64,000 nt of DNA from Polystyrenella longa (GTDB lineage Bacteria; Planctomycetota; Planctomycetia; Planctomycetales; Planctomycetaceae), in the NCBI RefSeq assembly GCF_007750395.1, contig NZ_CP036281.1:3743001-3807000 (forward strand), written 5' to 3'. Positions 1 to 64,000 of this stretch are shown one piece after another. The number at the start of each line of letters is the position of its first letter. Within the stretch, counting starts at the first letter, position 1. The notes under the pieces are model-generated. The model ran no database searches. It saw nothing but the letters and a program-made list of their open reading frames with translations, and had not been told where the DNA came from. Made by a program: the position numbers and the translations under genes.

Positions 1-408
1 GCGAGTGCCATCGAAATCAATCGCCCGGTGAACCTGATGAAATGTCTCCGCGCTCTCGATGTTTGCGACGGTGTCGTCCGCGAAGTCAACGACGAACAAA
101 TCCTCGACGCCAAAGCGACAGTCGGTGCGGGTGGCCTGGGCTGCGAACCTGCTTCGGGAGCCAGCCTCGCCGGAGCCAAACTGCTCCGCGAAGAAGGAGT
201 CATCGCCCCCAGCGACCGCGTCGTCTGCATTCTCACCGGCCATCAACTGAAGGACCCCACCGCGACCGTCGGATATCACACCTTCAATGCTAAGGACAAA
301 GAGAACGCCTTAGTAAAACGAGGCATCACCCAAGCTCAATTCACCAACCGCCCCACTCCAGTCCCCAACGACCTGGAAGAGATCCTGAAAGTGGTCCGCG
401 GGCTGTAG
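1..408 (+). CDS. thrC: Threonine synthase, C-terminal part (cut by window start)
   Basis: The last 135 residues of threonine synthase, the PLP enzyme that turns O-phosphohomoserine into threonine. The frame is open to the window edge, so the start lies outside. The segment [12 protein letters not shown] followed by [13 protein letters not shown] is the typical C-terminal signature of the family (PLP-fold type II). The internal GTG at 28 is in frame but is not the start. It belongs to the aspartate family with lysA, asd and dapB elsewhere in this window, though not in an operon with them. A hairpin follows 35 bases after the stop. Confidence 0.9.
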
Positions 409-443
409 GTTACTATAGCGGGGAGTTCCAACCAAAAGAGTGG

Positions 444-472
444 CCCAGACGATCTCGCCAGAGTCGTCTGGG
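444..472 (+). terminator. Hairpin after thrC
   Basis: A perfect 9-bp stem (CCCAGACGA at 444-452, TCGTCTGGG at 464-472) with an 11-base loop lies 36 bases after the thrC stop. There is no U-tract, so it may be a weak or Rho-assisted terminator or an mRNA 3' end stabiliser. Confidence 0.5.
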
Positions 473-642
473 TTGCGAAGCAACACTAAGCGTTAATTGT
501 GTACATAGGTGAATCGGTCGAGGAACCAATACACCTCGAGATGCACACTTATTGACGGTTGCTCTCTGACCTCAAAATGTGTGTGTGTGATCACGAGTTT
601 TCGAACCGTCCACTTTTCCAGCGTCACCCATGGAGGGCTGCT

Positions 643-1215
643 ATGTTTCGTCTATCTCTTATCGTGGTCACTTGTTTTTGCGTTTGCCTACAATTGACCG
701 CGGCAGAAAAGCCGAAAACGATTGAGACGGAAATCGCCCTCTTGGAGATGACTCTTTCGGCGGAAGACGCGGAGAGGATCACCGAGAAACAGCCAACGCT
801 TGCTGATCCCAAAGCATGGCTCACCTGGGCGGAAAAGCAGAAAGTGTTGAAAACCGTCTATCGAGTGACCATCAGAGCGATGCAGGATCAACCGACCAGC
901 GTCCATATTGCCACCCCCGTATCCGATGACCTTCCCAAGGAACTCGACGAGTTGAAGGCTGGATTTTCGGTCGATCTGAAGTCGAAAATCAAACCCGAAG
1001 GCATCGTTTCAGTAATTAATGCTCAGAACCTCGTCGTTGGTGAATGGAAAAAGGCAGAACTGGCACCGCGGCTGAACGCATTCGGGATCAATACAGTAGT
1101 AATTGCTAAAGACGGCGAAAGAATCCTGCTTGCTGGTCCCCATTTACAAATCGGCCAACTCAAGCAAGGGGACCTGGTCGTCACGTTGAAACCACGTGTA
1201 AAATCTCAGCAATGA
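643..1215 (+). CDS. Hypothetical secreted protein
   Basis: A 190-residue protein. The ATG at 643 is chosen over upstream in-frame starts because GGAGGG sits 7 bases before it and the protein then opens with a clean signal peptide (MFRLSLIVVTCFCVCLQLTAA, cleavage near residue 21-23). The mature part is acidic/basic mixed with no motif I recognise; it mentions a repeated hydrophobic/charged pattern consistent with a small beta-rich domain. The stop overlaps the ATG of the following VOC gene (ATGA at 1212-1215) if that gene starts at its first ATG, so the two may be translationally coupled. Function unknown. Confidence 0.65.
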   Translation: MFRLSLIVVTCFCVCLQLTAAEKPKTIETEIALLEMTLSAEDAERITEKQPTLADPKAWLTWAEKQKVLKTVYRVTIRAMQDQPTSVHIATPVSDDLPKELDELKAGFSVDLKSKIKPEGIVSVINAQNLVVGEWKKAELAPRLNAFGINTVVIAKDGERILLAGPHLQIGQLKQGDLVVTLKPRVKSQQ

Positions 1216-1595
1216 AGCAAGATTGGGAGAAGCCCATGCCCATCACCTTTGGTCATGTCGCACCGACGCTCTTTGTGAACGATGTTAATCGATCCCTGAG
1301 TTTTTGGCAGGACCAACTTGGATTCGAGGTCATCTACACCAATGGCGCACCTATCAGTTTCGCCATCATTCGCCGCGACGTGTCGGAGATTCATCTGGCT
1401 GTCAAACCTGATTTCGCCGGTACCAGCCACTGTCACATTATGGTAGTTGACATCGAACCACTCGCCGAACGATCTATGGCAAACGATGTGAAAATCACTC
1501 AACAATTGACCAAACAACCGTGGGGCTTGAGTGATATGATTATTGCAGATCCGGATGGCAATACACTGGAAATCGCGGGGCAGGTTGCCGCTTAG
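1212..1595 (+). CDS. VOC-family (glyoxalase/bleomycin-resistance fold) protein
   Basis: A 127-residue single-domain vicinal oxygen chelate protein. The order is typical: HVAPTLFVNDVNRSLSFWQDQLGF (beta-alpha start), a central SEIHLAV strand, then the C-terminal DPDGNTLEI motif, whose glutamate is a usual metal ligand. VOC proteins of this size include glyoxalase-like enzymes and antibiotic-binding proteins; substrate cannot be read here. The first ATG (1212) overlaps the upstream stop; the ATG at 1236 has GGGAG 6-10 bases upstream and would give MPITFGHVAP, the more usual family start. Either is possible. Confidence 0.8.
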   Translation: MKQDWEKPMPITFGHVAPTLFVNDVNRSLSFWQDQLGFEVIYTNGAPISFAIIRRDVSEIHLAVKPDFAGTSHCHIMVVDIEPLAERSMANDVKITQQLTKQPWGLSDMIIADPDGNTLEIAGQVAA

Positions 1596-1597
1596 TA

Positions 1598-2029
1598 CTA
1601 ATCCTTAGATGGACTTATAAATTGGGAAGCTGGCGTCGTAGCGATTACGCCTTGAAGCTTTTCGATGGTAAGCGCAGTCCCGGATTTTACTGGTTTTATC
1701 GTAATAGCAACGGCCTGTATCGTACTTCCTGACGAGACAACATGAATCCCTTTTTTGCCAGTGGTGATCACCATCGGGTCTTCGCCCTTTTTCTCGAAAA
1801 CAATCCTGGTACCGGTCATCTTCTTCCGGCTCTTTTCAAAGGTGATTTCGACCTCGTTTTCAGATTCTCCTTTATGGAACCTGAAAAACTGCGATCCATC
1901 TAAAGCGACTGGCGAATTATCGACTTTGATTTGCAAATCGTTTGCCAGTGAATCATCCGCAAGCACGGCCTCCGAGAATGCAAACATCACTAAGCTGAGC
2001 GAGAATAGACTGATTACAATTCGGTTCAT
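1598..2029 (-). CDS. Hypothetical secreted protein
   Basis: A 143-residue protein starting at the ATG at 2029, preceded by GGAAGGA. Residues 1-24 form a signal peptide (MNRIVISLFSLSLVMFAFSE, then AVLA), cleavage near ADD. The mature domain is about 120 residues, rich in beta-strand-like segments and lysine, with no recognised motif. It converges with the VOC gene, whose stop lies 2 bases away. An in-frame upstream ATG (2074) would only add a charged extension before the signal peptide and is rejected as start. Confidence 0.65.
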   Translation of the reverse strand: MNRIVISLFSLSLVMFAFSEAVLADDSLANDLQIKVDNSPVALDGSQFFRFHKGESENEVEITFEKSRKKMTGTRIVFEKKGEDPMVITTGKKGIHVVSSGSTIQAVAITIKPVKSGTALTIEKLQGVIATTPASQFISPSKD

Positions 2030-2336
2030 GGTAGGATTCCTTCCCTGAGGACGATGGACCGCATCTGAAATCAATGCGGTAAGCGGTACTCCGATCTTCT
2101 ATGGATGTGAGGAGCAAGTCAATAGATTTTTTAGCAGATCAATCGCTATAATAGGTCGACTAGGATTTAATGCACGGCACGGATGGACGCCGGCAGATTC
2201 ACCAGCTTGAATGGTTTAGTCAGGTGAGAATTTTCTCACTCGTCCACTCGTCTCTGAATCCATTTTAAATATTTAACTACTTGGGTTACTCAGAGTAACT
2301 AAATAGAGCCAAAAGTTAGGGGGAGGGGGGAGAGAA
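2030..2336. other. Intergenic region with palindrome
   Basis: Divergent region between the secreted protein gene (minus) and the DUF1963-like gene (plus). It holds the GTTACTC palindrome at 2285-2299 and an AT-rich stretch at 2262-2275 that could carry a promoter for the plus-strand gene. A purine-only Shine-Dalgarno tract runs up to the ATG at 2337. Confidence 0.6.
2285..2299. promoter_or_regulatory. 15-bp perfect palindrome, possible operator
   Basis: GTTACTC, A, GAGTAAC reads the same on both strands around one central base. It lies 38 bases before the start of the DUF1963-like gene, just after an AT-rich stretch, which is where a dimeric repressor would bind. No cognate regulator is adjacent. 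Confidence 0.35.
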
Positions 2337-3200
2337 ATGCACAACTATACCTTTGAACTTGAAGAGTGGCTGAAGTGGCTCCCTCTCGAGATGTTTATTC
2401 GACGTGGACGATTTTCCGGTGAAATCATCACCGGCCCCTGCGATATCTGTAACAACGAACAACTCCGAAAAGTTCTCAACGATCAATACCGTTGGGGTTC
2501 AGGTTTTCCTTCGGATATTTTTATCTGGGCAGATGGAGAGCCGAAGGATCGTCACGTCACGAAGACAGGGGGATTGCCCTATCTTGTGGCAGGTGAGGAG
2601 TGGCCCGCGGATGCGGATGGGGCGCCGCTGCTGTTCATCGGGCAAGTTAATTTCGGAGATTCGAAAGATCTCACGGGTGAGCTACCAGGTGACATACTGC
2701 TCGTGTTCGCAGATCAGAAAGAACCGGGCTACTTCGAGGATCTTCGTTTCGAATGGCGAAACTACACGGCTGAAAAACTGATCACGCTTTTTGAAATCCC
2801 GACGCATCAATACGAATTTAAGCCAACTTATGGTTATCGCTGTCGAGTCCTGAATTTTCCAGACGCCGAAAGACTCTTCGACTCAAATTATCCGCTATAC
2901 GACGGACATGAAGTCTGGAGTGACTTCGTTTTGCTAAAATATCAGGGAACTCAAATCGGAATCGCGCCATTTGGTATCCAACCGATTGATACCGAGAATC
3001 CCCCACCGGGACGGATGTTGTGTGTTCTCAGTTCTATTCAACCCACATCGGAAATTCAATATCCCTGGGTGAATCAATCCAGGGCGATTCCACTGTCTGT
3101 AGATTCGTGGGACGACTACCTCATGATTTCAGATATGGGATGTCTCTATATTTATATCGACGACGAGGGAGCCCTTCATTGGAGCGAGGACTCGTATTGA
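2337..3200 (+). CDS. DUF1963 / YwqG-like protein
   Basis: A 287-residue cytoplasmic protein with no signal peptide. The segment TKTGGLPYLVAGEEWP followed by PLLFIGQVNFGDSKDLTGELPGDILLVFAD (residues about 76-127) matches the YwqG/DUF1963 pattern (GG.P.LP...WP, then FL.QIN, then LP..G.L.FF.D). These proteins are widespread, often near toxin/immunity loci, and their function is unknown. The C-terminal half is tryptophan- and aspartate-rich. The ATG at 2337 follows a long GGGGGAGGGGGGAGAG tract, a strong ribosome binding site. Confidence 0.65.
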   Translation: MHNYTFELEEWLKWLPLEMFIRRGRFSGEIITGPCDICNNEQLRKVLNDQYRWGSGFPSDIFIWADGEPKDRHVTKTGGLPYLVAGEEWPADADGAPLLFIGQVNFGDSKDLTGELPGDILLVFADQKEPGYFEDLRFEWRNYTAEKLITLFEIPTHQYEFKPTYGYRCRVLNFPDAERLFDSNYPLYDGHEVWSDFVLLKYQGTQIGIAPFGIQPIDTENPPPGRMLCVLSSIQPTSEIQYPWVNQSRAIPLSVDSWDDYLMISDMGCLYIYIDDEGALHWSEDSY

Positions 3201-3271
3201 GGAAGAAAATGCAGGCCATCCCTGACCGGTTGCTCACTTGACCTGATGGCTAATTTCTACAGCTAATCGGG

Positions 3272-3298
3272 GGCCACTGCTGACTTGCTTAGTAGTGT
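3272..3298 (+). repeat. R2 palindromic repeat, degenerate copy 1
   Basis: GGCCACTGCTGACTTGCTTA plus AGTAGTG forms an imperfect dyad (CACTGCT against AGTAGTG). It resembles the other two copies at 3434 and 5315 in layout: CAC, GCTGG, CTTG or CGAG core, CCAGC, GTG. Confidence 0.45.
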
Positions 3299-3433
3299 GA
3301 TTCCCAAGAGTGACAAGAAGTGCTTCATTCTCGCTACGACACAGCGATGCCTCATTAGTCGATGAATAATACTCGCCAGAACAATCGCAGAGCAGATGGC
3401 GTTGTTGAAGCACATGATAACAACATCTGAAAT

Positions 3434-3465
3434 CACACGGCTGGACGAGCCAGCCGTGGCACCCA
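3434..3465 (+). repeat. R2 palindromic repeat, copy 2
   Basis: The clearest copy: arms ACGGCTGG (3437-3444) and CCAGCCGT (3450-3457) around ACGAG, followed by GGCACCCAC. It would fold into an 8-bp hairpin. A reverse-orientation relative lies at 5315-5345. Confidence 0.65.
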
Positions 3466-3694
3466 CTTTTGAACACGATGTTTTAAACGTCTATCCGTTT
3501 TCGCATTATCAACGTCGCGAAAACAAAGCTCGGATTCTTTGCATCATCCCCTTTTTATCCGGACGTGGAAATGGAGGGACATAGTTCGTCAGAAATGCCT
3601 GTGCGTCTTGAATACCATTCAGCCGTTTTGGCGAATCATAAGCGTAGGAGAACTTATACTGGCCGGAAGAATCAATTTCTAAATGGCAGACTGT

Positions 3695-3952
3695 TCAAGG
3701 TGTGGGATCCGCTGTCGCTTCTCTTAATGATGACAGGAATAATTCAATGCATTCATCAGGGAATGCGAATTCTTGGCTCTCCCACTTGTGGCCAACTCTT
3801 TGGAATGAAATAGGCAGGCAGTCCTTTTTCAAGTCCTGATCTTGAACATCAACCTCAAGATTCACGACTGCCGCGTCCCAGTCTGTTTCGATAGCATTTG
3901 CAGTCGTCACAACAATGCGATTCTGCAGGTCGATCATTTCTACCGGATTCAT
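3695..3952 (-). CDS. Small acidic hypothetical protein downstream of lysA
   Basis: An 85-residue acidic protein starting at the ATG at 3952, 38 bases after the lysA stop on the same strand, so probably co-transcribed with lysA. The longer frame to 4210 would run through lysA in another frame and is rejected. The pattern TDWDAAVVNLEV, a middle basic turn, then a C-terminal helix IELFLSSLREA is faintly like the YezG/DUF600 immunity fold, but this is weak. No motif is firm. Confidence that it is a gene is moderate; function unknown. Confidence 0.5.
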   Translation of the reverse strand: MNPVEMIDLQNRIVVTTANAIETDWDAAVVNLEVDVQDQDLKKDCLPISFQRVGHKWESQEFAFPDECIELFLSSLREATADPTP

Positions 3953-3990
3953 TGTGCGGTTCTTTCGTTGGAAAGAGTCCGGGCCGAGCC

Positions 3991-5262
3991 TCAAACCTTC
4001 TCGTGGGCAATAATCTCTTCCCAGGTTTCGCGGCGGCGGATCAGATTGTACTCTTTTCCATCGACGAGGACTTCGGCAGCTCTTGGGCGGCTGTTGTAGT
4101 TGCTGCTCATGACGGTACCGTAGGCTCCAGCACTGAAGATGGAGAGCAGGTCGCCACGCTCGACGGGGGGGAGTGAGCGGTCTTTGGCAAAGTAGTCGCA
4201 CGATTCGCAAACAGGGCCGACGACGTCCGCTTTTTCGCAGCCGTCATGCTCTTTCTCCCAGTTGCCCTGTGGATCGAGAGTCGATTTCACAGGCCAGACT
4301 CCATGGAAGCTGTCGTACATGGCGGGACGGACAAGGTCAGTCATGCCGCCGTCTTGAATGATGAACAGCTTGCCCCCTTCGCGTTTAGTGAAGACAACCT
4401 GCGTTACCAGGATTCCACTGTTACCGGCGATGTAACGGCCCGGTTCCAGAGCGAGGCGGCATTTCGCCTCTTTGACACCGGGGACGATTACCTTGGCGTA
4501 TTCGGAAGCGGGAAGACCTTCGTCATGTTTGTAGCTGATGCCAAAACCACCACCGAGATTAATCCAGTCGATCTCGTGACCCTCATTGCGATACTCGGCG
4601 ACAACGTCGATCGCTTTCTTCACGGCTTGGGCATAAGGGTCCGTGGTCAGGATTGGGGAACCGAGGTGCATGTGGATTCCCTTGAGGGCCAGATGCGGAT
4701 CGGCAAGGACTTTCTTCGCGAGCTCTGAGGCTCGTTCGATGTCCATGCCGAACTTGTTCCCTTTTTTCCCTGTCGTCGTTTTGCTATGTGTCTTGGCGTC
4801 GACGTCGGGATTGAGCCGTAGGGCAACGGGACCGATCACTCCCATGTCCGCCGCGATGGCCGAGATCGCGTCGAGTTCCGCTTCACTCTCGACGTCGAAC
4901 ATCAGGATATTGGATTCGAGGGCGAACCGGATTTCAGCATCGGTTTTCCCTACCCCAGCGAATACGACACGGGTTGTATCGCCACCCGCTTCACGTACCC
5001 GGTATAGCTCTCCGCCAGAGACAACATCGAAGCTGCTCCCGGCGTCGTTCATGACTTTCAAGAGGCTTAGGTTACCGTTGGCTTTTACCGAGTAGCAGAT
5101 AACCGGTTCGACTTCGGCGAAGGCAGTCTGGATATCATTCAACTTTTCCAGCAATGTCTTCTTGGAATAGACATACAGTGGCGTGCCGAATTCTTCGACC
5201 AGTTGAGCGACAGGGACGTCTTCGCAATAAAGTTCATCGTTCTGGTATTGGAAATGACTCAT
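3991..5262 (-). CDS. lysA: Diaminopimelate decarboxylase
   Basis: A 423-residue fold-III PLP enzyme that decarboxylates meso-diaminopimelate to lysine, the last step of lysine synthesis. The PLP lysine is in CYSVKANGN (K60 when counted from the ATG at 5262); the HMHLGS, GGGFG and EPGRYI phosphate and ring contacts and the substrate motif [11 protein letters not shown] are all present in order, with SAGAYG near the C-terminus. Length is normal. The start at 5262 ([16 protein letters not shown]) fits the family; the ATG eight codons upstream adds an unlikely MFYFRIVF. A small gene follows on the same strand. Confidence 0.95.
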
Positions 5263-5314
5263 GAATACGATCCGGAAATAAAACAAGCTTAAACAGGGAA
5301 AGCTATGATAATAA

Positions 5315-5345
5315 GGGTGTCACAACTGGCTCGTCCAGCAGTGAG
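5315..5345 (-). repeat. R2 palindromic repeat, copy 3 (reverse orientation)
   Basis: GGGTGTCACAACTGGCTCGT continuing CCAGCAGTGAG. On the minus strand it reads like copy 2 at 3434-3465, with 5 differences in the core. It lies just upstream of lysA, so the family brackets the lysA locus on both sides. Confidence 0.55.
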
Positions 5346-5547
5346 AGTATAGAGGGCAGAAACAAGTGCTTCATCATCGTAGTAACTCCACGATTGCTCT
5401 AAAGGAACCAATCAACCTTCACTGAGGAGTCGCGGTGTTACATCGGTAGAGAAACGTTCGAAGTTTTCGCTGTGATCGTCACGGTTGGATAAGCCATGCG
5501 TGGCCCCCGAAGTCAATCATTCCACAGACTTCGGGGGAGACTCACTA

Positions 5548-6552
5548 CTACAAATTTTCAGAGAGCAGTTCCGCAATCTGGACGGCGTTGGTCGCGGCAC
5601 CTTTACGCAGGTTGTCGCTCACACACCAGAAACTCAAACCATTATCACAGCTGATGTCCTTGCGAATGCGTCCGACAAAAACCTCGTCCGAACCATCGCA
5701 GGTCGAGGGGAGTGGGTACTCCCCATTTTTAAGATTGTCCATAACGGTGATTCCGGGGAATGCAGCGAAAAGTTCGCGAGCTTTTTCCGGAGAGATCGGA
5801 GATTCTGTTTCGACTGTAATCGTTTCGCTGTGACAGTTGGCGACAGGAATACGGACACAGGTAGTGCTCACTTTGAGGTTAGGCAGCCCCATGATTTTGC
5901 GAGTCTCGTAGACCATCTTCAGCTCTTCGCTGGTGTAGCCATCTTCTTTTTCACTACCGATTTGAGGAATGGCGTTGAAAGCGATTGGATGAGAGAAGGC
6001 TTTATATTCGTAAGATTCATTGTTCAGGAATGCCTGGCTTCCCTGATGCAGATCCGCCGTACCCTGTACACCGGCGCCGCTGGTTGCTTGGTAAGTACTG
6101 CAGATCACGCGGGTAATGGGGCTGAAATCGTGCAGTGGTTTAAGGGCCACTACCATCTGTGTGGTCGAGCAGTTGGGGCTGGCAATAATTCCTTTCGCGT
6201 TCAGGGCATCCTGCGGATTGATTTCAGGAATGACGAGGGCGACGTCCTCTTTCATCCGAAAGTAGCCTGATTCATCGATGACTTTGCAGCCTGCTTTGAC
6301 GGCGGAGGGCAGGTATTCAGCGGCGATGTCGTCCGGAGTACTGGCGATGACCAGATCAACCCCTTCGAAGGCATCGTGCGTCAGTTCTTCGAATGTGTAT
6401 TCTTCTCCGTTGAATGTCAGCTTCTGCCCTGCGGAACGGGCCGAGGCGAGGAACCGGAATTTCTTCGCGGTGAATTTACGCTCCTCAAGCAATTGACGAA
6501 TAATCTGACCGACAGCACCAGAGGCACCGACTACAGCAACGGTATCAAACAC
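5548..6552 (-). CDS. asd: Aspartate-semialdehyde dehydrogenase
   Basis: A 334-residue NADP-dependent enzyme that reduces aspartyl phosphate to aspartate semialdehyde, the branch point to lysine, threonine and methionine. The N-terminal Rossmann motif is VAVVGASGAVGQ; the active-site cysteine is C128 in ASPNCSTTQMV; the STYQATSGAG segment and the substrate arginine region VSTTCVRIPV follow. The start is GTG at 6552 with CAGGAG 8 bases upstream, which decides it. It stands alone; a perfect stem-loop lies about 80 bases upstream of the start. Confidence 0.95.
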   Translation of the reverse strand: MFDTVAVVGASGAVGQIIRQLLEERKFTAKKFRFLASARSAGQKLTFNGEEYTFEELTHDAFEGVDLVIASTPDDIAAEYLPSAVKAGCKVIDESGYFRMKEDVALVIPEINPQDALNAKGIIASPNCSTTQMVVALKPLHDFSPITRVICSTYQATSGAGVQGTADLHQGSQAFLNNESYEYKAFSHPIAFNAIPQIGSEKEDGYTSEELKMVYETRKIMGLPNLKVSTTCVRIPVANCHSETITVETESPISPEKARELFAAFPGITVMDNLKNGEYPLPSTCDGSDEVFVGRIRKDISCDNGLSFWCVSDNLRKGAATNAVQIAELLSENL

Positions 6553-6628
6553 AATGGGTCTCCTGAAACAGGAAATTGGGAATAGAAATCCAAATAAAAA
6601 GCAGAATCAGCTCGCTCAATCGAGTTAA

Positions 6629-6651
6629 AATCTCTCCGCTCGGGAGAGATT
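6629..6651 (-). promoter_or_regulatory. Stem-loop upstream of asd
   Basis: Perfect 9-bp stem (AATCTCTCC at 6629-6637, GGAGAGATT at 6643-6651) with a 5-base loop, 77 bases before the asd start. It could be an operator or a 5' leader hairpin of asd. No known riboswitch (for example a lysine riboswitch) is recognisable around it. Confidence 0.35.
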
Positions 6652-7002
6652 GAACGGTTACGCTCGCGGAACTCGTCCTCAACGATAGGAGAGAACGAGT
6701 ATTAAGAGGTTCACCGCGAAAGGGGTTGCTGGGCCAACCGGGCAGCAGACAGCTCGCAAATATCGAGATAAGGCGATTCTAATCGCTGGAGCAAATCATC
6801 ACTAATTCTGAACTCATCCTGATTTGCTCCAATTTCCGCACACTATAAGGGGAGAGGGCGGGGAGATTCAATCAGCCGGGCCAGATCACCCTGTTTTTTG
6901 ACGGACAAAGCGGTATTCACCTGCCTCAATTTGTCAGATAGGCCATTTTTTCGTTGAGATTGTAAAATTCTCGCTTTTCTGGGTCGAGGAGAAACCGCGT
7001 GG

Positions 7003-7032
7003 TTGGGACCGTTCGACTCGGCTTGGTATACT
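7003..7032 (+). promoter_or_regulatory. purD: Candidate purD promoter
   Basis: TTGGGA at 7003-7008, 18 bases, TATACT at 7027-7032, about 100 bases before the purD start. This is a good match to a sigma70 promoter; planctomycete consensus is assumed similar. Confidence 0.45.
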
Positions 7033-7134
7033 CCCAGACGGAAGAACCTTCGATGCGTCTGTCGTCGCAGTACGAGGGCTTTCCCGGCTTTGCTTTTCAC
7101 TTTCATTTATATTTAGCTCCCGATTAAGTAATCC

Positions 7135-8424
7135 ATGATTCCTGACAACTTACGTATTCTCATCGTTGGTCAAGGTGGCCGTGAACATGTGCTCGCCTGG
7201 AAAATGGCGCAGTCCCCCCACGTCAGCAAGATCTTTTGTGCACCGGGCAATGCAGGCACAGCCCAGGATGTGACGAATGTCGATATTTCGTCCTCCGACA
7301 TCAAACGGCTGGTGAAGTTCGCCCAGGATGAGAAGATCGACTTGGCCGTCATCGGGCCCGAAGCCCCGCTCGTCGCCGGATTGGCCGACGAAATGCAAGC
7401 GGTTGGTGTTCGAGTATTTGGACCTAGCAAAGCAGCGGCTCAGCTCGAAGGAAGCAAAGCCTTCGCCAAAAAAATTATGAGACTGGCGAAAGTCCCCACG
7501 GCCGACTATCAGGCGTTTGATAATCTGGACGCGGCTTTGACGTACATCGAGGACCGGACCGAAATCAAGCTGGTTGTTAAAGCAGATGGGCTGGCGGCGG
7601 GTAAAGGAGTCGTGGTCTGCGATACGCAAGCCGAAGCTCTCGACGCTGTGAAGAGTATGCTGAGTGGCCGACAATTCGGTGCGGCTTCCGAGAAGATCAT
7701 CATCGAAGAACGGTTAGAAGGTCAGGAAGTGAGCATCCTGGCGATTGTGGACGGAAACACGATCATTCCTCTGGAAACATCACAGGACCATAAAGCGGCT
7801 TATGATGGTGACACCGGACCAAACACGGGCGGCATGGGGGCTTATTCGCCCGCGCCAATCGTGACATCGGACATGATGGATGAAATCATTGAGAACATCC
7901 TGGTGCCCACTATTCACACGCTTCGCCGGCAGAAAGCCGAGTTCCGAGGTGTATTGTATGCCGGATTGATGATTACCAATCAGGGGCCCAAAGTTCTTGA
8001 ATTCAACGTTCGCTTCGGCGACCCCGAAGCACAACCTGTCCTCATGCGTTTGAAAACAGACCTCGCCAAAGTTCTTTACCTCGCCGCAGAACAGCGTCTG
8101 GGTGAACTGGACGAACTTGAATGGGACGAACGCCCCTCGTTGTGTGTCGTCATGGCGTCTGAAGGTTACCCGGGCGACTACGAAAAAGGCAAAACAATCA
8201 CCGGTCTCGCTGCCGCCGACGAAGTCGAAGGAGCCAAGGTTTTCCACGCTGGAACTGCTTTGCAGGGCGAAAAAGTCGTCAACGATGGAGGCCGTGTTCT
8301 GGGTGTCACCGCGATTGGCGCTGATCTCACCAACGCCAAACTCCGAGCTTATCAGGCCGTTAAACAGATTCGCTGGGAAGGCGCCTGGTGCCGCAAAGAC
8401 ATTTCGGACAAAGCCCGCAATTAG
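7135..8424 (+). CDS. purD: Phosphoribosylamine-glycine ligase (GARS)
   Basis: A 429-residue ATP-grasp enzyme joining glycine to phosphoribosylamine in purine synthesis. The N-terminal GQGGREH (residues 12-18) binds the substrate; the ATP-grasp lysine/glycine loop is KADGLAAGKGVVV; the NTGGMGAYSP loop and the metal-binding EFNVRFGDPEAQP are intact. Length is the family's usual. It is single-gene, not in an operon with other pur genes. The ATG at 7135 is the only start that keeps the beta-strand RILIVGQGG near the N-terminus. Confidence 0.96.
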   Translation: MIPDNLRILIVGQGGREHVLAWKMAQSPHVSKIFCAPGNAGTAQDVTNVDISSSDIKRLVKFAQDEKIDLAVIGPEAPLVAGLADEMQAVGVRVFGPSKAAAQLEGSKAFAKKIMRLAKVPTADYQAFDNLDAALTYIEDRTEIKLVVKADGLAAGKGVVVCDTQAEALDAVKSMLSGRQFGAASEKIIIEERLEGQEVSILAIVDGNTIIPLETSQDHKAAYDGDTGPNTGGMGAYSPAPIVTSDMMDEIIENILVPTIHTLRRQKAEFRGVLYAGLMITNQGPKVLEFNVRFGDPEAQPVLMRLKTDLAKVLYLAAEQRLGELDELEWDERPSLCVVMASEGYPGDYEKGKTITGLAAADEVEGAKVFHAGTALQGEKVVNDGGRVLGVTAIGADLTNAKLRAYQAVKQIRWEGAWCRKDISDKARN

Positions 8425-8823
8425 TGATTTGTAGTTCATAAAATTATTGAACGGGAAACTTAGAGAGCCAGGACAATGAATAAGGGCTGTCCGGGCATTG
8501 CAGACTTACAAAGTCCGGAAATGTGGAGCCGTGTTTGTAGAACTACGGTATCACTCTCCTCAAAAAACGACATGATTCTGTTCACCAATCATACTTGTCG
8601 TAAAGTGGCATGATTTTCGTCTGTTTCGTTGTATCTGCACCCGTTTTCAGGCTGAATCGGGCGTTTGGCCCGGCCCATCCCTTCCGCTAAGGATGTCATA
8701 AACGTAGATTGTGGGTTAATTCTCCCTCCGAACAGATTCAGGCCCACAGTGTCTCTATCTGTGTGGAACGGATGAATCTCGAAATACCCTATCACTGACT
8801 GAGTTACGACAAAGAATATAGAT
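8425..8823. other. Intergenic region purD/pheT
   Basis: A 399-base region with no supported gene. Two loose inverted repeats occur near 8470-8520. I looked for a T-box leader ahead of pheT and did not find its conserved box. Nothing else is seen. Confidence 0.5.
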
Positions 8824-10848
8824 ATGATTGCCAGCTGGGATTGGTTGACTGAATACGTTTCGCTCGACATGAGCCTCGACAATCTGACGGACCGACTCAC
8901 AATTTCCGGATTGAATCTGGAAGGGATCGAAGAAGTCGGCGGAGAGACGGCGATTGACCTCGAAGTAACCAGCAACCGGGCCGATTGCCTCGGTCACATA
9001 GGTATCGCCCGGGAAGTCGCCTGCCTGTTTGATAAAAAGCTCACGATCCCTGCTGCAGAACCGACTGCAACGGGCGACGCCGTCGACGAAGTCACTTCGG
9101 TTACGATCGACTGCCCCGAACTTTGCCCTCGCTATGTCGCTCGCGTCATCAGAAACGTGAAAGTCGGCCCTAGCCCGGATTGGCTGCAAAAACGACTGGC
9201 AACTCTGGGTATCGCATCAATTAACAATGTTGTCGACATCACCAATTATGTCCTGATGGAGTGTGGCCAACCGCTACACGCTTTTGACTTCGACAAGCTG
9301 TCTGGCCAGAAAATCGTCGTCCGTAAAGCAACCAAAGGAGAAAAGATCACCGCCATCGATCAGCGCGAGTACGAACTCGACGCCGAGATGTGTGTGATCG
9401 CCGATGTAGATCGACCTGTAGCCATCGCTGGCGTGATGGGTGGACTCGACACGGAAATTTCCGCAGGTACAACCAACATCCTGATCGAAGTCGCCAACTT
9501 CACTCCGCTCACGGTTCGATCCACCGCTCGCAAACTGAGCTTACACAGCGATTCTTCATTCCGCTTCGAGCGCTATATCGACGTTCATCAAATGGATTGG
9601 GCGAGCCGCCGCTGCTGTGATTTGATTTTGCAGATCGCCGGTGGAGAATTACTCGAAGGTTCCATCGATGTCGGCGAACAACCAACAGAGAAAACGGAAC
9701 AAGTCACACTCCGGTTCTCGCAAATCAAGCGGTTACTCGGAATCGATATTGATCCCAAAACCGCCGTTGAAATTCTGACCGTCCTCGGTTTGAAACAGGT
9801 GGGAAAGACTACCAAGACCGACGCGACCTTCATTGCCCCGACCTGGCGACGGGACCTGACCCGTGAAGTCGACCTGATTGAAGAAGTCGCCCGGATATAT
9901 GGATACGACCAGATTCCGGAAGATCGATTCCTGCCAGTTCACCTGACGACTCCCACTGAAAAAGACCAGACTACTCGACAGCTTTATAAAGTCTTGAACG
10001 GCCTCGGATTTTCTGAAGCGTACACGGTCTCTTTTGTCAGTCGAGAAGATCACGAACTGTTTCAACCGTTTGGCGAATTAGAACCGCTGCATGTCGAGCA
10101 TTCAACCCGCAAAAAAGAAAACCTGTTACGTCAAAGCTTAATCCCGTCGCTCCTGCGTAGCCGTCGTGAGAATGAACGTCATAATGTCTTCAATGCGGAA
10201 CTGTTCGAGATCGCCAAAGTTTATGTAAAAGCCAAACCGGGTGCTCCGGAGCAGGAAGTCGAACCGATGCGGCTGAGCATGGTCAGCGGTCGTTCCTTCC
10301 TGGAATTAAAGGGAGCCATCGAAACGATTGCCAACCGAATTAATGACGGATTGGTAATGGAGGCAAAGCCTGCTGACATTGGTCAATTCGAACCTGGCCG
10401 GGGTGCAGAACTATCACTGGACGGAAAACCTTTCGGTTGGATCGGCGAAATCTCTCGCGATGTTCAGGATAAACTCAGTCTGCGGGACACCGTATGTGTC
10501 GCGGAACTCGATCTCGCGACGTTGATCGACATTCGTAAACAAATCAAACACGCAACTGAGTTGCCCCAATTCCCAAACATCACTCGCGACTTCAACTTTG
10601 TGATGAACGAGTCCGTCGAGTGGAACGATCTCGAAACAACCGTTCGTAGTGCAGGTGGAAAACTGCTCGAAAACATTCAGTACGGAGGCATGTTCCGCGG
10701 CAAGCAGTTGGGTGCCGACCTGAAGTCGTACCTGATGCATGTCAGCTTCCGTTCCTCCGAACGAACACTCACCAGCGAAGAAGTCGACGCAGCGCATGCT
10801 GATATCGTCGCTGCTTGCGAGAAGAAATTAAACGTAAACCTACGTTAG
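8824..10848 (+). CDS. pheT: Phenylalanine-tRNA ligase beta subunit, short form
   Basis: A 674-residue beta chain of the alpha2-beta2 phenylalanyl-tRNA synthetase. The B1 start (ASWDWLTEYV) runs almost directly into VTSNRADCLGHIGIAREVA at residues 48-66, whereas the usual bacterial chain (about 790-800 residues) has an OB-fold tRNA-binding domain of about 110 residues here. The B3/B4 editing region (SINNVVDITNYVLMECGQPL), the motif SDSSFRFERYID, B5 and the C-terminal FDX-ACB domain (FPNITRDFNFVMNE) are present. pheS is not adjacent. thiS follows 19 bases downstream. The missing OB domain looks clean, not a frameshift. Confidence 0.94.
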   Translation: MIASWDWLTEYVSLDMSLDNLTDRLTISGLNLEGIEEVGGETAIDLEVTSNRADCLGHIGIAREVACLFDKKLTIPAAEPTATGDAVDEVTSVTIDCPELCPRYVARVIRNVKVGPSPDWLQKRLATLGIASINNVVDITNYVLMECGQPLHAFDFDKLSGQKIVVRKATKGEKITAIDQREYELDAEMCVIADVDRPVAIAGVMGGLDTEISAGTTNILIEVANFTPLTVRSTARKLSLHSDSSFRFERYIDVHQMDWASRRCCDLILQIAGGELLEGSIDVGEQPTEKTEQVTLRFSQIKRLLGIDIDPKTAVEILTVLGLKQVGKTTKTDATFIAPTWRRDLTREVDLIEEVARIYGYDQIPEDRFLPVHLTTPTEKDQTTRQLYKVLNGLGFSEAYTVSFVSREDHELFQPFGELEPLHVEHSTRKKENLLRQSLIPSLLRSRRENERHNVFNAELFEIAKVYVKAKPGAPEQEVEPMRLSMVSGRSFLELKGAIETIANRINDGLVMEAKPADIGQFEPGRGAELSLDGKPFGWIGEISRDVQDKLSLRDTVCVAELDLATLIDIRKQIKHATELPQFPNITRDFNFVMNESVEWNDLETTVRSAGGKLLENIQYGGMFRGKQLGADLKSYLMHVSFRSSERTLTSEEVDAAHADIVAACEKKLNVNLR

Positions 10849-10867
10849 TTTTCAGGAACTTTTAACT

Positions 10868-11068
10868 GTGCTTGTCACCATTAATGGCGAAGAACGAACC
10901 ATCGACGACGGATTAACACTGGCCGAGTTGATTGGTCAGCTTAAGATGAATCCAAAGTTCATTGCTGTCGAACGGAACCGGGAACTTGTTCCCCGGGCCG
11001 AACATTCTCAATGCATCCTGAAAGAAAATGATCAGCTGGAAATCGTCACGCTGGTCGGAGGGGGATAA
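10868..11068 (+). CDS. thiS: Thiazole-synthesis sulfur carrier protein ThiS
   Basis: A 66-residue ubiquitin-fold carrier ending in VGGG, whose C-terminal glycine is thiocarboxylated and donates sulfur to the thiazole ring of thiamin. It opens [20 protein letters not shown], typical of ThiS. The start is GTG at 10868. It lies 8 bases before thiG, so the two are one operon and their products act together. Confidence 0.92.
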
Positions 11069-11076
11069 TAATAAAT

Positions 11077-11910
11077 ATGTCCACAGCAACCTTGAATGAC
11101 AAACCCTTTAAACTCGGTACCCACACCCTCTCCTCTCGCCTGATTGTGGGAACGGGAAAGTATACGACATTCGACCTGATGCAGGAATCACTCGTAGCGA
11201 GCGGTTCGGAAGTCATCACCGTCGCAGTACGACGCGAGCGATTAATCGATGCCGAAGGCCGCAACCTGCTCGACTACATCGATTTGAATAAGTACACCAT
11301 CCTGCCGAATACGGCGGGTTGTTTTAATGCCGATGATGCCATTCGAGTTGCCCGTTTGGGACGGGAGATTCTCGAAGGTCTGGAAAACCCCGGCGCCAAC
11401 TGGGTAAAAATCGAAGTTCTCGGTGACAAACGGACGCTGCTACCCGACCCTATTGGAACACTGCAGGCGACAGAGCAACTCGTTAAAGATGGTTTTCAGG
11501 TTCTCTGCTACACGACCGACGACCCCATCACCGCACGACGTTTGAAAGATGCGGGAGCAACCTCGGTCATGCCAGCCGGTAGTCCGATTGGATCCGGTCA
11601 GGGAATCTTGAATCCAAACAACATCCGTATCTGCCTCGAATACCTCAAAGAGAATGACCCCGACTACCCCGTCATCGTCGATGCGGGTGTCGGTTGCGCT
11701 TCCGATGTCGCCATGGCAATGGAACTCGGATGCGATGGTGTCCTGCTCAACACAGGAATCGCCAGTGCCAACGACCCGGTCACCATGGCTCATGCCATGC
11801 GAAACGGTTGCCTAGCCGGTCGCCAGTCGTTCCTGTCCGGTCGCATCCCCAAGAAACTGTACGCAACCGCGTCCAGCCCCACCGAAGGGGTGATCTCGGG
11901 AAGCAAGTAA
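11077..11910 (+). CDS. thiG: Thiazole synthase
   Basis: A 277-residue TIM-barrel enzyme that makes the thiazole phosphate of thiamin from deoxyxylulose phosphate, dehydroglycine and ThiS thiocarboxylate. RLIVGTGKY near the N-terminus, the Schiff-base lysine in [10 protein letters not shown] (K111), [15 protein letters not shown] and [17 protein letters not shown] are all family signatures. It directly follows thiS. Other thi genes are not nearby. Length is slightly above the usual 256-260 because of the N-terminus. Confidence 0.95.
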
Positions 11911-11961
11911 CGCGGAAAGTCTGCTGTTCTCTTCAACATACAAATCAGGAAAACTCAACGA

Positions 11962-12759
11962 ATGAGCAATCTAAAAGTCGCTGTCCATGGAGCGGCGGGA
12001 CGAATGGGTCAACGGGTTACTGCAGTCACCCATGCTGATAAAGAAGCGAAAGTCGCCGCCGCGATCGAAGGAAAATCATCTCCGGCCCTCGGCAAAGATG
12101 CTGGTGAACTTGCCGGACTCGGAAAAATCGATGTCCCTGTAACGGTCGACATCCCCGAAGATGTTGAAGTCGTGATCGATTTCAGTGTACCCGAAGCACT
12201 CATCGAACTGGTGAAAGTCTGTCAGTCACGAAAACTTCCACTGGTCATTGCAACAACCGGCCTGTCGCCCGAGCAGAAACAAATCGTCGACAACGCAATT
12301 GCCGATATTCCTGTCGTCTGGGCGCCCAGTATGAGCCAGGCAGTCAATGTGACGATGGAACTGACGCGGCTTGCTTCTCGGTTTTTGAAAAACGTCCCTG
12401 AAGGGGTCGACGTTGAAATTATCGAACGCCACCATCGCTACAAAGAAGACGCTCCCAGTGGAACGGCCCTGCGGTTTGGCGAAATTGTCTCCTCCGAAAT
12501 GGGACAGACTAATCATCAGCACGGTCGAGAAGGCCGTCCTGGTCTGCGACCGCGCGACGAAATCGGTTACCACGCTCTGCGAGTTGGCGACAATGTTGGC
12601 GAACACACGATCGTGTTCGGCATGCTGGGCGAGACGATTGAATTATCAGTCAAAGGAAGCACCCGCGACAGTTACGCCTACGGGGCCTTAGCCGCAGCAA
12701 AATTCGTCGTCAAACAGAAACCGGGTTTGTACTCCATGAATGACGTCCTCGGATTGTAG
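11962..12759 (+). CDS. dapB: 4-hydroxy-tetrahydrodipicolinate reductase
   Basis: A 265-residue NAD(P)H-dependent enzyme of the lysine/diaminopimelate pathway. The nucleotide motif GAAGRMGQ is at residues 10-17; the catalytic signature ERHHRYKEDAPSGTA, with the histidine pair and lysine that act on the substrate, is intact; the C-terminal TRDSYAYGALAAAKF helix is normal. It sits 51 bases after thiG on the same strand and may be in the same transcript. DAP also feeds peptidoglycan. Confidence 0.95.
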   Translation: MSNLKVAVHGAAGRMGQRVTAVTHADKEAKVAAAIEGKSSPALGKDAGELAGLGKIDVPVTVDIPEDVEVVIDFSVPEALIELVKVCQSRKLPLVIATTGLSPEQKQIVDNAIADIPVVWAPSMSQAVNVTMELTRLASRFLKNVPEGVDVEIIERHHRYKEDAPSGTALRFGEIVSSEMGQTNHQHGREGRPGLRPRDEIGYHALRVGDNVGEHTIVFGMLGETIELSVKGSTRDSYAYGALAAAKFVVKQKPGLYSMNDVLGL

Positions 12760-12818
12760 AACCAGTTTGCACTTCCGCTTCACAACCAGTATTCGACCAG
12801 ATAACACGACAGGAAATA

Positions 12819-13589
12819 ATGATGACGAGCCCTTTCGATCTCACTGGAAAAGTCGCCCTGATCACCGGTGGAAGTCGAGGGCTCGGAAAAGCAATGGCTC
12901 GCGGCCTGGCCATCGCCGGTGCGGACATCATCATCGCCAGTCGTGACGAGGACACACTGAAAAGATCGCTGGCAGAGATTATGAAGGGCACCCAAGTCCG
13001 CGGAAAATATCTCATTGCCGACATGACCAACCGCGAAAGTGTTCATGAACTCGGTCAGCAAGCGATAGCGGCAATGGGTCAGGTCGATATCCTCATCAAC
13101 AACGCTGGAGGGAACGTCCCCGAAGAAGCAGATCAGATCCAGGATGAAAACTGGGACAAAATTGTCGAGCTTAATTTAAGTTCCTGTATGGCTCTCTCCC
13201 GTTCCGTTATACCCAATATGAAAGAGCGCAAATGGGGCCGTATCATTCATATCTCGTCGATTATGGGGATCGCTTCAAAACGAGGACGAAACGCTTACTC
13301 GGCCACCAAGTCGGCCCTGATGGGGCTGGCCAGAGCACAGGCATTGGAACTCGGCCCTTACGGCATCACTTCGAATTGCTTGGCTCCGGGACCATTTCTG
13401 ACCGAGTTGCCCGCCTCCGTACTCTCTGATGAGGAAAAGGAACGCTTCTCGGATCGCACCGCTCTCAAAAGGTGGGGCCAACCTGAAGAACTCGCTGGCC
13501 CCGCCCTGCTCCTCGCTAGCAACGCCGGAAGTTACATCACCGGCGAAACACTGGTGGTCGATGGCGGAACGCTGATTAACACGTTTTAG
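12819..13589 (+). CDS. Short-chain dehydrogenase/reductase
   Basis: A 256-residue classical SDR. The cofactor motif is TGGSRGLG (residues 16-23), NNAG follows (NNAGGN), and the catalytic triad is S in HISSIMG, with YSATK as YxxxK. The C-terminus GSYITGETLVVDGG is typical of FabG/gluconate-dehydrogenase-like members. Substrate cannot be assigned; two ATGs at 12819 and 12822 are alternatives. It is followed by three plus-strand genes including the LuxE-like/LuxC-like pair, so a role in fatty acyl or aldehyde chemistry is possible but unproven. Confidence 0.9.
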   Translation: MMTSPFDLTGKVALITGGSRGLGKAMARGLAIAGADIIIASRDEDTLKRSLAEIMKGTQVRGKYLIADMTNRESVHELGQQAIAAMGQVDILINNAGGNVPEEADQIQDENWDKIVELNLSSCMALSRSVIPNMKERKWGRIIHISSIMGIASKRGRNAYSATKSALMGLARAQALELGPYGITSNCLAPGPFLTELPASVLSDEEKERFSDRTALKRWGQPEELAGPALLLASNAGSYITGETLVVDGGTLINTF

Positions 13590-13742
13590 GCTGGCATTTC
13601 CACTCAGACTGGTGAATAGAGCAGTCGTTATTAAGTGGATACAGAAGAACACACCTTGCCGACACGTCGGCTGAGGACTATTCTGAAGGAACGGTCCACT
13701 GGCTCCTCGCCCCCAGTCTCTTTTCAGTCGAAAGTCGCATGG

Positions 13743-14807
13743 ATGATGAAACGTATCGAACGGCGTCCGCTGCAAATTTCCATTCTCAGGTACATTTGCA
13801 CCGCCGCCTTGATCGCGATTTCCATACTGAATTCTCCCGCCAAGGCGCAAGAGACGAAAGATCCTCAGATCAAAGCGTCCGTGGGGAAAGCGCTCGATTA
13901 CCTTGCCCGTGAACAACGGCGGCAAGGTTACTGGGAAGCCAATGGAGGCCAATATCGTGTCGCGATGACAGCGCTCGCGGGAATGGCACTGGCTGCGGAA
14001 GGTTCAACGCCATCGCGAGGCCGGTTTGCTCCACAGATTAAAGCGGCGGTGGAATACCTGGTTGATACCACGCGTCCCAATGGCTTGATCGGGTACAAAG
14101 ACGATTACCACTACATGTACGGTCATGGGTTTTCCATGCTCTTTCTTTCTCAGATTTACGGAGAGGAAGAAGATGCCGAACGGCGCGAACAAATCCGGAA
14201 AGTCTTAACCCAGGCGGTTCAGTTCTGCGGCGAAGCCCAGACGACCAAGGGAGGCTGGGGATATGTTTCAGCCAAGGACGGAAACGATTTTGATGAAGGA
14301 TCGACCTGCATCACTCAGGTTCAGGGACTTCGTGGATGTCGTAACGCCGGTATACCTGTTCCCAAAGAAATCATCGATCGGGCCATTCAGTACATTAAGG
14401 AATGCACCACGCCCGATGGAGGTGTCCAGTACAGTATCCGTGGCGGCGGAGCTCGCCCGGCAATTACGGCCGCCGCCGTCGCCTGCATGTTCAGTTCAGG
14501 CGAGCACGAATCCCCTTACGTGAAAAAGCTCCTCGGGTATTGCGAGAAAAATGTCTGGCCTGGTGTTTCCCGAACACAATATTACGGGCACTGGCATTAC
14601 ACTCATTACTACTACTCCCAAGTGGTCTACCGCATGGACGAGAAAGAGTGGCCGAAGTACAAAAAAGACATTGCCAGTGAAATTCTCGCGAAACAGGCCG
14701 CCACCGGTGCCTGGAACGAAGGGCACATAGGCCCTGTCTATACGACAGCAATTAACGCCACCTTGCTGCAGATCGATAACGGGTACCTGCCCATCTACCA
14801 GAAATAG
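13743..14807 (+). CDS. Secreted prenyltransferase/squalene-oxidase-repeat protein
   Basis: A 354-residue protein with an N-terminal signal or anchor (about 15 basic residues then YICTAALIAISILNS, cleavage near AKAQ). The mature part has QW-like alpha/alpha-barrel repeats: VGKALDYLAREQRRQGYW, KGGWGYVSAKDGNDFDEGST, and IQYIKECTTPDGGVQYS. This toroid is shared by squalene cyclases, prenyltransferases and alpha-macroglobulin-like domains; in planctomycetes such short secreted forms have no known enzyme role. The catalytic DXDD motif of squalene-hopene cyclase is not seen. Start: ATG at 13743 (or 13746) rather than GTG at 13635. Confidence 0.75.
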   Translation: MMKRIERRPLQISILRYICTAALIAISILNSPAKAQETKDPQIKASVGKALDYLAREQRRQGYWEANGGQYRVAMTALAGMALAAEGSTPSRGRFAPQIKAAVEYLVDTTRPNGLIGYKDDYHYMYGHGFSMLFLSQIYGEEEDAERREQIRKVLTQAVQFCGEAQTTKGGWGYVSAKDGNDFDEGSTCITQVQGLRGCRNAGIPVPKEIIDRAIQYIKECTTPDGGVQYSIRGGGARPAITAAAVACMFSSGEHESPYVKKLLGYCEKNVWPGVSRTQYYGHWHYTHYYYSQVVYRMDEKEWPKYKKDIASEILAKQAATGAWNEGHIGPVYTTAINATLLQIDNGYLPIYQK

Positions 14808-15033
14808 ACTTGGTTTTCTGCGCCGCATCCCCTTCGCTTGCTCTGCCTGCCTATTCGTAGCAGACCGAATTCTCATCTCGCCTCCCACCGCGGTCCCACC
14901 GATTCCGCTGAAAGAGTCGTTGGTCAGTTTGCATTCTTCACCGGGAAGTCTAAAATGGGAAAAGTTTTGACGGCAGCCTGTTTTCGTCCCCGCCGTCGGC
15001 CATCCTTGCTCTTCCCTCCGAAAGACATCCGTT

Positions 15034-16131
15034 GTGACAACCGAACTCGAATCGAAGGCGAGCGCCGCCCGAGAACAGCTTGATGCTCATACCCGCGAAA
15101 TGGTCCAGTGGCACTTCAGCCCCGAAACGGGATCCCCGTTCTGGCTGGAAAAGGCGAAAACCTACGACTTCAACCCTCTGACTGACGTCAGCTGCTTCGA
15201 CGATTTGAAGAAGTTCCCCTTGTTTGAAGATGACTGGCTACGCGGTGGCCCTGTCCGACGCTGGGTCCCCAAAGGGCTGGAAGGCAAACCGACCTACGTC
15301 TTCGAGACGGGTGGAACGACAGGTATCCCCAAGACCCGCGTCGTCATCGATGACTTTCGTATCGACTATGAAATGTTCAGCGACACCCTGCCAGACGAGT
15401 ACTTTCCCGAAGGAGCCGACTGGCTGATGCTCGGACCTTCCGGCCCGCGTCGTCTGCGACTCGCCGTGGAACATCTGGCACAACATCGCGGAGGGATTTC
15501 CTTCTGCGTCGACCTCGACCCGCGCTGGGTGGTGAAACTGCTCAAAAAAGGCAAAGTCGAAGAGGTTAAACTTTACAGCGAACACGTGATCGATCAGGCC
15601 ATGTCGCTGCTGTCTGCAGGACACGACATCAAGTGCATGTTCACGACCCCGAAACTGCTGGAAGCCCTTGCCATGCGTTTGCTGGATGAAGGCTCAAGTA
15701 TTTCCGAAGCAGGAATCAAAGGGATTTTCTGTGGTGGTACCGAATTCACACCACAGTGGTACCGCTTCGCTCGTGAAGAATTACTGGGCGACGATGTCTA
15801 CATCACCCCGACCTACGGGAACACGCTGATGGGCTTGGCTTGTGGCAAACCATTCACAGCGGAAGATAACTACAAAATCACCTACCATGCACCTCAACCT
15901 CGAGCTGCTGTCGAAGTGGTTGAATTTGACGATCACAAGAAACTCGTCAAGTACGGTGAAACAGGCCGCGTGAAACTGTACACGCTGACGAAAGAACTGT
16001 TCATCCCCGGTTTCCTGGAGCGAGATGAAGGTGAACGCGAAATGCCGCACGAGAAGTATCCGTGGGACGGCGTCAGCGGTGTGCGTCCTTATCACATCTT
16101 CGCCAAAACCACGACCGTCGGCGTCTATTAG
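15034..16131 (+). CDS. LuxE/PaaK-like acyl-activating (AMP-forming) protein
   Basis: A 365-residue protein with a GTG start. The ATP-binding loop ETGGTTGIPK is at residues 91-100, the signature of the adenylate-forming superfamily; the rest (LMLGPSGPRRLRLAVEHLA, IKGIFCGGTEFTPQW, ITPTYGNTLMG) fits the short LuxE/phenylacetate-CoA-ligase branch, which lacks a full C-terminal lid. Such proteins activate a carboxylic acid as acyl-AMP and pass it to a thiol. The next gene is an aldehyde-dehydrogenase-like reductase, the same pairing as LuxE with LuxC. Substrate unknown. Confidence 0.75.
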   Translation: MTTELESKASAAREQLDAHTREMVQWHFSPETGSPFWLEKAKTYDFNPLTDVSCFDDLKKFPLFEDDWLRGGPVRRWVPKGLEGKPTYVFETGGTTGIPKTRVVIDDFRIDYEMFSDTLPDEYFPEGADWLMLGPSGPRRLRLAVEHLAQHRGGISFCVDLDPRWVVKLLKKGKVEEVKLYSEHVIDQAMSLLSAGHDIKCMFTTPKLLEALAMRLLDEGSSISEAGIKGIFCGGTEFTPQWYRFAREELLGDDVYITPTYGNTLMGLACGKPFTAEDNYKITYHAPQPRAAVEVVEFDDHKKLVKYGETGRVKLYTLTKELFIPGFLERDEGEREMPHEKYPWDGVSGVRPYHIFAKTTTVGVY

Positions 16132-16193
16132 AAGCGGTCCTGAATCCCTTTGATGGATCACATTGAACTTTTCTTTTTCAAGTTCAATAATGG

Positions 16194-16214
16194 CCACAAC
16201 CGGGTTTCAGGATG
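16194..16214 (-). repeat. R3 dispersed repeat, inverted end
   Basis: Its 18 bases CAACCGGGTTTCAGGATG (16197-16214) are the exact reverse complement of 44090-44107. The first 15 bases also pair with 16336-16350. Confidence 0.65.
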
Positions 16215-16335
16215 GGTTTAATCACCGACGCCTTTCCTACCTTCAGCGAGTCTCTCCCTCTGTCATCGCTGTTGTCCTACCATCAACTCAACGCCCGCCG
16301 TTTATAAACAGGATCGTTCTATTAGAGGCTATTTC

Positions 16336-16420
16336 GAAACCCGGTTGTGGTTATTCTTGAAACTACAAGTGGTGCGTGAATGTTACCCATCAGAGGGTTT
16401 TGAAACTGCTTAGAGTGAAC
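16336..16420 (+). repeat. R3 dispersed repeat, copy 1
   Basis: Begins GAAACCCGGTTGTGG and continues with ACAAG, GAAT, ACCCATCAGAGG and TTAGAGTGAAC in the same order and spacing as 44096-44180, about 60-65% identical by eye over 85 bases. It ends just before the ribosome binding site of the reductase gene. Confidence 0.55.
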
Positions 16421-16443
16421 GGTCCCTGTGAAAGGATAGTCCT

Positions 16444-17880
16444 GTGTTAGAAATCCCTGTAATCCGTTGGGGCAAAAAATACGAAAGCATGGAAAAGTCC
16501 GAAGTCGTCCACTTCGAGACGGGTGAACCGATGGCACTGGTGCATCAGGCCAACGGTGGTCTGGTCAAAGTCGATATGCGAAAAGCCCAAGCGGCTCGTG
16601 ATCGCCTTCGTGAGATTCCCATCGACGACCTGATTGCGATCTGCGAAAAAGCGGGCGACCTCTACCTGAATGCCGAACTCCCCATGGGAAATGGAACGCA
16701 GACCCCGGAAGAGTTTTGCAAAATCCAATCAGCCACCACCGGGCTTCCCGAGCACATGTGTGCGTCCAACATGAAGAAGAACGCGTTTGTTCTCAGTAAC
16801 ATGAGAGACATTCTCGATTCGATGACTCGCGGCCTCCCTTTCGACGTACTGACTAAAGGGTACGGCGAAGAAGACCGCGGCGTCACGCTCAGCTATCAGG
16901 CTTACTCGCCCGTGCTGGGGGCGGTGCTGCCAAGCAATAGCCCCGGCGTACACACACTCTGGCTCCCTGTCATCGCTTTGCAGGTGGGATTGGTGTTGAA
17001 ACCAGGCTCGTCTGAGATTTGGACACCGTTCCGCATCTACGAAGCATTCGTCGCCGCTGGTCTGCCCGCAGAAGTATTCTCGATCTACCCCGGCCCCACC
17101 GACGTGGGAGCGGCCATTCTTGATACCTGTAAAAGGTCGATGATCTTCGGTGGCCAGCAAACGATTGACCTCTACGCCCACAACCCAAACGTGCAACCGC
17201 ACGGTCCCGGGTTCAGTAAGATTCTTTTGGGCGATGACAAAGTCGACGATTGGGAAAAGTATGTCGACCTGATGGCTGATTCTATCTTTGCCAATGGTGG
17301 CCGTAGCTGTATTAATGCTTCCGGTGTCTGGGTCTCTCGACATGGAAAAGAGATCGCCGACGCGATTGCAAAGAAACTCGGCCCCGTCGCTCCTCTGCCC
17401 GCAACGGATCCCAAGTCTGCATTAGCGGCGTCGACACTGGAAGGAGCCGCACAGGCTATGAACAGTGCGATTGAGGATGGGCTCGCCAGTGGAGAAACGA
17501 TCGATGCCACGGCTCCATACCGCGACGGAGATCGCCTCGTTGAGCAAGAGCGTTATTCTCACCTGCGTCCCACGGTCGTCTATTGCCCTTCTCCTGATGC
17601 TCCGCTGGCGAAGACGGAATACATGTTCCCTTTCGCATCAGTTGTCGAATGTCCGCAGGACAAGATGATCAAAGAAATGGGCACCACCCTCATCTGCACC
17701 GCCATTACAGAAGACGAGAAATGGTCGCAGCAGTTACTCGACGCCACCAACATCGACCGTCTCAACATCGGTGAAGTGAAAACAATGGCGATCAACTGGC
17801 TGCAACCCCACGAAGGAAACCTGATCGAATTTTTGTTCCGCAACCGGGCCTACCAGACCAGCCCCCCAGCAGCACATTGA
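16444..17880 (+). CDS. Aldehyde dehydrogenase-family (LuxC-like acyl reductase?) protein
   Basis: A 478-residue member of the ALDH superfamily with a GTG start, AAAGGA upstream. The catalytic cysteine is C289 in NGGRSCINASGVWVSR; the cofactor region SPVLGAVLPSNSPGVHTLWLP and KPGSSEIWTP fit; MFGG-type IFGGQQT is the nucleotide loop. It is closest in feel to acyl-CoA/acyl-protein reductases, not to sugar or betaine dehydrogenases. With the acyl-activating gene just upstream, the simplest reading is acid to acyl-enzyme to aldehyde. The glutamate general base common to hydrolytic ALDHs was not identified. A terminator follows. Confidence 0.75.
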   Translation: MLEIPVIRWGKKYESMEKSEVVHFETGEPMALVHQANGGLVKVDMRKAQAARDRLREIPIDDLIAICEKAGDLYLNAELPMGNGTQTPEEFCKIQSATTGLPEHMCASNMKKNAFVLSNMRDILDSMTRGLPFDVLTKGYGEEDRGVTLSYQAYSPVLGAVLPSNSPGVHTLWLPVIALQVGLVLKPGSSEIWTPFRIYEAFVAAGLPAEVFSIYPGPTDVGAAILDTCKRSMIFGGQQTIDLYAHNPNVQPHGPGFSKILLGDDKVDDWEKYVDLMADSIFANGGRSCINASGVWVSRHGKEIADAIAKKLGPVAPLPATDPKSALAASTLEGAAQAMNSAIEDGLASGETIDATAPYRDGDRLVEQERYSHLRPTVVYCPSPDAPLAKTEYMFPFASVVECPQDKMIKEMGTTLICTAITEDEKWSQQLLDATNIDRLNIGEVKTMAINWLQPHEGNLIEFLFRNRAYQTSPPAAH

Positions 17881-17931
17881 TTTTTTGCCCCATGTGGCAC
17901 ATTGATTGTCGTTTACAATTCTCGCACAGCT

Positions 17932-17957
17932 GGCCGCCGACTTGGCGGCCTTTTTTA
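17932..17957 (+). terminator. Rho-independent terminator after the LuxC-like gene
   Basis: Perfect 7-bp GC stem GGCCGCC (17932-17938) with GGCGGCC (17944-17950), 5-base loop, then TTTTTTA. Confidence 0.85.
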
Positions 17958-18042
17958 TTGATGTAATGGCAGATGGAGATTATTTTTAATCAGCGGGAAG
18001 AGCGAGGAGTCGTCAATAGAGTCACGTCGTAACGTGTGATTT

Positions 18043-18143
18043 TAGATCCTGTCCAGGATAAGTGTGGCGGCTATCGATCCCTAAAAGCCCTTAAATTCAG
18101 CAGGCTACGCCGCAAGAACACGCTACGGTTATCCGGAATGCGC
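18043..18143 (+). repeat. R1 dispersed repeat, copy A
   Basis: About 101 bases. Opens TAGATCCTGTCCAGGATAAG and closes GGTTATCCGGAATGCG. It is about 80-85% identical by eye to copies at 35777 and 46532, all in the same orientation. It starts with a dyad ATCCTG-TC-CAGGAT, and the two ends (TCCAGGATAA and TTATCCGGA) are inverted repeats, so the element can fold end to end. No open reading frame. Confidence 0.8.
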
Positions 18144-18219
18144 CCTACCGACTCAACTGAATTCCATTCAGGAGTTTGGAAAGCAGCATTCATAATCTAA
18201 ATGAAACGATTGATCGAGA

Positions 18220-18564
18220 TTAATTCGAGGTCGCTGGATTGCTACCGCTGAAGAGTCGGTCGAAGACTTCTCGGGCATGATTGGCGCCCGCTGTAGGATC
18301 GGCAGGTCGTGAGGAATTACGGTCATCATTGGCTTCGGAAACACGAAGCTGGCGTCCATGGAATGATTTTCCGGTGAGGCGATGTATCGCTTCGTCCGCA
18401 TCTTCCATGGAAGGCATCGTTACAAAAGCAAATCCGCGTGAGCGCCGGGTCGCTGGATCAGTCACAATTCGAACAGAAACGACGCGTCCAAAGAACTCGA
18501 ACTCGCGGCGTAATTCCGACTCTTCGAGATCGTACGGAAGGTTACTCACATAGATATTCGTCAT
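18220..18564 (-). CDS. RRM-type RNA-binding protein
   Basis: A 114-residue single RRM protein. RNP2 is IYVSNLPY near the N-terminus and RNP1 is RGFAFVTM; the fold is complete (LRREFEFFGRVVSVRIV, GRQLRVSEA) and followed by a disordered, serine/asparagine-rich tail. Bacterial proteins of this type are related to cyanobacterial cold-responsive Rbp proteins and bind RNA. The start MTNIYVSNL at 18564 is chosen as in its sister at 19414-19677. A second RRM gene lies 850 bases upstream on the same strand. Confidence 0.9.
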   Translation of the reverse strand: MTNIYVSNLPYDLEESELRREFEFFGRVVSVRIVTDPATRRSRGFAFVTMPSMEDADEAIHRLTGKSFHGRQLRVSEANDDRNSSRPADPTAGANHAREVFDRLFSGSNPATSN

Positions 18565-18984
18565 TATATAATCCTTTATCAATTAAACGAACTGCGTCTC
18601 AGACAGCAGTCTTGGCAGTTCTTTAGATAAGCATTTTCGGCTGAACTAAGCGGAAGAAGCGCATGCGACCCCTCGGGTACGCACTATCAAATGACATAGC
18701 GTCAACGCTCTTCAGATCTGAGCCGTTGTTAATTTAAGCAACTGAGTCTGGCCAGATAGCGACCTGACTCCTTAGAAGCATGTCCGACATGGCGGACGGT
18801 ATTTTAAAAGAGCAATCAATGTGCCAGTAAATCCTGGCTCTTCGATTTTTTCCTGAGAGGACGCAACATCAGCGTCATCCACCAACACTCACGCGGGATT
18901 CAAAATCGCCGCGTATCCTACAAACAAAGTTGAATTTGACGAGTCAGCCGACCGGCTGACTCGTCCTGTTTGATATCATCGATT
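18565..18984. other. Intergenic region upstream of the first RRM gene
   Basis: 420 bases without a gene; may be a long 5' leader of the RRM gene as in cold-regulated RNA-binding proteins (inference). It has the hairpin at 18938-18965 at its far end. Confidence 0.5.
18938..18965 (-). terminator. Perfect 12-bp hairpin after the IscA-like gene
   Basis: GACGAGTCAGCC (18938-18949), loop GACC, GGCTGACTCGTC (18954-18965). It lies 20 bases past the stop of the minus-strand IscA-like gene. The following run is AT-rich, not a pure U-tract. Terminator likely. Confidence 0.55.
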
Positions 18985-19257
18985 CTAAAAATCGGTGAAT
19001 TTTTTCAATCGCAAACGTGCTCCCTGATCCGTTCGATGAACGTCCAGCGAGCAATCCTGGAGCGATTCTGCCACTTGGGGCGACATTAGAATTGTGGGGC
19101 GATCTCGCACCACGATGACTTGGTCGCCATCTTTTTGTCGTCCTTTATGACACTTCAAGAGTCCATTCACAATGCGGAGTCGTACCGCTTTCAGATCGGG
19201 GCGGGTCGATTGAATTTCGACAAGGCGATTCCAAGCATCCGGAGTAATCTTCAGCAT
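18985..19257 (-). CDS. IscA/HesB-like protein lacking the usual cysteines
   Basis: A 90-residue protein. The start MLKITPDAWNRLVEIQ, the strand AVRLRIV, the loop, then ILMSPQVAESLQDCSLDVHR and ARLRLKKF follow the A-type Fe-S carrier layout (ITxxAxxxL, RVxxxxGGCSGF, IxVDxxSxxxLxG). The three metal cysteines of the family are not where expected; only two cysteines occur (in LLKCHKG and LQDCSLD). If the fold is right, it has probably lost cluster binding. It sits between two RRM genes on the same strand. Assignment is tentative. Confidence 0.5.
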   Translation of the reverse strand: MLKITPDAWNRLVEIQSTRPDLKAVRLRIVNGLLKCHKGRQKDGDQVIVVRDRPTILMSPQVAESLQDCSLDVHRTDQGARLRLKKFTDF

Positions 19258-19413
19258 TATATGCCTCCAATAAGAATGGGTTGTACTGCACAGTTATTTG
19301 TCCGGTCCTGAAACCGGGCATTTGTCTGGGATTTGCCCCAGGCTTTTGACCGACAAAAAACAAGGTGTCCGTCTGGCTTCAACAGAGTGCCGGAACGGGT
19401 TACCTCGCTTCGT

Positions 19414-19677
19414 TTATCGGCGCGGGCGGTCTTCGCGTGGGCGAGCCAGGTTTACTTTCAGGTTACGACCCTGAACTTCCTGCCCATCCATGTTGCGGAT
19501 TGCCATCTGAGCGTCGTCTGAGTTGCTCATTTCCACAAAACCAAACCCTTTGGATCGTCCAGTATCCCGGTCCGAAACGACTTGGGCGCGAACCACTTCG
19601 CCATATTCACCGAAAGCACTCTCCAGATCACTGGAGGAAGTTTGGTAAGCTAGGTTACCGACGTAAATGTTTGTCAT
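19414..19677 (-). CDS. RRM-type RNA-binding protein
   Basis: An 87-residue single RRM. RNP2 IYVGNLAY, RNP1 KGFGFVEM; ends with a basic arginine-rich tail (LARPREDRPRR). It is close to the glycine-rich/Rbp family of cyanobacteria and planctomycetes, thought to bind RNA and often cold-induced. Start MTNIYVGNL at 19677 with AGGAG-like CTGCTATG context; the longer start at 19695 is less likely. A stem-loop lies in its leader. Confidence 0.9.
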   Translation of the reverse strand: MTNIYVGNLAYQTSSSDLESAFGEYGEVVRAQVVSDRDTGRSKGFGFVEMSNSDDAQMAIRNMDGQEVQGRNLKVNLARPREDRPRR

Positions 19678-20266
19678 AGCAGGAGTTTCCAACAAAGAAA
19701 AGAAATGCCTTGGCTCGCTGCATCGGCATCGTCAGAAACCGAAATAGATCGGTTTCCGTTGAGAGAGCGGAGTTATTGAGCCCGAAAAAAGTCACCTACC
19801 CGATGTTTTGAATTCGACATGATTCATCGAAAAACACAAAACGTGACAGGACGACCATTCGTTCGCGGTCGCAGCTCTGAAGTTGACATCTGCAACTTAC
19901 CTGAAGTCACAGCGCATAGTGCTGGAGGGCGGAACGAAAACACGGAGTATTCGCTAAAGCAAGATGAGCGGAGGGATCTGGAAAGATTCTAACGCCGTCG
20001 ACGTGCGGTAACGTATTTGAATGAATCCGCGGCGGTAATCGAAAGAAGGTGGTTTCAGGAAACAGGAGAAACGATCGCTTTCCTGTGCCCTTTTTAGAGA
20101 ATTGAAACCAGCATTTGTTGTCAAGCAAACCTAATCTACACAATTCGCTATTAAACAAGTATACCATATCCAAACACCTGCGGCAATACAGATATCCCGT
20201 TCGGACGTTCATTTCCTTCCAGTATTGCCGGAGGAATCGCTCCAATCAAACCCTCGGGAGAGAGGG
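19678..20266. other. Leader/intergenic region of the second RRM gene
   Basis: 589 bases without a supported gene. It contains a perfect 8-bp stem-loop at 19735-19756. The only long frame (minus, 19907-20245) lacks family character. Confidence 0.5.
19735..19756 (-). promoter_or_regulatory. Stem-loop in the RRM gene leader
   Basis: GAAACCGA (19735-19742) pairs with TCGGTTTC (19749-19756), 6-base loop. It lies 58 bases upstream of the RRM start at 19677, inside the likely 5' untranslated region, where such RNA-binding protein genes are often controlled. Confidence 0.35.
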
Positions 20267-21775
20267 TTATTCGACAAAAATCAGCTGCGGCATCTCTTTC
20301 TGGAGTCGTTCTATACTCCCTTCCGGCAAGGTGGAACCCGGAAAACGAATCGAACGTAACGAGGTCAAATCGAGCAAGGCATCAATGGCCTCCGACGACA
20401 AATTCATCTGACTAAAGACTATTTGACTCACTTGATTTAGTTCAGCGAGATCATTTCCATCTGTTTCAGGCAAATTAACACCATCCAATTTCAGAATTCT
20501 CATCGCTCCTAACTGGTTCAAAGTGTCTGGCTTCAGAATGCAGTTTCTAAGCTTCACATGATCGATTCGAAGTTCACGAAACGGCTTCAACATTTCGGGA
20601 GTTAGAACTTGGTCTGAAATGTAGAGTTCGTGGATCGAGGCTAATGGTAGTAGATCCAGAGAAGCATCCGGCAAACCATATAGGCAGATGGTTCCTGCAG
20701 ATATCGTCCCCAGTTTTTTCACAATCCCAGGAGTTAAACTTGCTGCTGAGATCTGAAGCTCTGCTAAGGGACCTGTCATTGAAACAAGTCGATCATAATC
20801 GGTTGATGAAAGTTCATTGCCGATCAGTCCAATTCCGAATAAATTGGCTCCCGATTTATGTTGTCCAGAAGCAAGGTGCTCCCAAATCAAATCCAGCTCT
20901 GCGGCAGTTAACTCCACATCCGTTACGAACTTCGATAAAGGACGGTTCATTAACTGTTCAACCTGTCCAGCTTGAAATTCATCGAACCCGCACTCAAGCA
21001 TTTGAAGAGACGTCAACGAAGGCTGCTCGGCCAATGTTGAGACGATATTGTTTGTAAGATTGAGACGTTCCAGCGTCAGACCAAGACCAGTTGACTTTGA
21101 GTTGCTCACTAATGCCTCGACTCCCTCATCAGTGACGTGGGGACAGTCGATCACTTCAACATACGAGGGGGTCGATAAGTGGGAAAACGCCTCCAACATC
21201 TCATCCGTACAATTGGTGGAAATTAGATGCAGCGTATAAATCGACTTCGCTGACTTTATTTCATCGAAGATACGATCATTGAGTTGGCAACTTTCTACAT
21301 AAAGAAATTGATGACCGGATCGCAACTGTAATTTAAATTCCGGGTAAGGCGTGAGATCGACTCCAATGAGCCGAAGCGAAGTCAGATGTTCGTATTCATC
21401 CAAACTCTTCAATGAGATTGGAGAGATATCGGGACCAATGAACCAGACATTCTGCAGGTAAGTCAAATCACAATTGGCTGCAATCTCGGCGAACTCTTCA
21501 TCCGAATGAACGAAGACCTGATCAAGCTTTTCAACTTTGTAATCGAATGCCTGCGCAACATCTCGCAGTCCAAGACTGTCCAACCACAAAGGTACATGCA
21601 GTCCGGCCATCGCCTTTCCTTCCGAGATGTATCTGGCCTGGAATTGGTCCGACCGCAGTTTCAAATGATACTGCCAGCCAAACCAGGAAATGCCCAGCAG
21701 GAAGAGAACGAAGACTACCCACCATCGACGGGGAATTCGTCGGTGTTTTGTTTCTTGGAGTTCTTGCTCTTTCAT
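20267..21775 (-). CDS. Membrane-anchored leucine-rich-repeat protein
   Basis: A 502-residue protein (ATG at 21775, CAGGA upstream; an in-frame ATG at 21793 is an alternative). Residues about 17-36 (WWVVFVLFLLGISWFGWQYH) form one membrane segment after a basic N-terminus, so a type II anchor with the rest outside the cytoplasm. The remainder has degenerate leucine-rich repeats, for example LTSLRLIGVDLT, LTLERLNLTNN, LTSLQMLECGF, LRSIRFPGSTL. Such repeats bind proteins; partner unknown. It lies 109 bases downstream of the Wza-like gene on the same strand and may share its transcript. Confidence 0.75.
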   Translation of the reverse strand: MKEQELQETKHRRIPRRWWVVFVLFLLGISWFGWQYHLKLRSDQFQARYISEGKAMAGLHVPLWLDSLGLRDVAQAFDYKVEKLDQVFVHSDEEFAEIAANCDLTYLQNVWFIGPDISPISLKSLDEYEHLTSLRLIGVDLTPYPEFKLQLRSGHQFLYVESCQLNDRIFDEIKSAKSIYTLHLISTNCTDEMLEAFSHLSTPSYVEVIDCPHVTDEGVEALVSNSKSTGLGLTLERLNLTNNIVSTLAEQPSLTSLQMLECGFDEFQAGQVEQLMNRPLSKFVTDVELTAAELDLIWEHLASGQHKSGANLFGIGLIGNELSSTDYDRLVSMTGPLAELQISAASLTPGIVKKLGTISAGTICLYGLPDASLDLLPLASIHELYISDQVLTPEMLKPFRELRIDHVKLRNCILKPDTLNQLGAMRILKLDGVNLPETDGNDLAELNQVSQIVFSQMNLSSEAIDALLDLTSLRSIRFPGSTLPEGSIERLQKEMPQLIFVE

Positions 21776-21883
21776 AGTCGCGGCATCCTGCATGAGTATT
21801 TTTCAGCACTCAAGCAGTCTAACCATCTCGAAAGCAATCTTCAAATCAAATCGGTCCCAATCGGGAGATCGGTTCATCCCGTC

Positions 21884-23296
21884 TTACTGGAATGCGGCGA
21901 AGGCAATCGCCACGGCGGTCCAGTCAATGAAGTGGCGTTCGATGAAGGCAGCGATGGCTTCGGACTTCGTATACTGCAGGAAGAGGAAGTCTCCCTCCTG
22001 GATACGAATTCGTTCGGCCGGATTTTCCAACGCCTCTTTCAGATCCACCATGATCTCGTACTGCGTACCGTCCGCTCGTCGGCGAACGACAATCAAACTG
22101 CTCGCTCCGACGGTCACGTCTCGGTTCAATGCCGAAGAACCACCCAGTTGCCTTAGGCCACCGGTCCCTTTGGCCGGATCGTGCGCGACGGAGATAGCCT
22201 CCAGTACATCCAGGTCTCGGTCTCGGGGCAGTCGAATCACTCCTCCGCCAAGTACACCACCCGTGTAGAAGACATCGTAATCGCGATGTTCAATGAAGAT
22301 GTGGTCGCCATCTTCCAGGATGACATCCTCTTCATTGATCACGAACTTCTCTTCCGGATTTATCCGGATAGGAATGCGAATCACCTGAGGCGCTGAAAGA
22401 CTGACCCGGTTATCCATCATCGTCAGATCGCAATGTCCCCACGGCATACCTGATGCCAGCGAGTGACCGAAGTCGGAATGATACGCGTTGTTACGTGTCG
22501 GAATGGCGGAGGTACTGGAACAGGCATCACAATTTCGGCTTCGTTTAACAACGTAAATCACGTTTTCAGCATCTTCCCCTGGAGGACCACCGGTCTCGGC
22601 AAGGGCGTGCAGAACGTCGTTGTGACCAGCGGGAAGTTGAATCACGCGACCCATTCCTCGTTTGTTACTGAGGACACCACTGATTCCGGCCTGGTTGAAT
22701 GATCCATCCAGACCGTTCGAGTTGAAATCGTTGTTTCGCTCCTGGCGAAAGACAGTGATCGTGTATTGTCGTTTTTTATGTAGAGAGACCATTATCGCCG
22801 CCGAACCATCTGCTTTGATGGTCGGGTTCTCCCCTTCGGTAAAGGCTTTACGTACAGCAGCTTCCGCTTCGTTTTCGGTCATTCCCCGGACGAGTACTTT
22901 TTTATTCGGTGGCAGCGAGATCATTCCGTCTTCGCGCACTTTGATTGGGTAGCCAATCGCCGGATACTCTTCTTCGTTCTGAGGATAATAAGTAGGGATC
23001 GCTTCTTTGGGCGAGTCGAGGACACCTTCAATATAAACTGCCAGTACGTCCCCTTTGTCCAACCGATACTCTGTTGGTGGAGTTTGACCGAGCAACGTCA
23101 TATTGATTGTCTTTTTGTTCCCTCGATGCGCCGGTTGGAGATCTTCAGAGAGAAACCGGGCAGGAATCCCTTCCATTGGCCGAAACGCTGCGCATCCTGA
23201 CAAGCCGGTGAGCAACAGCAAACAGGTCACCAGCGCGGAACACCGAACTCGCAAGAGAAGGCCGAACGTCGCATTTACGTTGAGACTGGGGAACAT
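21884..23296 (-). CDS. Wza-like polysaccharide export lipoprotein (SLBB)
   Basis: A 470-residue outer-membrane polysaccharide exporter. A lipobox LLTGLSGC (cysteine near residue 35) follows a hydrophobic stretch, so it is lipidated. The Poly_export domain is YRLDKGDVLAVYIEGVLD through GMISLPPNKKVLVRGMT, followed by SLBB-like repeats (IQLPAGHNDVLHALAETGG and VLEAISVAHDPAKG) and a C-terminal amphipathic helix (FIDWTAVAIAFAAF). Normal Wza partners (Wzc kinase, Wzx/Wzy) are not next to it. A palindrome lies about 150 bases upstream. Confidence 0.88.
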   Translation of the reverse strand: MFPSLNVNATFGLLLRVRCSALVTCLLLLTGLSGCAAFRPMEGIPARFLSEDLQPAHRGNKKTINMTLLGQTPPTEYRLDKGDVLAVYIEGVLDSPKEAIPTYYPQNEEEYPAIGYPIKVREDGMISLPPNKKVLVRGMTENEAEAAVRKAFTEGENPTIKADGSAAIMVSLHKKRQYTITVFRQERNNDFNSNGLDGSFNQAGISGVLSNKRGMGRVIQLPAGHNDVLHALAETGGPPGEDAENVIYVVKRSRNCDACSSTSAIPTRNNAYHSDFGHSLASGMPWGHCDLTMMDNRVSLSAPQVIRIPIRINPEEKFVINEEDVILEDGDHIFIEHRDYDVFYTGGVLGGGVIRLPRDRDLDVLEAISVAHDPAKGTGGLRQLGGSSALNRDVTVGASSLIVVRRRADGTQYEIMVDLKEALENPAERIRIQEGDFLFLQYTKSEAIAAFIERHFIDWTAVAIAFAAFQ

Positions 23297-24001
23297 TTAT
23301 TAAGATCCGGCACTACAAAACTTCCACGCGCTACGTTCCACCATAAACCATGGTCCATCACGAACCATGATCATGCCACCGCGAACATGACGTCGAAGTC
23401 GAGAACAAATTGAACAAGGGTAGAGAGAGAAAGCTATTATCGTTAAACCGACGATAATTAACCGTCGGTACGATTTTTGAGAGAGATTCCGCCGGATCTT
23501 ATTTGGAGAGATAGATGCCGTCAGATATCGCCGCGAAGATTACAGAATGCCTTAAAACAGGGCAAGCTCAATTTTAAACCATCGCTTAGAGCTGTTTAGT
23601 GAAGCGCTCGGGTCCTGAAAGAGGATCAGATCCGGCGTTCTGAAGTGGACTGCGATAGACCAGTACCCCCTGTATTACCTATAATCACATTGCTTGCGAT
23701 GCTCTTTACCTCATTCATTGGAACAGGTAAATAAACGGCCCCAAAAATGGGAAAGAGGGCCTTACCGGAATAGGTAAGCAGGTTTTGCAAATCCTCCTGC
23801 TTTGTGCCCTGCCTTACAGCCCAGCCCGGGGGCATCGCCGATAATACAAGTGAATTCGAACAAACCCGTTTGAAAACTGGCTTTCCATTCCCGCTTAGAA
23901 ACTTACCAGCGTACAGAGGAATAGGAAACATTCCCTCCCGGTACGAGACGCCCTTGTCTCGGTACTTGACCATAGATTACTTCTGCAAACGACTAATACT
24001 T
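23297..24001. other. Divergent intergenic region wza-like/dsbD-like
   Basis: 705 bases, the longest gene-free stretch in the backbone. It carries the ACCGACG palindrome (23447-23469) and several short AT-rich stretches. The minus frame 23626-23973 and the upstream extension of the dsbD-like frame (from 23804) are not supported as coding. Confidence 0.5.
23447..23469. promoter_or_regulatory. Inverted repeat, possible operator
   Basis: ACCGACG (23447-23453) and CGTCGGT (23463-23469) with a 9-base AT-rich spacer, 151 bases upstream of the Wza-like gene. Spacing suits a two-turn dimeric repressor. Confidence 0.35.
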
Positions 24002-26461
24002 ATGCCACGCCAATTCTATATCAGTCTATGCTGTACCATCCTGTTTCTGATTGCAGCATCCGTTACCGTCCCCGTCTCCGCCCAAAATGGCGACCTGAAC
24101 AGTCTGTTTCAGAATGACGCGTCGGAGGTAACTGAACCCTCAATTTCAATCAATCTGTCTCCCGAGCAACCCAAAGTCGGCGACGAAGTCACTTTGTCGA
24201 TTAAAGTCGAGTTGCCCGCTGGCATGTTTACGTACGCCCAAGACAACAAATCTGCGGCGAAACCGAGTTTCAAGATTACGGAGAACACTGGACTGAAAGA
24301 AATTGATACGGAATTCAAACCCGATCAAAAAGCAAAGTCCGACTACGATGACGTCCTCGAACTAACCTCGCTGAAGTACTACGAACAGATCACCTGGTCG
24401 CGACGATATGAAGTAACCGCGTCCACGGGAAAACTGGCTGGCAAAGTCCTGATTCCCATCTGCGACGATCGCAGCTGCCAAATGTATCGCGATTCAATTG
24501 ATTTCACCATTTCCGCTCCCGGCGCCGCAGAGGAACAGTCGGGCGGCAGTTCCTTTGGAGAACTCGTTTCAGAAGAAGATTCGAGTGGAAGTATTTCCTT
24601 TGGAACTGAAGTGGATAATTCTGGTGCATTTGGAGAGGAAATCTCTGGCGACTCAAGATCCGCCATCGTGACGATTGAAACTTTTCCTCTGTTCTGGTCA
24701 CAGGAAGTCAAAGTAGACGATCAGGAAGTAGCCACCTTACGTGCGATACTACATCCTGGTGATGAAGAAACGACCCCCCGCGTGGAATTCACTGCAGAAC
24801 TGGCCGAAGGCTGGCATACTTACTCCACCGACGAACAAAAGAACGCTCAGCACACCACCTTTGATTTCAAAAAGTTGCAGGGACTGCAATCCAAAACAGA
24901 CAACTGGCAAAGCGACCAGCCACCGGTAACTTTCCCAGTGAAGGAAGGCAAAGAAAAGTTCGACCAATACATCTATCCGAAGATGGTCACCTGGACTCAT
25001 GAACTCGCGTTGGAACCCGACGCAAAGCAGTCCGGTGTCGAGTTGACGGCCCAAATTCAATTCTGCTCCGAGGAGGTCTGTCTCACCCCTAGCTCCTACA
25101 CCTTTCGGTTAGGGTCTGTCCCCGTCGAACAGGATCTGGAATCAACAACTTCCATCGCCGCACTTCCTCCCGAGATTGAAGAGTGGTTTAAAGGAATTCG
25201 ACCACTTGAAGAGGAAAGCATCCAAGCGACTGGCTTTGGGTGGTATCTGTTTTACGCCTTCCTAGGCGGGGTTATCCTTAATGTCATGCCGTGTGTCCTT
25301 CCCGTTCTCGCGATTAAAATCCTGTCCTTCGTGAAGCAGGCAGGGGAAGACCGTTCCCGCATCATTGCTTTAAACGTCGCTTATTCACTCGGCGTGATTT
25401 CGATTTTCATGGTTCTTGCCACATTAATCGGTGTCGCCTCTTTTGGCTGGGGTGGACTGTTCCAAAGCACTGCATTCAACCTGTTGATGACCTGTTTCAT
25501 CTTCGCGATGGCACTCAGCTTGCTGGGTGTTTATGAAATCCCGATCCCCGGTATGGTCGGTTCCGCCGGCGGTCAACAGAAAGAGGGCCTTACGGGAGCA
25601 TTCCTGACGGGTATCTTTGCCACGATTCTGGCGACTCCTTGCAGCGGTCCTTTCCTGGGAGCTACCCTGGCTTGGTCCGCCACGCAACCGATCCACATTA
25701 CCTATCTCATTTTCCTGATGATGGGGCTCGGAATGGCATCACCTTACTTGATCCTGGGGGCCTTTCCCAAAGCGGTTCAGTTTCTTCCCAAACCGGGAAA
25801 CTGGATGGTGCATGTGAAAGAAGTTTCTGGTTTTATTTTGTTGGCGACGGTCATCTTTTTCCTCAGCTACATCGACGACAACTTCCAGATACCATTACTG
25901 GCCATGCTATTAGCAATCGGTTTTGCGTTGTGGATGATTGGTCGTGCTCCGGCGACTCTCGTTTCCCGTGCGACCTACTTCGTTAATCGCGTAACCGCGT
26001 TCGGGGTGGCTGGCTTAGTCTGCTTTTACGCTTATCAGTCCGCCACCATGTTGCACGAATCGGAACTTCCCTGGCGTCCCTTCAGTACGCAGGCCCTGAA
26101 AGAGGCCAGCGACGAAGGCAAAACGGTTTTGATCGACTTCACTGCGGATTGGTGTGTGAACTGTAAAGTGGTTGAGCAAACCGCACTCAACACGCCCAAG
26201 ACGTTCAGCTTCGTGGAGACTCACGATGTGGTCACTTTAGTTGCCGACTGGACGGACGGAGACGAAGAAATCACTCGCTGGTTAAACAAGTTCGAAAGTA
26301 AAAGCATTCCGCTGACAGTGATTTTCCCCGCGAATCGCCCTAACAATCCGATTCTGATCCGTGACTTGTACTTTCAGGATACGCTGCTCAAAAAACTAGA
26401 CCAGGCTGTCTCCCTGCCCCCTTCCCAAACGGCGGCCACACCAGCTTCAGAGTCTCGCTAG
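24002..26461 (+). CDS. dsbD: DsbD-type thiol:disulfide reductase
   Basis: An 819-residue membrane electron carrier that moves reducing power from cytoplasmic thioredoxin to the periplasm. Order: signal peptide (to about residue 28), two alpha-like periplasmic domains (about 35-165 and 235-380), a DsbD beta membrane domain of about eight helices with cysteines C431 (NVMPCVLP) and C547 (ATPCSGPF), then a thioredoxin domain with W717-C718-V-N-C721. Two N-terminal domains instead of one is typical of planctomycete/bacteroidete forms. Start ATG at 24002 is chosen because the signal peptide begins there; the frame is open upstream to 23804. Confidence 0.9.
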   Translation: MPRQFYISLCCTILFLIAASVTVPVSAQNGDLNSLFQNDASEVTEPSISINLSPEQPKVGDEVTLSIKVELPAGMFTYAQDNKSAAKPSFKITENTGLKEIDTEFKPDQKAKSDYDDVLELTSLKYYEQITWSRRYEVTASTGKLAGKVLIPICDDRSCQMYRDSIDFTISAPGAAEEQSGGSSFGELVSEEDSSGSISFGTEVDNSGAFGEEISGDSRSAIVTIETFPLFWSQEVKVDDQEVATLRAILHPGDEETTPRVEFTAELAEGWHTYSTDEQKNAQHTTFDFKKLQGLQSKTDNWQSDQPPVTFPVKEGKEKFDQYIYPKMVTWTHELALEPDAKQSGVELTAQIQFCSEEVCLTPSSYTFRLGSVPVEQDLESTTSIAALPPEIEEWFKGIRPLEEESIQATGFGWYLFYAFLGGVILNVMPCVLPVLAIKILSFVKQAGEDRSRIIALNVAYSLGVISIFMVLATLIGVASFGWGGLFQSTAFNLLMTCFIFAMALSLLGVYEIPIPGMVGSAGGQQKEGLTGAFLTGIFATILATPCSGPFLGATLAWSATQPIHITYLIFLMMGLGMASPYLILGAFPKAVQFLPKPGNWMVHVKEVSGFILLATVIFFLSYIDDNFQIPLLAMLLAIGFALWMIGRAPATLVSRATYFVNRVTAFGVAGLVCFYAYQSATMLHESELPWRPFSTQALKEASDEGKTVLIDFTADWCVNCKVVEQTALNTPKTFSFVETHDVVTLVADWTDGDEEITRWLNKFESKSIPLTVIFPANRPNNPILIRDLYFQDTLLKKLDQAVSLPPSQTAATPASESR

Positions 26462-26688
26462 GTATTGTAGAGTCGAAAGAAGACCGTTGCCTGAGGTGTC
26501 CCTACGTCTCGACCAATGTAGACCGCTCCATTACCCCCCGTCGGGACTCGGCGTAATTGCAAAAAGAGTCGCTGGGGACTACAGTAGCGACATCATCAGG
26601 ACTCCCACTAGCAGCGCCATTCAGCGTTGAGGCTGAATTCCTGACGTCGCTTCTTTGAAACCGCCTTTTTATATACGCGACTCCTTAT
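26462..26688. other. Leader of the cbi operon
   Basis: 227 bases. I looked for a cobalamin or NiCo riboswitch and a NikR site and saw no convincing match. A weak AT-rich element is at 26667-26676. Confidence 0.4.
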
Positions 26689-27672
26689 ATGCATATTCCC
26701 GACGGATTAATGGAGCCTGAAGTCTGCCTGGTCACGAGTGCCGCCGCCGCCACAGCGGTTGGCTACAGCCTGCACAAAGTGAAGCAGCAGGCCGATGATC
26801 GATTGATCCCCCTGACAGGGGTCACAGCGGCACTCATCTTTGCCGGACAGATGGTGAACTTCCCCCTCGGGCTCTTTTCTCTACCTGTCTCCGGCCATCT
26901 AATGGGCGGCGTTCTGGCGGCCGTTCTACTTGGTCCCTGGGCCGGTTGTTTGGCAATGACCTTGGTCCTGCTGGTGCAGGCCCTGCTCTTTTCCGATGGT
27001 GGCGTTCTCAGTCTGGGAGCGAATGTCCTCCACATGGGCGTGCTCGGTTGCTGGGGTGGTTACGCCTGCTATGTGCTGGTCAAAAACTGCTTTCGCGACC
27101 ACTGGAAAGGAACCGCTTTTGGCGCCGCAACAGCCGCGTGGCTGACTGTTCTTTCGGCTGCCTTTCTACTCTGTATTGAACTCTACTTCTCGCTGGAACC
27201 CAACGAGTTTTCGTTCTCGCGTTTCTCAGTTCTGATGCTCTCTCTGCATGCCGTGATTGGCATCGGTGAGGCCGTCATTACCTTGTTAGTCTTGAAGGCG
27301 GTCTTCCAGCAGCGGCCTGATTTACTCACTCCTCAGGAATTAGCCCCACCCTCCGCTGGCGTCCCACGTCGATTCGTGACGACCACCCTGGCGAGTGCTC
27401 TCGCCGTTACTTTCCTGTTGGCCCCGTGGGCCTCCGCCTCTCCAGATGGATTGGAATCAGCCGTCGATCAACATGGACTGGCCGCACGAGAAATCGGAAC
27501 TCTGTTTGGGATTCTGTCTGAATATGAAATCCCCTGGGTCTCTTCTCATTGGCCTGCCGTTTCTGTGGGTCTGGCCGGAGCGCTCGGTGTCGCTAGCGTG
27601 TTGTTGCTCGCCTTGATGCTCGGACGCCTCACCCGTAATCGTCCGGCGCTCGCTGGAGCGGATAGTGAGTGA
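26689..27672 (+). CDS. cbiM: Cobalt/nickel ECF transporter substrate subunit, CbiM-PDGLE fusion
   Basis: A 327-residue membrane protein. The N-terminal MHIPDGLMEPEV is the metal-binding start of CbiM/NikM, where the amino group and the histidine bind the ion; GQMVNFPLG and SGHLMGGVLAA follow. From about residue 225 a second part (SPDGLESAVDQHG) is the PDGLE/CbiN-type domain, so this is a CbiMN fusion. With CbiQ and CbiO just downstream it forms a complete energy-coupling-factor transporter in the cytoplasmic membrane. Metal (Co2+ or Ni2+) cannot be told from sequence. Its 3' end overlaps cbiQ. Confidence 0.92.
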   Translation: MHIPDGLMEPEVCLVTSAAAATAVGYSLHKVKQQADDRLIPLTGVTAALIFAGQMVNFPLGLFSLPVSGHLMGGVLAAVLLGPWAGCLAMTLVLLVQALLFSDGGVLSLGANVLHMGVLGCWGGYACYVLVKNCFRDHWKGTAFGAATAAWLTVLSAAFLLCIELYFSLEPNEFSFSRFSVLMLSLHAVIGIGEAVITLLVLKAVFQQRPDLLTPQELAPPSAGVPRRFVTTTLASALAVTFLLAPWASASPDGLESAVDQHGLAAREIGTLFGILSEYEIPWVSSHWPAVSVGLAGALGVASVLLLALMLGRLTRNRPALAGADSE

Positions 27673-28288
27673 TCTCAGGTTCGGGGAACGAGCGCGATTG
27701 CTGCCTGCCGCGCGTCACGCCACGATCAAACTCATTATTGTCCTGCTCCTGATCGTCACGGCTGTTTGTACTCCTGTTTCCTGGTGGCCACTCTGGGGAG
27801 CGATTCTGCTGATCGAAGTCGGTCTCCTGATCAGAAATCCGCCCGATTCCCGATTCTGGTGGCCCCGTTTACCAGTATTTGTGTTATTCCTCGGATCCGT
27901 TGCCCTCTCGATCCCACTGTCACAACATTTTGAGCAGGGATGGTTGCGAGCTGCGATGATTTTCGAACGAGGAATGCTCGCTTTTCTGGCCACAACCTGG
28001 TTGACGACCGTGCTGACTCCGTTAGAACTCATTCATGTCCTTCGCCGCTGGAAAATGCCTCCCTTCCTCGTCGAATCACTCGCGTTCATGCTTCGCTATC
28101 TAAATTTGCTTTCCACCGAACGCAAAACCCTTCAACAGGCTCGGGCAGCCCGAGCGGGAAAGAAGACAGGACTCATCACCGCCTGGAAGACTTCGGCTTA
28201 TATTATCGCGACCGTACTCGTCCGTGCTTTTGATCGTGCCGAGCGAATTTATCTGGCGATGAAAGCCCGCGGTTGGAAAGGACTCTGA
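27665..28288 (+). CDS. cbiQ: ECF transporter transmembrane (T) component
   Basis: A 207-residue T component with GTG start, overlapping cbiM by 8 bases (translational coupling). It has several hydrophobic helices and the two coupling motifs typical of CbiQ: ARAARAGKKT (form ARS-like) and ERIYLAMKARGW at the C-terminus, which touch the ATPase. Shorter than the usual 220-270 but complete. It couples ATP hydrolysis by CbiO to the CbiMN subunit. Confidence 0.88.
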   Translation: MSDLRFGERARLLPAARHATIKLIIVLLLIVTAVCTPVSWWPLWGAILLIEVGLLIRNPPDSRFWWPRLPVFVLFLGSVALSIPLSQHFEQGWLRAAMIFERGMLAFLATTWLTTVLTPLELIHVLRRWKMPPFLVESLAFMLRYLNLLSTERKTLQQARAARAGKKTGLITAWKTSAYIIATVLVRAFDRAERIYLAMKARGWKGL

Positions 28289-28289
28289 G

Positions 28290-29057
28290 ATGACGAGTCT
28301 CCTACCAGCCTCTTCCCTGTTGCGAATCGAACAACTGAATTACAGCTACCCTTCCGGGGTGCAGGCTCTGCATTCGCTTTCCTTTGAGATACATCAGGGA
28401 GAACGCGTCGGTCTGGTCGGGCCTTCGGGGGCAGGTAAGTCTACCCTGCTACTTCACCTGAACGGGCTCCTACCCGAACGTCTCCCAGAACCTGATTGCG
28501 CGTCAGTTTTCGTCAATAACCAGCCTGTTTCCAAATCCGGAATTGATACGATCCGACAGCAAGTCGGACTGCTTTTCCAAAACCCCGAGGACCAACTTTT
28601 CTGTCCCACTGTGGAAGAAGATGTCGCATTCGGACCACGTCAATTACAACTAACCGAAGCAGAAGTTCTACAGCGCGTGGAAGATGCTCTCGCTCAGGCA
28701 AATTTGTTTGAGCTAAGACATCGTCCCATTAGTCAGCTTTCTTATGGTCAGAAAAAACGGGCATGTCTCGCTGGATTATTCGCCTGTCACCCTCAATTAC
28801 TCGCATTGGATGAACCCTTTACTGGCCTTGATCCACGCTCTCGAAATCAGTTGGTGGATCTACTGCTCACTGACCAGAGGACGTTACTAGTCGCCACGCA
28901 CGATCTGGACGTCGTCGTGCAGATGTGTGATCGTGTTCTGCTGATTGATCAGGGAAAGCTAATCGCCGACGGTCCCGCGACTGAATTATTAGGCAACCAG
29001 AAATTGATGGATGATCATGGATTAGAAGTTCCCTTGCGTTTGCGTCTTCACTCCTGA
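28290..29057 (+). CDS. cbiO: ECF transporter ATPase
   Basis: A 255-residue ABC ATPase. Walker A GPSGAGKST at residues 44-52, Q-loop LLFQNPEDQLF, signature LSYGQKKR, Walker B LLALDEPFTGLD and H-loop ATHDLD are complete. It starts 1 base after the cbiQ stop. Usually one CbiO dimer drives CbiM(N)Q. The operon ends here with a strong terminator. Confidence 0.93.
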   Translation: MTSLLPASSLLRIEQLNYSYPSGVQALHSLSFEIHQGERVGLVGPSGAGKSTLLLHLNGLLPERLPEPDCASVFVNNQPVSKSGIDTIRQQVGLLFQNPEDQLFCPTVEEDVAFGPRQLQLTEAEVLQRVEDALAQANLFELRHRPISQLSYGQKKRACLAGLFACHPQLLALDEPFTGLDPRSRNQLVDLLLTDQRTLLVATHDLDVVVQMCDRVLLIDQGKLIADGPATELLGNQKLMDDHGLEVPLRLRLHS

Positions 29058-29102
29058 GAAAGTAACCCGGTCACGATCCAAGGAACGTTGGCAGGGCGCA
29101 CA

Positions 29103-29133
29103 AAAAACGCCGACATTTCTGTCGGCGTTTTCA
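29103..29133 (+). terminator. Bidirectional terminator after cbiO
   Basis: Perfect 11-bp stem AAACGCCGACA (29105-29115) with TGTCGGCGTTT (29120-29130), loop TTTC. A-rich on one side and T-rich on the other, so it can serve cbiO (plus) and the anti-sigma gene (minus). Confidence 0.85.
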
Positions 29134-29216
29134 GGTAGGTTGTGTCTCTATCACTCAATCGTCTTCAGCATCGTCTTCAGCGATTCACTTTGTCTGGTAA
29201 CAGCTTACAGGTCGGA

Positions 29217-29777
29217 TCAATCGAGCTGCCGACTCGGAAAAGAGGGAATACTTTGCTGTTGCTGTTCCCGCATATCCAATTGAGGTTGCCGGTAGATTGC
29301 CCCCTTCTGCATCTCTTGATTAGGGGCAGCCATCCGTTCGAAATGTTCAGGATCGAAAGTAACACGATTCAGCATGTCACCATTGACCCGAGCGCTCCGG
29401 AGGTGGGCAGAGGATGACCCACCAGGAACCGGAGCAGTAGATTGTTCTGGCCCCATCACCATGAACAGCAGCGTACAGGCAACAACCACTGTCGCTGCGG
29501 GAGCCCAGGTATGTAACAGGCGGTGACGCCGTTCAACCTGCGCCGCTGATGGTAATGACTTTTGCACACGCGTACGCAGATCAATAGAAGGAACCTCTGA
29601 CGTACTGAGGGCATAATCGCTTAATCGGTCTTGTGACTTTTTCAGTTTTTGCAAGTGCCCCCGGCATTCGGGACATGTGGAGAGATGTCGATACACCTCT
29701 GCAGCATCCGCCTCGGGAAGATCGTCTCCCACAAGGAGAGCCAATTCTGTTTGGTAATGTTTTGTTTTCATATTCAT
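29217..29777 (-). CDS. Putative zinc-finger anti-sigma factor
   Basis: A 186-residue protein. The N-terminal HLSTCPECR (with a histidine four residues before the CxxC) is the ZAS/zf-HC2 motif of zinc-binding anti-sigma factors; residues about 84-105 (WAPAATVVVACTLLFMVMG) are one membrane segment; the outer part is disordered and glutamine-rich. It follows an ECF sigma gene by 63 bases on the same strand, the classical sigma/anti-sigma pair. It should hold that sigma factor at the membrane until a signal. Start at 29777 (or ATG two codons later). Confidence 0.85.
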   Translation of the reverse strand: MNMKTKHYQTELALLVGDDLPEADAAEVYRHLSTCPECRGHLQKLKKSQDRLSDYALSTSEVPSIDLRTRVQKSLPSAAQVERRHRLLHTWAPAATVVVACTLLFMVMGPEQSTAPVPGGSSSAHLRSARVNGDMLNRVTFDPEHFERMAAPNQEMQKGAIYRQPQLDMREQQQQSIPSFPSRQLD

Positions 29778-29840
29778 GGGACAAACCCTGCCAGATGGAA
29801 CCATTAATTCTTCAGAGGAAAAGGACTCTATCAGTTACGT

Positions 29841-30452
29841 TTATTCGGTTTCAGCCACGCGTTTGTTCCAGATCGCCTGGAATTGGTTCCGGGCTTCCGC
29901 CAGTCGCCAACGAATGGTCGCTTCCTTCCGATCCAGAATCGCCGCAATCTCAGACGTGGAAAAGTTTTCCAAGTCACGCAGCACAAGGACAGTTCGATAC
30001 TTCTCAGGAATCTCTTCTATGACCGCTCGAACTTCCTGACTGAGGTCCTGGTGTTCTCTGGGGTCCGATGTTGAAGGATCAGGTGACTGCTCAGATGGGC
30101 TTTCTGAGAAGAGAACCCAGCGACCACGCCGCTTTACTTTTCTCAAATAATCCATTGTCAGGTTCACTGCAATCCGAAACAACCAGGGACCGAATCGGCG
30201 TGAAGGGTCGAATTGATCCAGTTTTTCGTAGGCTCTGATAAATGCTTCCTGCGCCAAATCCTGTGCCAGATCATGATCAGAGATAAAACGTTGGATCACG
30301 CGTAGCAACCGATGTTGATACCGCTCTACCAATTCTCCGTAAGCATCGGAGTTACCTCTGCGTACCTCTTCCACAAGACGGGCATCGTTGACGCCACCTT
30401 CCAGCGGTTGAGATTGTTTTCGATCAGATGAGAGATCAGACACAGTTTGCAT
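29841..30452 (-). CDS. ECF-family RNA polymerase sigma factor
   Basis: A 203-residue group 4 sigma factor. Region 2: AYGELVERYQHRLLRVIQRF to FIRAYEKLDQFDPSRRFGPWLFRIAVNLTMDYLR (core binding and -10 recognition). Region 4: IEEIPEKYRTVLVLRDLENFSTSEIAAILDRKEATIRWRLAEAR, a helix-turn-helix for the -35 element. A short acidic linker joins them. The SigE-like type is common in planctomycetes. The anti-sigma gene follows; targets unknown. Confidence 0.93.
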   Translation of the reverse strand: MQTVSDLSSDRKQSQPLEGGVNDARLVEEVRRGNSDAYGELVERYQHRLLRVIQRFISDHDLAQDLAQEAFIRAYEKLDQFDPSRRFGPWLFRIAVNLTMDYLRKVKRRGRWVLFSESPSEQSPDPSTSDPREHQDLSQEVRAVIEEIPEKYRTVLVLRDLENFSTSEIAAILDRKEATIRWRLAEARNQFQAIWNKRVAETE

Positions 30453-30853
30453 GATTCAGAGTTCCTCCATTCAATCAATAGTACGGCGGACAGGCCTAGC
30501 CTGTTGGAGAAATTCTCCGAATTCCGCCGACTGCGATTTCTGAACTCACTCTGCCTTAGTTACAGGGTTGTACGTTCTAAGTAATTTACCGGTAGTGGTT
30601 TACAATATAACATTTCCGAACCACAAACCCAAATTGAGACGCCAGAATAGCCTGAGAATATCAAGAAGCGGCTTCGGATGAATGGTGACTCATTGATTTT
30701 CAATTTGTTGTAAGTAGTTTCCTCAGCAGTTGTTGCGAAGCTGTCCGAGGTTGATAAGCTGGTAGATAACGATTGCCGCAGGGTTCTACCTGCCCTCTGG
30801 TATTATAGACCATCAGAATAATTTTGATCGCCCCATTTCGTAGGAGACCAGAA
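30453..30853. other. Divergent intergenic region sigma/galM-like
   Basis: 401 bases between the divergent sigma and epimerase genes. An AT-rich stretch near 30570-30620 may hold promoters. An ECF sigma gene often has an autoregulated promoter, but I do not see a clear one. The minus frame at 30700-31071 is a shadow. Confidence 0.45.
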
Positions 30854-32074
30854 ATGAAGTTGCTCCCCCCGCTCGCGAATTCGTCCTTGATTCTGGTCCC
30901 TCTGATGCTCGTCTTCATTGCCCTGCCCGGTTGCACAGACCCGCAAGAAACGCAGCAGAATAATATTCCGTCGGCGAATTCGGCAAAAGAATCGACGACC
31001 GAGGTGGATTCAGAAACACTCAGTGAAGCTCCCTTTGAAATGACCTTACAGCGCGAGCCCGTCGACGACAAAATCGTCCGCTATATGCTTTCCAATGATC
31101 AGGGAATGGTAGTGGAGCTGATCAACCTGGGGGCAACCGTCACTCGAGTTTTACTACCGGATGATGAAGAAGGTCAGGTCAATGTCACGTTGAACTTCGA
31201 CGACTTAACAAAGTACAAAACGAACCCACCTTACTTCGGTAGCATCTGCGGTCGGTATTCCAATCGCATCGCGGAAGGAAAGTTCTCATTGGAAGGTCAG
31301 GAATACACACTGGCAATCAACAACGATCCGAATCACCTGCACGGTGGAGACGAAGGGTTCAACAAGAAATTCTGGCTGGCGGAAGAGATCGATCTCGATG
31401 ATCAGGTGGGCGTCGAATTCACCTACGTCAGTTTCGATGGCGAAGAAGGTTATCCGGGCGAGATGACTGTCAAAGTGAAATACACACTGAATAACCAGAA
31501 TGAACTTAAACTCGATTACTCAGCAACCAGTAACAAGCCAACAGTGTTGAATCTGACGAATCACTGTTACTGGAATCTCGCTGGGGCAGGCTCAGGATCA
31601 ATCCTCGACCACGAATTAAAGCTAAACTGCAGCCGGTACATTCCGGTCGACAGCACGGGAATTCCGACAGGTGAACTTATCGAAGTCGCAGAGACGCCGA
31701 TGGACTTCACCAGTTTTCATGCCTTGGGAGAACGGATCGATCAGGTCGAAGGAGGATATGACCATTGTTATGTCCTCGATAATGACGACGCCGAGGGGCT
31801 ACAGACCATCGCGACATTACGTGACCCGGAATCTGGCCGAGCACTTGAAATTCTGACCAGTGAACCGGGCGTGCAATTATATACAGGAAACTTCCTGGAT
31901 GGTTCTGCAGAGGTCGGAGGCTACGAGAAAAATGGTGGCATCTGCCTGGAATCGCAACACTTCCCGGACTCTCCAAACCAACCTGAGTTTCCATCCACGA
32001 CGCTCGCGCCTGCGGAAATCTATCAGCAGACGACCGTTCATCGATTTCAGTTTAACCAACCGAAATCGGAATAA
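30854..32074 (+). CDS. Lipoprotein aldose 1-epimerase
   Basis: A 406-residue galactose mutarotase-fold protein. The ATG at 30854 has AGGAG upstream and gives a lipobox (MLVFIALPGC), so it is a lipid-anchored envelope protein, unusual for GalM. Catalytic and substrate motifs are intact: NHLHGGDEGFNKKFW (His), LTNHCYWNLAG (His), GYDHCYVLD and PGVQLYTGNF with the C-terminal glutamate in GICLESQHFPD. A linker of about 50 disordered residues follows the lipid cysteine. It probably interconverts sugar anomers in the periplasm. A strong terminator follows. Confidence 0.88.
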   Translation: MKLLPPLANSSLILVPLMLVFIALPGCTDPQETQQNNIPSANSAKESTTEVDSETLSEAPFEMTLQREPVDDKIVRYMLSNDQGMVVELINLGATVTRVLLPDDEEGQVNVTLNFDDLTKYKTNPPYFGSICGRYSNRIAEGKFSLEGQEYTLAINNDPNHLHGGDEGFNKKFWLAEEIDLDDQVGVEFTYVSFDGEEGYPGEMTVKVKYTLNNQNELKLDYSATSNKPTVLNLTNHCYWNLAGAGSGSILDHELKLNCSRYIPVDSTGIPTGELIEVAETPMDFTSFHALGERIDQVEGGYDHCYVLDNDDAEGLQTIATLRDPESGRALEILTSEPGVQLYTGNFLDGSAEVGGYEKNGGICLESQHFPDSPNQPEFPSTTLAPAEIYQQTTVHRFQFNQPKSE

Positions 32075-32108
32075 AAACAAGCGTACAATTCCAGACGTAC
32101 AATAAATT

Positions 32109-32146
32109 AACGGTCGCACAATGAAATCATTGTGCGACCGTTTTTA
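32109..32146 (+). terminator. Bidirectional terminator after galM-like gene
   Basis: A perfect 16-bp stem (32109-32124 with 32127-32142), loop AA, then TTTAAA. A-rich on the other side, so it can also serve the minus-strand gene at 32220. Confidence 0.88.
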
Positions 32147-32219
32147 AATAAAGTCGTTCTGTATTTGCGATCTCGGCATCTTTCGCAATATCTTTCCCGA
32201 CGGATTCACGACTGAACGA

Positions 32220-33041
32220 TCAAATCAGTGAGGCGACTTTCTCACGAAACTCAGTGAGGATGTCGTGGAACTCTTCCAGGTCACCCTGAGGTTGATCTTC
32301 CATGGCTTTGATCATCTCGGGTGAAAGTGACTTGGAGAGCCGCTTAATCGTACTGGTCATTTTCTTCAGAAGTTGATCCGCTTGCTCGGCCATCGGCACG
32401 ACGCGGTCTGGATGGTCGGCTCCCGACTCATTCGGATTCTTCTTCGCGTCTGGGCTGAATGGAGCGTAACCGGCATCGCTTGTTTCCCGAGCGACCGCCT
32501 GGACGGTTTCGCTGGCGGAACCACTGCGGGACGCCCCCGCCATTTCGCTACCCCCTTCGCCAGAACCACCGAAATTGGACGGATCCTGCACTGGTGTCAG
32601 AGTATCAGGCACAAAAGCGATGGAAGGATCGCCCGAATGGGAGTCATGATGAAACTCTTCCGCCTCTTCGGTCAAATCTTCGCCGCGAAGAGCGCGTCGC
32701 CACGCTTTCATTTCTACGACAGTCGCTTCGTTCTCATGCGCCCATTGCAGACACTCGGGCGAATCTTCCCAATTGAGTGCGACATAGAAATGCGACCATT
32801 TCAGGTTTTCGTACGACTCGCTCGTTTCCGAGAATGTCTCCCAGACACGTCGACGCTGATAGACTTGGTCCGGGCTAAGGCCGATCAGAGCCGCGAAATC
32901 AGAATCGGTCCGCCCTTTAGCGTATTTCTGCGTCCACTGAGCGGCGCATTCTCCTACCACCCAGTTACACTGACTGATCGCACTTTGCGCTTTTGTGATG
33001 AGTTGCTCTTCCGATTGCACCTGATCGACATTCGAGGTCAT
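32220..33041 (-). CDS. Hypothetical protein with a ParB-like helix-turn-helix segment
   Basis: A 273-residue protein with ATG at 33041 (AGCAGGA upstream); a longer in-frame start at 33164 is less likely. Residues about 10-80 (LITKAQSAISQCNWVVGECAAQWTQ, then DSDFAALIGLSPDQVYQRRRVWETF) look like a DNA-binding helix bundle similar to DUF3102/ParB-like proteins. A tryptophan-rich middle (LKWSHFYVALNWED) is followed by a disordered serine/glycine part and a C-terminal coiled coil (DQLLKKMTSTIKRLSKSL). I do not know a named family; possible nucleoid or regulatory role. Confidence 0.6.
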   Translation of the reverse strand: MTSNVDQVQSEEQLITKAQSAISQCNWVVGECAAQWTQKYAKGRTDSDFAALIGLSPDQVYQRRRVWETFSETSESYENLKWSHFYVALNWEDSPECLQWAHENEATVVEMKAWRRALRGEDLTEEAEEFHHDSHSGDPSIAFVPDTLTPVQDPSNFGGSGEGGSEMAGASRSGSASETVQAVARETSDAGYAPFSPDAKKNPNESGADHPDRVVPMAEQADQLLKKMTSTIKRLSKSLSPEMIKAMEDQPQGDLEEFHDILTEFREKVASLI

Positions 33042-33488
33042 ATTGGATCCTGCTGAGAAAATGGCTAGTTCCGGGAAAAGAACGTGAACCGAAGGGGGAA
33101 ATTTTTGGTCTGAAGGGAAGCCGGGCGACGACCACGGGTAATTCCGGGAAAGGTCACTGCCCAATTACATTGAGGGTATCGTATTGGCTGCGGAAATCCA
33201 GATGCGACTGGATCTAATCTCTTTTATAACTGGTGGTTGCCAAACTGACTCGACTACAGAAATCCTATTTTACCCATTCCAGTTAATCGTGAAAGTCACT
33301 TGACGGACGAATCGTGGCTCATTACGATTTCGGCTCATGTTCTGAAGGTCAATTGCCGAAACAGTATAGCAGGTAAAATGACTAAAGCTGCTAGAACTGT
33401 CAAAGGTGATAGCAACCGCCCAACCGGCTGAAAAACAGAAGAGCAACTCAGTTCCTCAATCCTGTTTTCAGCGAAAAGTGGCTCTCAC
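33042..33488. other. Intergenic region upstream of tRNA-Cys
   Basis: 447 bases with no gene I can support and no repeat seen. A tRNA promoter should be near 33440-33480, but no strong -35/-10 match is evident. Confidence 0.45.
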
Positions 33489-33562
33489 GGCGCCGTGGCC
33501 AAGTGGACTAAGGCAGTGGATTGCAAATCCACCATTCGTGGGTTCGAATCCCACCGGCGCCT
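33489..33562 (+). tRNA. tRNA-Cys (anticodon GCA)
   Basis: Complete cloverleaf of 74 bases: acceptor GGCGCCG with CGGCGCC, D-arm, anticodon stem GTGGA/TCCAC around TTGCAAA (GCA), T-arm GTGGG TTCGAAT CCCAC, discriminator T. The CCA end is not encoded. A terminator follows 85 bases later. Confidence 0.95.
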
Positions 33563-33647
33563 CTTATAAAGTAACAACTGTTAGACTGACCACTTGCGAC
33601 TGGATGTTTTTTCCGGCATCGCTCATCAGTCAACTCCCTGATCAACA

Positions 33648-33687
33648 AAAAAAGCCTTCTCACAACTCAATGTGAGAAGGCTTTTTT
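33648..33687 (+). terminator. Strong hairpin terminator after tRNA-Cys
   Basis: 17-bp perfect stem: 33648-33664 with 33671-33687, loop ACTCAA, ending TTTTTT. Bidirectional, shared with the redoxin gene. Confidence 0.85.
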
Positions 33688-33805
33688 AATTGATGCAACT
33701 CAGCCAGTTTGGCCCAGGATTAACTCTTAATCACTTAATCACTGAGCGACGTTTCCACTCGTTAACTGACACCTCTTCGCTTTGTCGAGTTGCATCCAGT
33801 AGCGC

Positions 33806-34375
33806 TTACTTCAGTTCGGCGAGAATCTCTGTGGGACTGGTTCGTCCACCGTGCGTCTTACTGATCTTAGCGTACTTCACGACACCATCTTTGCCGATCA
33901 CAAAAGTACTCGGGTAAGAAGTCTCTTTTTCCGCATCCCAACGCAGGTCATTCGCCACCAGGAACTGATAATCGGGATCGATCAGAAACACGAAGTTTTC
34001 AGGGAACTCCTGTCCTTTTATGAATTCGCTGGCAAACTGCTCGATCGAATCGGCCGCTCCGGGGTAAATCATGACGACTTTGGCACTCGCTTCGTCAAAT
34101 GCACTGGCTTTGGATAGAAAACTGGACATCTGTTTGGAACAGAGCGGGCACTGGTATCCGGGATACCCACGCAAGACGAGCAGGACGACTTGGTCTGACT
34201 CATTCAACTTGCTCAATTTATGAGCTTTGCCATTGAGGTCCTTCAGTTCAAAATCAGCGATCTTCTCTCCTGTTTGTGGCTGATCTGCTTTTAACTCGGC
34301 CCCGTTAATCCCCATCACCAGTACCAAGGCAGCACAGACGCCGATCGTCCCTCGAATAATCTGATTGCTATTCAT
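33806..34375 (-). CDS. Secreted AhpC/TSA-family redoxin
   Basis: A 189-residue thioredoxin-fold protein with an N-terminal signal/anchor (IIRGTIGVCAALVLVMGING). The peroxiredoxin-like active site is GYPGYQCPLCSKQM, a CxxC form as in PRX-like proteins, not the classical TxxC. ADQPQTGEKIADFELKDLNGKAHKLSKL is the family start. It probably reduces peroxides or thiols in the envelope; the DsbD-type protein in this window could supply electrons (inference). Start ATG at 34375. Confidence 0.85.
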   Translation of the reverse strand: MNSNQIIRGTIGVCAALVLVMGINGAELKADQPQTGEKIADFELKDLNGKAHKLSKLNESDQVVLLVLRGYPGYQCPLCSKQMSSFLSKASAFDEASAKVVMIYPGAADSIEQFASEFIKGQEFPENFVFLIDPDYQFLVANDLRWDAEKETSYPSTFVIGKDGVVKYAKISKTHGGRTSPTEILAELK

Positions 34376-34559
34376 TATTTTTGCTTTCTGTGGATCGTAT
34401 TTTTTGAAAAAAACGCTCAATTCAATCCCCCCTTCCAGTGCCTGACGCTGTCGCTTGAAAGACGGATCTTCTCCACTGTACCGTAAGATGTTCAGGGCAT
34501 ACTGTTAGACAGTTCACGAATTCGGGAGATTCCCGCAGGAGAAGAGGTACACAGGGAGA

Positions 34560-35609
34560 TCAGGCGGCTCGAGCTTGCAGTTGCGTGACCAGCTGATTGA
34601 CAGCGTCCAACACAGGGGCGGTAGAAAGTCTTTTTTGACAGGTGAGATGCAGGTCACCCGTCCGAGGACATATTTTTTTGTAACACGCCTGACAGGCATC
34701 CGTTGTCGTCACCAATCGCGTCGTCGATGTGGGAGGCGGACCTGATCGAACAGAACTGGTGCTGGTAAAGACCCCAACCAGGGGGACTTGCAAGCCGGCC
34801 GCCAGATGCATGGGCCCGGAATCATTGGTCAACAACATCGTGGACCGTTCCAGCAAATGCGACAACTGTTTTAACGTCGTTTCTCCGGCAAGATCGAGAA
34901 CTATCGCATTTGGGTTTCGCTGCTGAATTTCCTGCTGGAGTTGCTGAGCCAGAAGCCGCTCCCCTTGGGAGCCGATCAGCACCATCGCCAGGTCATGCGT
35001 ATCTGCAGCGCGGGCGGCCACTTCCGCAAATTTTTCCACCGGCCACCGTTTGGTGCTCCACTGAGCTCCCGGTTGAATGGCCACGAATGGTCGAGAAATG
35101 GGTGCCAGTTTCTCTTCCACAATCTGACGGTCCGAATCACTCACTGTGATAATTGTTTCACGAGGTGTCGCCCCCATACCAAGGGCTTCGGCCACGCGCC
35201 ACATGCGGTTGTACGCGGGCATTTGTTTGTCGGAATCCGGGATGAGTTGGTGGCAGGCGAAGTGGGACATTTCCCGAGCTGTCTGCAATCCAATCCGAAC
35301 GGGTGCTCTGGTGGACCACGTCATCACGGCCGTTCGCAGCAATCCCTGTAAATCGAGAACAAGATCGAATTTGCCAGCTCTCAATTGTTTGATTAGAGGT
35401 GGCCATTCACGCCAGCCACCCTGACGGTTGAACGGAATGATCTCGTCCAACGCAGGGTGTTCCTCCAGCAGGTTGGCAAAACTACTGTTGATCACCCAAC
35501 TAATCTTGGCCTTGGGAAACCGCTCCCGCAGCATGGGAAGCAGTGGCAACGTTTGAACCACGTCTCCAAGAGCGCTGGGTTTGATGATACAGATCCGACG
35601 AGCATCCAT
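34560..35609 (-). CDS. Glycosyltransferase family 9 (heptosyltransferase-like)
   Basis: A 349-residue GT-B fold transferase. The start RICIIKPSALGDVVQTLPLL is the family N-terminal nucleotide-sugar fold; the C-terminal donor region VPLVGVFTSTSSVRSGPP and LTNDSGPMHLAAGLQVP is the conserved GT9 motif. ADP-heptose-type acceptors of lipopolysaccharide are the usual role; the actual sugar is unknown. Start: ATG at 35609 (M-D-A-R-R-I-C), with ATG at 35651 an alternative; the 35765 start is too far upstream. An R1 repeat lies 168 bases upstream. Confidence 0.85.
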   Translation of the reverse strand: MDARRICIIKPSALGDVVQTLPLLPMLRERFPKAKISWVINSSFANLLEEHPALDEIIPFNRQGGWREWPPLIKQLRAGKFDLVLDLQGLLRTAVMTWSTRAPVRIGLQTAREMSHFACHQLIPDSDKQMPAYNRMWRVAEALGMGATPRETIITVSDSDRQIVEEKLAPISRPFVAIQPGAQWSTKRWPVEKFAEVAARAADTHDLAMVLIGSQGERLLAQQLQQEIQQRNPNAIVLDLAGETTLKQLSHLLERSTMLLTNDSGPMHLAAGLQVPLVGVFTSTSSVRSGPPPTSTTRLVTTTDACQACYKKICPRTGDLHLTCQKRLSTAPVLDAVNQLVTQLQARAA

Positions 35610-35960
35610 AAGATCAAGCGGTGTCTGTTTGGAGGAAGGTGCGGTGACCATCTCGCGATATGTCCATTCGCGGCGAAGATGACAGTATTGATTCAGCAGA
35701 AGCGAACGTTCTGCTTCCTGGCTTTGGGTGCCGCAGATTGTAGCGCCAGCGCTCAAAGCCTGCAATATCAGATGTTTAGATCCTGTCCAGGATAATTTTG
35801 GCGGCTATCGGTCCCCTCAAGCCTTTCAAAACGGGAGGCTGCGCCGCCAGAACACGCTATGGATATGTGGAATGCGATAGAGAAACAGTTTTCGGAACGC
35901 GAAACTCAGTTCTAAGACCAACTTTAAATGCCCATCATTATCTCGGAGGGTAACTTGGCC
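35610..35960. other. Intergenic region with R1 repeat
   Basis: 351 bases between the HDAC-family gene and the glycosyltransferase gene (both minus). It contains R1 copy B at 35777-35876. Confidence 0.65.
35777..35876 (+). repeat. R1 dispersed repeat, copy B
   Basis: Most diverged copy: TAGATCCTGTCCAGGATAAT at the start, CTATGGATATGTGGAATGCG at the end. Same length and order of blocks as copies A and C, without reading frame. Confidence 0.78.
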
Positions 35961-36920
35961 TTAAGATGTTTTTTCTCCCTCATTTTTTTCTCCCTCAATC
36001 AATGTCTCCAAATGCAGTAGGACCGAATCGGCAAGTGCGTCGGTGTGGTAGCCTCCTTCAAGTAAGCTCACAAGACGACCTTCGCAGTGCGTGCTGGCCA
36101 CATCCTGCACTATGTGGGTCAGGTCTTTGAAGTCCTCCGTCTCCAGACCCAGCGACCCCACCGGATCGAGTCGGTGAGCGTCAAAACCGGCACTGATGAG
36201 AACCAGTTCAGGGCGACTTTTCTCAGCGGCCTGATGCAGTCGTTGTTCGAAAGCAGAGAGAAACTCTTTCCGGGATGTACCGAACTCCAGAGGGAGATTG
36301 AAGGTCGTTCCGAGCCCTTTCCCTCGTCCCGTCTCCTCTTTTCGGCCTGAACCGGGATAAAACGGCCAGCGGTGGGAGGAGAAAAAAGTAACCTGTTCGT
36401 CTTCATAGAACATGTGCTGTGTACCATTACCATGATGCACATCCCAATCGACTATCATGACCCGGTCGAGTTTATGCTGGTTTATCGCCTGTCTCGCGGC
36501 GACGGCGACATTGTTAAACAGGCAAAATCCCATGGCGTCCTGGGGTAACGCATGATGCCCGGGAGGCCGAATGAGACAAAGCGCCGTTTGGTGGTTCCCA
36601 CTTAGTACCTGATCGACCGCTGCGCACGCCGTACCGGCGGCGGTTATAGCAACATCGTACGATCGCGGGCTGATCACGGTATCCGTTTCAATATGTCCGC
36701 CACCCGCTGCTGCCGTCTCTCGAAGGTGCCTTCGGTAATCATCGTCATGAATCGCCGTTATCTGCTCGCGGCTCGCTTCGCGGACTTTACCGCATGGCAG
36801 TTTTTCCAGCATTCCGGCTTCACTCAACCGACGATCAATTGCGACAAGCCTTTTGGCGGACTCGGGATGCGACCCCGTTTTATGTTCCTGAAATATTGGA
36901 TCGTGAAAGAGAAGCGTCAC
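35961..36920 (-). CDS. Histone deacetylase-family zinc amidohydrolase
   Basis: A 319-residue HDAC/AcuC/acetylpolyamine amidohydrolase-fold enzyme. Charge relay RPPGHHA (H122, H123), metal site DWDVHHGNGTQ (D160, H162) and SAGFDAHRLDPVG (second Asp), plus LEGGY near the end are all conserved. It removes acetyl groups from small amides or acetyl-lysine. The C-terminus ends EGEKNEGEKTS, encoded by a tandem duplication. Substrate unknown. Confidence 0.92.
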   Translation of the reverse strand: MTLLFHDPIFQEHKTGSHPESAKRLVAIDRRLSEAGMLEKLPCGKVREASREQITAIHDDDYRRHLRETAAAGGGHIETDTVISPRSYDVAITAAGTACAAVDQVLSGNHQTALCLIRPPGHHALPQDAMGFCLFNNVAVAARQAINQHKLDRVMIVDWDVHHGNGTQHMFYEDEQVTFFSSHRWPFYPGSGRKEETGRGKGLGTTFNLPLEFGTSRKEFLSAFEQRLHQAAEKSRPELVLISAGFDAHRLDPVGSLGLETEDFKDLTHIVQDVASTHCEGRLVSLLEGGYHTDALADSVLLHLETLIEGEKNEGEKTS

Positions 36921-37543
36921 TTGTTCATTCTCCCATCGCGAAAACGATCATTGTCCCTGTTGGAATGGTCAAAGATGTGACTGAATTCCTGATAGAAGCA
37001 ATTTCAGCAGTTTTCGGGGCTGTGGGGGTCATGTCGAAAAAAAGGGCTGGAAGGTTCCACTGGTACAGATCGTGCTTGACACTTACAAAAAAAGGGTGAT
37101 ATCGTAGAGGGTAACAGGATTTATGCAGGCCAGTTGGTAACAATCAGGATATGATATATCTGGTGTTGTCAGAACAGTATCAGGGTTATTTCCACCCGAT
37201 TGGGGAATAGAAACCTGTTCAGTTTGCAAGGACATCTGTTACACTTCTTTCTTCACCTGAGGACCTTTTCATTCCGGAATCGTCTTTCCTATCTGAAAAT
37301 ATCCAAAACAGCGTCCTTTGGTGATGCACCAGTGATCGCCATGGGAAAGTGGATTGAAATTTCCCGAGCGAGCGGTACTGACCTTTTTCATTTTTGAACA
37401 TCGTCTGATTTGATCAATCTTTGATCCTGTCTTCCGGGCCATCTCAAAACCCAATAGTCGATCCATTTGTTGGGACGGTATTCATCGAATACCAAGCTCT
37501 GTGTATCGACAATCCACTCCAATTGAGACCCGCAATCCTCACC
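36921..37543. other. Long leader region of the 37544 gene
   Basis: 623 bases without a supported gene. It contains a promoter candidate at 37076-37105 and a loose AT-rich element near 37150. Several short frames exist on both strands but none is convincing. Confidence 0.5.
37076..37105 (+). promoter_or_regulatory. Candidate sigma70 promoter
   Basis: TTGACA (37076-37081), 18 bases, TATCGT (37100-37105). The -35 is a perfect consensus. It would give a leader of about 430 bases before the gene at 37544. Confidence 0.45.
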
Positions 37544-39055
37544 ATGAAACATGACGTTCACACCATGTCACATCTAAAAACCAGAACACTCTGCTTCTCC
37601 ACGCTGATAGCCACCTTGATTCTCTTTGTGGATGCGCCACAGTCTGTGTTTGCGCAGGAGGACTCCGGTAATTTTTTCGAAGGTTTTGCCAAGCCGTTGC
37701 GAAACCTTACCGCGGATGGTGGTTCTGAGGATATTGCAGACAGTAAAACGGAACAGGCTCCTCCCCCTGCCGTAGAAGAGTTGGCACTCGATTTGTTGGT
37801 GAGTGGCCAGACACACCCCTCTCAACAAATTGATACAGAATTGACTAACGCCGAGGCCATCAAGGATTTTGCCCGTAATCGTTCTCAGCTCGGAGACATT
37901 CTTGAGGAAGGAAAGATTGATAGCGATTCGATGGAAGTCATTCGCAAATCGCTTGAGCAATTGCTCTATTCATTGACGGTCAAAGAGCACCAGAAGTCGG
38001 AAGAAAGTAATAAGATCTACGATTTGCTCTACCGTTACTTTGTCAAAAAGTCAGGTGAAGACCTCCCTCCCATACAGCGGCAGCGATATCGTGAGCAAGT
38101 TTTTTCACAGATGCTCCCCCTAATGGAAGAAATGCTGAAACAGAATTATTTCGTGCGACTGCGGATTGCGATTCTGCTTTCTGATCTCGATCTAAAAATT
38201 GGTGATTACCGAAATAATATCTCACCGGTACCTTTTCGCGCTGCAGTCGACCTGGCTCTGAAAACGGTTGCCTCAGAAGATCAACCCGAAGCGGTCAAAA
38301 TCTGCTGTCTTCGATCATTGCACAAAGGCCTTCAATACGGTGATTTTTCCAAAGTCTATCGCCTGCAGATTGTGGCCGTCTGTATCGACCAGTTATTGGG
38401 CAAAGCAGATAACTGGTGGTATCAACGTGAACTCGTGAAATGCCTGGAAGTCTCCGATGTCGACATTGACGAAAATGGAGTTCCGGTTGTCGTACACGCA
38501 CTAGCTGTAGTTCTGTCTGATCCGACTCGCAACAAAATGGTACGCAGTCAGGCTGCTCATGCATTAGGCCGGGTACCCATCTCTTCCGGAATGCGAATCA
38601 ATTTCGAACTGCTGTCTTACGAACTGCTCAGCTTCACAATTAGTATGGCTGAAGAACGAGACGACATGATCAGTTCCTACGAAGGATCCCAAGTACCTGC
38701 CGCTTTCATGTCCCACTGGGGCCTTTGTTTTGGGAACGTCTATCTGGCCTACCAGCCACTCGATCAACAGGAAAAAACCAACGAAGTGGGGCTGCTCCAG
38801 AGAACAACTCGCCCAGGTATGAATGACCATGCGACTCAGATTAAAGAGACGTATTCCCGGATCCATCCGTTCTTCAGCTTTTTGCTGAACAAAAACAACT
38901 TCAACACCAAGTTCCCAGAGGCGATGGTGACTTCGGGCAAGAAATGGTTGGAAGAATATCCCCCCAGTGATTTCAAAGTCGCGCCCAATACAGAAGCTCT
39001 CGTCAACCTGAATCAGAAATCCCAACCTGAAGCAGCTCAAACAGCCTCTCGTTAG
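37544..39055 (+). CDS. Hypothetical secreted alpha-helical repeat protein
   Basis: A 503-residue protein (ATG at 37544; 37565 is also possible, MSHLKTRTLCFST). N-terminal signal peptide (CFSTLIATLILFVDAPQSVFAQ). The rest looks all-helical and HEAT/ARM-like: RLRIAILLSDLDLKIG, PEAVKICCLRSLHKGLQYGD, RSQAAHALGRVPIS. No catalytic motif. A planctomycete-specific protein of unknown function. Confidence 0.65.
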   Translation: MKHDVHTMSHLKTRTLCFSTLIATLILFVDAPQSVFAQEDSGNFFEGFAKPLRNLTADGGSEDIADSKTEQAPPPAVEELALDLLVSGQTHPSQQIDTELTNAEAIKDFARNRSQLGDILEEGKIDSDSMEVIRKSLEQLLYSLTVKEHQKSEESNKIYDLLYRYFVKKSGEDLPPIQRQRYREQVFSQMLPLMEEMLKQNYFVRLRIAILLSDLDLKIGDYRNNISPVPFRAAVDLALKTVASEDQPEAVKICCLRSLHKGLQYGDFSKVYRLQIVAVCIDQLLGKADNWWYQRELVKCLEVSDVDIDENGVPVVVHALAVVLSDPTRNKMVRSQAAHALGRVPISSGMRINFELLSYELLSFTISMAEERDDMISSYEGSQVPAAFMSHWGLCFGNVYLAYQPLDQQEKTNEVGLLQRTTRPGMNDHATQIKETYSRIHPFFSFLLNKNNFNTKFPEAMVTSGKKWLEEYPPSDFKVAPNTEALVNLNQKSQPEAAQTASR

Positions 39056-39458
39056 AGATCGCTTTTCATTAAGAGCCCTTACGCGCCAGAAATTGCTACT
39101 GGGCCAGAAATTGCTACTGGGCACTGTGGCTTGGCTATTGGTTTTCGAATGCAGATGCAGAACCTTGCGAGATTTTCAGAGTAACCATGCCTGGCGATTT
39201 CTGTATTGAGTTCGCTGCATCGTCCAAAAACTTCGCTGGTCTTTCGCTTTAACTGGCTGCCACTTGTAACCCGTAAGCACTCCCCTTCCTGCTGCAGGCA
39301 AGATGCCATCGTTTTGTTGTGCATCCTTCCAGTACGTTTGAAGATAGACGTAAAAAAAGCGTGCTCTCAATTGTGATCACTCACAATTCAAATGCACGCT
39401 CTTACGCTGTCAACAAGCTAAGCCAGTGGCGAGTTGGCAACTTTAAAAGCCTAGCCGC
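39056..39458. other. Intergenic region with 18-bp tandem duplication
   Basis: 403 bases with no supported gene. It contains the tandem repeat at 39085-39120. Confidence 0.5.
39085..39120 (+). repeat. Exact 18-bp tandem duplication
   Basis: GCCAGAAATTGCTACTGG occurs twice in direct succession (39085-39102 and 39103-39120) just after the stop of the 37544 gene. Looks like a recent slippage duplication. Confidence 0.9.
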
Positions 39459-39854
39459 CTATTTGGCATTCGCTTTGGCACCGTCTATCATCGTCGAAAT
39501 GCTCTTCAACTCACTTTTAGTGAGGTTGCTGCTGGAGATATCCAGCAAAGCAGCGAAAGCGTTTTCTGTCGAGTTATCGAACAGAGAAGTGACGACATGT
39601 TTCAGTACCGACTTGCGGACAGTCTCTTTAGACTCGGTCGGACGGTACACGTATTTCGTTCCGACTTGTCGATGTTTCAGGTGGCCCTTTTCTTCCAGTA
39701 GACGCATCATTGCACGAATGGCGGAATAGCTGGGTGGATCGGGCAGTTGCTTGAGAACGTCTGATACAGAAGCTTCTTTCAGATTGTAGATCGCTTCCAT
39801 AATCTGACGTTCACGACGGGCAAGTTGAGTGTGTGATTTTTTTTGTGCTTTCAT
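39459..39854 (-). CDS. BlaI/MecI/CopY-family repressor
   Basis: A 131-residue winged-helix regulator. LARRERQIMEAIYNLKEASVSDVLKQLPDPPSYSAIRAMMRLLEEKGHL (residues 11-58) is the DNA-binding domain, then RQVGTKYVYRP, the wing, and a dimerisation helix. Family members are usually cut by a BlaR/MecR sensor, but none is adjacent. In planctomycetes they are numerous orphan regulators. Its own upstream sequence (39855-39910) contains short inverted segments that could be operators. Confidence 0.9.
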   Translation of the reverse strand: MKAQKKSHTQLARRERQIMEAIYNLKEASVSDVLKQLPDPPSYSAIRAMMRLLEEKGHLKHRQVGTKYVYRPTESKETVRKSVLKHVVTSLFDNSTENAFAALLDISSSNLTKSELKSISTMIDGAKANAK

Positions 39855-40259
39855 TTGATTTTTACAGCCTCATTCGTCCTTGTCTAAAAGTAGTTAAGTG
39901 AACTTCAAACGAAAACCACTGAACCAATCAAGAGTGTGAAATGTTGATTAATCAGCTTACAATTGTAAGAGCGAATTTTGAAAATCGCAACTACTGATTC
40001 TGCAATGAATTCAACTCTTTGGCGATTTTGAACATTCCCTACTGAATTTCTCCCTGGATTGCTTATAATGACTGATCATATGACGTCTAACAGGGGTCGA
40101 TTTGGCAAACATGCATCTGATTCAGACTGAAGCCAGTTGCTAACAAGAAGTGATTTTGCCATATTCTAAACTAGCGTTGGCGATCTCTTCGTATATTTTA
40201 TAGCTGTTCATTTATTCTTCAGTTGAGCCGAGATCATTGCTGACGGCGGAGTTTGTTGA
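39855..40259. other. Divergent intergenic region BlaI/GYF
   Basis: 405 bases of AT-rich DNA, probably the promoters of both divergent genes and the BlaI operator. No gene or repeat recognised. Confidence 0.45.
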
Positions 40260-41150
40260 ATGATCAACGAGTGGTACTATCAGCAGGACGGGGAGGAAAT
40301 CGGCCCCGTTCCATTTGAGCAGATCAAAGATTTGGCGCGGAGTGGCCAGTTGTCACCCGAAGATCAGATCCGAGATGCTGTCTCTGGTATGCTGCTCCCA
40401 GCCAAATCAATTGGTGGATTGTTTCCCGCACCGACAGCGAACTCAAACAATTCTTCAGTGCCTCCCGCAAGACGGCGCCGAACCTCCCAGGATTCGTTAT
40501 CCCAGAATTCGACGCAACGTCCCACCAATACTCGCCGCCCACGAGAGCGCAACCTGTACGAAGAAAGTAGCATCGGCAAAGTCGCTCAGGAGGCGATGGC
40601 CGAACAATCGCGGACCAGCGATCGCGATCGCAGACAGAAGTCTCTCGAAAGTGGGACTGCACGCTACGAATCGGCAAATTCCAAAACTCGCCAGACTGCC
40701 AGTCGAATTGGTGAATACGCAGAACAGATCAACGACAATGAAGAGAGTGAGTCTCGCTTTGCCTTTTTGGGTGAGCTTAAGGAACACCCCATTAAACTCA
40801 CGATTCTGGCTGTTTGCATAGCAGCTGGGATTTTCAAATGGCTGCCAGAACGCGACTACGGTCCCCAGGTATATAAAGAGTTCAACAAAATCTACGCCGA
40901 TGTGGATCACGCCCTTACGGAAGGGGCAACAGAAGATGAATGGAACTCTTTAAAAGAGCAGTCGCGTGCAGAAATCGAAATTCTGAATAACAAGTTGGCG
41001 ATGAAAGAAACTCGCTCTCCCGTCGAACGACAACTGATCACAATCGGAAAAAACTTATACGTTCTCTTTGACGCGCCTGGCAATCAACTTGAAGCAAAAC
41101 AAGGGGAAGTCGTCAAGTCGCTGAACAACGTCCGTGAACAGTTGGAATAG
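40260..41150 (+). CDS. GYF_2-domain membrane protein
   Basis: A 296-residue protein. Residues 1-55 (EWYYQQDGEEIGPVPFEQIKDLARSGQLSPEDQIR) are a GYF_2 domain (DUF4339), a peptide-binding fold common in planctomycetes. A long disordered basic stretch (58-160) follows, then one membrane segment at about 180-194 (LTILAVCIAAGIFKWL) and a C-terminal helical domain. The GYF_2 domain would lie in the cytoplasm. Partners unknown. Confidence 0.8.
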   Translation: MINEWYYQQDGEEIGPVPFEQIKDLARSGQLSPEDQIRDAVSGMLLPAKSIGGLFPAPTANSNNSSVPPARRRRTSQDSLSQNSTQRPTNTRRPRERNLYEESSIGKVAQEAMAEQSRTSDRDRRQKSLESGTARYESANSKTRQTASRIGEYAEQINDNEESESRFAFLGELKEHPIKLTILAVCIAAGIFKWLPERDYGPQVYKEFNKIYADVDHALTEGATEDEWNSLKEQSRAEIEILNNKLAMKETRSPVERQLITIGKNLYVLFDAPGNQLEAKQGEVVKSLNNVREQLE

Positions 41151-41171
41151 CCTCCCACCAAGCTAAGACGG

Positions 41172-41834
41172 TTGTCGATTTTGAAACAATACTGCGGTGC
41201 CGTAAACGACAGTTCCAGGAAGGATGCTCTCATTACTGCGTTTCATTCTCTCGATCAGATTGAATCGAGCATCTGGAAAGGGTTGTCCCTCGCGCCAACC
41301 GAAGTCCTCCATCCATGGAGACTCCCCGCACTCGGAACCAACAGCGAGGAAGGTTGCGAATTGCGAACAGTTGTTCTTCGCTCCTGCGATGCCGCCACTC
41401 GCACCCTTTATGCTCATACCGACCTTCGCTCTCCTAAAGTCCTGCAGGTGGAGCAACACTCCCGTACCTGTTGGTTGTTCTATCATCCTGAACAGCGGAC
41501 TCAACTTCGTATCATCGGGCGGACTCAAATACATCATCAGGATACGGTGGCCGACCAGTTCTGGACGGAAAGCGATCCCACCAGTCTCAACCTGTATCGT
41601 GCCCCGCACCCGCCCGGGACCGTTCAGCCTGGGCCAGACCCTAATCTTCCTTTAGAAATTCGCGGGCGTAAGCTCAGCCGCGAGGAAGTAGAACCGGGAA
41701 GAGATATATTCGTCGTGATGGCGACAAGAATCGAATCCATCGACTGGCTCCGACTCGATCAGGCTGGTTCCCTTCGCGCGCTATTTAAATGGGACGATGA
41801 GAACCAGCGGACTGCGAATTGGATTTCGCCGTAA
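41172..41834 (+). CDS. Pyridoxamine 5'-phosphate oxidase-like FMN-binding protein
   Basis: A 220-residue split-barrel flavoprotein. HPWRLPALGTNSEEGCELRTVVLRSCD (N-terminal strand pair, R-T-V-V-L-R FMN contact), TDLRSPKVLQVEQ, and C-terminal WDDENQRTANW resemble PNPO-like and heme-utilisation-type proteins. It probably binds FMN but need not oxidise PNP. The start is unclear: TTG at 41172, giving MSILKQYCG; TTG at 41181 is another option. Lies 21 bases after the GYF gene. Confidence 0.75.
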   Translation: MSILKQYCGAVNDSSRKDALITAFHSLDQIESSIWKGLSLAPTEVLHPWRLPALGTNSEEGCELRTVVLRSCDAATRTLYAHTDLRSPKVLQVEQHSRTCWLFYHPEQRTQLRIIGRTQIHHQDTVADQFWTESDPTSLNLYRAPHPPGTVQPGPDPNLPLEIRGRKLSREEVEPGRDIFVVMATRIESIDWLRLDQAGSLRALFKWDDENQRTANWISP

Positions 41835-42151
41835 ACACTGCAATGGTTCTGTATTCCTGCATTTCGACCAACATTTCCCGGATCCGTCGATCTGCCACTG
41901 CAACGAGTAAATATGCAGGCGTGGTAAAGTTTATCGATTTTAACGTTAATACCGATTCTCACCCGAGCCGATAATATCCCCATAAGACTCGACTGTTTGG
42001 ATGCGCGTCATTCCGAAGGGAACAACCCAGATGGCTCTAACCAAGAGTGACCATCTATGGTAAGTAAACAGCGAGTACGAAGTTTCGTAACATCAGATAG
42101 CCTGACGATGCTGATTCAAATCAGCCAGGTTCTACCCGGGGGGGGAAGCAG
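41835..42151. other. Intergenic region
   Basis: 317 bases with no gene, terminator or repeat that I can support. Confidence 0.45.
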
Positions 42152-42694
42152 ATGCGCTGGATCTGCGTATGTTTACTCGTCTGTCTACTCGCTTCATCAG
42201 GGTGCATGCACCGGGGCCGCGACAAAGTTGTTTACATGCGACCCGAATACAACGCTCTGAACCGTTTGTCGTTTAACATCGACAAGTATTCCCACCAGCC
42301 TCCGCGCGCCCGCCATGTAGATTACTACAGATGGATGTACAACAAAGGTCCGATCGATCGAACCTTGCTTCCTGAACTTTACACTCATCAGCCTATCACC
42401 AGCGATACTCTTATGCCTGTAGTAGCGGAGAGTGGAGAAACCGAGCCAACCCAGACGATCAACGCGGAACCCTGGCAATGGTCACAGTCCACACCGGGAC
42501 AACCTGCTGTTCAACTGGAAAGAATTTCGATGCCAGATCAAAACAATGGCATTCAACTCCTTTCCGGACAGGCTGTACATCCAACTTCGACCACTGCTCC
42601 GACAGCTCAGCAACGGCCCACGATGCGGCCTACAGTCCGGCAGCAAAGAAGACCACCAAATCAATGGATGTTCTCACCAGTCGTCAATCATTGA
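42152..42694 (+). CDS. Hypothetical lipoprotein
   Basis: A 180-residue protein with a lipobox (LLASSGC, cysteine at residue 18) after a signal sequence. ATG at 42152 has GGGGGG just upstream. The N-terminal part has conserved-looking tyrosine/arginine pairs (HVDYYRWMYNKGPIDRT); the C-terminal part is glutamine/proline-rich and disordered. No recognised domain. The stop overlaps the end of the convergent gene at 42684 by 11 bases. Confidence 0.6.
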   Translation: MRWICVCLLVCLLASSGCMHRGRDKVVYMRPEYNALNRLSFNIDKYSHQPPRARHVDYYRWMYNKGPIDRTLLPELYTHQPITSDTLMPVVAESGETEPTQTINAEPWQWSQSTPGQPAVQLERISMPDQNNGIQLLSGQAVHPTSTTAPTAQQRPTMRPTVRQQRRPPNQWMFSPVVNH

Positions 42695-43886
42695 TCGTAG
42701 CGTCGTCTTTGCTGACATCTTGCAGTGCCTCTTCCGAGTCCGCATTCAGCTCTTCCAGTTCACCTGCTTCGATCAGTTTCATACGCTGACGAATCAAGGT
42801 ACTGGTAGGCCCCACCCATAAGAAAGGTTTACCGGTTTCATCGATACGGCGTTCCGCTCGAAGGCGTAGTGGTGAGAGACCTTTGTTTAAGAGCAAGTTC
42901 CAAGCTGTCACATCGGGGCGAATCGTTAGCTTTAAATCGTCAGGGTTTAATTGGATGGCCCGGAAGTTATTGTGGTCAATCACGATCGGAATTCCAGTTC
43001 CTTTCTCAATGAATTCAATAAACTCATTGAGAGTAAAATCACGAACCCGGACCGTTGTCCGTGCATAAAAACTGGGAGCGATCTGTTTAGGATACCCTTC
43101 CCAATCCCAGCCAACAGGCCACTGCGTCCCGTCTTCCTCGAGTGGATCGATGGTAAGCACTATTCGACCGTCTGGTAGTCGCGTTGGTGCAAAGCCGAGA
43201 CCAAACTCTCGTAGAAAAATCGCCAATGATGACCCGAGACTGATTCCGCCGAGATTCTCGGGAAATTGAAACTCACGAAGATCAACATTTCGCAAATGGT
43301 TCTTCGTTTCATCCGTCAATACCACGGGAAGAGCCGCAGGTAATCCAATCCTACTCAGTCCCTCCGCAAAGTTGGATTTTTTTAAATCTGCTTTCACGTT
43401 CGTCGACAATTCCAGTCGCACGAAGGCATATTGCTCTTCGGAAAGACCCCATAGAGGTTTCCCCGCCGGATCACCCAAGGCGCCATATTCCTTTAAAGAA
43501 GCAATCCACGTTTTGAACTTCTCTTTCTCATTCTGCTTGGCACGGCCCGCTGTCAGCTTCACATCGCCGTTGATTTCCACCACACCCACGATATGAATAT
43601 GACGAACACCATTCCGGATCTCCTCCGTGATGGAAGGTTCTTCTTTTCCAATAGTCTGTCGAATCCGCAGCGGTATCATGAGATCAGAAAAGAAGTCATA
43701 CCATTGCCGCGCCGTGACATCTTGTCCACGAGCACCAGTCAGCAATTCAAACTCAATCTGAGTCGAGGACACCTTCGCAGGGGGACGATAACGGGGCCCC
43801 GGTTCCGGTTCTTCCTGAGCTGACAGATTGGGTAGTAGCATCAGGGAAAGCAGTACGAGACAAAGGCAGGATAGGGATCTCTCCAT
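42684..43886 (-). CDS. Hypothetical secreted protein, possible STN-like domain
   Basis: A 400-residue protein with signal peptide (LCLVLLSLMLLPNLSAQEE). The C-terminal region VRVRDFTLNEFIEFIEKGTGIPIVIDHNNFRAIQLNPDDLKLTIRPDVTAWNLLLNKGLSPL (about 285-345) matches the short N-terminal secretin/TonB (STN-like) pattern, in which a strand, a helix and a beta-hairpin repeat. No TM or enzyme motif. Function unknown; related proteins are common in planctomycetes. It may belong to the cell envelope. Confidence 0.6.
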   Translation of the reverse strand: MERSLSCLCLVLLSLMLLPNLSAQEEPEPGPRYRPPAKVSSTQIEFELLTGARGQDVTARQWYDFFSDLMIPLRIRQTIGKEEPSITEEIRNGVRHIHIVGVVEINGDVKLTAGRAKQNEKEKFKTWIASLKEYGALGDPAGKPLWGLSEEQYAFVRLELSTNVKADLKKSNFAEGLSRIGLPAALPVVLTDETKNHLRNVDLREFQFPENLGGISLGSSLAIFLREFGLGFAPTRLPDGRIVLTIDPLEEDGTQWPVGWDWEGYPKQIAPSFYARTTVRVRDFTLNEFIEFIEKGTGIPIVIDHNNFRAIQLNPDDLKLTIRPDVTAWNLLLNKGLSPLRLRAERRIDETGKPFLWVGPTSTLIRQRMKLIEAGELEELNADSEEALQDVSKDDATIND

Positions 43887-44245
43887 CAGTTTTTCCGTTC
43901 CGAACTATTTATTATCTATCGTAGACTCAAATCCGCTTGATTATCAGCTTGATTAATGACTCCCCGTAATCTTATCGGTTCCGGCAGGACGGGTTAAGGG
44001 GAATTTTGGACTTCATTGTCTGTTGAGGGTTTGTCAAATAGGACAGCCCCCTTGAGCCTGCCTGCGGCGTGTGTTGTAATATGAGAACGCATCCTGAAAC
44101 CCGGTTGAGGCTACGTTTATGCTTACAAGCAAGAACGAATCTGACCCATCAGAGGTTTTCAGGACCGTTTAGAGTCAACTTCGCCCCATTAGTCCCACCC
44201 ATTTCGAACATCTGGTTCGAACGAGTAAGAAGAGGTCCCACCCTA
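43887..44245. other. Intergenic region with R3 repeat
   Basis: 359 bases upstream of the Gfo/Idh gene. It contains R3 copy 2 at 44090-44180. The reading frame of the oxidoreductase is open through here, but the real start is at 44246. Confidence 0.6.
44090..44180 (+). repeat. R3 dispersed repeat, copy 2
   Basis: CATCCTGAAACCCGGTTG (44090-44107) is the reverse complement of 16197-16214; then ACAAG, GAAT, ACCCATCAGAGG, TTAGAGTCAAC follow as in 16336-16420. Confidence 0.55.
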
Positions 44246-45592
44246 GTGATAAATCCAAAGACTCCCAATAATTTGAACCGCCGTGATCTTTTGAAAGCAG
44301 GAGCCGCGTTAACGGCGACTGCTCTTCCGCTCAACAACGCCCGACCTGCAGCGGCTGCTGAACCAACCCAAAAATTACGGACGGCTCACATTGGGGTCGG
44401 TGGTATGGGGGGAGCAGACTTGAACCAAGTCGCGACTCATCCACGCGTCGAAGTCACTGCTCTCTGTGATATAGATTCCGGCATTCTGGAAAAGGCGTCT
44501 CAAAGTCATCCCAGTGCGAAGACATACCAGGATTACCGGCAACTCTTCGCCGAATTGGCGGGCGAAATCGATGCCGTGGTCGTCTCCACACCAGATCACA
44601 CGCATGCCCCGGCAGCAATGATGGGACTGAATCACGACAAACCCGTTTATTGCCAAAAGCCACTGACCCACGAGATCTACGAAGCGCGACAATTGCGTCT
44701 GGTAGCGGAACAGAAACAATTACCGACTCAGATGGGGATCCAAGTCTCTTCCTCCGCCCAGTACCGGGGAGCAACTCAGTTGATCCAGGGAGGGATCATC
44801 GGCAAAGTCAGTGACGTTTACGTCTGGTCACACAAAAACTGGGGCTACGATGGTCCTGCATTCGAAGGTGAAGATGCGATTCCAGAATCAGTCGCCTGGG
44901 ACCTCTGGCTGGGAACAGCGGCCGAACGCCCCTACAAGAAGGGAGTCTATCACCGCTCTCAGTGGAGGAAGCTGATCGATTTCGGAACAGGTACGTTGGG
45001 CGACATGGGCGTTCACATCTGTGATACTCCCTACCGTGCACTTCAATTGACTGCTCCCCTCTGGGCCCGCACAACGTGCCGACCTCCAACAGGCGTCGGT
45101 CATCCCGAGCAGAACAAAGTCGAGTATGAGTTCCCCGGAACGGCGCACACCACAGAGACATTAAAGTGGACTTGGTTCGACGGTGCCATGTCTCCTCCCG
45201 ATCTTTCCAAGTTTAATCTGCCCGCTGATCTGAAACTCCACGATCAAGCCGCCTTCTTCGTCGGAGAAGAAGGGACTCTCCTGTTACCACATGTGGCCAA
45301 TCCTCGGAAATTCGTCGATGGTAAAGAAGTCCCAGTCGAGATGCCCAAACTGGAAATTAAAAACCATTATCATCAATGGGTCGATGCATGCCTGGGTGAA
45401 GACGAGACGATCTCCAGCTTTAGCTATGGCGGTCCTTTGACAGAAGCTTTATTATTGGGCGTCGTGGCGAACAGGTTCCCGGGCAAGACGCTGGAATGGA
45501 ACGCCGAAAAAATGGAAGTGACCAATCTGCCCGCTGCTAATAAACTGATTCGCCGAAACTATCGAGAAGGATTCGAAGTTAACGGACTATAA
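44246..45592 (+). CDS. Tat-exported Gfo/Idh/MocA-family oxidoreductase
   Basis: A 448-residue enzyme with GTG start at 44246 (GAGG upstream). It opens with a twin-arginine signal (NRRDLLKAGAALTATALPLN, cleaved near AAA), so it is exported folded, with cofactor. The Rossmann domain starts RTAHIGVGGMGG, followed by VVVSTPDHTHAP and CQKPLTHEI, the EKP-like motif (K is the usual catalytic lysine); the C-terminal alpha/beta domain follows. Planctomycetes have many such proteins, thought to act on sugars in the periplasm. Substrate unknown. Confidence 0.88.
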   Translation: MINPKTPNNLNRRDLLKAGAALTATALPLNNARPAAAAEPTQKLRTAHIGVGGMGGADLNQVATHPRVEVTALCDIDSGILEKASQSHPSAKTYQDYRQLFAELAGEIDAVVVSTPDHTHAPAAMMGLNHDKPVYCQKPLTHEIYEARQLRLVAEQKQLPTQMGIQVSSSAQYRGATQLIQGGIIGKVSDVYVWSHKNWGYDGPAFEGEDAIPESVAWDLWLGTAAERPYKKGVYHRSQWRKLIDFGTGTLGDMGVHICDTPYRALQLTAPLWARTTCRPPTGVGHPEQNKVEYEFPGTAHTTETLKWTWFDGAMSPPDLSKFNLPADLKLHDQAAFFVGEEGTLLLPHVANPRKFVDGKEVPVEMPKLEIKNHYHQWVDACLGEDETISSFSYGGPLTEALLLGVVANRFPGKTLEWNAEKMEVTNLPAANKLIRRNYREGFEVNGL

Positions 45593-45594
45593 GA

Positions 45595-46452
45595 GTGAGC
45601 CAAAAGCGATCTGACGACGTCGAAAAGCAACCGCTGCCCTGGCGGGAGCGTTGGTACGAAATCATTTTCGAAGCCGACACCCCGGCAGGGAAGCTGTTCG
45701 ACGTCCTGTTGTTGATTGCGATTCTACTGAGCGTATTCGTCGTCATGTTGGAGAGTGTCAGCTCGGTATACCAAGCGAACAAAAATTTGATTGATGGAAC
45801 AGAATGGTTCTTTACCATTCTATTTACCATCGAATACGTCGCCAGAATTGTCTCTGCCCGTCGTCCGTTTCGGTACATCTTCAGTTTTTATGGTGTTGTC
45901 GACATTCTATCGATCCTGCCAACTTATCTGACGCTTTTGGTCCTGTTCGATTTTGAAGTAGACACGCTGACAAGACTGACTGTTGTGCGTGCCCTTCGTC
46001 TGTTGCGTGTATTTCGTGTTTTCAAATTGACGCACATGTTGTCGGAAGCAACAGCGTTGCGACAGGCAATCTGGGCTTCCCGGGCGAAAGTTGCCGTCTT
46101 CATTACGTTCGTCGTGATAGCCGTCGTGATTGTAGGTTCCGCAATGCACTTGATTGAAGGACAGAACAACCCAGGCTTCAAGTCGATCCCGCAGAGCATG
46201 TACTGGGCTATCGTGACGATGACTACTGTTGGTTACGGGGACACCGCCCCGACGACCATTACAGGCAAGACGGTAGCTTCATTTATGATGATCCTGGGAT
46301 ACTGTTTCATCATCATACCAACAGGGATCGTCTCGGCAGAACTATCTCAGGCCGTTAGGAATAAAGTCACAACGCAAGTCTGCCCGGAATGCATGGCGGA
46401 AGGACACGATTTAGACGCGACGCACTGCAAATATTGCGGGGCTCGTTTGTAA
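45595..46452 (+). CDS. Voltage-gated potassium channel with C-terminal zinc ribbon
   Basis: A 285-residue six-helix Kv-type channel. S4 is RLTVVRALRLLRVFRVFKL with arginines every third or fourth residue (127-145), the pore loop holds the K+ filter TVGYGD (211-216) and S6 follows. A cytoplasmic tail ends CPEC ... CKYCGARL with C263, C266, C278, C281, a zinc ribbon-like fold not usual in bacterial channels. GTG start at 45595, 2 bases after the oxidoreductase stop, so coupled. Function: K+ conduction; the zinc part may be a sensor. Confidence 0.88.
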   Translation: MSQKRSDDVEKQPLPWRERWYEIIFEADTPAGKLFDVLLLIAILLSVFVVMLESVSSVYQANKNLIDGTEWFFTILFTIEYVARIVSARRPFRYIFSFYGVVDILSILPTYLTLLVLFDFEVDTLTRLTVVRALRLLRVFRVFKLTHMLSEATALRQAIWASRAKVAVFITFVVIAVVIVGSAMHLIEGQNNPGFKSIPQSMYWAIVTMTTVGYGDTAPTTITGKTVASFMMILGYCFIIIPTGIVSAELSQAVRNKVTTQVCPECMAEGHDLDATHCKYCGARL

Positions 46453-46531
46453 GGTCGATCCTGGCCGAAGCCAGGATTCGTCTAATATTTCCAACGCAGC
46501 GGTAACATCACCAGTCAGATTCATACTGGAC

Positions 46532-46631
46532 TAGATCCTGTCCAGGATAAGTGTGGCGGCTATCGGTCCCGAATAGCCCTTAAAAACAGTAGGCTACGCC
46601 GTCAGAACACCCTACGGTTATCTGGAATGCG
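46532..46631 (+). repeat. R1 dispersed repeat, copy C
   Basis: About 100 bases, in the same orientation as copies A and B. It contains the clear internal inverted repeat GGCTAT-CGGTCCCGA-ATAGCC. Its 3' end overlaps the last codons and the stop of the histidine kinase gene on the minus strand. Confidence 0.8.
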
Positions 46632-48390
46632 CTCTAGTTGCGTCTTGAACCGATTCATCAAAGACGAAGCGGTCTTCACTCATGCGGCGCGTGATTTCGT
46701 CAATCATAGCCTGTCGGTCAATCGGCTTGGACAGGTAGGCATCACACCCCGCCTTGATGCAGGAGGATTCATCCCCCTTCATTGCGTGAGCGGTCACAGC
46801 GACTATGTGGCCCGGATATTGTGCATCACGTAATTTGCGGGTTGCCGTGTATCCATCCATTACCGGCATCTGCATGTCCATCAAAACGAGATCGTAAGGT
46901 TCGCCCGACATCCAACGATCAATCGTTTCTTCCATTCCAATTTTTCCGTTCCCGGCAATATCGACTGTAAACCCTGCTTTTTTGAGTAGGAAAGAAATCA
47001 GTCGCTGATTATCGAGTCCATCTTCCACCAGCAATATCCGTCCCGTTCGGTTTGCCTGAGAAGCGGCGATGGGGGCGTCCATATTGTCGGAAGCACCCTC
47101 GGTTTTCAGCGAGGATTGTTTGATCACTTCCGGGCAGATCCAGAATTGAAAACGGGACCCTTCTCCCAAATCGCTCGATACGTTCACGTCTCCACCAAGT
47201 AAGCTGGCGATTGTTTTCGTTATCATCAGCCCCAGTCCCGTCCCACCGTATTTACGAGTCGTTGACGAATCGGCTTGGCCAAACGGTTGGAAAATGCGTT
47301 TCATCTGTTCGATCGACATACCAATGCCAGTGTCAATCACTTCGAAACTCAATCGGCTCTCTAGCTCATTATGCTGCACTACGAGCCGAATCTTCCCGTT
47401 CTCTGTGAACTTGATGGCGTTCCCTACCAGATTAACCAAGGCTTGTTTCAAGCGTGTCGGATCAGTTCGAATTAACTGCGGGATCTCCCCTTTAAACTCG
47501 GGGACCAGTTGCAAGTTTCGAGATGCGGCACGTTCTGAAAGTAATTCCTGCACTTCTTCGACGATCTTACGTGGATTGGTTTCTCGGTACTCGAGTTCCA
47601 ACTTACCTGCTTCTACTTTGGAAAGATCAAGAATATCGTTTATCAATGCCAAGAGATGAGAACCATTCCGATGGATGGTTTCGACTGCGTGTTGCTTCTC
47701 TTGAGGGGAGACATCTTCATCTCGTAGAACTTCACTAAATCCGAGAATAGCCGTCAGCGGAGTACGAATTTCATGGCTCATATTCGCCAGAAATTCCGAC
47801 TTCGTCGCGTCGGCCTGTCGCAGCATTTCGTTTGTGGAAATTAGCCCCGGAAGTTCCAGCGCTTTGGGAATCAGTTTGAACAGAACAACCAATGTCACCA
47901 GCGAAACCATGGCGGTCGCCAGTTTTAACAGACCGGCGACACGGTACAGCGGATAATAAAAAATGATCGCTTCGAGTAAGTGCCCTGCCCCGCAAAACAG
48001 AATGAATGCGGCAAACAGGAAGAAGATGCTATTAAAAGGAATGTCTCTCCGCTTCCGAATGAAGTAGAGCAAAGAAACTGGAATTCCAAAATAGGCGATA
48101 AAGATTCCGAGATCAGAAATGATATGCAGCCATCCCTCCATTGAAGACCATTGACCACAATTCCATCTCGCAGGATAACTTGAAGTGTCAAACAGGTTGG
48201 AGAAGAATCCTGCCAGAGAACTTTCCACTGGACGTGCTGCCTCTGCTGTTGGCGAAATACAGAACTCAGCTCCCGCGCAGCAACTGCTGCGGTCAATTTC
48301 TCCATAGGCATGCGTCACCTCTCCCGCCAGCAAGGCGAGCAGAGCGCAGATAACTAAAGCAGATTGTCGTAGACCGGTAAAAACGGTCAT
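46618..48390 (-). CDS. Hybrid histidine kinase with ethylene-receptor-like membrane domain
   Basis: A 590-residue sensor (ATG at 48390, GGAGG upstream). Order: signal/TM, a cysteine-rich exported stretch (32-80), an ethylene-binding-like membrane domain of three helices (about 88-180), HisKA (FLANMSHEIRTPL, H206), HATPase (NLVGNAIKF, GIGMS, GTGLGL), and a receiver (D505 in LMDMQMP). The membrane part SDLGIFIAYFGIPVSLLYFI ... FCGAGHL has the D, Y, CxxxH layout (D93, C133, H137) that binds copper/ethylene in ETR1-type receptors. The last four residues come from repeat R1-C. No partner kinase gene nearby. Confidence 0.88.
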   Translation of the reverse strand: MTVFTGLRQSALVICALLALLAGEVTHAYGEIDRSSCCAGAEFCISPTAEAARPVESSLAGFFSNLFDTSSYPARWNCGQWSSMEGWLHIISDLGIFIAYFGIPVSLLYFIRKRRDIPFNSIFFLFAAFILFCGAGHLLEAIIFYYPLYRVAGLLKLATAMVSLVTLVVLFKLIPKALELPGLISTNEMLRQADATKSEFLANMSHEIRTPLTAILGFSEVLRDEDVSPQEKQHAVETIHRNGSHLLALINDILDLSKVEAGKLELEYRETNPRKIVEEVQELLSERAASRNLQLVPEFKGEIPQLIRTDPTRLKQALVNLVGNAIKFTENGKIRLVVQHNELESRLSFEVIDTGIGMSIEQMKRIFQPFGQADSSTTRKYGGTGLGLMITKTIASLLGGDVNVSSDLGEGSRFQFWICPEVIKQSSLKTEGASDNMDAPIAASQANRTGRILLVEDGLDNQRLISFLLKKAGFTVDIAGNGKIGMEETIDRWMSGEPYDLVLMDMQMPVMDGYTATRKLRDAQYPGHIVAVTAHAMKGDESSCIKAGCDAYLSKPIDRQAMIDEITRRMSEDRFVFDESVQDATRAHSR

Positions 48391-48917
48391 CGGCGTCCTC
48401 CAAGGACATTTTACTTGAGTGAATTTCTTTCGCATTTTCTAATTACGACAACTTATCGGTCGTGTCGGTCACTTTTCCGGGCATCTACCTGAATTCGTAG
48501 GCCCGAGGGAACAACCCTTTACACGACCACTCTGTGTCGCATTTCTGAACGAGGCAAACTGAACGGTGAGGTATCTAACAGCACCTTGCGCAATTAGTGC
48601 TGACGGGGGGAGCACTATCACTCCTTTCCCGAAAATGCAGGATGATCCGGTTACAGGTCAGTGAGGTAAATCCCCCATTTCAATAGGAGGCGAATACAGC
48701 ATCGATTTCCCCAAAACTCCCCAGACCGACTTAGCCCGATAGACTCTCACCCGCTTTTTTTCATCAAGGACCGCGTAGGTTTTTCAGCTGACTGGTGCGA
48801 CGTAAATCAATCACATCTTGTCGATCTGCACGCTCTTCGATAAGGTCTGGCAAGGACTTATCACGACACTCCCTTATTTACTAATTGGATTTACGTAATT
48901 AGTAAGGGAGTTACCGC
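48391..48917. other. Intergenic region upstream of the methyltransferase
   Basis: 527 bases between divergent genes. No gene found. It contains the leader hairpin at 48868-48911. Confidence 0.5.
48868..48911 (+). promoter_or_regulatory. Imperfect inverted repeat around the ribosome binding site
   Basis: 48868-48886 (ACTCCCTTA, 4-base bulge, CTAATT) pairs with 48897-48911 (AATTAGTAAGGGAGT). The GGGAG Shine-Dalgarno at 48906-48910 lies in the right arm, 7 bases before the ATG at 48918, so folding would hide it. Confidence 0.5.
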
Positions 48918-49817
48918 ATGGGGAAAATCATGTCAGACCCGAAATACTACGACTATCGCCAGAACCGCATGATCAACATCGATACGGAGGGTTGCGAACT
49001 TGTCGAATGGAAACAGAAATTTGAGACATGCCCCTTTGCTCGGCACACAAAGGGTTTCAAGATATTTTTGTCCCCTGATAAACTGGCGGCAAATGATGAA
49101 TATGCAGAATCAGATCCTTACAACGTCGAAAAACAGATCGACAGCCAATTTCACCAGCGTCGATTCGGGATCACCATCGATCTGCTGCAGCAGGCTGAGA
49201 AGCATCTGAAACGACCGTTGAAGATTCTCGATCTCGGTTGCGGCGAAGGTCACATTACCCAGCTGATGCTCGATCGATTTCCCACGGCTGAAGTTACTGG
49301 ACTCGACTACGCTGTCTCCGCAATTGAATATGCCCATGAGCACTTTCCGGACATCGACTTCTGCGTAGGCGACGCCACTTCAGGCCCCTATGCACAGGAA
49401 TACTTCGATGTGGTTGTCTGCAACAATCTGTGGGAACATGTCCCCGACCCCATGCATCTGCTGAGAGAGATGGATAAGTTCCTGAAACCGGGCGGCTTCA
49501 TCATCGTCTCGACTCCGAGTCGCTACCGCATTTCCAACTTGTTCCGAGTCTTGTTAGGAAAACCTGTCGCATTCATGTCGGAACATCATGTGACTGAGTA
49601 CACCGTGGGGCAGGTGATCGAGCAGTTTCGATTTGGTGGATTTCAGGTCATCGAAATGCTCAGCCGCCCGATTTCCACGGGCAGCCTACTGGGCCGAATC
49701 TTGAGAAAGATCATTAACATCTGGATCAACCTGATTAAATCGCATCATCAACTCGAAGCAACCGTCTTCTACCTGGCCCAAAAACCAGCAACGAAAACGC
49801 CCGGTCGATCACTTTGA
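48918..49817 (+). CDS. Class I SAM-dependent methyltransferase
   Basis: A 299-residue methyltransferase. Motif I is ILDLGCGEGH (about 101-110), then the acidic motif II (LDYA), FCVGDATSGPY, and NLWEHVPDPMHLLREM of motif IV, and LKPGGFIIVSTPS (motif V/VI). The N-terminal extension and C-terminal LRKIINIWINLIKSHHQ helix are unusual. Start ATG at 48918, or 48930 with MSDPKYYDY. Substrate unknown. It ends 200 bases before the island. Confidence 0.88.
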   Translation: MGKIMSDPKYYDYRQNRMINIDTEGCELVEWKQKFETCPFARHTKGFKIFLSPDKLAANDEYAESDPYNVEKQIDSQFHQRRFGITIDLLQQAEKHLKRPLKILDLGCGEGHITQLMLDRFPTAEVTGLDYAVSAIEYAHEHFPDIDFCVGDATSGPYAQEYFDVVVCNNLWEHVPDPMHLLREMDKFLKPGGFIIVSTPSRYRISNLFRVLLGKPVAFMSEHHVTEYTVGQVIEQFRFGGFQVIEMLSRPISTGSLLGRILRKIINIWINLIKSHHQLEATVFYLAQKPATKTPGRSL

Positions 49818-50016
49818 CTCCCTGATGAACCCCAGCTTTCCAATTTCGACTTCCGAACCCAATCCCGTTTCTCAGGGCTATTCTACATCGACCCAAGACA
49901 ATCGCCACTCGGGCCAGACTGACTCTTTTCTCCCGACTTGTAGAACAAGCTCATCTTCGATATATTCTCCGACGAAGGCCCCGGAACTTTCTCGGAAACC
50001 CTCAAACACTCTACTT

Positions 50017-50056
50017 GCCGCTGTAGCTCAGTTGGTAGAGCGACGCACTCGTAATG
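50017..50056 (+). repeat. attL: 40-bp tRNA-Thr 5' half remnant
   Basis: Identical to bases 60993-61032 in the complete tRNA-Thr. The repeat stops after the anticodon loop (GTAATG); the rest of the tRNA is missing here. This is a duplicated integration core. Confidence 0.95.
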
Positions 50057-50166
50057 AAGAGAAGCGATTTTCAGAAAACGCTTTAAACCCCTTTATTTAC
50101 AGTGTGAAACGCTTGTCACGCCCCCACTGAAAAGACGCCAAAAGAGGCCGTTTTTACCCCCTTGCT

Positions 50167-50181
50167 GGTGTCAGTGACACC
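50167..50181. promoter_or_regulatory. GGTGTCA dyad near left end (putative arm site)
   Basis: GGTGTCA-G-TGACACC, perfect dyad, 110 bases inside the left attachment repeat. The same 7-mer is present three times at the right end (60911-60936). Matches the expected layout of integrase arm-type or excisionase sites. Confidence 0.55.
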
Positions 50182-50215
50182 CGGAAATAATGACGCATTT
50201 TGTATGCGTTGCATG

Positions 50216-50248
50216 AAAAAAAGCCCGGTCAGGAATCCCCAACCGGGC
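50216..50248 (-). terminator. Terminator of the leftmost island gene
   Basis: GCCCGGT (50223-50229) and ACCGGGC (50242-50248) with a run of A before it, which gives a T-run for minus-strand transcripts. Confidence 0.75.
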
Positions 50249-50267
50249 CGAATTCATCATAATCGCA

Positions 50268-50990
50268 TCAGATCGCCTGTACGACGTTGGCTTCAGTTTC
50301 CGAGTGTTGGTTCAGGCTATTGAACTTATCGGCGAACTGGTGGGCCTCACCTTTAGAAATGTGGGCCTGAAGAACATCGCCCGCTGTCGTGATGACATTG
50401 AAGAGAGGTTTCCAGGCTGTGCGTTTTGACCTCTGCTCCAGGTAGTATTTCACATAGTCAGGACGGATCGGGCAGGCTGCAATAGCCCACGTTTTCGTTG
50501 CCTTACCCGTTTTAAGGTTTCCGATCACACTATTAATATGACCCAGTGCCTTCTTTCGATCCTCACGTGAATAACCTCCTCGCAAGCCTGTCGGGGGCAT
50601 ATCGTATTCATCAATCGGGCTCCAGCCGTTTGGAACTTGAATCCTCAACGTGGAATACATCTTCTTACGAGGCACACACACGTACCAAACATAAACGGTA
50701 TCGCTGTCGATTCGTGCCTTCATAGTTGCCCGATTCAGTGCCGCTGTGATTTCGGCAGTTACGGAATATTCCAGAGGTGGAATGCATCGAGGTGATGCTG
50801 AATGTGACGTTTGAGACTGCCAATCTCGGGGCACCCGACTGACATAATAGAACGTTTCGAGCAGAACCGGCGCCGGATACTTAATCGGAGCCGTTTTGTC
50901 CGGCGCATTGGCAACGTTGCCAGGGGAAGCGGGGTCGGTCAATCGACTTGAGGCATGACCATTAAGCGAGGTTTGGGGAATCGTAGTCAT
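50268..50990 (-). CDS. Hypothetical island protein
   Basis: A 240-residue protein starting at ATG at 50990 (MTTIPQTSLNG). An in-frame ATG at 51047 is not used here because a folded DNA/RNA element covers it. Segments VWYVCVPRKKMYSTLRIQVP and KALGHINSVIGNLKTGKATKTWAIAACPIRPDYVKYYLEQRSKR are basic and suggest nucleic-acid binding; no family recognised. It lies at the far end of the element from the integrase. Confidence 0.6.
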   Translation of the reverse strand: MTTIPQTSLNGHASSRLTDPASPGNVANAPDKTAPIKYPAPVLLETFYYVSRVPRDWQSQTSHSASPRCIPPLEYSVTAEITAALNRATMKARIDSDTVYVWYVCVPRKKMYSTLRIQVPNGWSPIDEYDMPPTGLRGGYSREDRKKALGHINSVIGNLKTGKATKTWAIAACPIRPDYVKYYLEQRSKRTAWKPLFNVITTAGDVLQAHISKGEAHQFADKFNSLNQHSETEANVVQAI

Positions 50991-51362
50991 TGGGATGACT
51001 CCTTCCGATGCACGCTGCGAACAGCGCACAAAAAAGAACCCGCACATGCATTGGCGTTCTCAGGCGGTGTTGAGCCGCCTTGGGGGCATTGCTGCTACCC
51101 CACACCCGCGCATGTGCGGATTCTTGCTTTCAACTTTGTTTTTGAGATCAACATGTCTTTCGACTTTGAGAGAGTGGGATTATGCCGCTCTGGTTGTAGG
51201 GTTGTCAAGACTGCACAGCCGAAAACCAGAGTTGATGACCTTCCACTTCACAGTAATTGTTGTATTATCTGGTATGGTAATTTGTGCAGTTAGCAAATCC
51301 CAGTTATCATCTAAAGAGCTGATTGAAAACGATGTATTGTACTCTGAGTAAGCACTGGCTAT
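50991..51362. other. Folded non-coding region of the island
   Basis: 372 bases between divergent genes. It contains the three-stem element at 51040-51119 and an additional GCTG/CAGC hairpin with a 4-base loop at 51014-51025. Confidence 0.5.
51040..51119. other. Three-stem (clover-like) inverted-repeat element
   Basis: Outer 10-bp perfect arms: CCGCACATGC (51040-51049) and GCATGTGCGG (51110-51119). Inside are two hairpins: AGGCGG/CCGCCT (51062-51067, 51075-51080) and TGGGG/CCCCA (51081-51085, 51098-51102). It could be an RNA leader of the 50268 gene or a DNA structure used in replication or packaging. Confidence 0.5.
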
Positions 51363-52061
51363 ATGAAATTTGAAATCATTGATGCGATTAACTTATTGGT
51401 ACCTGGTTTAATAGCAATGTGGATCTTTTATGGTCTCACTCCGCACCCTAAACCACCACACGCAGAGCAAGTCATGCAGGCGCTTATTTTTACATTACTC
51501 GCTCAACTCTTCATGATCCCCGTGCGGGGTATATTTTATTTATGTGGATTGGTCTCGACTTTCTCCGAGTGGCCAGATAGCGGCGAATCATTACTTGCAG
51601 CCTTTGGTGGGTTCTCATTAGGGCTTCTACTTTCGGCTTGCGCAAACAATGACTATCCGCATAGTCTTTTTCGTAGAAAAACCCTCACATGGAGAGAAAA
51701 GGGTGAGAACTCTTCAGCTCCTTATTGGACACAAAAAAATTCATATCCACACGAATGGCACGCTGTGTTTGCCAAGGACTTTGGGTATGCAACTCTTCAT
51801 CTAGCAGACGAACGAATGCTTCACGGATGGATTAAACAGTATCCCGACGATCCTTTTAACGGTTTTTTCTATATTACGAATTTAAGTTGGATTAAATCCG
51901 ATGGCTCAGAATCAATACTGAAAGGCACTCGCGGGATGCTGGTTCCAGCAAAAGAAGTTGTTTTACTTGAGCTTTTCGAAGATCCAACTTCTGCAGCAAC
52001 AGAGGATAGTGACGATGCAAATGATGAATCAATAAACACCTCTCCCAATAAAATCACTTAA
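51363..52061 (+). CDS. DUF6338-type membrane protein (probable island cargo)
   Basis: A 232-residue protein on the opposite strand to the phage genes. The start AINLLVPGLIAMWIFYGLTPHPKPPHAEQVMQALIFTLLAQ, with helices at about 10-25, 38-66 and 75-95, fits the DUF6338 family; the rest (WTQKNSYPHEWHAVF, GFFYITNLSWIKSDG, TRGMLVPAKEVVLLEL) is its cytoplasmic domain. Family function is unknown. Composition is more AT-rich than its neighbours. A small gene with its own Shine-Dalgarno follows 34 bases later. Confidence 0.75.
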   Translation: MKFEIIDAINLLVPGLIAMWIFYGLTPHPKPPHAEQVMQALIFTLLAQLFMIPVRGIFYLCGLVSTFSEWPDSGESLLAAFGGFSLGLLLSACANNDYPHSLFRRKTLTWREKGENSSAPYWTQKNSYPHEWHAVFAKDFGYATLHLADERMLHGWIKQYPDDPFNGFFYITNLSWIKSDGSESILKGTRGMLVPAKEVVLLELFEDPTSAATEDSDDANDESINTSPNKIT

Positions 52062-52095
52062 TTAGCAGTTCTCTAAAACTTTAAAGGAGTATTCA

Positions 52096-52248
52096 GTGCC
52101 ACCTGAGAAACCAATCAAAGTAACCCACGTAATCCGACCAGATGATCCCGGGACTAAAAAGGGTGGGGTGAATCCTCGAGCTCCTATTCCCAGAGAGGAA
52201 GGATCTAGGCAGGTACCCCCCCCTCCTCAAAAACCGAAGGATAAATAA
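52096..52248 (+). CDS. Small proline-rich protein after the DUF6338-type gene
   Basis: A 50-residue protein starting at GTG with AAAGGAG 7 bases upstream (short, so easily missed). It is basic and proline-rich (PPEKPIKVTHVIRPDDPG, VPPPPQKPKDK) with no cysteines. Tight spacing to the DUF6338-type gene suggests a two-gene unit. Function unknown. Confidence 0.6.
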   Translation: MPPEKPIKVTHVIRPDDPGTKKGGVNPRAPIPREEGSRQVPPPPQKPKDK

Positions 52249-52263
52249 CCAGTTTTGTAAACC

Positions 52264-52296
52264 CCCCGTCCAGGCGATATGAAAACCCGGACGGGG
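52264..52296 (+). terminator. Hairpin between convergent cargo and capsid genes
   Basis: CCCCGTCC (52264-52271) and GGACGGGG (52289-52296). No U-tract, so a Rho-assisted or mRNA-end hairpin, usable from both sides. Confidence 0.5.
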
Positions 52297-52351
52297 AAGT
52301 GTGACCCAGCAGACGAGGAATAGAGCGTCTACCGGGGAACTACAAGAATCG

Positions 52352-54352
52352 TTATGCGGCCGCCCCTTTGGATTTCACGCCGCCGCGGGGATCACCCATG
52401 GCAACGCCGAAATCGAAGTAGCTTCGCATTTGCATTCCCAGCGTATCGAAGCTGGTGTCTGCTGTTTCAATGAACGGTGACTTGCGACCTCCCAGAAATG
52501 CCACTTCCATGACCGCGACGTCATTGCCATTCGTAAGCAGGTACCAGGCGGAAGCACTGGCGCCGCTCAAGTTCTGACTGTTCAGCCAGGGAGTCGCTAC
52601 TGCTTTGTAGGCTCCGGCGTGTGGGTTGCCTGATGGCGTGGGAGTGTTGGCCGTCGGATTAATCTCAACCGTCGTGTCACGGACAATCTGGCGGGCTGTC
52701 GTCTTCAATGTCGACGGTACCAGCAAGATTTCAGGGTTGATCAAAATCGGATCGCCGTTTTCATCGACTTGATCAGTGAAGTATTGATCGGCCTCAGTCA
52801 GGCTGTCGATCGAGAGCACAGAATCAGCCCCGTCGAAATAGTTGTTGTTGCCCGCCGCGAAGAAGTTACTCGGGTTGCTCAACAGCAGCGTGTAAACTTC
52901 TTTCTCCAATTTGATCGCCGCCATGCGGCCCATGATCGCAGGGAGTTGAGATAGGGCTGAAAGGTCGTCATTGATCATCATCTCGCGTGTGATCGAAATG
53001 ATAGCTCCGGATGTTTCCAACTTCGAAGTGTATTCCTGCTCTTGCAAGCTCACGTGTTTCAGCTCACCCGACGGGGCGATTTGTGAAAACTCCCCTTTAC
53101 CAGTCAGCCGATAACGAGTGTGCTGTTTGAAGTCGCTGTTCGACTCGACTCTGCAGAAGTGCTGCCAGGTCGTATTCACCGCATTGTAGGCCGACAACAT
53201 AGATTTGTTGGCGACGTTCGAGACGATACCAGGCAGGGAGACCGTCGAGAAGTTCGCTTGCAGCGATTGATTCGCAGAGAATGCCGCCTTGATTGTGTCG
53301 ACGGTGATTCGATTTCCAGAGGGGTTGTGTCGGCCTGCTGCATTGAGAACGGAAATCAGAACGTCATGGAGTCCAACGTTTTGATATTTGGACGATAACG
53401 CCGCCTCAATGGTCCGTTCGTCGTAATGCTGGCCGGCTTGTTCTTCTGTCAGTCCGCAACTGAAACACAATGCCGCTTCCAGAATCTGCCCTTGAGTAGT
53501 GTGGTTGCTACTTCCACCGCCAACGCCAGCCGGTGCGGTTGGTCGACCAGCTCGAAGGACCTCCAGTTCCGTTTTCTGAACATCCCAGCCCTCGCCAATC
53601 GCCTTGGCCTGAATCTTGGGGTATTCCCCGTTACAGGCTTCGATGACGCCAGCAATGCGGGCACGTTCATTCTCAACAGTACGTTCGTCAGCTTCGGTGA
53701 TATTGTTCCCGCTGGCGTTCAACGTCGTCACAGGTGCTGTAACGTTTTTCTCTTGAGTCTGGTTCGTAGTGTCGCCACTTTCGGTCGTTGTAGATTTACC
53801 CGACATGTATATTTCTCCTGAGTGAAAGTTAGCCGCGATGCGAACCAGGGTCTCGGGATCGGCTCCGATGGTCACAATCGAAATCTCATTGAGTTTCGAC
53901 TTACGTGCAACCATGAAGGGATGATCGGCCTTTATCGCTTTGCCGTTTACGTAGATAGTTTGATTAACAGGGACGCGCTCAATCTCTTGAACCACAGTCC
54001 CCACAGAACATTGAAATTGAACTCCGCTTTTGTGCAGTCCGATCACTTCGGATGCTTTAGCAGAGGCAGAAGAAAGAATCCCGGTTGCCCAGACTTGGAA
54101 GTCACGAACAATCGCGTGACCGTAACCGACCGTTGAACTCAGGGTGTTTTCATGGTCGACCAGAAAAGGAATCTGGTCGGATATGGTGAGCCCGTTCAGG
54201 TCGATGATGACGGGGGTTTCCCATCCAGCAACGCGAAGAAAGCCACCCGTATAAGCGAGCAGGTCGATTTTGACATCGCCGTTTTGCTTCGCTTCCAGGA
54301 CGGTCTCAGTCGCCGCTGTAATCATCATCTGTTGTTCGGGCATGGTTACCAT
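52352..54352 (-). CDS. Prohead protease-major capsid fusion protein
   Basis: A 666-residue protein. The ATG at 54352 overlaps the previous stop (TAATG), so it is coupled. Residues about 25-180 are a prohead-protease-like domain with histidine H67 (FLVDHENT) and serine S116 (FQCSVGTV), as in S78/Mu-type maturation proteases. Residues about 195-330 are a disordered/helical linker, probably a scaffold removed on maturation. Residues 340-666 resemble Mu gpT-type major capsid proteins (ISITREMMINDDLSALSQLPAIMGRMAA). In one protein they could build a procapsid alone. It is the only structural phage gene seen. Confidence 0.85.
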   Translation of the reverse strand: MVTMPEQQMMITAATETVLEAKQNGDVKIDLLAYTGGFLRVAGWETPVIIDLNGLTISDQIPFLVDHENTLSSTVGYGHAIVRDFQVWATGILSSASAKASEVIGLHKSGVQFQCSVGTVVQEIERVPVNQTIYVNGKAIKADHPFMVARKSKLNEISIVTIGADPETLVRIAANFHSGEIYMSGKSTTTESGDTTNQTQEKNVTAPVTTLNASGNNITEADERTVENERARIAGVIEACNGEYPKIQAKAIGEGWDVQKTELEVLRAGRPTAPAGVGGGSSNHTTQGQILEAALCFSCGLTEEQAGQHYDERTIEAALSSKYQNVGLHDVLISVLNAAGRHNPSGNRITVDTIKAAFSANQSLQANFSTVSLPGIVSNVANKSMLSAYNAVNTTWQHFCRVESNSDFKQHTRYRLTGKGEFSQIAPSGELKHVSLQEQEYTSKLETSGAIISITREMMINDDLSALSQLPAIMGRMAAIKLEKEVYTLLLSNPSNFFAAGNNNYFDGADSVLSIDSLTEADQYFTDQVDENGDPILINPEILLVPSTLKTTARQIVRDTTVEINPTANTPTPSGNPHAGAYKAVATPWLNSQNLSGASASAWYLLTNGNDVAVMEVAFLGGRKSPFIETADTSFDTLGMQMRSYFDFGVAMGDPRGGVKSKGAAA

Positions 54353-54864
54353 TAGATTTCGACTCCCATCGTTTCCAGCTTGACCAGAACGCATTCGTGC
54401 AATAACTGGCGAACAGCCGGGTTCTCATCCCGTTTGAGCATCAACAGCAGGTCTTCGAGAGTGTAGTTCCCGGTCGCCTGCAACATCTCTTCTTTGGCTT
54501 CGACAGAGTGAGAGAGTTCGGTCTGAATTCGATAGGCCGTTTTTTTGGCGTCATGCAATTTGTTCGGGGCTGGCTTCCACCGCTCCCGGTTTTCAAGTGC
54601 CGCGAGTAGGCAACAAATATCGCAAGCCGACCAGCACATTCGCCCGCCTTGATTCTGAGGGGGCTGCATGTATCCCTTGTCGATGAATTCATTGATCGTC
54701 TCGACAGAGCAGATATAGCCCGACGCCGAACAAAGTTCGATCACTTCCCGATTGGAAGCGGGATAGTGTGGATGAACGTCGGCAATCTTCCAACCAGGAG
54801 AGAGGCGTTCCCGGGCTTCCTGCTCGATGACTTGTCTTGGATCAGTGGTTTCAGTTGTACTCAT
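54352..54864 (-). CDS. Hypothetical island protein with HTH-like segment
   Basis: A 170-residue protein. Residues about 40-80 (SGYICSVETINEFIDKGYMQPP, then GGRMCWSACDICCLLAAL) look like a MerR-type winged helix; residues 90-165 are helical. It overlaps the capsid gene by its stop, so the two are made together; it could be a capsid accessory protein, an adaptor, or a terminase-small-like DNA-binding protein. No firm family. Confidence 0.6.
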   Translation of the reverse strand: MSTTETTDPRQVIEQEARERLSPGWKIADVHPHYPASNREVIELCSASGYICSVETINEFIDKGYMQPPQNQGGRMCWSACDICCLLAALENRERWKPAPNKLHDAKKTAYRIQTELSHSVEAKEEMLQATGNYTLEDLLLMLKRDENPAVRQLLHECVLVKLETMGVEI

Positions 54865-54911
54865 GGGGTTTGTCCTTTCGTTTCAGAAAATATAACGATC
54901 AATTCAGCAGA

Positions 54912-55205
54912 TCAGGCGGGTTGATTGTCGCCTTCAACCGCTTTATTAAAGTTACTGCTATATCTAGCACTTTCTTTATGACCGTTGAGGAATGCCGCTC
55001 CGATGCTGGGGTAACCCCCACCCACTAGGATCTCTTTAGTGAGGTACTTATTGCCGCAATTCCGACATGTTCGCTCCCTCTCGGTGATACCAGGTTTGGA
55101 CTTTGTTCGGGTAATCCCGGACACCCCCAGCCCACAAACAGGGCACGTTGGACCCTTGTTTTCTAGTGTTTCCGTAGCCTCTGAGGCTGCTTGCTGCTCG
55201 CTCAT
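54912..55205 (-). CDS. Zinc-ribbon protein, Ogr/Delta-like
   Basis: A 97-residue protein. CPVCG (residues 21-25) and CRNCG (47-51) with ITRTKSKPGITERERTC between them resemble the Ogr/Delta late-gene activators of P2/P4 phages (CPxC, RTSR, ER, CxxxxC). P4 uses Delta to switch on late genes of itself and of its helper. If correct, this protein activates the capsid gene just downstream. The C-terminal 40 residues are basic and unknown. Assignment is tentative. Confidence 0.55.
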   Translation of the reverse strand: MSEQQAASEATETLENKGPTCPVCGLGVSGITRTKSKPGITERERTCRNCGNKYLTKEILVGGGYPSIGAAFLNGHKESARYSSNFNKAVEGDNQPA

Positions 55206-55376
55206 TTTCTCGCTACTCCGTTTCCCGTATTGAGGGGAAATAAAGTCTGTCTATTAATGTGATAGTTCCCGCCGCTGTGCTCCGTCGCCGACCTCCGGGA
55301 AGGACCCGCGACCCTCTCGCCGTCGAGCTGGCCGCCCATCGACCAGGGCAGAATGCAACAGGCTGATTTCTGATTT

Positions 55377-55479
55377 GGAACAGTTGGAACAGTTGGAACC
55401 TTTTTGGGGTATAAGAGCGCCTTGTATACGCGAAACGTTGTTTATGGGTAAAAAAGGTTCCAACCGTTCCAATCGTTCC
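55377..55479. repeat. Iteron-like inverted repeat, candidate replication origin
   Basis: Left arm 55377-55405 has three direct units of GGAACNGTT then CTTTTT; right arm 55450-55479 is the reverse complement of the same pattern (GGTTCCAACCGTTCC...). They are separated by 44 bases. The array sits 6 bases past the stop of the primase-helicase gene. Repeats of this kind next to a P4-type primase are typical replication-origin iterons. Confidence 0.65.
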
Positions 55480-55484
55480 ATTTC

Positions 55485-57782
55485 TTATCTCAACGCGATT
55501 GATTGATACCACCAACCATTACTCCTTGTCTTTTGGAACCCCATTTCCGCAAGTCGTTGTCCAAACTTCTTTTGTGTAGAAGTTTGTTGCCCTGATTCTT
55601 CACACCACTCTTCAAAAGCCTTAAAAAGTTGTCCTGCTTTGATCTTGTATGCAATTGCTCCGGTTAAACATTTGTCATCAATGAACTGACCTAAAACGTC
55701 TTCATCTGATCGATATTCGTTAGTTGCAGAGTCAATTAGTTGAGGTATTTGTAAGCCACCATTGACCCAATCAACGCATCCAAGAACAGCCCAGGCGAGT
55801 ATCCCTTCAGACAAAGCAAGGAGCTTTTCCTTGAGTTTCTTGTCCTGTTGGTCTGGGGAGAATGTTTGACTAAAGGGGATGAGAAGTAGTCGCCGCCATA
55901 TCCCGTTATCTGTTCCCGCTACGACTGGCTTGTGATTGGTGCACAGAATCAATTTATGAGTCGGTAAGAATTCCCAGAAATCCTCTCTCATTTTCCTTGC
56001 CCGAATCTTGTCACCACCCGTCAATTCTTTGACCAGAGCTTCATTCAGCTTTCGGCTTTCCTCTGTTTCCGTACAAACAACCAATCGCTTTCCAAATAGG
56101 TCAGCGAGTTCTGTTGGGTGTCTGTCGCCATTACTGGCAACCAGCATTGTTTGCGGTGCTTTTGACGCATAGTCAGAGCCGATTACGCTCATTAAGACTT
56201 CAAGCACTGTGCTTTTTCCATTGGCACCCTTTCCCCAGAAAATCGGAAGGACGTGTTCCACCGTTGATCCTGTGAGGGTGTAACCGAAGAGACGTTGAAC
56301 GAAGTCGGCCAGTCCTTCATCAGGGAAGATTTGTTCTAAGAACTGATCCCACAAATAGGATTCCGATTCGGGATTAAAATTAGTTGGACAAAGCTTGGTG
56401 ATGTAATCTTCTTTTCGATGCTCCCTAAGTTTCCCTGTCCGTAGATCGACCGTTCCATTTGGGCAATTCAACAGCCATTCGTTTTGATCTAAATCGGTCG
56501 GCATTATGGGGACTTCAGATTCCGCCAACTTCAACAAAGCTGTAATGCCTGAATTCTTCGCGGAGTCCCTAGCAAACTTGATTGAGTCTTCATCAGGACA
56601 ATCTGCGACTTCATGCCACAGTTGATCGATCATCTCTTTAGCAAGTTGACGAATTGCACCCGAGCGATCGATTTCCCATCGCACTTGATTCCAGATCAAC
56701 CACTTTTTCCAAGGGTGGCAGTAAAGGCATCTATCACCGAATAGCCTCAAGAAACGCCGTGAGTTTGCTAACTCGGTGCGACCTTTGTCCGAAGCAACTG
56801 GACAATCGGGCAGAATGGAATCGGATTTCGAATCGAGAAAGTGAATATCTGCCTCAGGTGGCAACGTTGCCACAGCTTCTGGCTTCCAGCATTCGCCAGC
56901 CTTGACTATTTCCATCAGTCTTTCAGGCGTGTTCTCTTCAGACTCAAACCAATCAGTGACGTCGCCCTTATGTCCAACTTCTGTCAAATGAATGACCTTC
57001 ACGCTCGCTGCTTTCGGGAAAACATTCGCGGCAACATTTTCTCCATGTTTCAATCCGTCTGTATCTTGATCGGGAAGAATGACAACATGCCGATTCTTGA
57101 AATAGCGGGCGTAGTCCTTCCGCCATTGCCCCGCGCCTTGAGCGTTTGTCGTGGCAACGAATCCAGCATTCGTCAACGTGTCAACGTCCTTCTCCCCCTC
57201 AGCGATAAATACAGGCTGATCAATTGAAGAATTGAGTAGTTCAGGAAGACGATAGGGAGGTTTTCTGATTCCCTTCGTTCCCCAAATCCAGCCCCCTTTT
57301 CCATCTGGTCTTCGCTGCTTGAATTCTTTGTTGTTGCCAGGTGGCTTGTCGACTAAGCGATAGCGGAGCACCTCGAACAACAGAATGCCTTGATCGTCGT
57401 GATAGGGGTATGTTGCCTCCTGAACACGACTCGACAAGGAGCTTCCTTGCTTGATTGGGTGAGTAACTCCAGTAACCTGTGCATAATGCCGTTGGGCGTC
57501 TTTCCAATCGCTAAATCTGCCCAGCCTGACGGACAACTCGAAAAAGTCACACCCTGAATCCGCTACATTATATTCGTGATAGCCTCCCGACTTGACATTA
57601 AACGAGGCTGATGGATTCTGGTCTTCTCGACTTACCGCGTGACATTGAATCCAACCTTCCGAATTGGGGCGCGACTTCTCCGGTATTCTCAAGCCGAGAG
57701 ATATCGCTTCCTCATGTAGATTGAGGCGATTTAAAATGTCGGCTCTAAATGCTTTCCAATCAATCTTGGTTGCTGTTTTCAT
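55485..57782 (-). CDS. P4-type primase-helicase
   Basis: A 765-residue fusion. Residues 1-150 have a primase-like N-terminus with cysteines; TOPRIM at about 190-245 (VFIAEGEKDVDTL and DQDTDG); D5_N/SF3 helicase from about 430: DQNEWLLNCPNG, Walker A GKGANGKST (517-525), KRLVVCTETEESRKLNE (Walker B-like) and sensor CTNHKPVVAGTDNGIWRRLLLIPF. Such proteins start and drive replication of satellite phages. It is translationally coupled with the gene upstream (ATGA at 57779-57782) and lies next to an iteron-like repeat. Confidence 0.92.
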   Translation of the reverse strand: MKTATKIDWKAFRADILNRLNLHEEAISLGLRIPEKSRPNSEGWIQCHAVSREDQNPSASFNVKSGGYHEYNVADSGCDFFELSVRLGRFSDWKDAQRHYAQVTGVTHPIKQGSSLSSRVQEATYPYHDDQGILLFEVLRYRLVDKPPGNNKEFKQRRPDGKGGWIWGTKGIRKPPYRLPELLNSSIDQPVFIAEGEKDVDTLTNAGFVATTNAQGAGQWRKDYARYFKNRHVVILPDQDTDGLKHGENVAANVFPKAASVKVIHLTEVGHKGDVTDWFESEENTPERLMEIVKAGECWKPEAVATLPPEADIHFLDSKSDSILPDCPVASDKGRTELANSRRFLRLFGDRCLYCHPWKKWLIWNQVRWEIDRSGAIRQLAKEMIDQLWHEVADCPDEDSIKFARDSAKNSGITALLKLAESEVPIMPTDLDQNEWLLNCPNGTVDLRTGKLREHRKEDYITKLCPTNFNPESESYLWDQFLEQIFPDEGLADFVQRLFGYTLTGSTVEHVLPIFWGKGANGKSTVLEVLMSVIGSDYASKAPQTMLVASNGDRHPTELADLFGKRLVVCTETEESRKLNEALVKELTGGDKIRARKMREDFWEFLPTHKLILCTNHKPVVAGTDNGIWRRLLLIPFSQTFSPDQQDKKLKEKLLALSEGILAWAVLGCVDWVNGGLQIPQLIDSATNEYRSDEDVLGQFIDDKCLTGAIAYKIKAGQLFKAFEEWCEESGQQTSTQKKFGQRLAEMGFQKTRSNGWWYQSIALR

Positions 57783-58201
57783 CGCTGACCTCCCTTCCGC
57801 CGAAGTTGGGGAGTCCAGGGATCAATTTCGTGTTTGATTCGAGGATCAGGAGCAACTGCTATCGTGAAATCTTTGAAGGGGCAGAACTCAGGGGGACTAT
57901 CCCCGGCAAACTTTTCGATTCTGCCAAGGTGATGTGATCCGCGGATCTCTACGTGTCCGAGGCCGGTGTTTTCAAGAGGCCAGCCGTGCCGATGCTTTCG
58001 CGGCCAGCGTCCGTTTTCTTTACAGAATAGGCACTTGTAGACGATTTGAGCTGTGAGCCGTTCCCAGCCTGCTCGCTCGCAATCAGTAACCCAATCACCC
58101 GCTACAACTTCTCCGAGGAAAAGTGGATAGATATTTCCATCCAGGTTGTACCGTCCAACCTGCATAAAATAGCTTGAATATGTTTTTGATCGTGATATCA
58201 T
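57779..58201 (-). CDS. Hypothetical small island protein
   Basis: A 140-residue protein overlapping the primase start by 4 bases. It has cysteines in CLFCKENGR (CxxC) and FCPF, with histidine-rich stretches (RKHRHGW, RGSHHLGR), so a zinc-binding fold is possible. First ATG 58201; 58165 is also possible (MQVGRYNLDG). No named family. Tight coupling to primase suggests a role in replication. Confidence 0.55.
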   Translation of the reverse strand: MISRSKTYSSYFMQVGRYNLDGNIYPLFLGEVVAGDWVTDCERAGWERLTAQIVYKCLFCKENGRWPRKHRHGWPLENTGLGHVEIRGSHHLGRIEKFAGDSPPEFCPFKDFTIAVAPDPRIKHEIDPWTPQLRRKGGQR

Positions 58202-58239
58202 TGGTCTGCCATTACCGAATGGACAAAAGAAATTTCATG

Positions 58240-58276
58240 AGAAACCCTGACAGACGCGATTCCTGTCGGGGTTTCT
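58240..58276 (-). terminator. Hairpin after the excisionase-like gene
   Basis: A 14-bp stem with one G-T wobble (58240-58253 with 58263-58276), loop of 9 bases, 44 bases past the excisionase-like stop. On the minus strand it is followed by a T-rich stretch. Confidence 0.6.
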
Positions 58277-58320
58277 TTGCGTAATGAGAGAGGTGCAAAA
58301 GCATTGCACCAACAAAGCCC

Positions 58321-58590
58321 CTAAAAGAACTCGATCACATTCGGATCGGATCGCCGCACACGGCGTTGAGGCTTAATAGGGGTCTGGACCTTGCGACGTT
58401 GCTCGAATGCGAGTACGTCCGTCATCAGAACCTTAAATCGCGGGCGTCCGACTCCTCGGTTGGTGCTGATATCCATCGCCGGAAGTTCTCCCGAACGAAT
58501 CCAGCCGAGAACCTTAAAGGGCTTCACTCCCCAACGTTGAGCCAGTTGAGGGGGCGTCATTACTTCTCGCTGTATTTTGCTTGCTGTCAC
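58321..58590 (-). CDS. Excisionase-like helix-turn-helix protein
   Basis: An 89-residue protein. The GTG at 58590 has AAGGAG 9 bases upstream and is preferred over ATG at 58635. MTPPQLAQRWGVKPFKVLGWIRSGELPAMDISTNRGVGRPRFKVL is a MerR/Xis/AlpA-type winged helix: a recognition helix, then a wing that ends at a basic strand. Such proteins bind DNA at att sites and aid excision, or activate integrase. The C-terminus is basic (RRKVQTPIKPQRRVRR). Confidence 0.8.
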   Translation of the reverse strand: MTASKIQREVMTPPQLAQRWGVKPFKVLGWIRSGELPAMDISTNRGVGRPRFKVLMTDVLAFEQRRKVQTPIKPQRRVRRSDPNVIEFF

Positions 58591-58763
58591 TGCCTGATCT
58601 CCTTGTAAGAGCCGTTTGTGAATTAATACGGTCATTTACAAATAGGGAGATGTTGTGCAGAGGTTGTGCGTTTTGATTTGCACATGTCATTGAATAGAGG
58701 AATAAAACCGCGAAATGGTTGTGCGTAAAAAAGTGCGATCCAATAACGCACAAATAATAACGA

Positions 58764-59639
58764 TTATTCGTCTTCAAACATTCGCGAAGTATTATCATCA
58801 AACACGACATCAATCTGACCTTGATCGTGTCGGATGATTTTATCTTGATCAGATGCTAGAGCCTTTTCCATTCGATTCCGCAGATCCTGCCATTTATTCG
58901 ACCTTCCCAACGTGGTATGGCTTACGCCTAGTTCAATGGCTATCTGGTTGTCCGTCATTCCGGGATTATCTCGTAGCAACAATATTGCTTCTGGAAGCCA
59001 CCACCCTCTTTTATTCTTTCTTTTGGGGTTCTCTTCTTTGATAGCGGTATCGAGCGGAGATTGAGTTTTATCCGCATGCGGAGTTGGAATCTGTGGTGGT
59101 GAGGGCAATACTATGTCGAAGTGTTTTTCTGTTCGAATACATTCCTGTTTGGCCTCGATTCCCGTTCGAGAAATAGCCTTTTCATCATAATCACCCAGAC
59201 ACCTGAAGAGCTCTTCACAACAATCTAGCCATTCATCTTCGGGACAGTCATCGGTTGACGACGAGGGGAACTGCCGTAAGTCATTTTCAAGCTCTGCCAT
59301 GACCAGGAATAGAAATTCGGTTGCGCTCGGTATGCTGTGATATTCTCGAAATGATCGATCAGGGTTGAGTTGTTCGACATTCGCATCCTCGATTGCAGGC
59401 AACATGTCGTAAAAATGTTGAGCGTGAACTCTCTCCAGAATAGCCGAAATATTTTGCCACTCGTACCCGATATCGCGTCGAAGGTTTTTCCATTTGTGGC
59501 TGTTCTTGTAGCTGACTTCCGGCTCGAAATACTGAGTGACATTTTTCCGTTGGAGGGCGTTTTTAAGTGATTTAATCATGTTGTCTGAAGCAACTTCACA
59601 CCAATTCCTTAACGCCTGAATTGTTTCAATTTCGTCCAC
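58764..59639 (-). CDS. Hypothetical island protein with C-terminal HTH
   Basis: A 291-residue protein. The N-terminal 200 residues have no recognised fold and are acidic, with a helical pattern. Residues about 210-270 (GWWLPEAILLLRDNPGMTDNQIAIELGVSHTTLGRSNKWQDLRNRME) form a helix-turn-helix DNA-binding domain. It lies between integrase and excisionase-like genes, where satellite repressors often are. It may control lysis-lysogeny type decisions; unproven. Confidence 0.6.
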   Translation of the reverse strand: MDEIETIQALRNWCEVASDNMIKSLKNALQRKNVTQYFEPEVSYKNSHKWKNLRRDIGYEWQNISAILERVHAQHFYDMLPAIEDANVEQLNPDRSFREYHSIPSATEFLFLVMAELENDLRQFPSSSTDDCPEDEWLDCCEELFRCLGDYDEKAISRTGIEAKQECIRTEKHFDIVLPSPPQIPTPHADKTQSPLDTAIKEENPKRKNKRGWWLPEAILLLRDNPGMTDNQIAIELGVSHTTLGRSNKWQDLRNRMEKALASDQDKIIRHDQGQIDVVFDDNTSRMFEDE

Positions 59640-59677
59640 TTCATCAACTCCCTACTGTTGCCCCTAAAAAAAGAAGA

Positions 59678-59728
59678 AGCGGGAAACCGATTTAGGGAAT
59701 CGGCGTTCAGGAGCTACCCTATCCCGCT
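59678..59728 (-). terminator. Nested terminator of the integrase gene
   Basis: Outer stem AGCGGGA (59678-59684)/TCCCGCT (59722-59728), inner stem CCGATT (59687-59692)/AATCGG (59698-59703). For minus-strand transcripts a T-rich tract follows. 15 bases past the integrase stop. Confidence 0.7.
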
Positions 59729-59742
59729 CGAATTGGATTGTA

Positions 59743-60897
59743 CTACTTCGCTTTAGGGAATAACCATTTCCGGACGTGGTTTGATACAGCAATCAAACGA
59801 TCATCTCCGATTCGCTCGCGGTATCTCGCCGACATTGAATTATCTACGTGGCCCATGATGTGATTTACTGCAACCTGATCGAGGGATTCCCCGGCAATGG
59901 TTTCAAATGTGTGACGCAAGGCATAGAAGTTCAGGCCAGGCCGTTTCAGATCGTGTTTTCTCAAGAGCTTTCCAAACTTCAATCCGAGCGAATCAGACCA
60001 GGCTTTTTTTTCACCCTGACTGATCTTCACCCAGCGTTCGCCCCGCCTCGTGAGAAAACAGAGATCCGCATCAGCAGGATGCTTCGGTTCTGGGCGAACT
60101 TCAATCGCATCCCTCATCGCTTGCATGGTTTCCGGCCAAAGTGGGCAACGTCGAGGAATGGCCGTCTTCGGTCGCGGGTAATCAATCATCTTCGCTCGCC
60201 AGTCGATAGCCGATTGTGGAAGGCTGGAAAGGTCACTCTGACCGAATCCACAATTCAGCCCGACCAGAATCATTGCTTTCAGGTCTGGCCCTGCATCATC
60301 AAGTAGAAGCTTGATTTCTTTTGCCTCAAGCATTCGAGCAGTTGATTGATTTCGTGACTCCCTCATTTTCTTACGGGAAGGCTTGGCGAACCCTGAACCA
60401 TATCGAACAGGCTTATCAATCATGCCTGAATCATAACCGTACTTGAAAACTGACCGTATTCGCCCAATGGTGTCACCCAATGAGACCGGATTTCGTGTAG
60501 TAGCCAATTCGGTACGGAGCTGTTGGAAATCATCCTGAATCAGATCCTGAACTATTCGCTCCTTCCCGAAGTAATCCACAAGCAGTGTACATACTCGCAG
60601 GCAGTCTGAAAACGTTCGCTCGGTAATATCTGCTGACACCAGCAGACACCTCTTCCAGGTGAGAAAAGCGTTGCATAGATCACGAACTGATAAACCGTCT
60701 GGGCGCTTCGGCCTTGGCGTTCTTCCGGCTTGTAGTTCATCCCTCTCTTCGATATATTTCTCGAGTGCCCCTTGGGGATCACGCCAGGGACCGAAATAAT
60801 GCAGTTTCCCCCGTATTTTCTTCGCCCAACGCTTGGTTGCGTGCGGAAATAACGGGAATTCAGGATACGGCTTTTCCGGTTTCTCTATTTTTGACAT
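59743..60897 (-). CDS. int: Tyrosine recombinase (integrase) of the island
   Basis: A 384-residue tyrosine recombinase. Catalytic part: R328 and H329 in FYALRHTFET, H350 in IMGHVDNS, nucleophile Y359 in ARYRERI, and the beta-hairpin lysine K244 in PRPKTAIPRR. The usual first arginine (GxRxxE) is not seen: the segment reads GLNCGFGQSDL (213-223), and the H of HxxR is Y (YALR). This looks like the planctomycete branch. N-terminal SAM-like core-binding domain 68-185. It lies 95 bases from tRNA-Thr, reading away from it. Confidence 0.9.
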   Translation of the reverse strand: MSKIEKPEKPYPEFPLFPHATKRWAKKIRGKLHYFGPWRDPQGALEKYIEERDELQAGRTPRPKRPDGLSVRDLCNAFLTWKRCLLVSADITERTFSDCLRVCTLLVDYFGKERIVQDLIQDDFQQLRTELATTRNPVSLGDTIGRIRSVFKYGYDSGMIDKPVRYGSGFAKPSRKKMRESRNQSTARMLEAKEIKLLLDDAGPDLKAMILVGLNCGFGQSDLSSLPQSAIDWRAKMIDYPRPKTAIPRRCPLWPETMQAMRDAIEVRPEPKHPADADLCFLTRRGERWVKISQGEKKAWSDSLGLKFGKLLRKHDLKRPGLNFYALRHTFETIAGESLDQVAVNHIMGHVDNSMSARYRERIGDDRLIAVSNHVRKWLFPKAK

Positions 60898-60910
60898 TGT
60901 GCTTTTTTCG

Positions 60911-60936
60911 GGTGTCAGGTGTCAGTTGAGGTGTCA
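60911..60936. promoter_or_regulatory. GGTGTCA triple direct repeat (putative arm sites)
   Basis: GGTGTCA at 60911-60917, 60918-60924 and 60930-60936, in the leader of the integrase gene. The same word forms the dyad at 50167-50181 at the other end. Candidate integrase arm sites or operator of the integrase. Confidence 0.55.
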
Positions 60937-60992
60937 CCTAGCATAAACCTCGAATCACAAAAGTCAAGAAAACACTACTATAACAGCCTTAA

Positions 60993-61032
60993 GCCGCTGT
61001 AGCTCAGTTGGTAGAGCGACGCACTCGTAATG
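60993..61032 (+). repeat. attR: 40-bp core direct repeat
   Basis: Second copy of the island boundary repeat; perfect match to 50017-50056. Confidence 0.95.
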
Positions 61033-61065
61033 CGTAGGTCGTGAGTTCGACTCTCATCGGCGGCT
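60993..61065 (+). tRNA. tRNA-Thr (anticodon CGT), island attachment site attR
   Basis: A complete 73-base cloverleaf: acceptor GCCGCTG/CGGCGGC with one G-U, anticodon arm around CTCGTAA (CGT), T-arm GTGAG TTCGACT CTCAT, discriminator T. CCA not encoded. Its first 40 bases are duplicated at 50017, so its 5' half and its present promoter region come with the island. TATAAC at 60979-60984 is a possible -10 element. Confidence 0.95.
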
Positions 61066-61092
61066 CTTGATAACCTCTTTACTGTCAATAAC

Positions 61093-61527
61093 TTATGACG
61101 GTGAAGAGGTTTCTTTTTTGGTCACATTTGGGCTAGTGTTACCTAAATAGTTACCTTCGACTACTGAGTACAGAATTTCAGCCGTCGCTTCGGCTTCCTG
61201 CTCAACATAGTAACGAAGCGTGGTATCAATACTCTCATGCCGCATCAGCTGCTGAAGTACAGGCGGCATCACTCGAGTTGACCATCTAGTACCGAAAGCC
61301 CGGCGAAAATCATGCGCACTGGCGAACTTGATTTTGCCTTCTTTTCTGGAAAGGATCACCTGAGCCGCTTTTCCCATTTTGCTGATCAGCTTGCCTGCGT
61401 GGGGGCTAGTCATTCTCGGAGTATCCACCGATTCTTTCTCCGCCAGCTTAAAAACAAATCCGGTTCGATCATCTTCGAGAACAGATAGTAATTGAAAAGC
61501 AAATTCGGGGGCGATGGGAAGAACCCG
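61093..61527 (-). pseudogene. Tyrosine recombinase C-terminal remnant
   Basis: About 145 residues of a second integrase. The frame has the catalytic motifs (HDFRRAFG with R, RHESIDTT with H, LRYYVEQEA with Y) and upstream RVLPIAPEFAFQLLSVLEDDRTG. It loses its frame at an in-frame stop inside the inserted element at 61528-62040; the N-terminal core-binding and arm domains are missing. It lies on the 3' side of the same tRNA-Thr, reading toward it, which suggests an older integration event. Confidence 0.8.
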
Positions 61528-62040
61528 GTACCGTAAAAAAACTCAGCCGAACTTGAAACTCTACAAATCAAGGGGTCTATTAAACGCTGACGACCTGCAT
61601 TCTCAGGCGAGTTGGCAACAATGCTCGCTGCTACATTCAGCATAACCGCTGTATCCTGTCGGGTACACAGACGCGGATATCCGATTCTTACTGAGCTTGT
61701 TGCGATGGATACCATCTTCAGACTTCAGGGCTCCCATCTCCAATTACTGTTCACGATTCACCCAACAGGGCCGAGCAAAGAAAAGAAGGTGACAAGGCTG
61801 CATGAGGAAATTCATGGAACCAGTTCCAAACGAGGGAGGTCATTTTGGAACTATAGCCATTACCTGAGCCGTAGCTCTAAATAATCGCATATCGCCGCCA
61901 GTCTCCACGATCGGATACAATGGTTGTGCTGATTGCACTGACGTTCAAAGTCAGCAGCTCGTCCGAGAATAGGGTTAAGCAGTCTCTCTCAGATTCCTAG
62001 TTTTGTAGAGTCTTAAGTTCGGCTGAGTTTTTTACGGTAC
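61528..62040. mobile_element. 513-bp element with long inverted repeats (MITE-like)
   Basis: Ends at GTAC on both sides. The left end (61528 to about 61575) and right end (about 61996 to 62040) are inverted repeats over about 45 bases, including GTACCGTAAAAAA and the reverse. The interior has no transposase-size frame. It cuts the integrase remnant. Probably a non-autonomous element, or two copies of a repeat in opposite orientation. Confidence 0.6.
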
Positions 62041-62259
62041 GCGCTTCCGTTGTTTGGTATTCGGTATACGGAATAGTCTTCTCGCGAATTCAGTGGGCTT
62101 CAGCTTTTTTTCAACAAGCGAATGCCGCATCTGGATCAGACTTTAGTGGTTAAGAAGCGATTGGTTCGAGTGCCTCAAAGCCGGACGTGGGGCGTTACAC
62201 CCAATCCATGATCGATATGATTATGAGGTGCTTCAGCATAATGATTCAATCAACCAGAA

Positions 62260-64000
62260 TTAGTATCCTGGTTTGGACCAATTGACCGTTCCTGGATTTT
62301 TAGTCATGTATTCGTTCTTCTGGTAACCTGGTCGGGCATCAAATATCGTCACAATTCCTCTGTCGGTCAATGATGCGAGCTGGTGACCATCTTCGTGCCA
62401 TAGAACATCTCGTACTTCAGAAGCATGAGGAAGTGTTAAAGTCCGTTTGTTCGAGATGCCTGATAAACGGTCAGTGTCAAAATTCCAGATCCGAACAGTT
62501 CTGTCAGCACTCGCTGAAGCAAGCCGTTTTCCGTTAGGACTCCATGATATCGCATTTACATGTGAATCATGCGCGTAGATTCCCGCGTCTTCAATCTTGC
62601 CGCCTTGCTGTCGAGGGAAAATATTATAGTCAAACAGGAATAGGTAATTATGGCTGGTGCCTATAGCGAACAATGTACTATTGGGTTTCCATGCTATTGT
62701 ACGAACTCTCACCACCTGATGCCCTTTTCTCCCAAGCAGGAAAAAAGCCTCGCGTTCACCATTATCAATTCTATAAACCTGCAGGTCACCTTTACTGGAA
62801 CCTATAACCAGTCGAGTGCCATCCGAATTCCAGGAAATGGCATCTAGCTCACCATTTATCTCAGGATCGAACTTTACAAATTCGGTGGGTGAATCTTTGG
62901 ACTGCTCTCGCCATATTTGAACAGACTGTCTGAATTGAATCGCTAGAAGGTTGGATGAAGGGTTCCAAAGTAATCGTCGTGGTATTTGATCAAGATCACT
63001 GTGTGAAACTATTTCGCCACTTTTCCTGATTAACAGTTTGCCTTCGTGAATTGATGCCGCTAACTCATTGTTGTGACTCCAGCAAAGTTGAGTCTCTTTT
63101 TGCTTCTCTTTTGTATTTGTATCTGACTTCCAGATAGTTCCATTGTCCCCGTAAGTAATTCCTAATTGATTATGGTCAGGTAGCCAGCTAAGAGTGGCCA
63201 CATTTGTTTGAACCACCATGGGTTTCAATGCAATCGACCGAATCGGACGGGATTTCTCGAAGTCGATGATGTCCAACTTACCACTTTTGATTGCAGCAAC
63301 CAGTTTTTTACTATTGGGTCCCCAAGCTATCGATTTTACAGATTCAGCTTCTCCTCCTCTGTGCCCATAAACAGCAGTTTGTTCGCCTGTCATTGCATCA
63401 GACAAGATCAATTCCATATCGTCGCCTGCGGAGGCAATGGTTTTTCCGTCCCCACTCCAGGCCACCGCATAAACTGGTTGATGATGCTGTTTAAGCAAAT
63501 GCTTCAATTTCTGATTCTGAACATTCCAGACTCGGACAGTGCTGTCAGAACTTCCTGATACAAGCTCTTGACCATGCGGACTCCAGGAAATTGACTGAAC
63601 TGGTTGAGAATGCGCATTGTCAAACAGGGTTGACACAAGATTTCCTGTCTCAATATTCCAAATATTCACAGGAAATGAATCATCTATACGTGAACCTACT
63701 GCAATCAGTTTTCCATTAGGCGAAACACTACAGGCAGGATTCTTACTCACATTCTCATTAATAGTCTCAAGAATAGTCCCCGTTTCCCAATTCCATATTC
63801 GAATGATGGCATCTTCAGCATGAGTCACCAGCAAGTTTCCGGTATCGTTAAATGAGATTGAACCAACTGCCGCGTCATGTAATAGATTCTGAAGATTTCT
63901 ACGGGATTGAATGTCCCAAATTCCTACTTTTCCATCAACGCCCCCCGTAGCAATGACTTTTTCGTCCGGGGAGAATTTGACAACAGAGGTGTACGCTTCA
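62260..64000 (-). CDS. WD40-repeat protein (cut by window end)
   Basis: At least 580 residues, still open at the window edge, so the start lies beyond. Many WD40 blades are visible, for example VQSISWSPHGQELVSGSSDSTVRVWNV, VYAVAWSGDGKTIASAGDDMEL and VNAISWSPNGKRLASASADRTVRIWN, with the GH/WD ends. The protein ends ITIFDARPGYQK. A beta-propeller scaffold; WD40 proteins are abundant in planctomycetes and are often the C-terminal part of Ser/Thr kinases. What comes upstream is not visible. Confidence 0.9.
   Translation of the reverse strand, partial: EAYTSVVKFSPDEKVIATGGVDGKVGIWDIQSRRNLQNLLHDAAVGSISFNDTGNLLVTHAEDAIIRIWNWETGTILETINENVSKNPACSVSPNGKLIAVGSRIDDSFPVNIWNIETGNLVSTLFDNAHSQPVQSISWSPHGQELVSGSSDSTVRVWNVQNQKLKHLLKQHHQPVYAVAWSGDGKTIASAGDDMELILSDAMTGEQTAVYGHRGGEAESVKSIAWGPNSKKLVAAIKSGKLDIIDFEKSRPIRSIALKPMVVQTNVATLSWLPDHNQLGITYGDNGTIWKSDTNTKEKQKETQLCWSHNNELAASIHEGKLLIRKSGEIVSHSDLDQIPRRLLWNPSSNLLAIQFRQSVQIWREQSKDSPTEFVKFDPEINGELDAISWNSDGTRLVIGSSKGDLQVYRIDNGEREAFFLLGRKGHQVVRVRTIAWKPNSTLFAIGTSHNYLFLFDYNIFPRQQGGKIEDAGIYAHDSHVNAISWSPNGKRLASASADRTVRIWNFDTDRLSGISNKRTLTLPHASEVRDVLWHEDGHQLASLTDRGIVTIFDARPGYQKNEYMTKNPGTVNWSKPGY

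What the first reader, a model, noticed from the sequence alone, without database searches (positions are those of the whole stretch)
50017..61032. 11-kb satellite-like island in tRNA-Thr with its own integration, replication and capsid modules
The boundaries are exact (40-bp direct repeat, tRNA intact on one side). The gene set is integrase, excisionase-like HTH, regulators, primase-helicase, iteron-like repeat, Ogr/Delta-like regulator, protease-capsid. Portal, terminase, tail and lysis genes are not seen. That combination is unlike a normal prophage and unlike classic P4 or SaPI, which use helper capsids. A satellite with its own capsid protein in a planctomycete would be new to me.
Basis: partly seen in the sequence, partly recalled or inferred. 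Interest (0 to 1): 0.85.

Follow-up and report, generated by a model that had tools for sequence, protein, structure and literature searches.

The report
Phage satellite carrying its own capsid
An 11-kb mobile element in a bacterial tRNA gene carries its own virus-shell gene but no DNA-packaging motor or tail, and similar elements recur in other genomes, some of them lodged inside the packaging genes of the phages they probably exploit.

Summary
An exact 40-bp repeat (only two full copies in the genome) bounds an 11-kb element in tRNA-Thr(CGT). It encodes a tyrosine integrase, HTH proteins, a P4-type primase-helicase beside paired inverted iterons, a zinc ribbon, a protein with a MerR-like DNA-binding fold and a prohead protease/HK97-fold capsid fusion. 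No portal, terminase or tail gene was found inside it or beside it.
It is unlikely to be a decayed prophage. Eight elements in seven other genomes are bounded in the same way by repeats in tRNA genes (9.2-11.0 kb) and carry this capsid type without portal or terminase. Most satellite capsids form one supported clade; the window's lies in a second small group. Relatives' capsid genes are under purifying selection (the window's own could not be tested).
Unexpectedly, serine-recombinase relatives sit inside phage genes: in the large-terminase gene (IMG/VR contigs) and in a portal gene (one chromosome). Joining the flanks restores the reading frame in the three cases that gave both ends cleanly.
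Best reading: a satellite with its own shell and replication that borrows portal, motor and tail from a lambda-like helper phage, between SaPIbov5-Ccm and capsid-forming PICIs. Particle formation, helper identity and packaging signal are inferred, not shown.

The parts
50017..50056 (+). attL: 40-bp direct repeat, 5' half of tRNA-Thr
60993..61032 (+). attR: second copy, inside the intact tRNA
60993..61066 (+). tRNA-Thr(CGT), intact; its 5' half and upstream region now belong to the element side
59743..60897 (-). tyrosine integrase, 384 aa, next to attR
   Evidence: PF00589 7.8e-11, phrog_1 1e-30
58764..59639 (-). 291-aa HTH protein, probable regulator
   Evidence: PF13384 0.0012, below cut-off; weak phrog_7344 (small terminase) 0.038
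58321..58635 (-). 104-aa HTH_17 protein, excisionase/AlpA-like
   Evidence: PF12728 3.1e-06; phrog_66 1.7e-04
57779..58201 (-). 140-aa protein, no match
55485..57782 (-). P4-type primase-helicase, 765 aa
   Evidence: D5_N 1.1e-36; TIGR01613 306 bits, over cut-off
55375..55480 (.). paired inverted iteron arrays (3 + 3 copies around ~45 nt), probable replication origin
   Evidence: similar layout in L107 and L110, not in four other regions scanned
54912..55205 (-). 97-aa zinc ribbon at head of capsid cassette
54352..54864 (-). 170-aa protein ('X170'), MerR-type winged helix plus helical tail; overlaps the annotated capsid start
   Evidence: AF2 pLDDT 90; VIA Z 6.2 to HiNmlR and CadR; family found
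52352..54394 (-). prohead protease / HK97-fold major capsid fusion, 680 aa
   Evidence: PF25209 3.7e-46, phrog_4523 1.2e-77; Foldseek to HK97 head E 2.4e-09
51363..52061 (+). DUF6338 protein, 232 aa, accessory gene
   Evidence: PF19865 8.2e-07, over cut-off
50268..51047 (-). 259-aa protein, no match, accessory

Best explanation
The island is an integrated phage satellite. Shown by sequence: an element with exact attachment repeats in tRNA-Thr, its own P4-type primase-helicase beside an iteron array, and a capsid cassette of zinc ribbon, MerR-fold protein and protease-capsid fusion, with no portal, terminase or tail found. Inferred: when a lambda-like siphophage (GpA-type terminase, PF05136 portal) grows in the cell, the satellite excises, replicates from the iterons and makes its own small shell, which its own protease matures. 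The shell grows on the helper's portal, the helper's terminase fills it and the helper's tail is attached, so transfer is helper-dependent while the shell size favours the 11-kb genome. The MerR-fold protein may steer packaging (a TerS- or Rpp-like role) or regulate the cassette. The genes left of the capsid are accessory cargo.
For: Boundaries. Other bounded elements: 9 of 13 loci (window plus 8, in seven other genomes) show an exact 22-48-bp repeat pairing a tRNA with a point 9.2-11.0 kb away; one search checks identity; none of the nine holds a portal or terminase match. Capsid without portal/terminase in 13 of 41 loci. X170 in 16 of 397 class genomes, the window's included, 19 places; in the X170 loci with a capsid match no portal or terminase match appears. 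Capsid tree of 73 rows: main satellite clade of 25 rows (24 labelled satellite), SH-aLRT 97; 99 for its 20 rows in a reduced set. Satellite relatives' capsids: dN/dS 0.07, 0.09, 0.08, 0.21 in four pairs, two more pairs identical; two phage pairs for comparison 0.29 and 0.13. Cassette of 3.1-3.3 kb, 94-99.8% identical, shared by two loci of one genome while the rest aligns only in pieces under 100 bases (three genomes). Zinc-ribbon-like ORF within 1.8 kb upstream of the capsid in 16 of 28 satellite loci and 2 of 23 phage loci, one of the two being L033 (a pattern match, a few doubtful by eye). Iteron arrays of like layout between replication gene and cassette in 3 of 7 regions scanned (window, L107, L110). 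Relatives lodged in phage terminase/portal genes tie the family to this phage type.
Against: No particle, excision or transfer evidence. The window genome has no second copy of this capsid beyond a weak short match and no terminase of this subtype at E 1e-40; its one GpA/PF05136 prophage has a different, lambda-E-like capsid by eye and shares nothing with the island but tRNA-like sequence and chance-level pieces (E 0.36). No packaging site was found. X170 is not detectably related to the phages' putative TerS (hhalign P 0.043). Scans of IMG/VR with the window's capsid gave 15 loci, all with a portal match, and with its X170 none, so the window's own lineage has no virus-fraction support. The window's capsid is nearer by path to phage capsids than to the main satellite clade, and a separate capture is not shown either: one clade for both groups is not rejected (AU p 0.165). 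The window's own capsid gene had no close relative for a dN/dS test.
Confidence: 0.77

Rival explanations
1. Decayed prophage: a lambda-like prophage lost its portal, terminase and tail and kept integrase, primase and capsid by chance.
For: The capsid and integrase are of phage families; the window's capsid is nearest by path to phage capsids (44% identity to L032); a few loci of the set do look like broken prophages (L040, L141).
Against: Exact attachment repeats, main ORFs open, similar reduced sets in other genomes, a satellite capsid clade, the zinc ribbon/X170 cassette rare or absent beside portal-bearing capsids, dN/dS about 0.07-0.21 in relatives.
Confidence: 0.06
2. Interference element: the capsid protein does not package the satellite but poisons or reshapes helper shells (as Ccm does by occupying pentamers), so the DNA travels in mosaic or helper-made heads, or the capsid acts mainly as defence.
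For: No portal or terminase of its own; SaPIbov5 Ccm, a capsid-protein homologue, replaces helper protein only at pentamers (passages of PMC8569155).
Against: A full protease domain with invariant H81, S130 and E170 (18 of 18 aligned rows, satellite and phage) is more than a pentamer replacer needs; the capsid is far from its nearest phage relatives seen (44%), which makes co-assembly less likely.
Confidence: 0.15
3. Encapsulin-like island: the protein makes a compartment or DNA-free shell for the host and transfer is by other means.
For: HK97 fold without a portal; an encapsulin chain is among the structural matches (rank 38).
Against: Maturation protease fused to the capsid, mobile-element context, replication module, and relatives inside phage packaging genes.
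Confidence: 0.02

Closest known systems
SaPIbov5 and its Ccm protein (cos-type SaPI)
   Same: Satellite that encodes a homologue of a phage capsid protein and relies on helper portal and terminase (PMC8569155, passages; lack of own portal/TerL partly recalled).
   Different: Ccm co-assembles with helper capsid protein; here the capsid gene carries its own maturation protease, and the replication module and cassette differ.
Capsid-forming PICIs (cf-PICI)
   Same: Own capsid protein and protease, small integrated element, no full tail module.
   Different: cf-PICIs also encode portal, head-tail connectors, TerS, TerL and HNH (PMC10690885, passages); here portal and TerL are absent.
P4-like satellites
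   Same: P4-family primase-helicase, tRNA integration, iteron-type putative origin (P4 layout recalled).
   Different: P4 has no capsid gene (recalled); it resizes helper heads with Sid (PMC12409344, PMC10690885, passages).
Mulch/Flayer satellite viruses of Streptomyces
   Same: Satellites with their own capsid genes and few or no tail genes.
   Different: Those encode portal and terminase and lack obvious replication genes (PMC10690885, passages); here it is the reverse.

Membership tests
capsid-forming PICI | own major capsid protein and head protease | tested here: met
capsid-forming PICI | own portal protein | tested here: not met
   no portal match; no unassigned ORF of 300 aa or more
capsid-forming PICI | own large terminase subunit | tested here: not met
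capsid-forming PICI | own small terminase subunit | tested here: inconclusive
   X170 has a MerR-type winged helix but no profile support to the phages' putative TerS; the 291-aa HTH protein has a weak small-terminase hit
SaPIbov5-type PICI (Ccm) | capsid-protein homologue without own portal or TerL | tested here: met
SaPIbov5-type PICI (Ccm) | sequence homology to Ccm and PICI regulators (names such as Stl and Pri-Rep recalled) | not tested
   no SaPI sequence was compared
P4-like satellite | P4-family primase-helicase | tested here: met
   TIGR01613 over cut-off
P4-like satellite | Delta/Ogr-type activator | tested here: inconclusive
   zinc ribbon; PF04606 E 0.068 (window) and 0.002 (L036), both below cut-off
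P4-like satellite | no own capsid gene; Sid resizes the helper shell | tested here: not met
   own capsid gene; Sid itself not searched
complete prophage | portal, terminase, tail | tested here: not met
phage satellite in general | mobilisation by a helper phage | not testable with these tools
   no experiment or read data

The most novel reading that the evidence does not exclude
A satellite family, recurrent across one class of bacteria, that carries a self-maturing capsid but no motor. It splits into a tRNA branch (this window) and a branch that uses a large serine recombinase to sit inside its helper's packaging genes, in TerL or the portal gene. That branch would switch the helper's motor off while integrated and restore it on excision, just when the satellite's own shells need it. 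Some members also carry a tape-measure gene and so may alter the tail as well.
Probability: 0.5. Interest if true: 0.9.

Novelty: new variant of a known kind. Interest (0 to 1): 0.79.

Why it matters
It would add an intermediate between satellites that only reshape a helper's shell and those that build everything but the tail. If the host is a planctomycete, one full-text search ('planctomycet' with 'phage satellite') found no paper and a second ('planctomycet', 'prophage', 'satellite', 'capsid') listed five, none on this by title and abstract start. It gives a testable case for how capsid genes pass between phages and satellites. The relatives lodged in phage TerL and portal genes suggest a direct, reversible control of a phage's packaging motor by its parasite; the two literature searches made for that listed one paper each, neither on this by title and abstract start (not read).

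Tried and rejected
Decayed prophage: disfavoured (see rivals). X170 as a homologue of the phages' putative TerS (family f23, 17 strong matches, next to TerL where checked): hhalign P 0.043, probability 0.7%, not supported. Shared packaging-like DNA between the island and the one GpA/PF05136 prophage of its genome: nothing but tRNA-like sequence and chance-level pieces. Second PF05136 hit of the genome (424645): neighbours look like host genes by eye, not pursued. Empty tRNA-Thr site: the left-flank protein was found in 1 of 5 genomes tried, and the 2.2-kb locus held lacks the tRNA motif, so no empty site is shown. Named hosts: the one genome-contig scan gave two distant relatives, in other groups of bacteria by title. 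Defence genes: PADLOC gave nothing for the window's two accessory genes. IMG/VR scans with L036, L107 and L062 capsids gave portal-bearing phages (3 and 1 loci) or nothing. Lambda Nu1 and Rpp were not in the VIA list shown, which excludes nothing.

Corrections made on the way: and in the length printed for WIN a stored sequence had been replaced by the oriented element; one search repeats the count with the right sequence. In one search the automatic 'common core' was wrong; one search uses cores read from the junctions. Rows labelled 'phage' include L063/L141, L040 and L033, where the terminase or portal piece is a broken gene near satellite-type genes. Before the tree I left out seven loci (overlaps and near-copies) and all capsid matches under 900 bases; before the tree 18 more rows (duplicates, short, long-branched or contig-edge rows). 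The greedy ORF caller picks wrong frames in G+C-rich loci, so classification rests on six-frame profile hits. One search lists capsid matches in 99 of 397 genomes, its list cut; I fetched only part of these places, so the share of satellites among them is not known.
Full report
What is there. The window genome (G000, one contig, 6,125,480 bases; window at 3743001-3807000) carries an element bounded by an exact 40-bp repeat at 50017-50056 and 60993-61032, the only full copies in the genome. The right copy is the 5' half of an intact tRNA-Thr(CGT), 60993-61066. The element lies on the 5' side of the tRNA, so the tRNA's present upstream region is the element's. From attR leftwards, mostly on the minus strand: Tyr integrase, 291-aa HTH protein, HTH_17 protein, 140-aa unknown, P4-type primase-helicase, paired inverted iterons, zinc ribbon, X170, protease-capsid fusion, then DUF6338 (plus strand) and a 259-aa unknown. 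Portal, large terminase and tail families do not match; the 291-aa protein has one weak small-terminase hit (E 0.038). No unassigned ORF reaches 300 aa. The flanks are host-type genes.

Capsid gene. Residues 380-675 match Phage_capsid_4 (3.7e-46), residues 76-678 the protease/head family phrog_4523 (1.2e-77); the NCBIfam fusion model NF045541 scores 305 bits, below its cut-off of 525. The AF2 model (mean pLDDT 76) matches HK97-fold heads (HK97 itself at Foldseek E 2.4e-09, TM 0.54 by target). H81, S130 and E170 are invariant in 18 aligned members; that these are the catalytic residues is recall plus inference. It is the only full copy in the genome; the other match is short and weak.

Relatives. 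Of 149 genomes, the window's included, 74 have some match to the capsid protein, many only a short weak one. I read 40 neighbourhoods of the stronger matches plus the window by six-frame profiles: 28 of 41 have a portal and/or GpA-type terminase match and 13 do not; some of the 13 are at contig edges. A profile of X170 found 16 of 397 class genomes. Of 12 X170 regions newly fetched, 10 show a capsid match beside X170, none shows a portal or terminase, and two show no capsid (L116, L117). Nine elements including the window are bounded by exact repeats in a tRNA gene: Thr (window, L108), Gln (L036, L062), Val (L065, L110, L112), Glu (L107), His (L123); 9.2-11.0 kb; window and L108 use the tRNA's 5' half, the others the 3' part. 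Four of the 13 loci tested gave no clear pair (L056, L060, L124 none; L109 ambiguous). Replication genes vary: P4-type primase (window, L107), DnaB (L108), AAA_25 (L062, L123), Prim-Pol with AAA_25 (L110).

Capsid tree and selection. In 73 rows the main satellite clade has 25 rows, 24 without a nearby portal/terminase and one (L141) beside a truncated terminase gene, SH-aLRT 97. The window lies in a second group with L112, L068, L045 and L033 (99). L033 looked like a phage, but its portal homology stops near residue 291 and is followed by a zinc ribbon, this capsid and, at the contig end, a serine recombinase, so it too may be a satellite lodged in a prophage. In a reduced set of 55 rows both groups are single branches at 99, and one common clade is not rejected (AU p 0.165), so separate captures are possible but not shown. 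dN/dS in satellite relatives is 0.07-0.21 in four pairs, against 0.13 and 0.29 in two phage pairs; two further satellite pairs are identical. In three genomes two loci share only a 3.1-3.3-kb cassette around the capsid gene at 94-99.8% identity, with nothing else over 100 bases aligned: the cassette appears to move as a unit.

X170. The AF2 model (pLDDT 90) shows a MerR-type winged helix at residues about 33-98: GlnR at Foldseek probability 0.94-0.96 but E about 0.6-0.8, behind unrelated helical proteins by E-value; VIA Z 6.2 to HiNmlR and CadR with rmsd 1.8 and 1.3 over 57 and 54 residues. Z under 8 can be a common arrangement. DNA binding is likely; a TerS- or Rpp-like role is a guess from position and fold class.

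Iterons. Paired inverted arrays lie between replication gene and cassette in the window, L107 and L110; of the other four regions scanned, L036 has repeats of another layout and L108, L062 and L054 nothing alike.

Relatives inside phage packaging genes. In genome G163 a 10.4-kb element with satellite-clade capsid, AAA protein and serine recombinase sits in the portal gene of a prophage; joining the flanks at the shared TTCAA restores the portal reading. The scan of IMG/VR with a capsid of the same subclade gave 8 loci: in L163 and L165 a 10.3-10.4-kb element of this kind lies within TerL at residue 315, and joining at the short core restores ...LVV(I/L)DDPQTDES..., a motif I take from recall to be Walker B; L166 shows the same but my joined reading was in frame only to the right of the core; L167 has the right part only; L162 and L164 show no TerL; L168 resembles the window (primase, capsid, tape measure, Tyr integrase) but its capsid starts near the contig end; L169 is a portal-bearing phage. 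One-sided signs of TerL splitting at this site: G024 and G028. In G316 TerL is split there by about 1 kb within one open frame, which looks like an intein. The window's own element is of the tRNA type.

Helper. 97 of 397 class genomes have this terminase subtype (I took the 397 to be one sample). I chose by hand 27 of them with satellite-type loci, some at contig edges, leaving out contig-edge loci of G376 and G235 and the broken locus of G028; 14 have the terminase against 83 of the other 370 (Fisher p 0.0017); without four genomes whose terminase may be the neighbour of a lodged satellite, 10 of 23 (p 0.039). The window genome is among those without it. PMC11389934 (passages) notes that a cf-PICI's own strain held 17 prophages, none of which mobilised it detectably, so absence of a resident helper is not decisive.

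Known systems. Passages read: PMC8569155 (Ccm, homologue of the phage capsid protein, takes the pentamers), PMC10690885 (gene list of cf-PICIs; Mulch/Flayer satellites), PMC12409344 (capsid redirection in SaPIs), PMC11389934 (review), PMC13345588 (mention of cf-PICIs). Other papers were seen only in listings. The element works like a satellite with its own shell; by gene content it is not a cf-PICI, and its capsid gene sets it apart from P4.

Shown and inferred. Shown: boundaries, gene set, recurrence in other genomes, selection on relatives' capsids, cassette sharing, insertion of relatives in phage packaging genes. Inferred: excision, replication from the iterons, shell assembly on a helper's portal, filling by a helper's terminase, role of X170 and zinc ribbon.

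Noticed in passing
L163:3019-13336, L165:6247-16654, also L166, L167: Satellite-type elements (own capsid, AAA protein, serine recombinase) lie inside a phage TerL gene at residue 315; joining the flanks restores the frame in L163 and L165.
   Followed up: partly
L125 / L126 (G163:C1 about 4835100-4845550): The same kind of element, 10.4 kb, splits the portal gene of a chromosomal prophage at a five-base core; joining the flanks restores the portal reading.
   Followed up: yes
L062 with L123, L060 with L124, L108 with L109: Two loci in one genome share only a 3.1-3.3-kb capsid cassette at 94-99.8% identity.
   Followed up: partly
L036:11148-13610, L112:5653-7515, L056:11717-13669, L168:5866-8019: Tape-measure genes near capsids with no portal or terminase in view; in L036 and L112 inside the bounded element; L168 starts near its contig end. 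Why a satellite would carry one is unexplained.
   Followed up: partly
61093-61428: C-terminal fragment of a second tyrosine recombinase just downstream of the tRNA, outside the repeat (profile hit 61171-61527; no Pfam or NCBIfam hit); perhaps a relic of an earlier element.
   Followed up: partly
G000:C1 about 5842700-5852900 (L146): Prophage-like region of the window genome with GpA terminase and PF05136 portal but a different capsid by eye; a possible but unproven helper.
   Followed up: partly
L065:12975-13994: Abi_alpha protein (PF14337 5.7e-17) in the accessory region of a bounded satellite.
   Followed up: no
G316:C369:7773-11102: TerL interrupted near residue 320 by about 1 kb within one open frame, probably an intein at the same site.
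   Followed up: no
L116:9744-10442, L117:3763-4461: X170-like proteins with no capsid match nearby.
   Followed up: no
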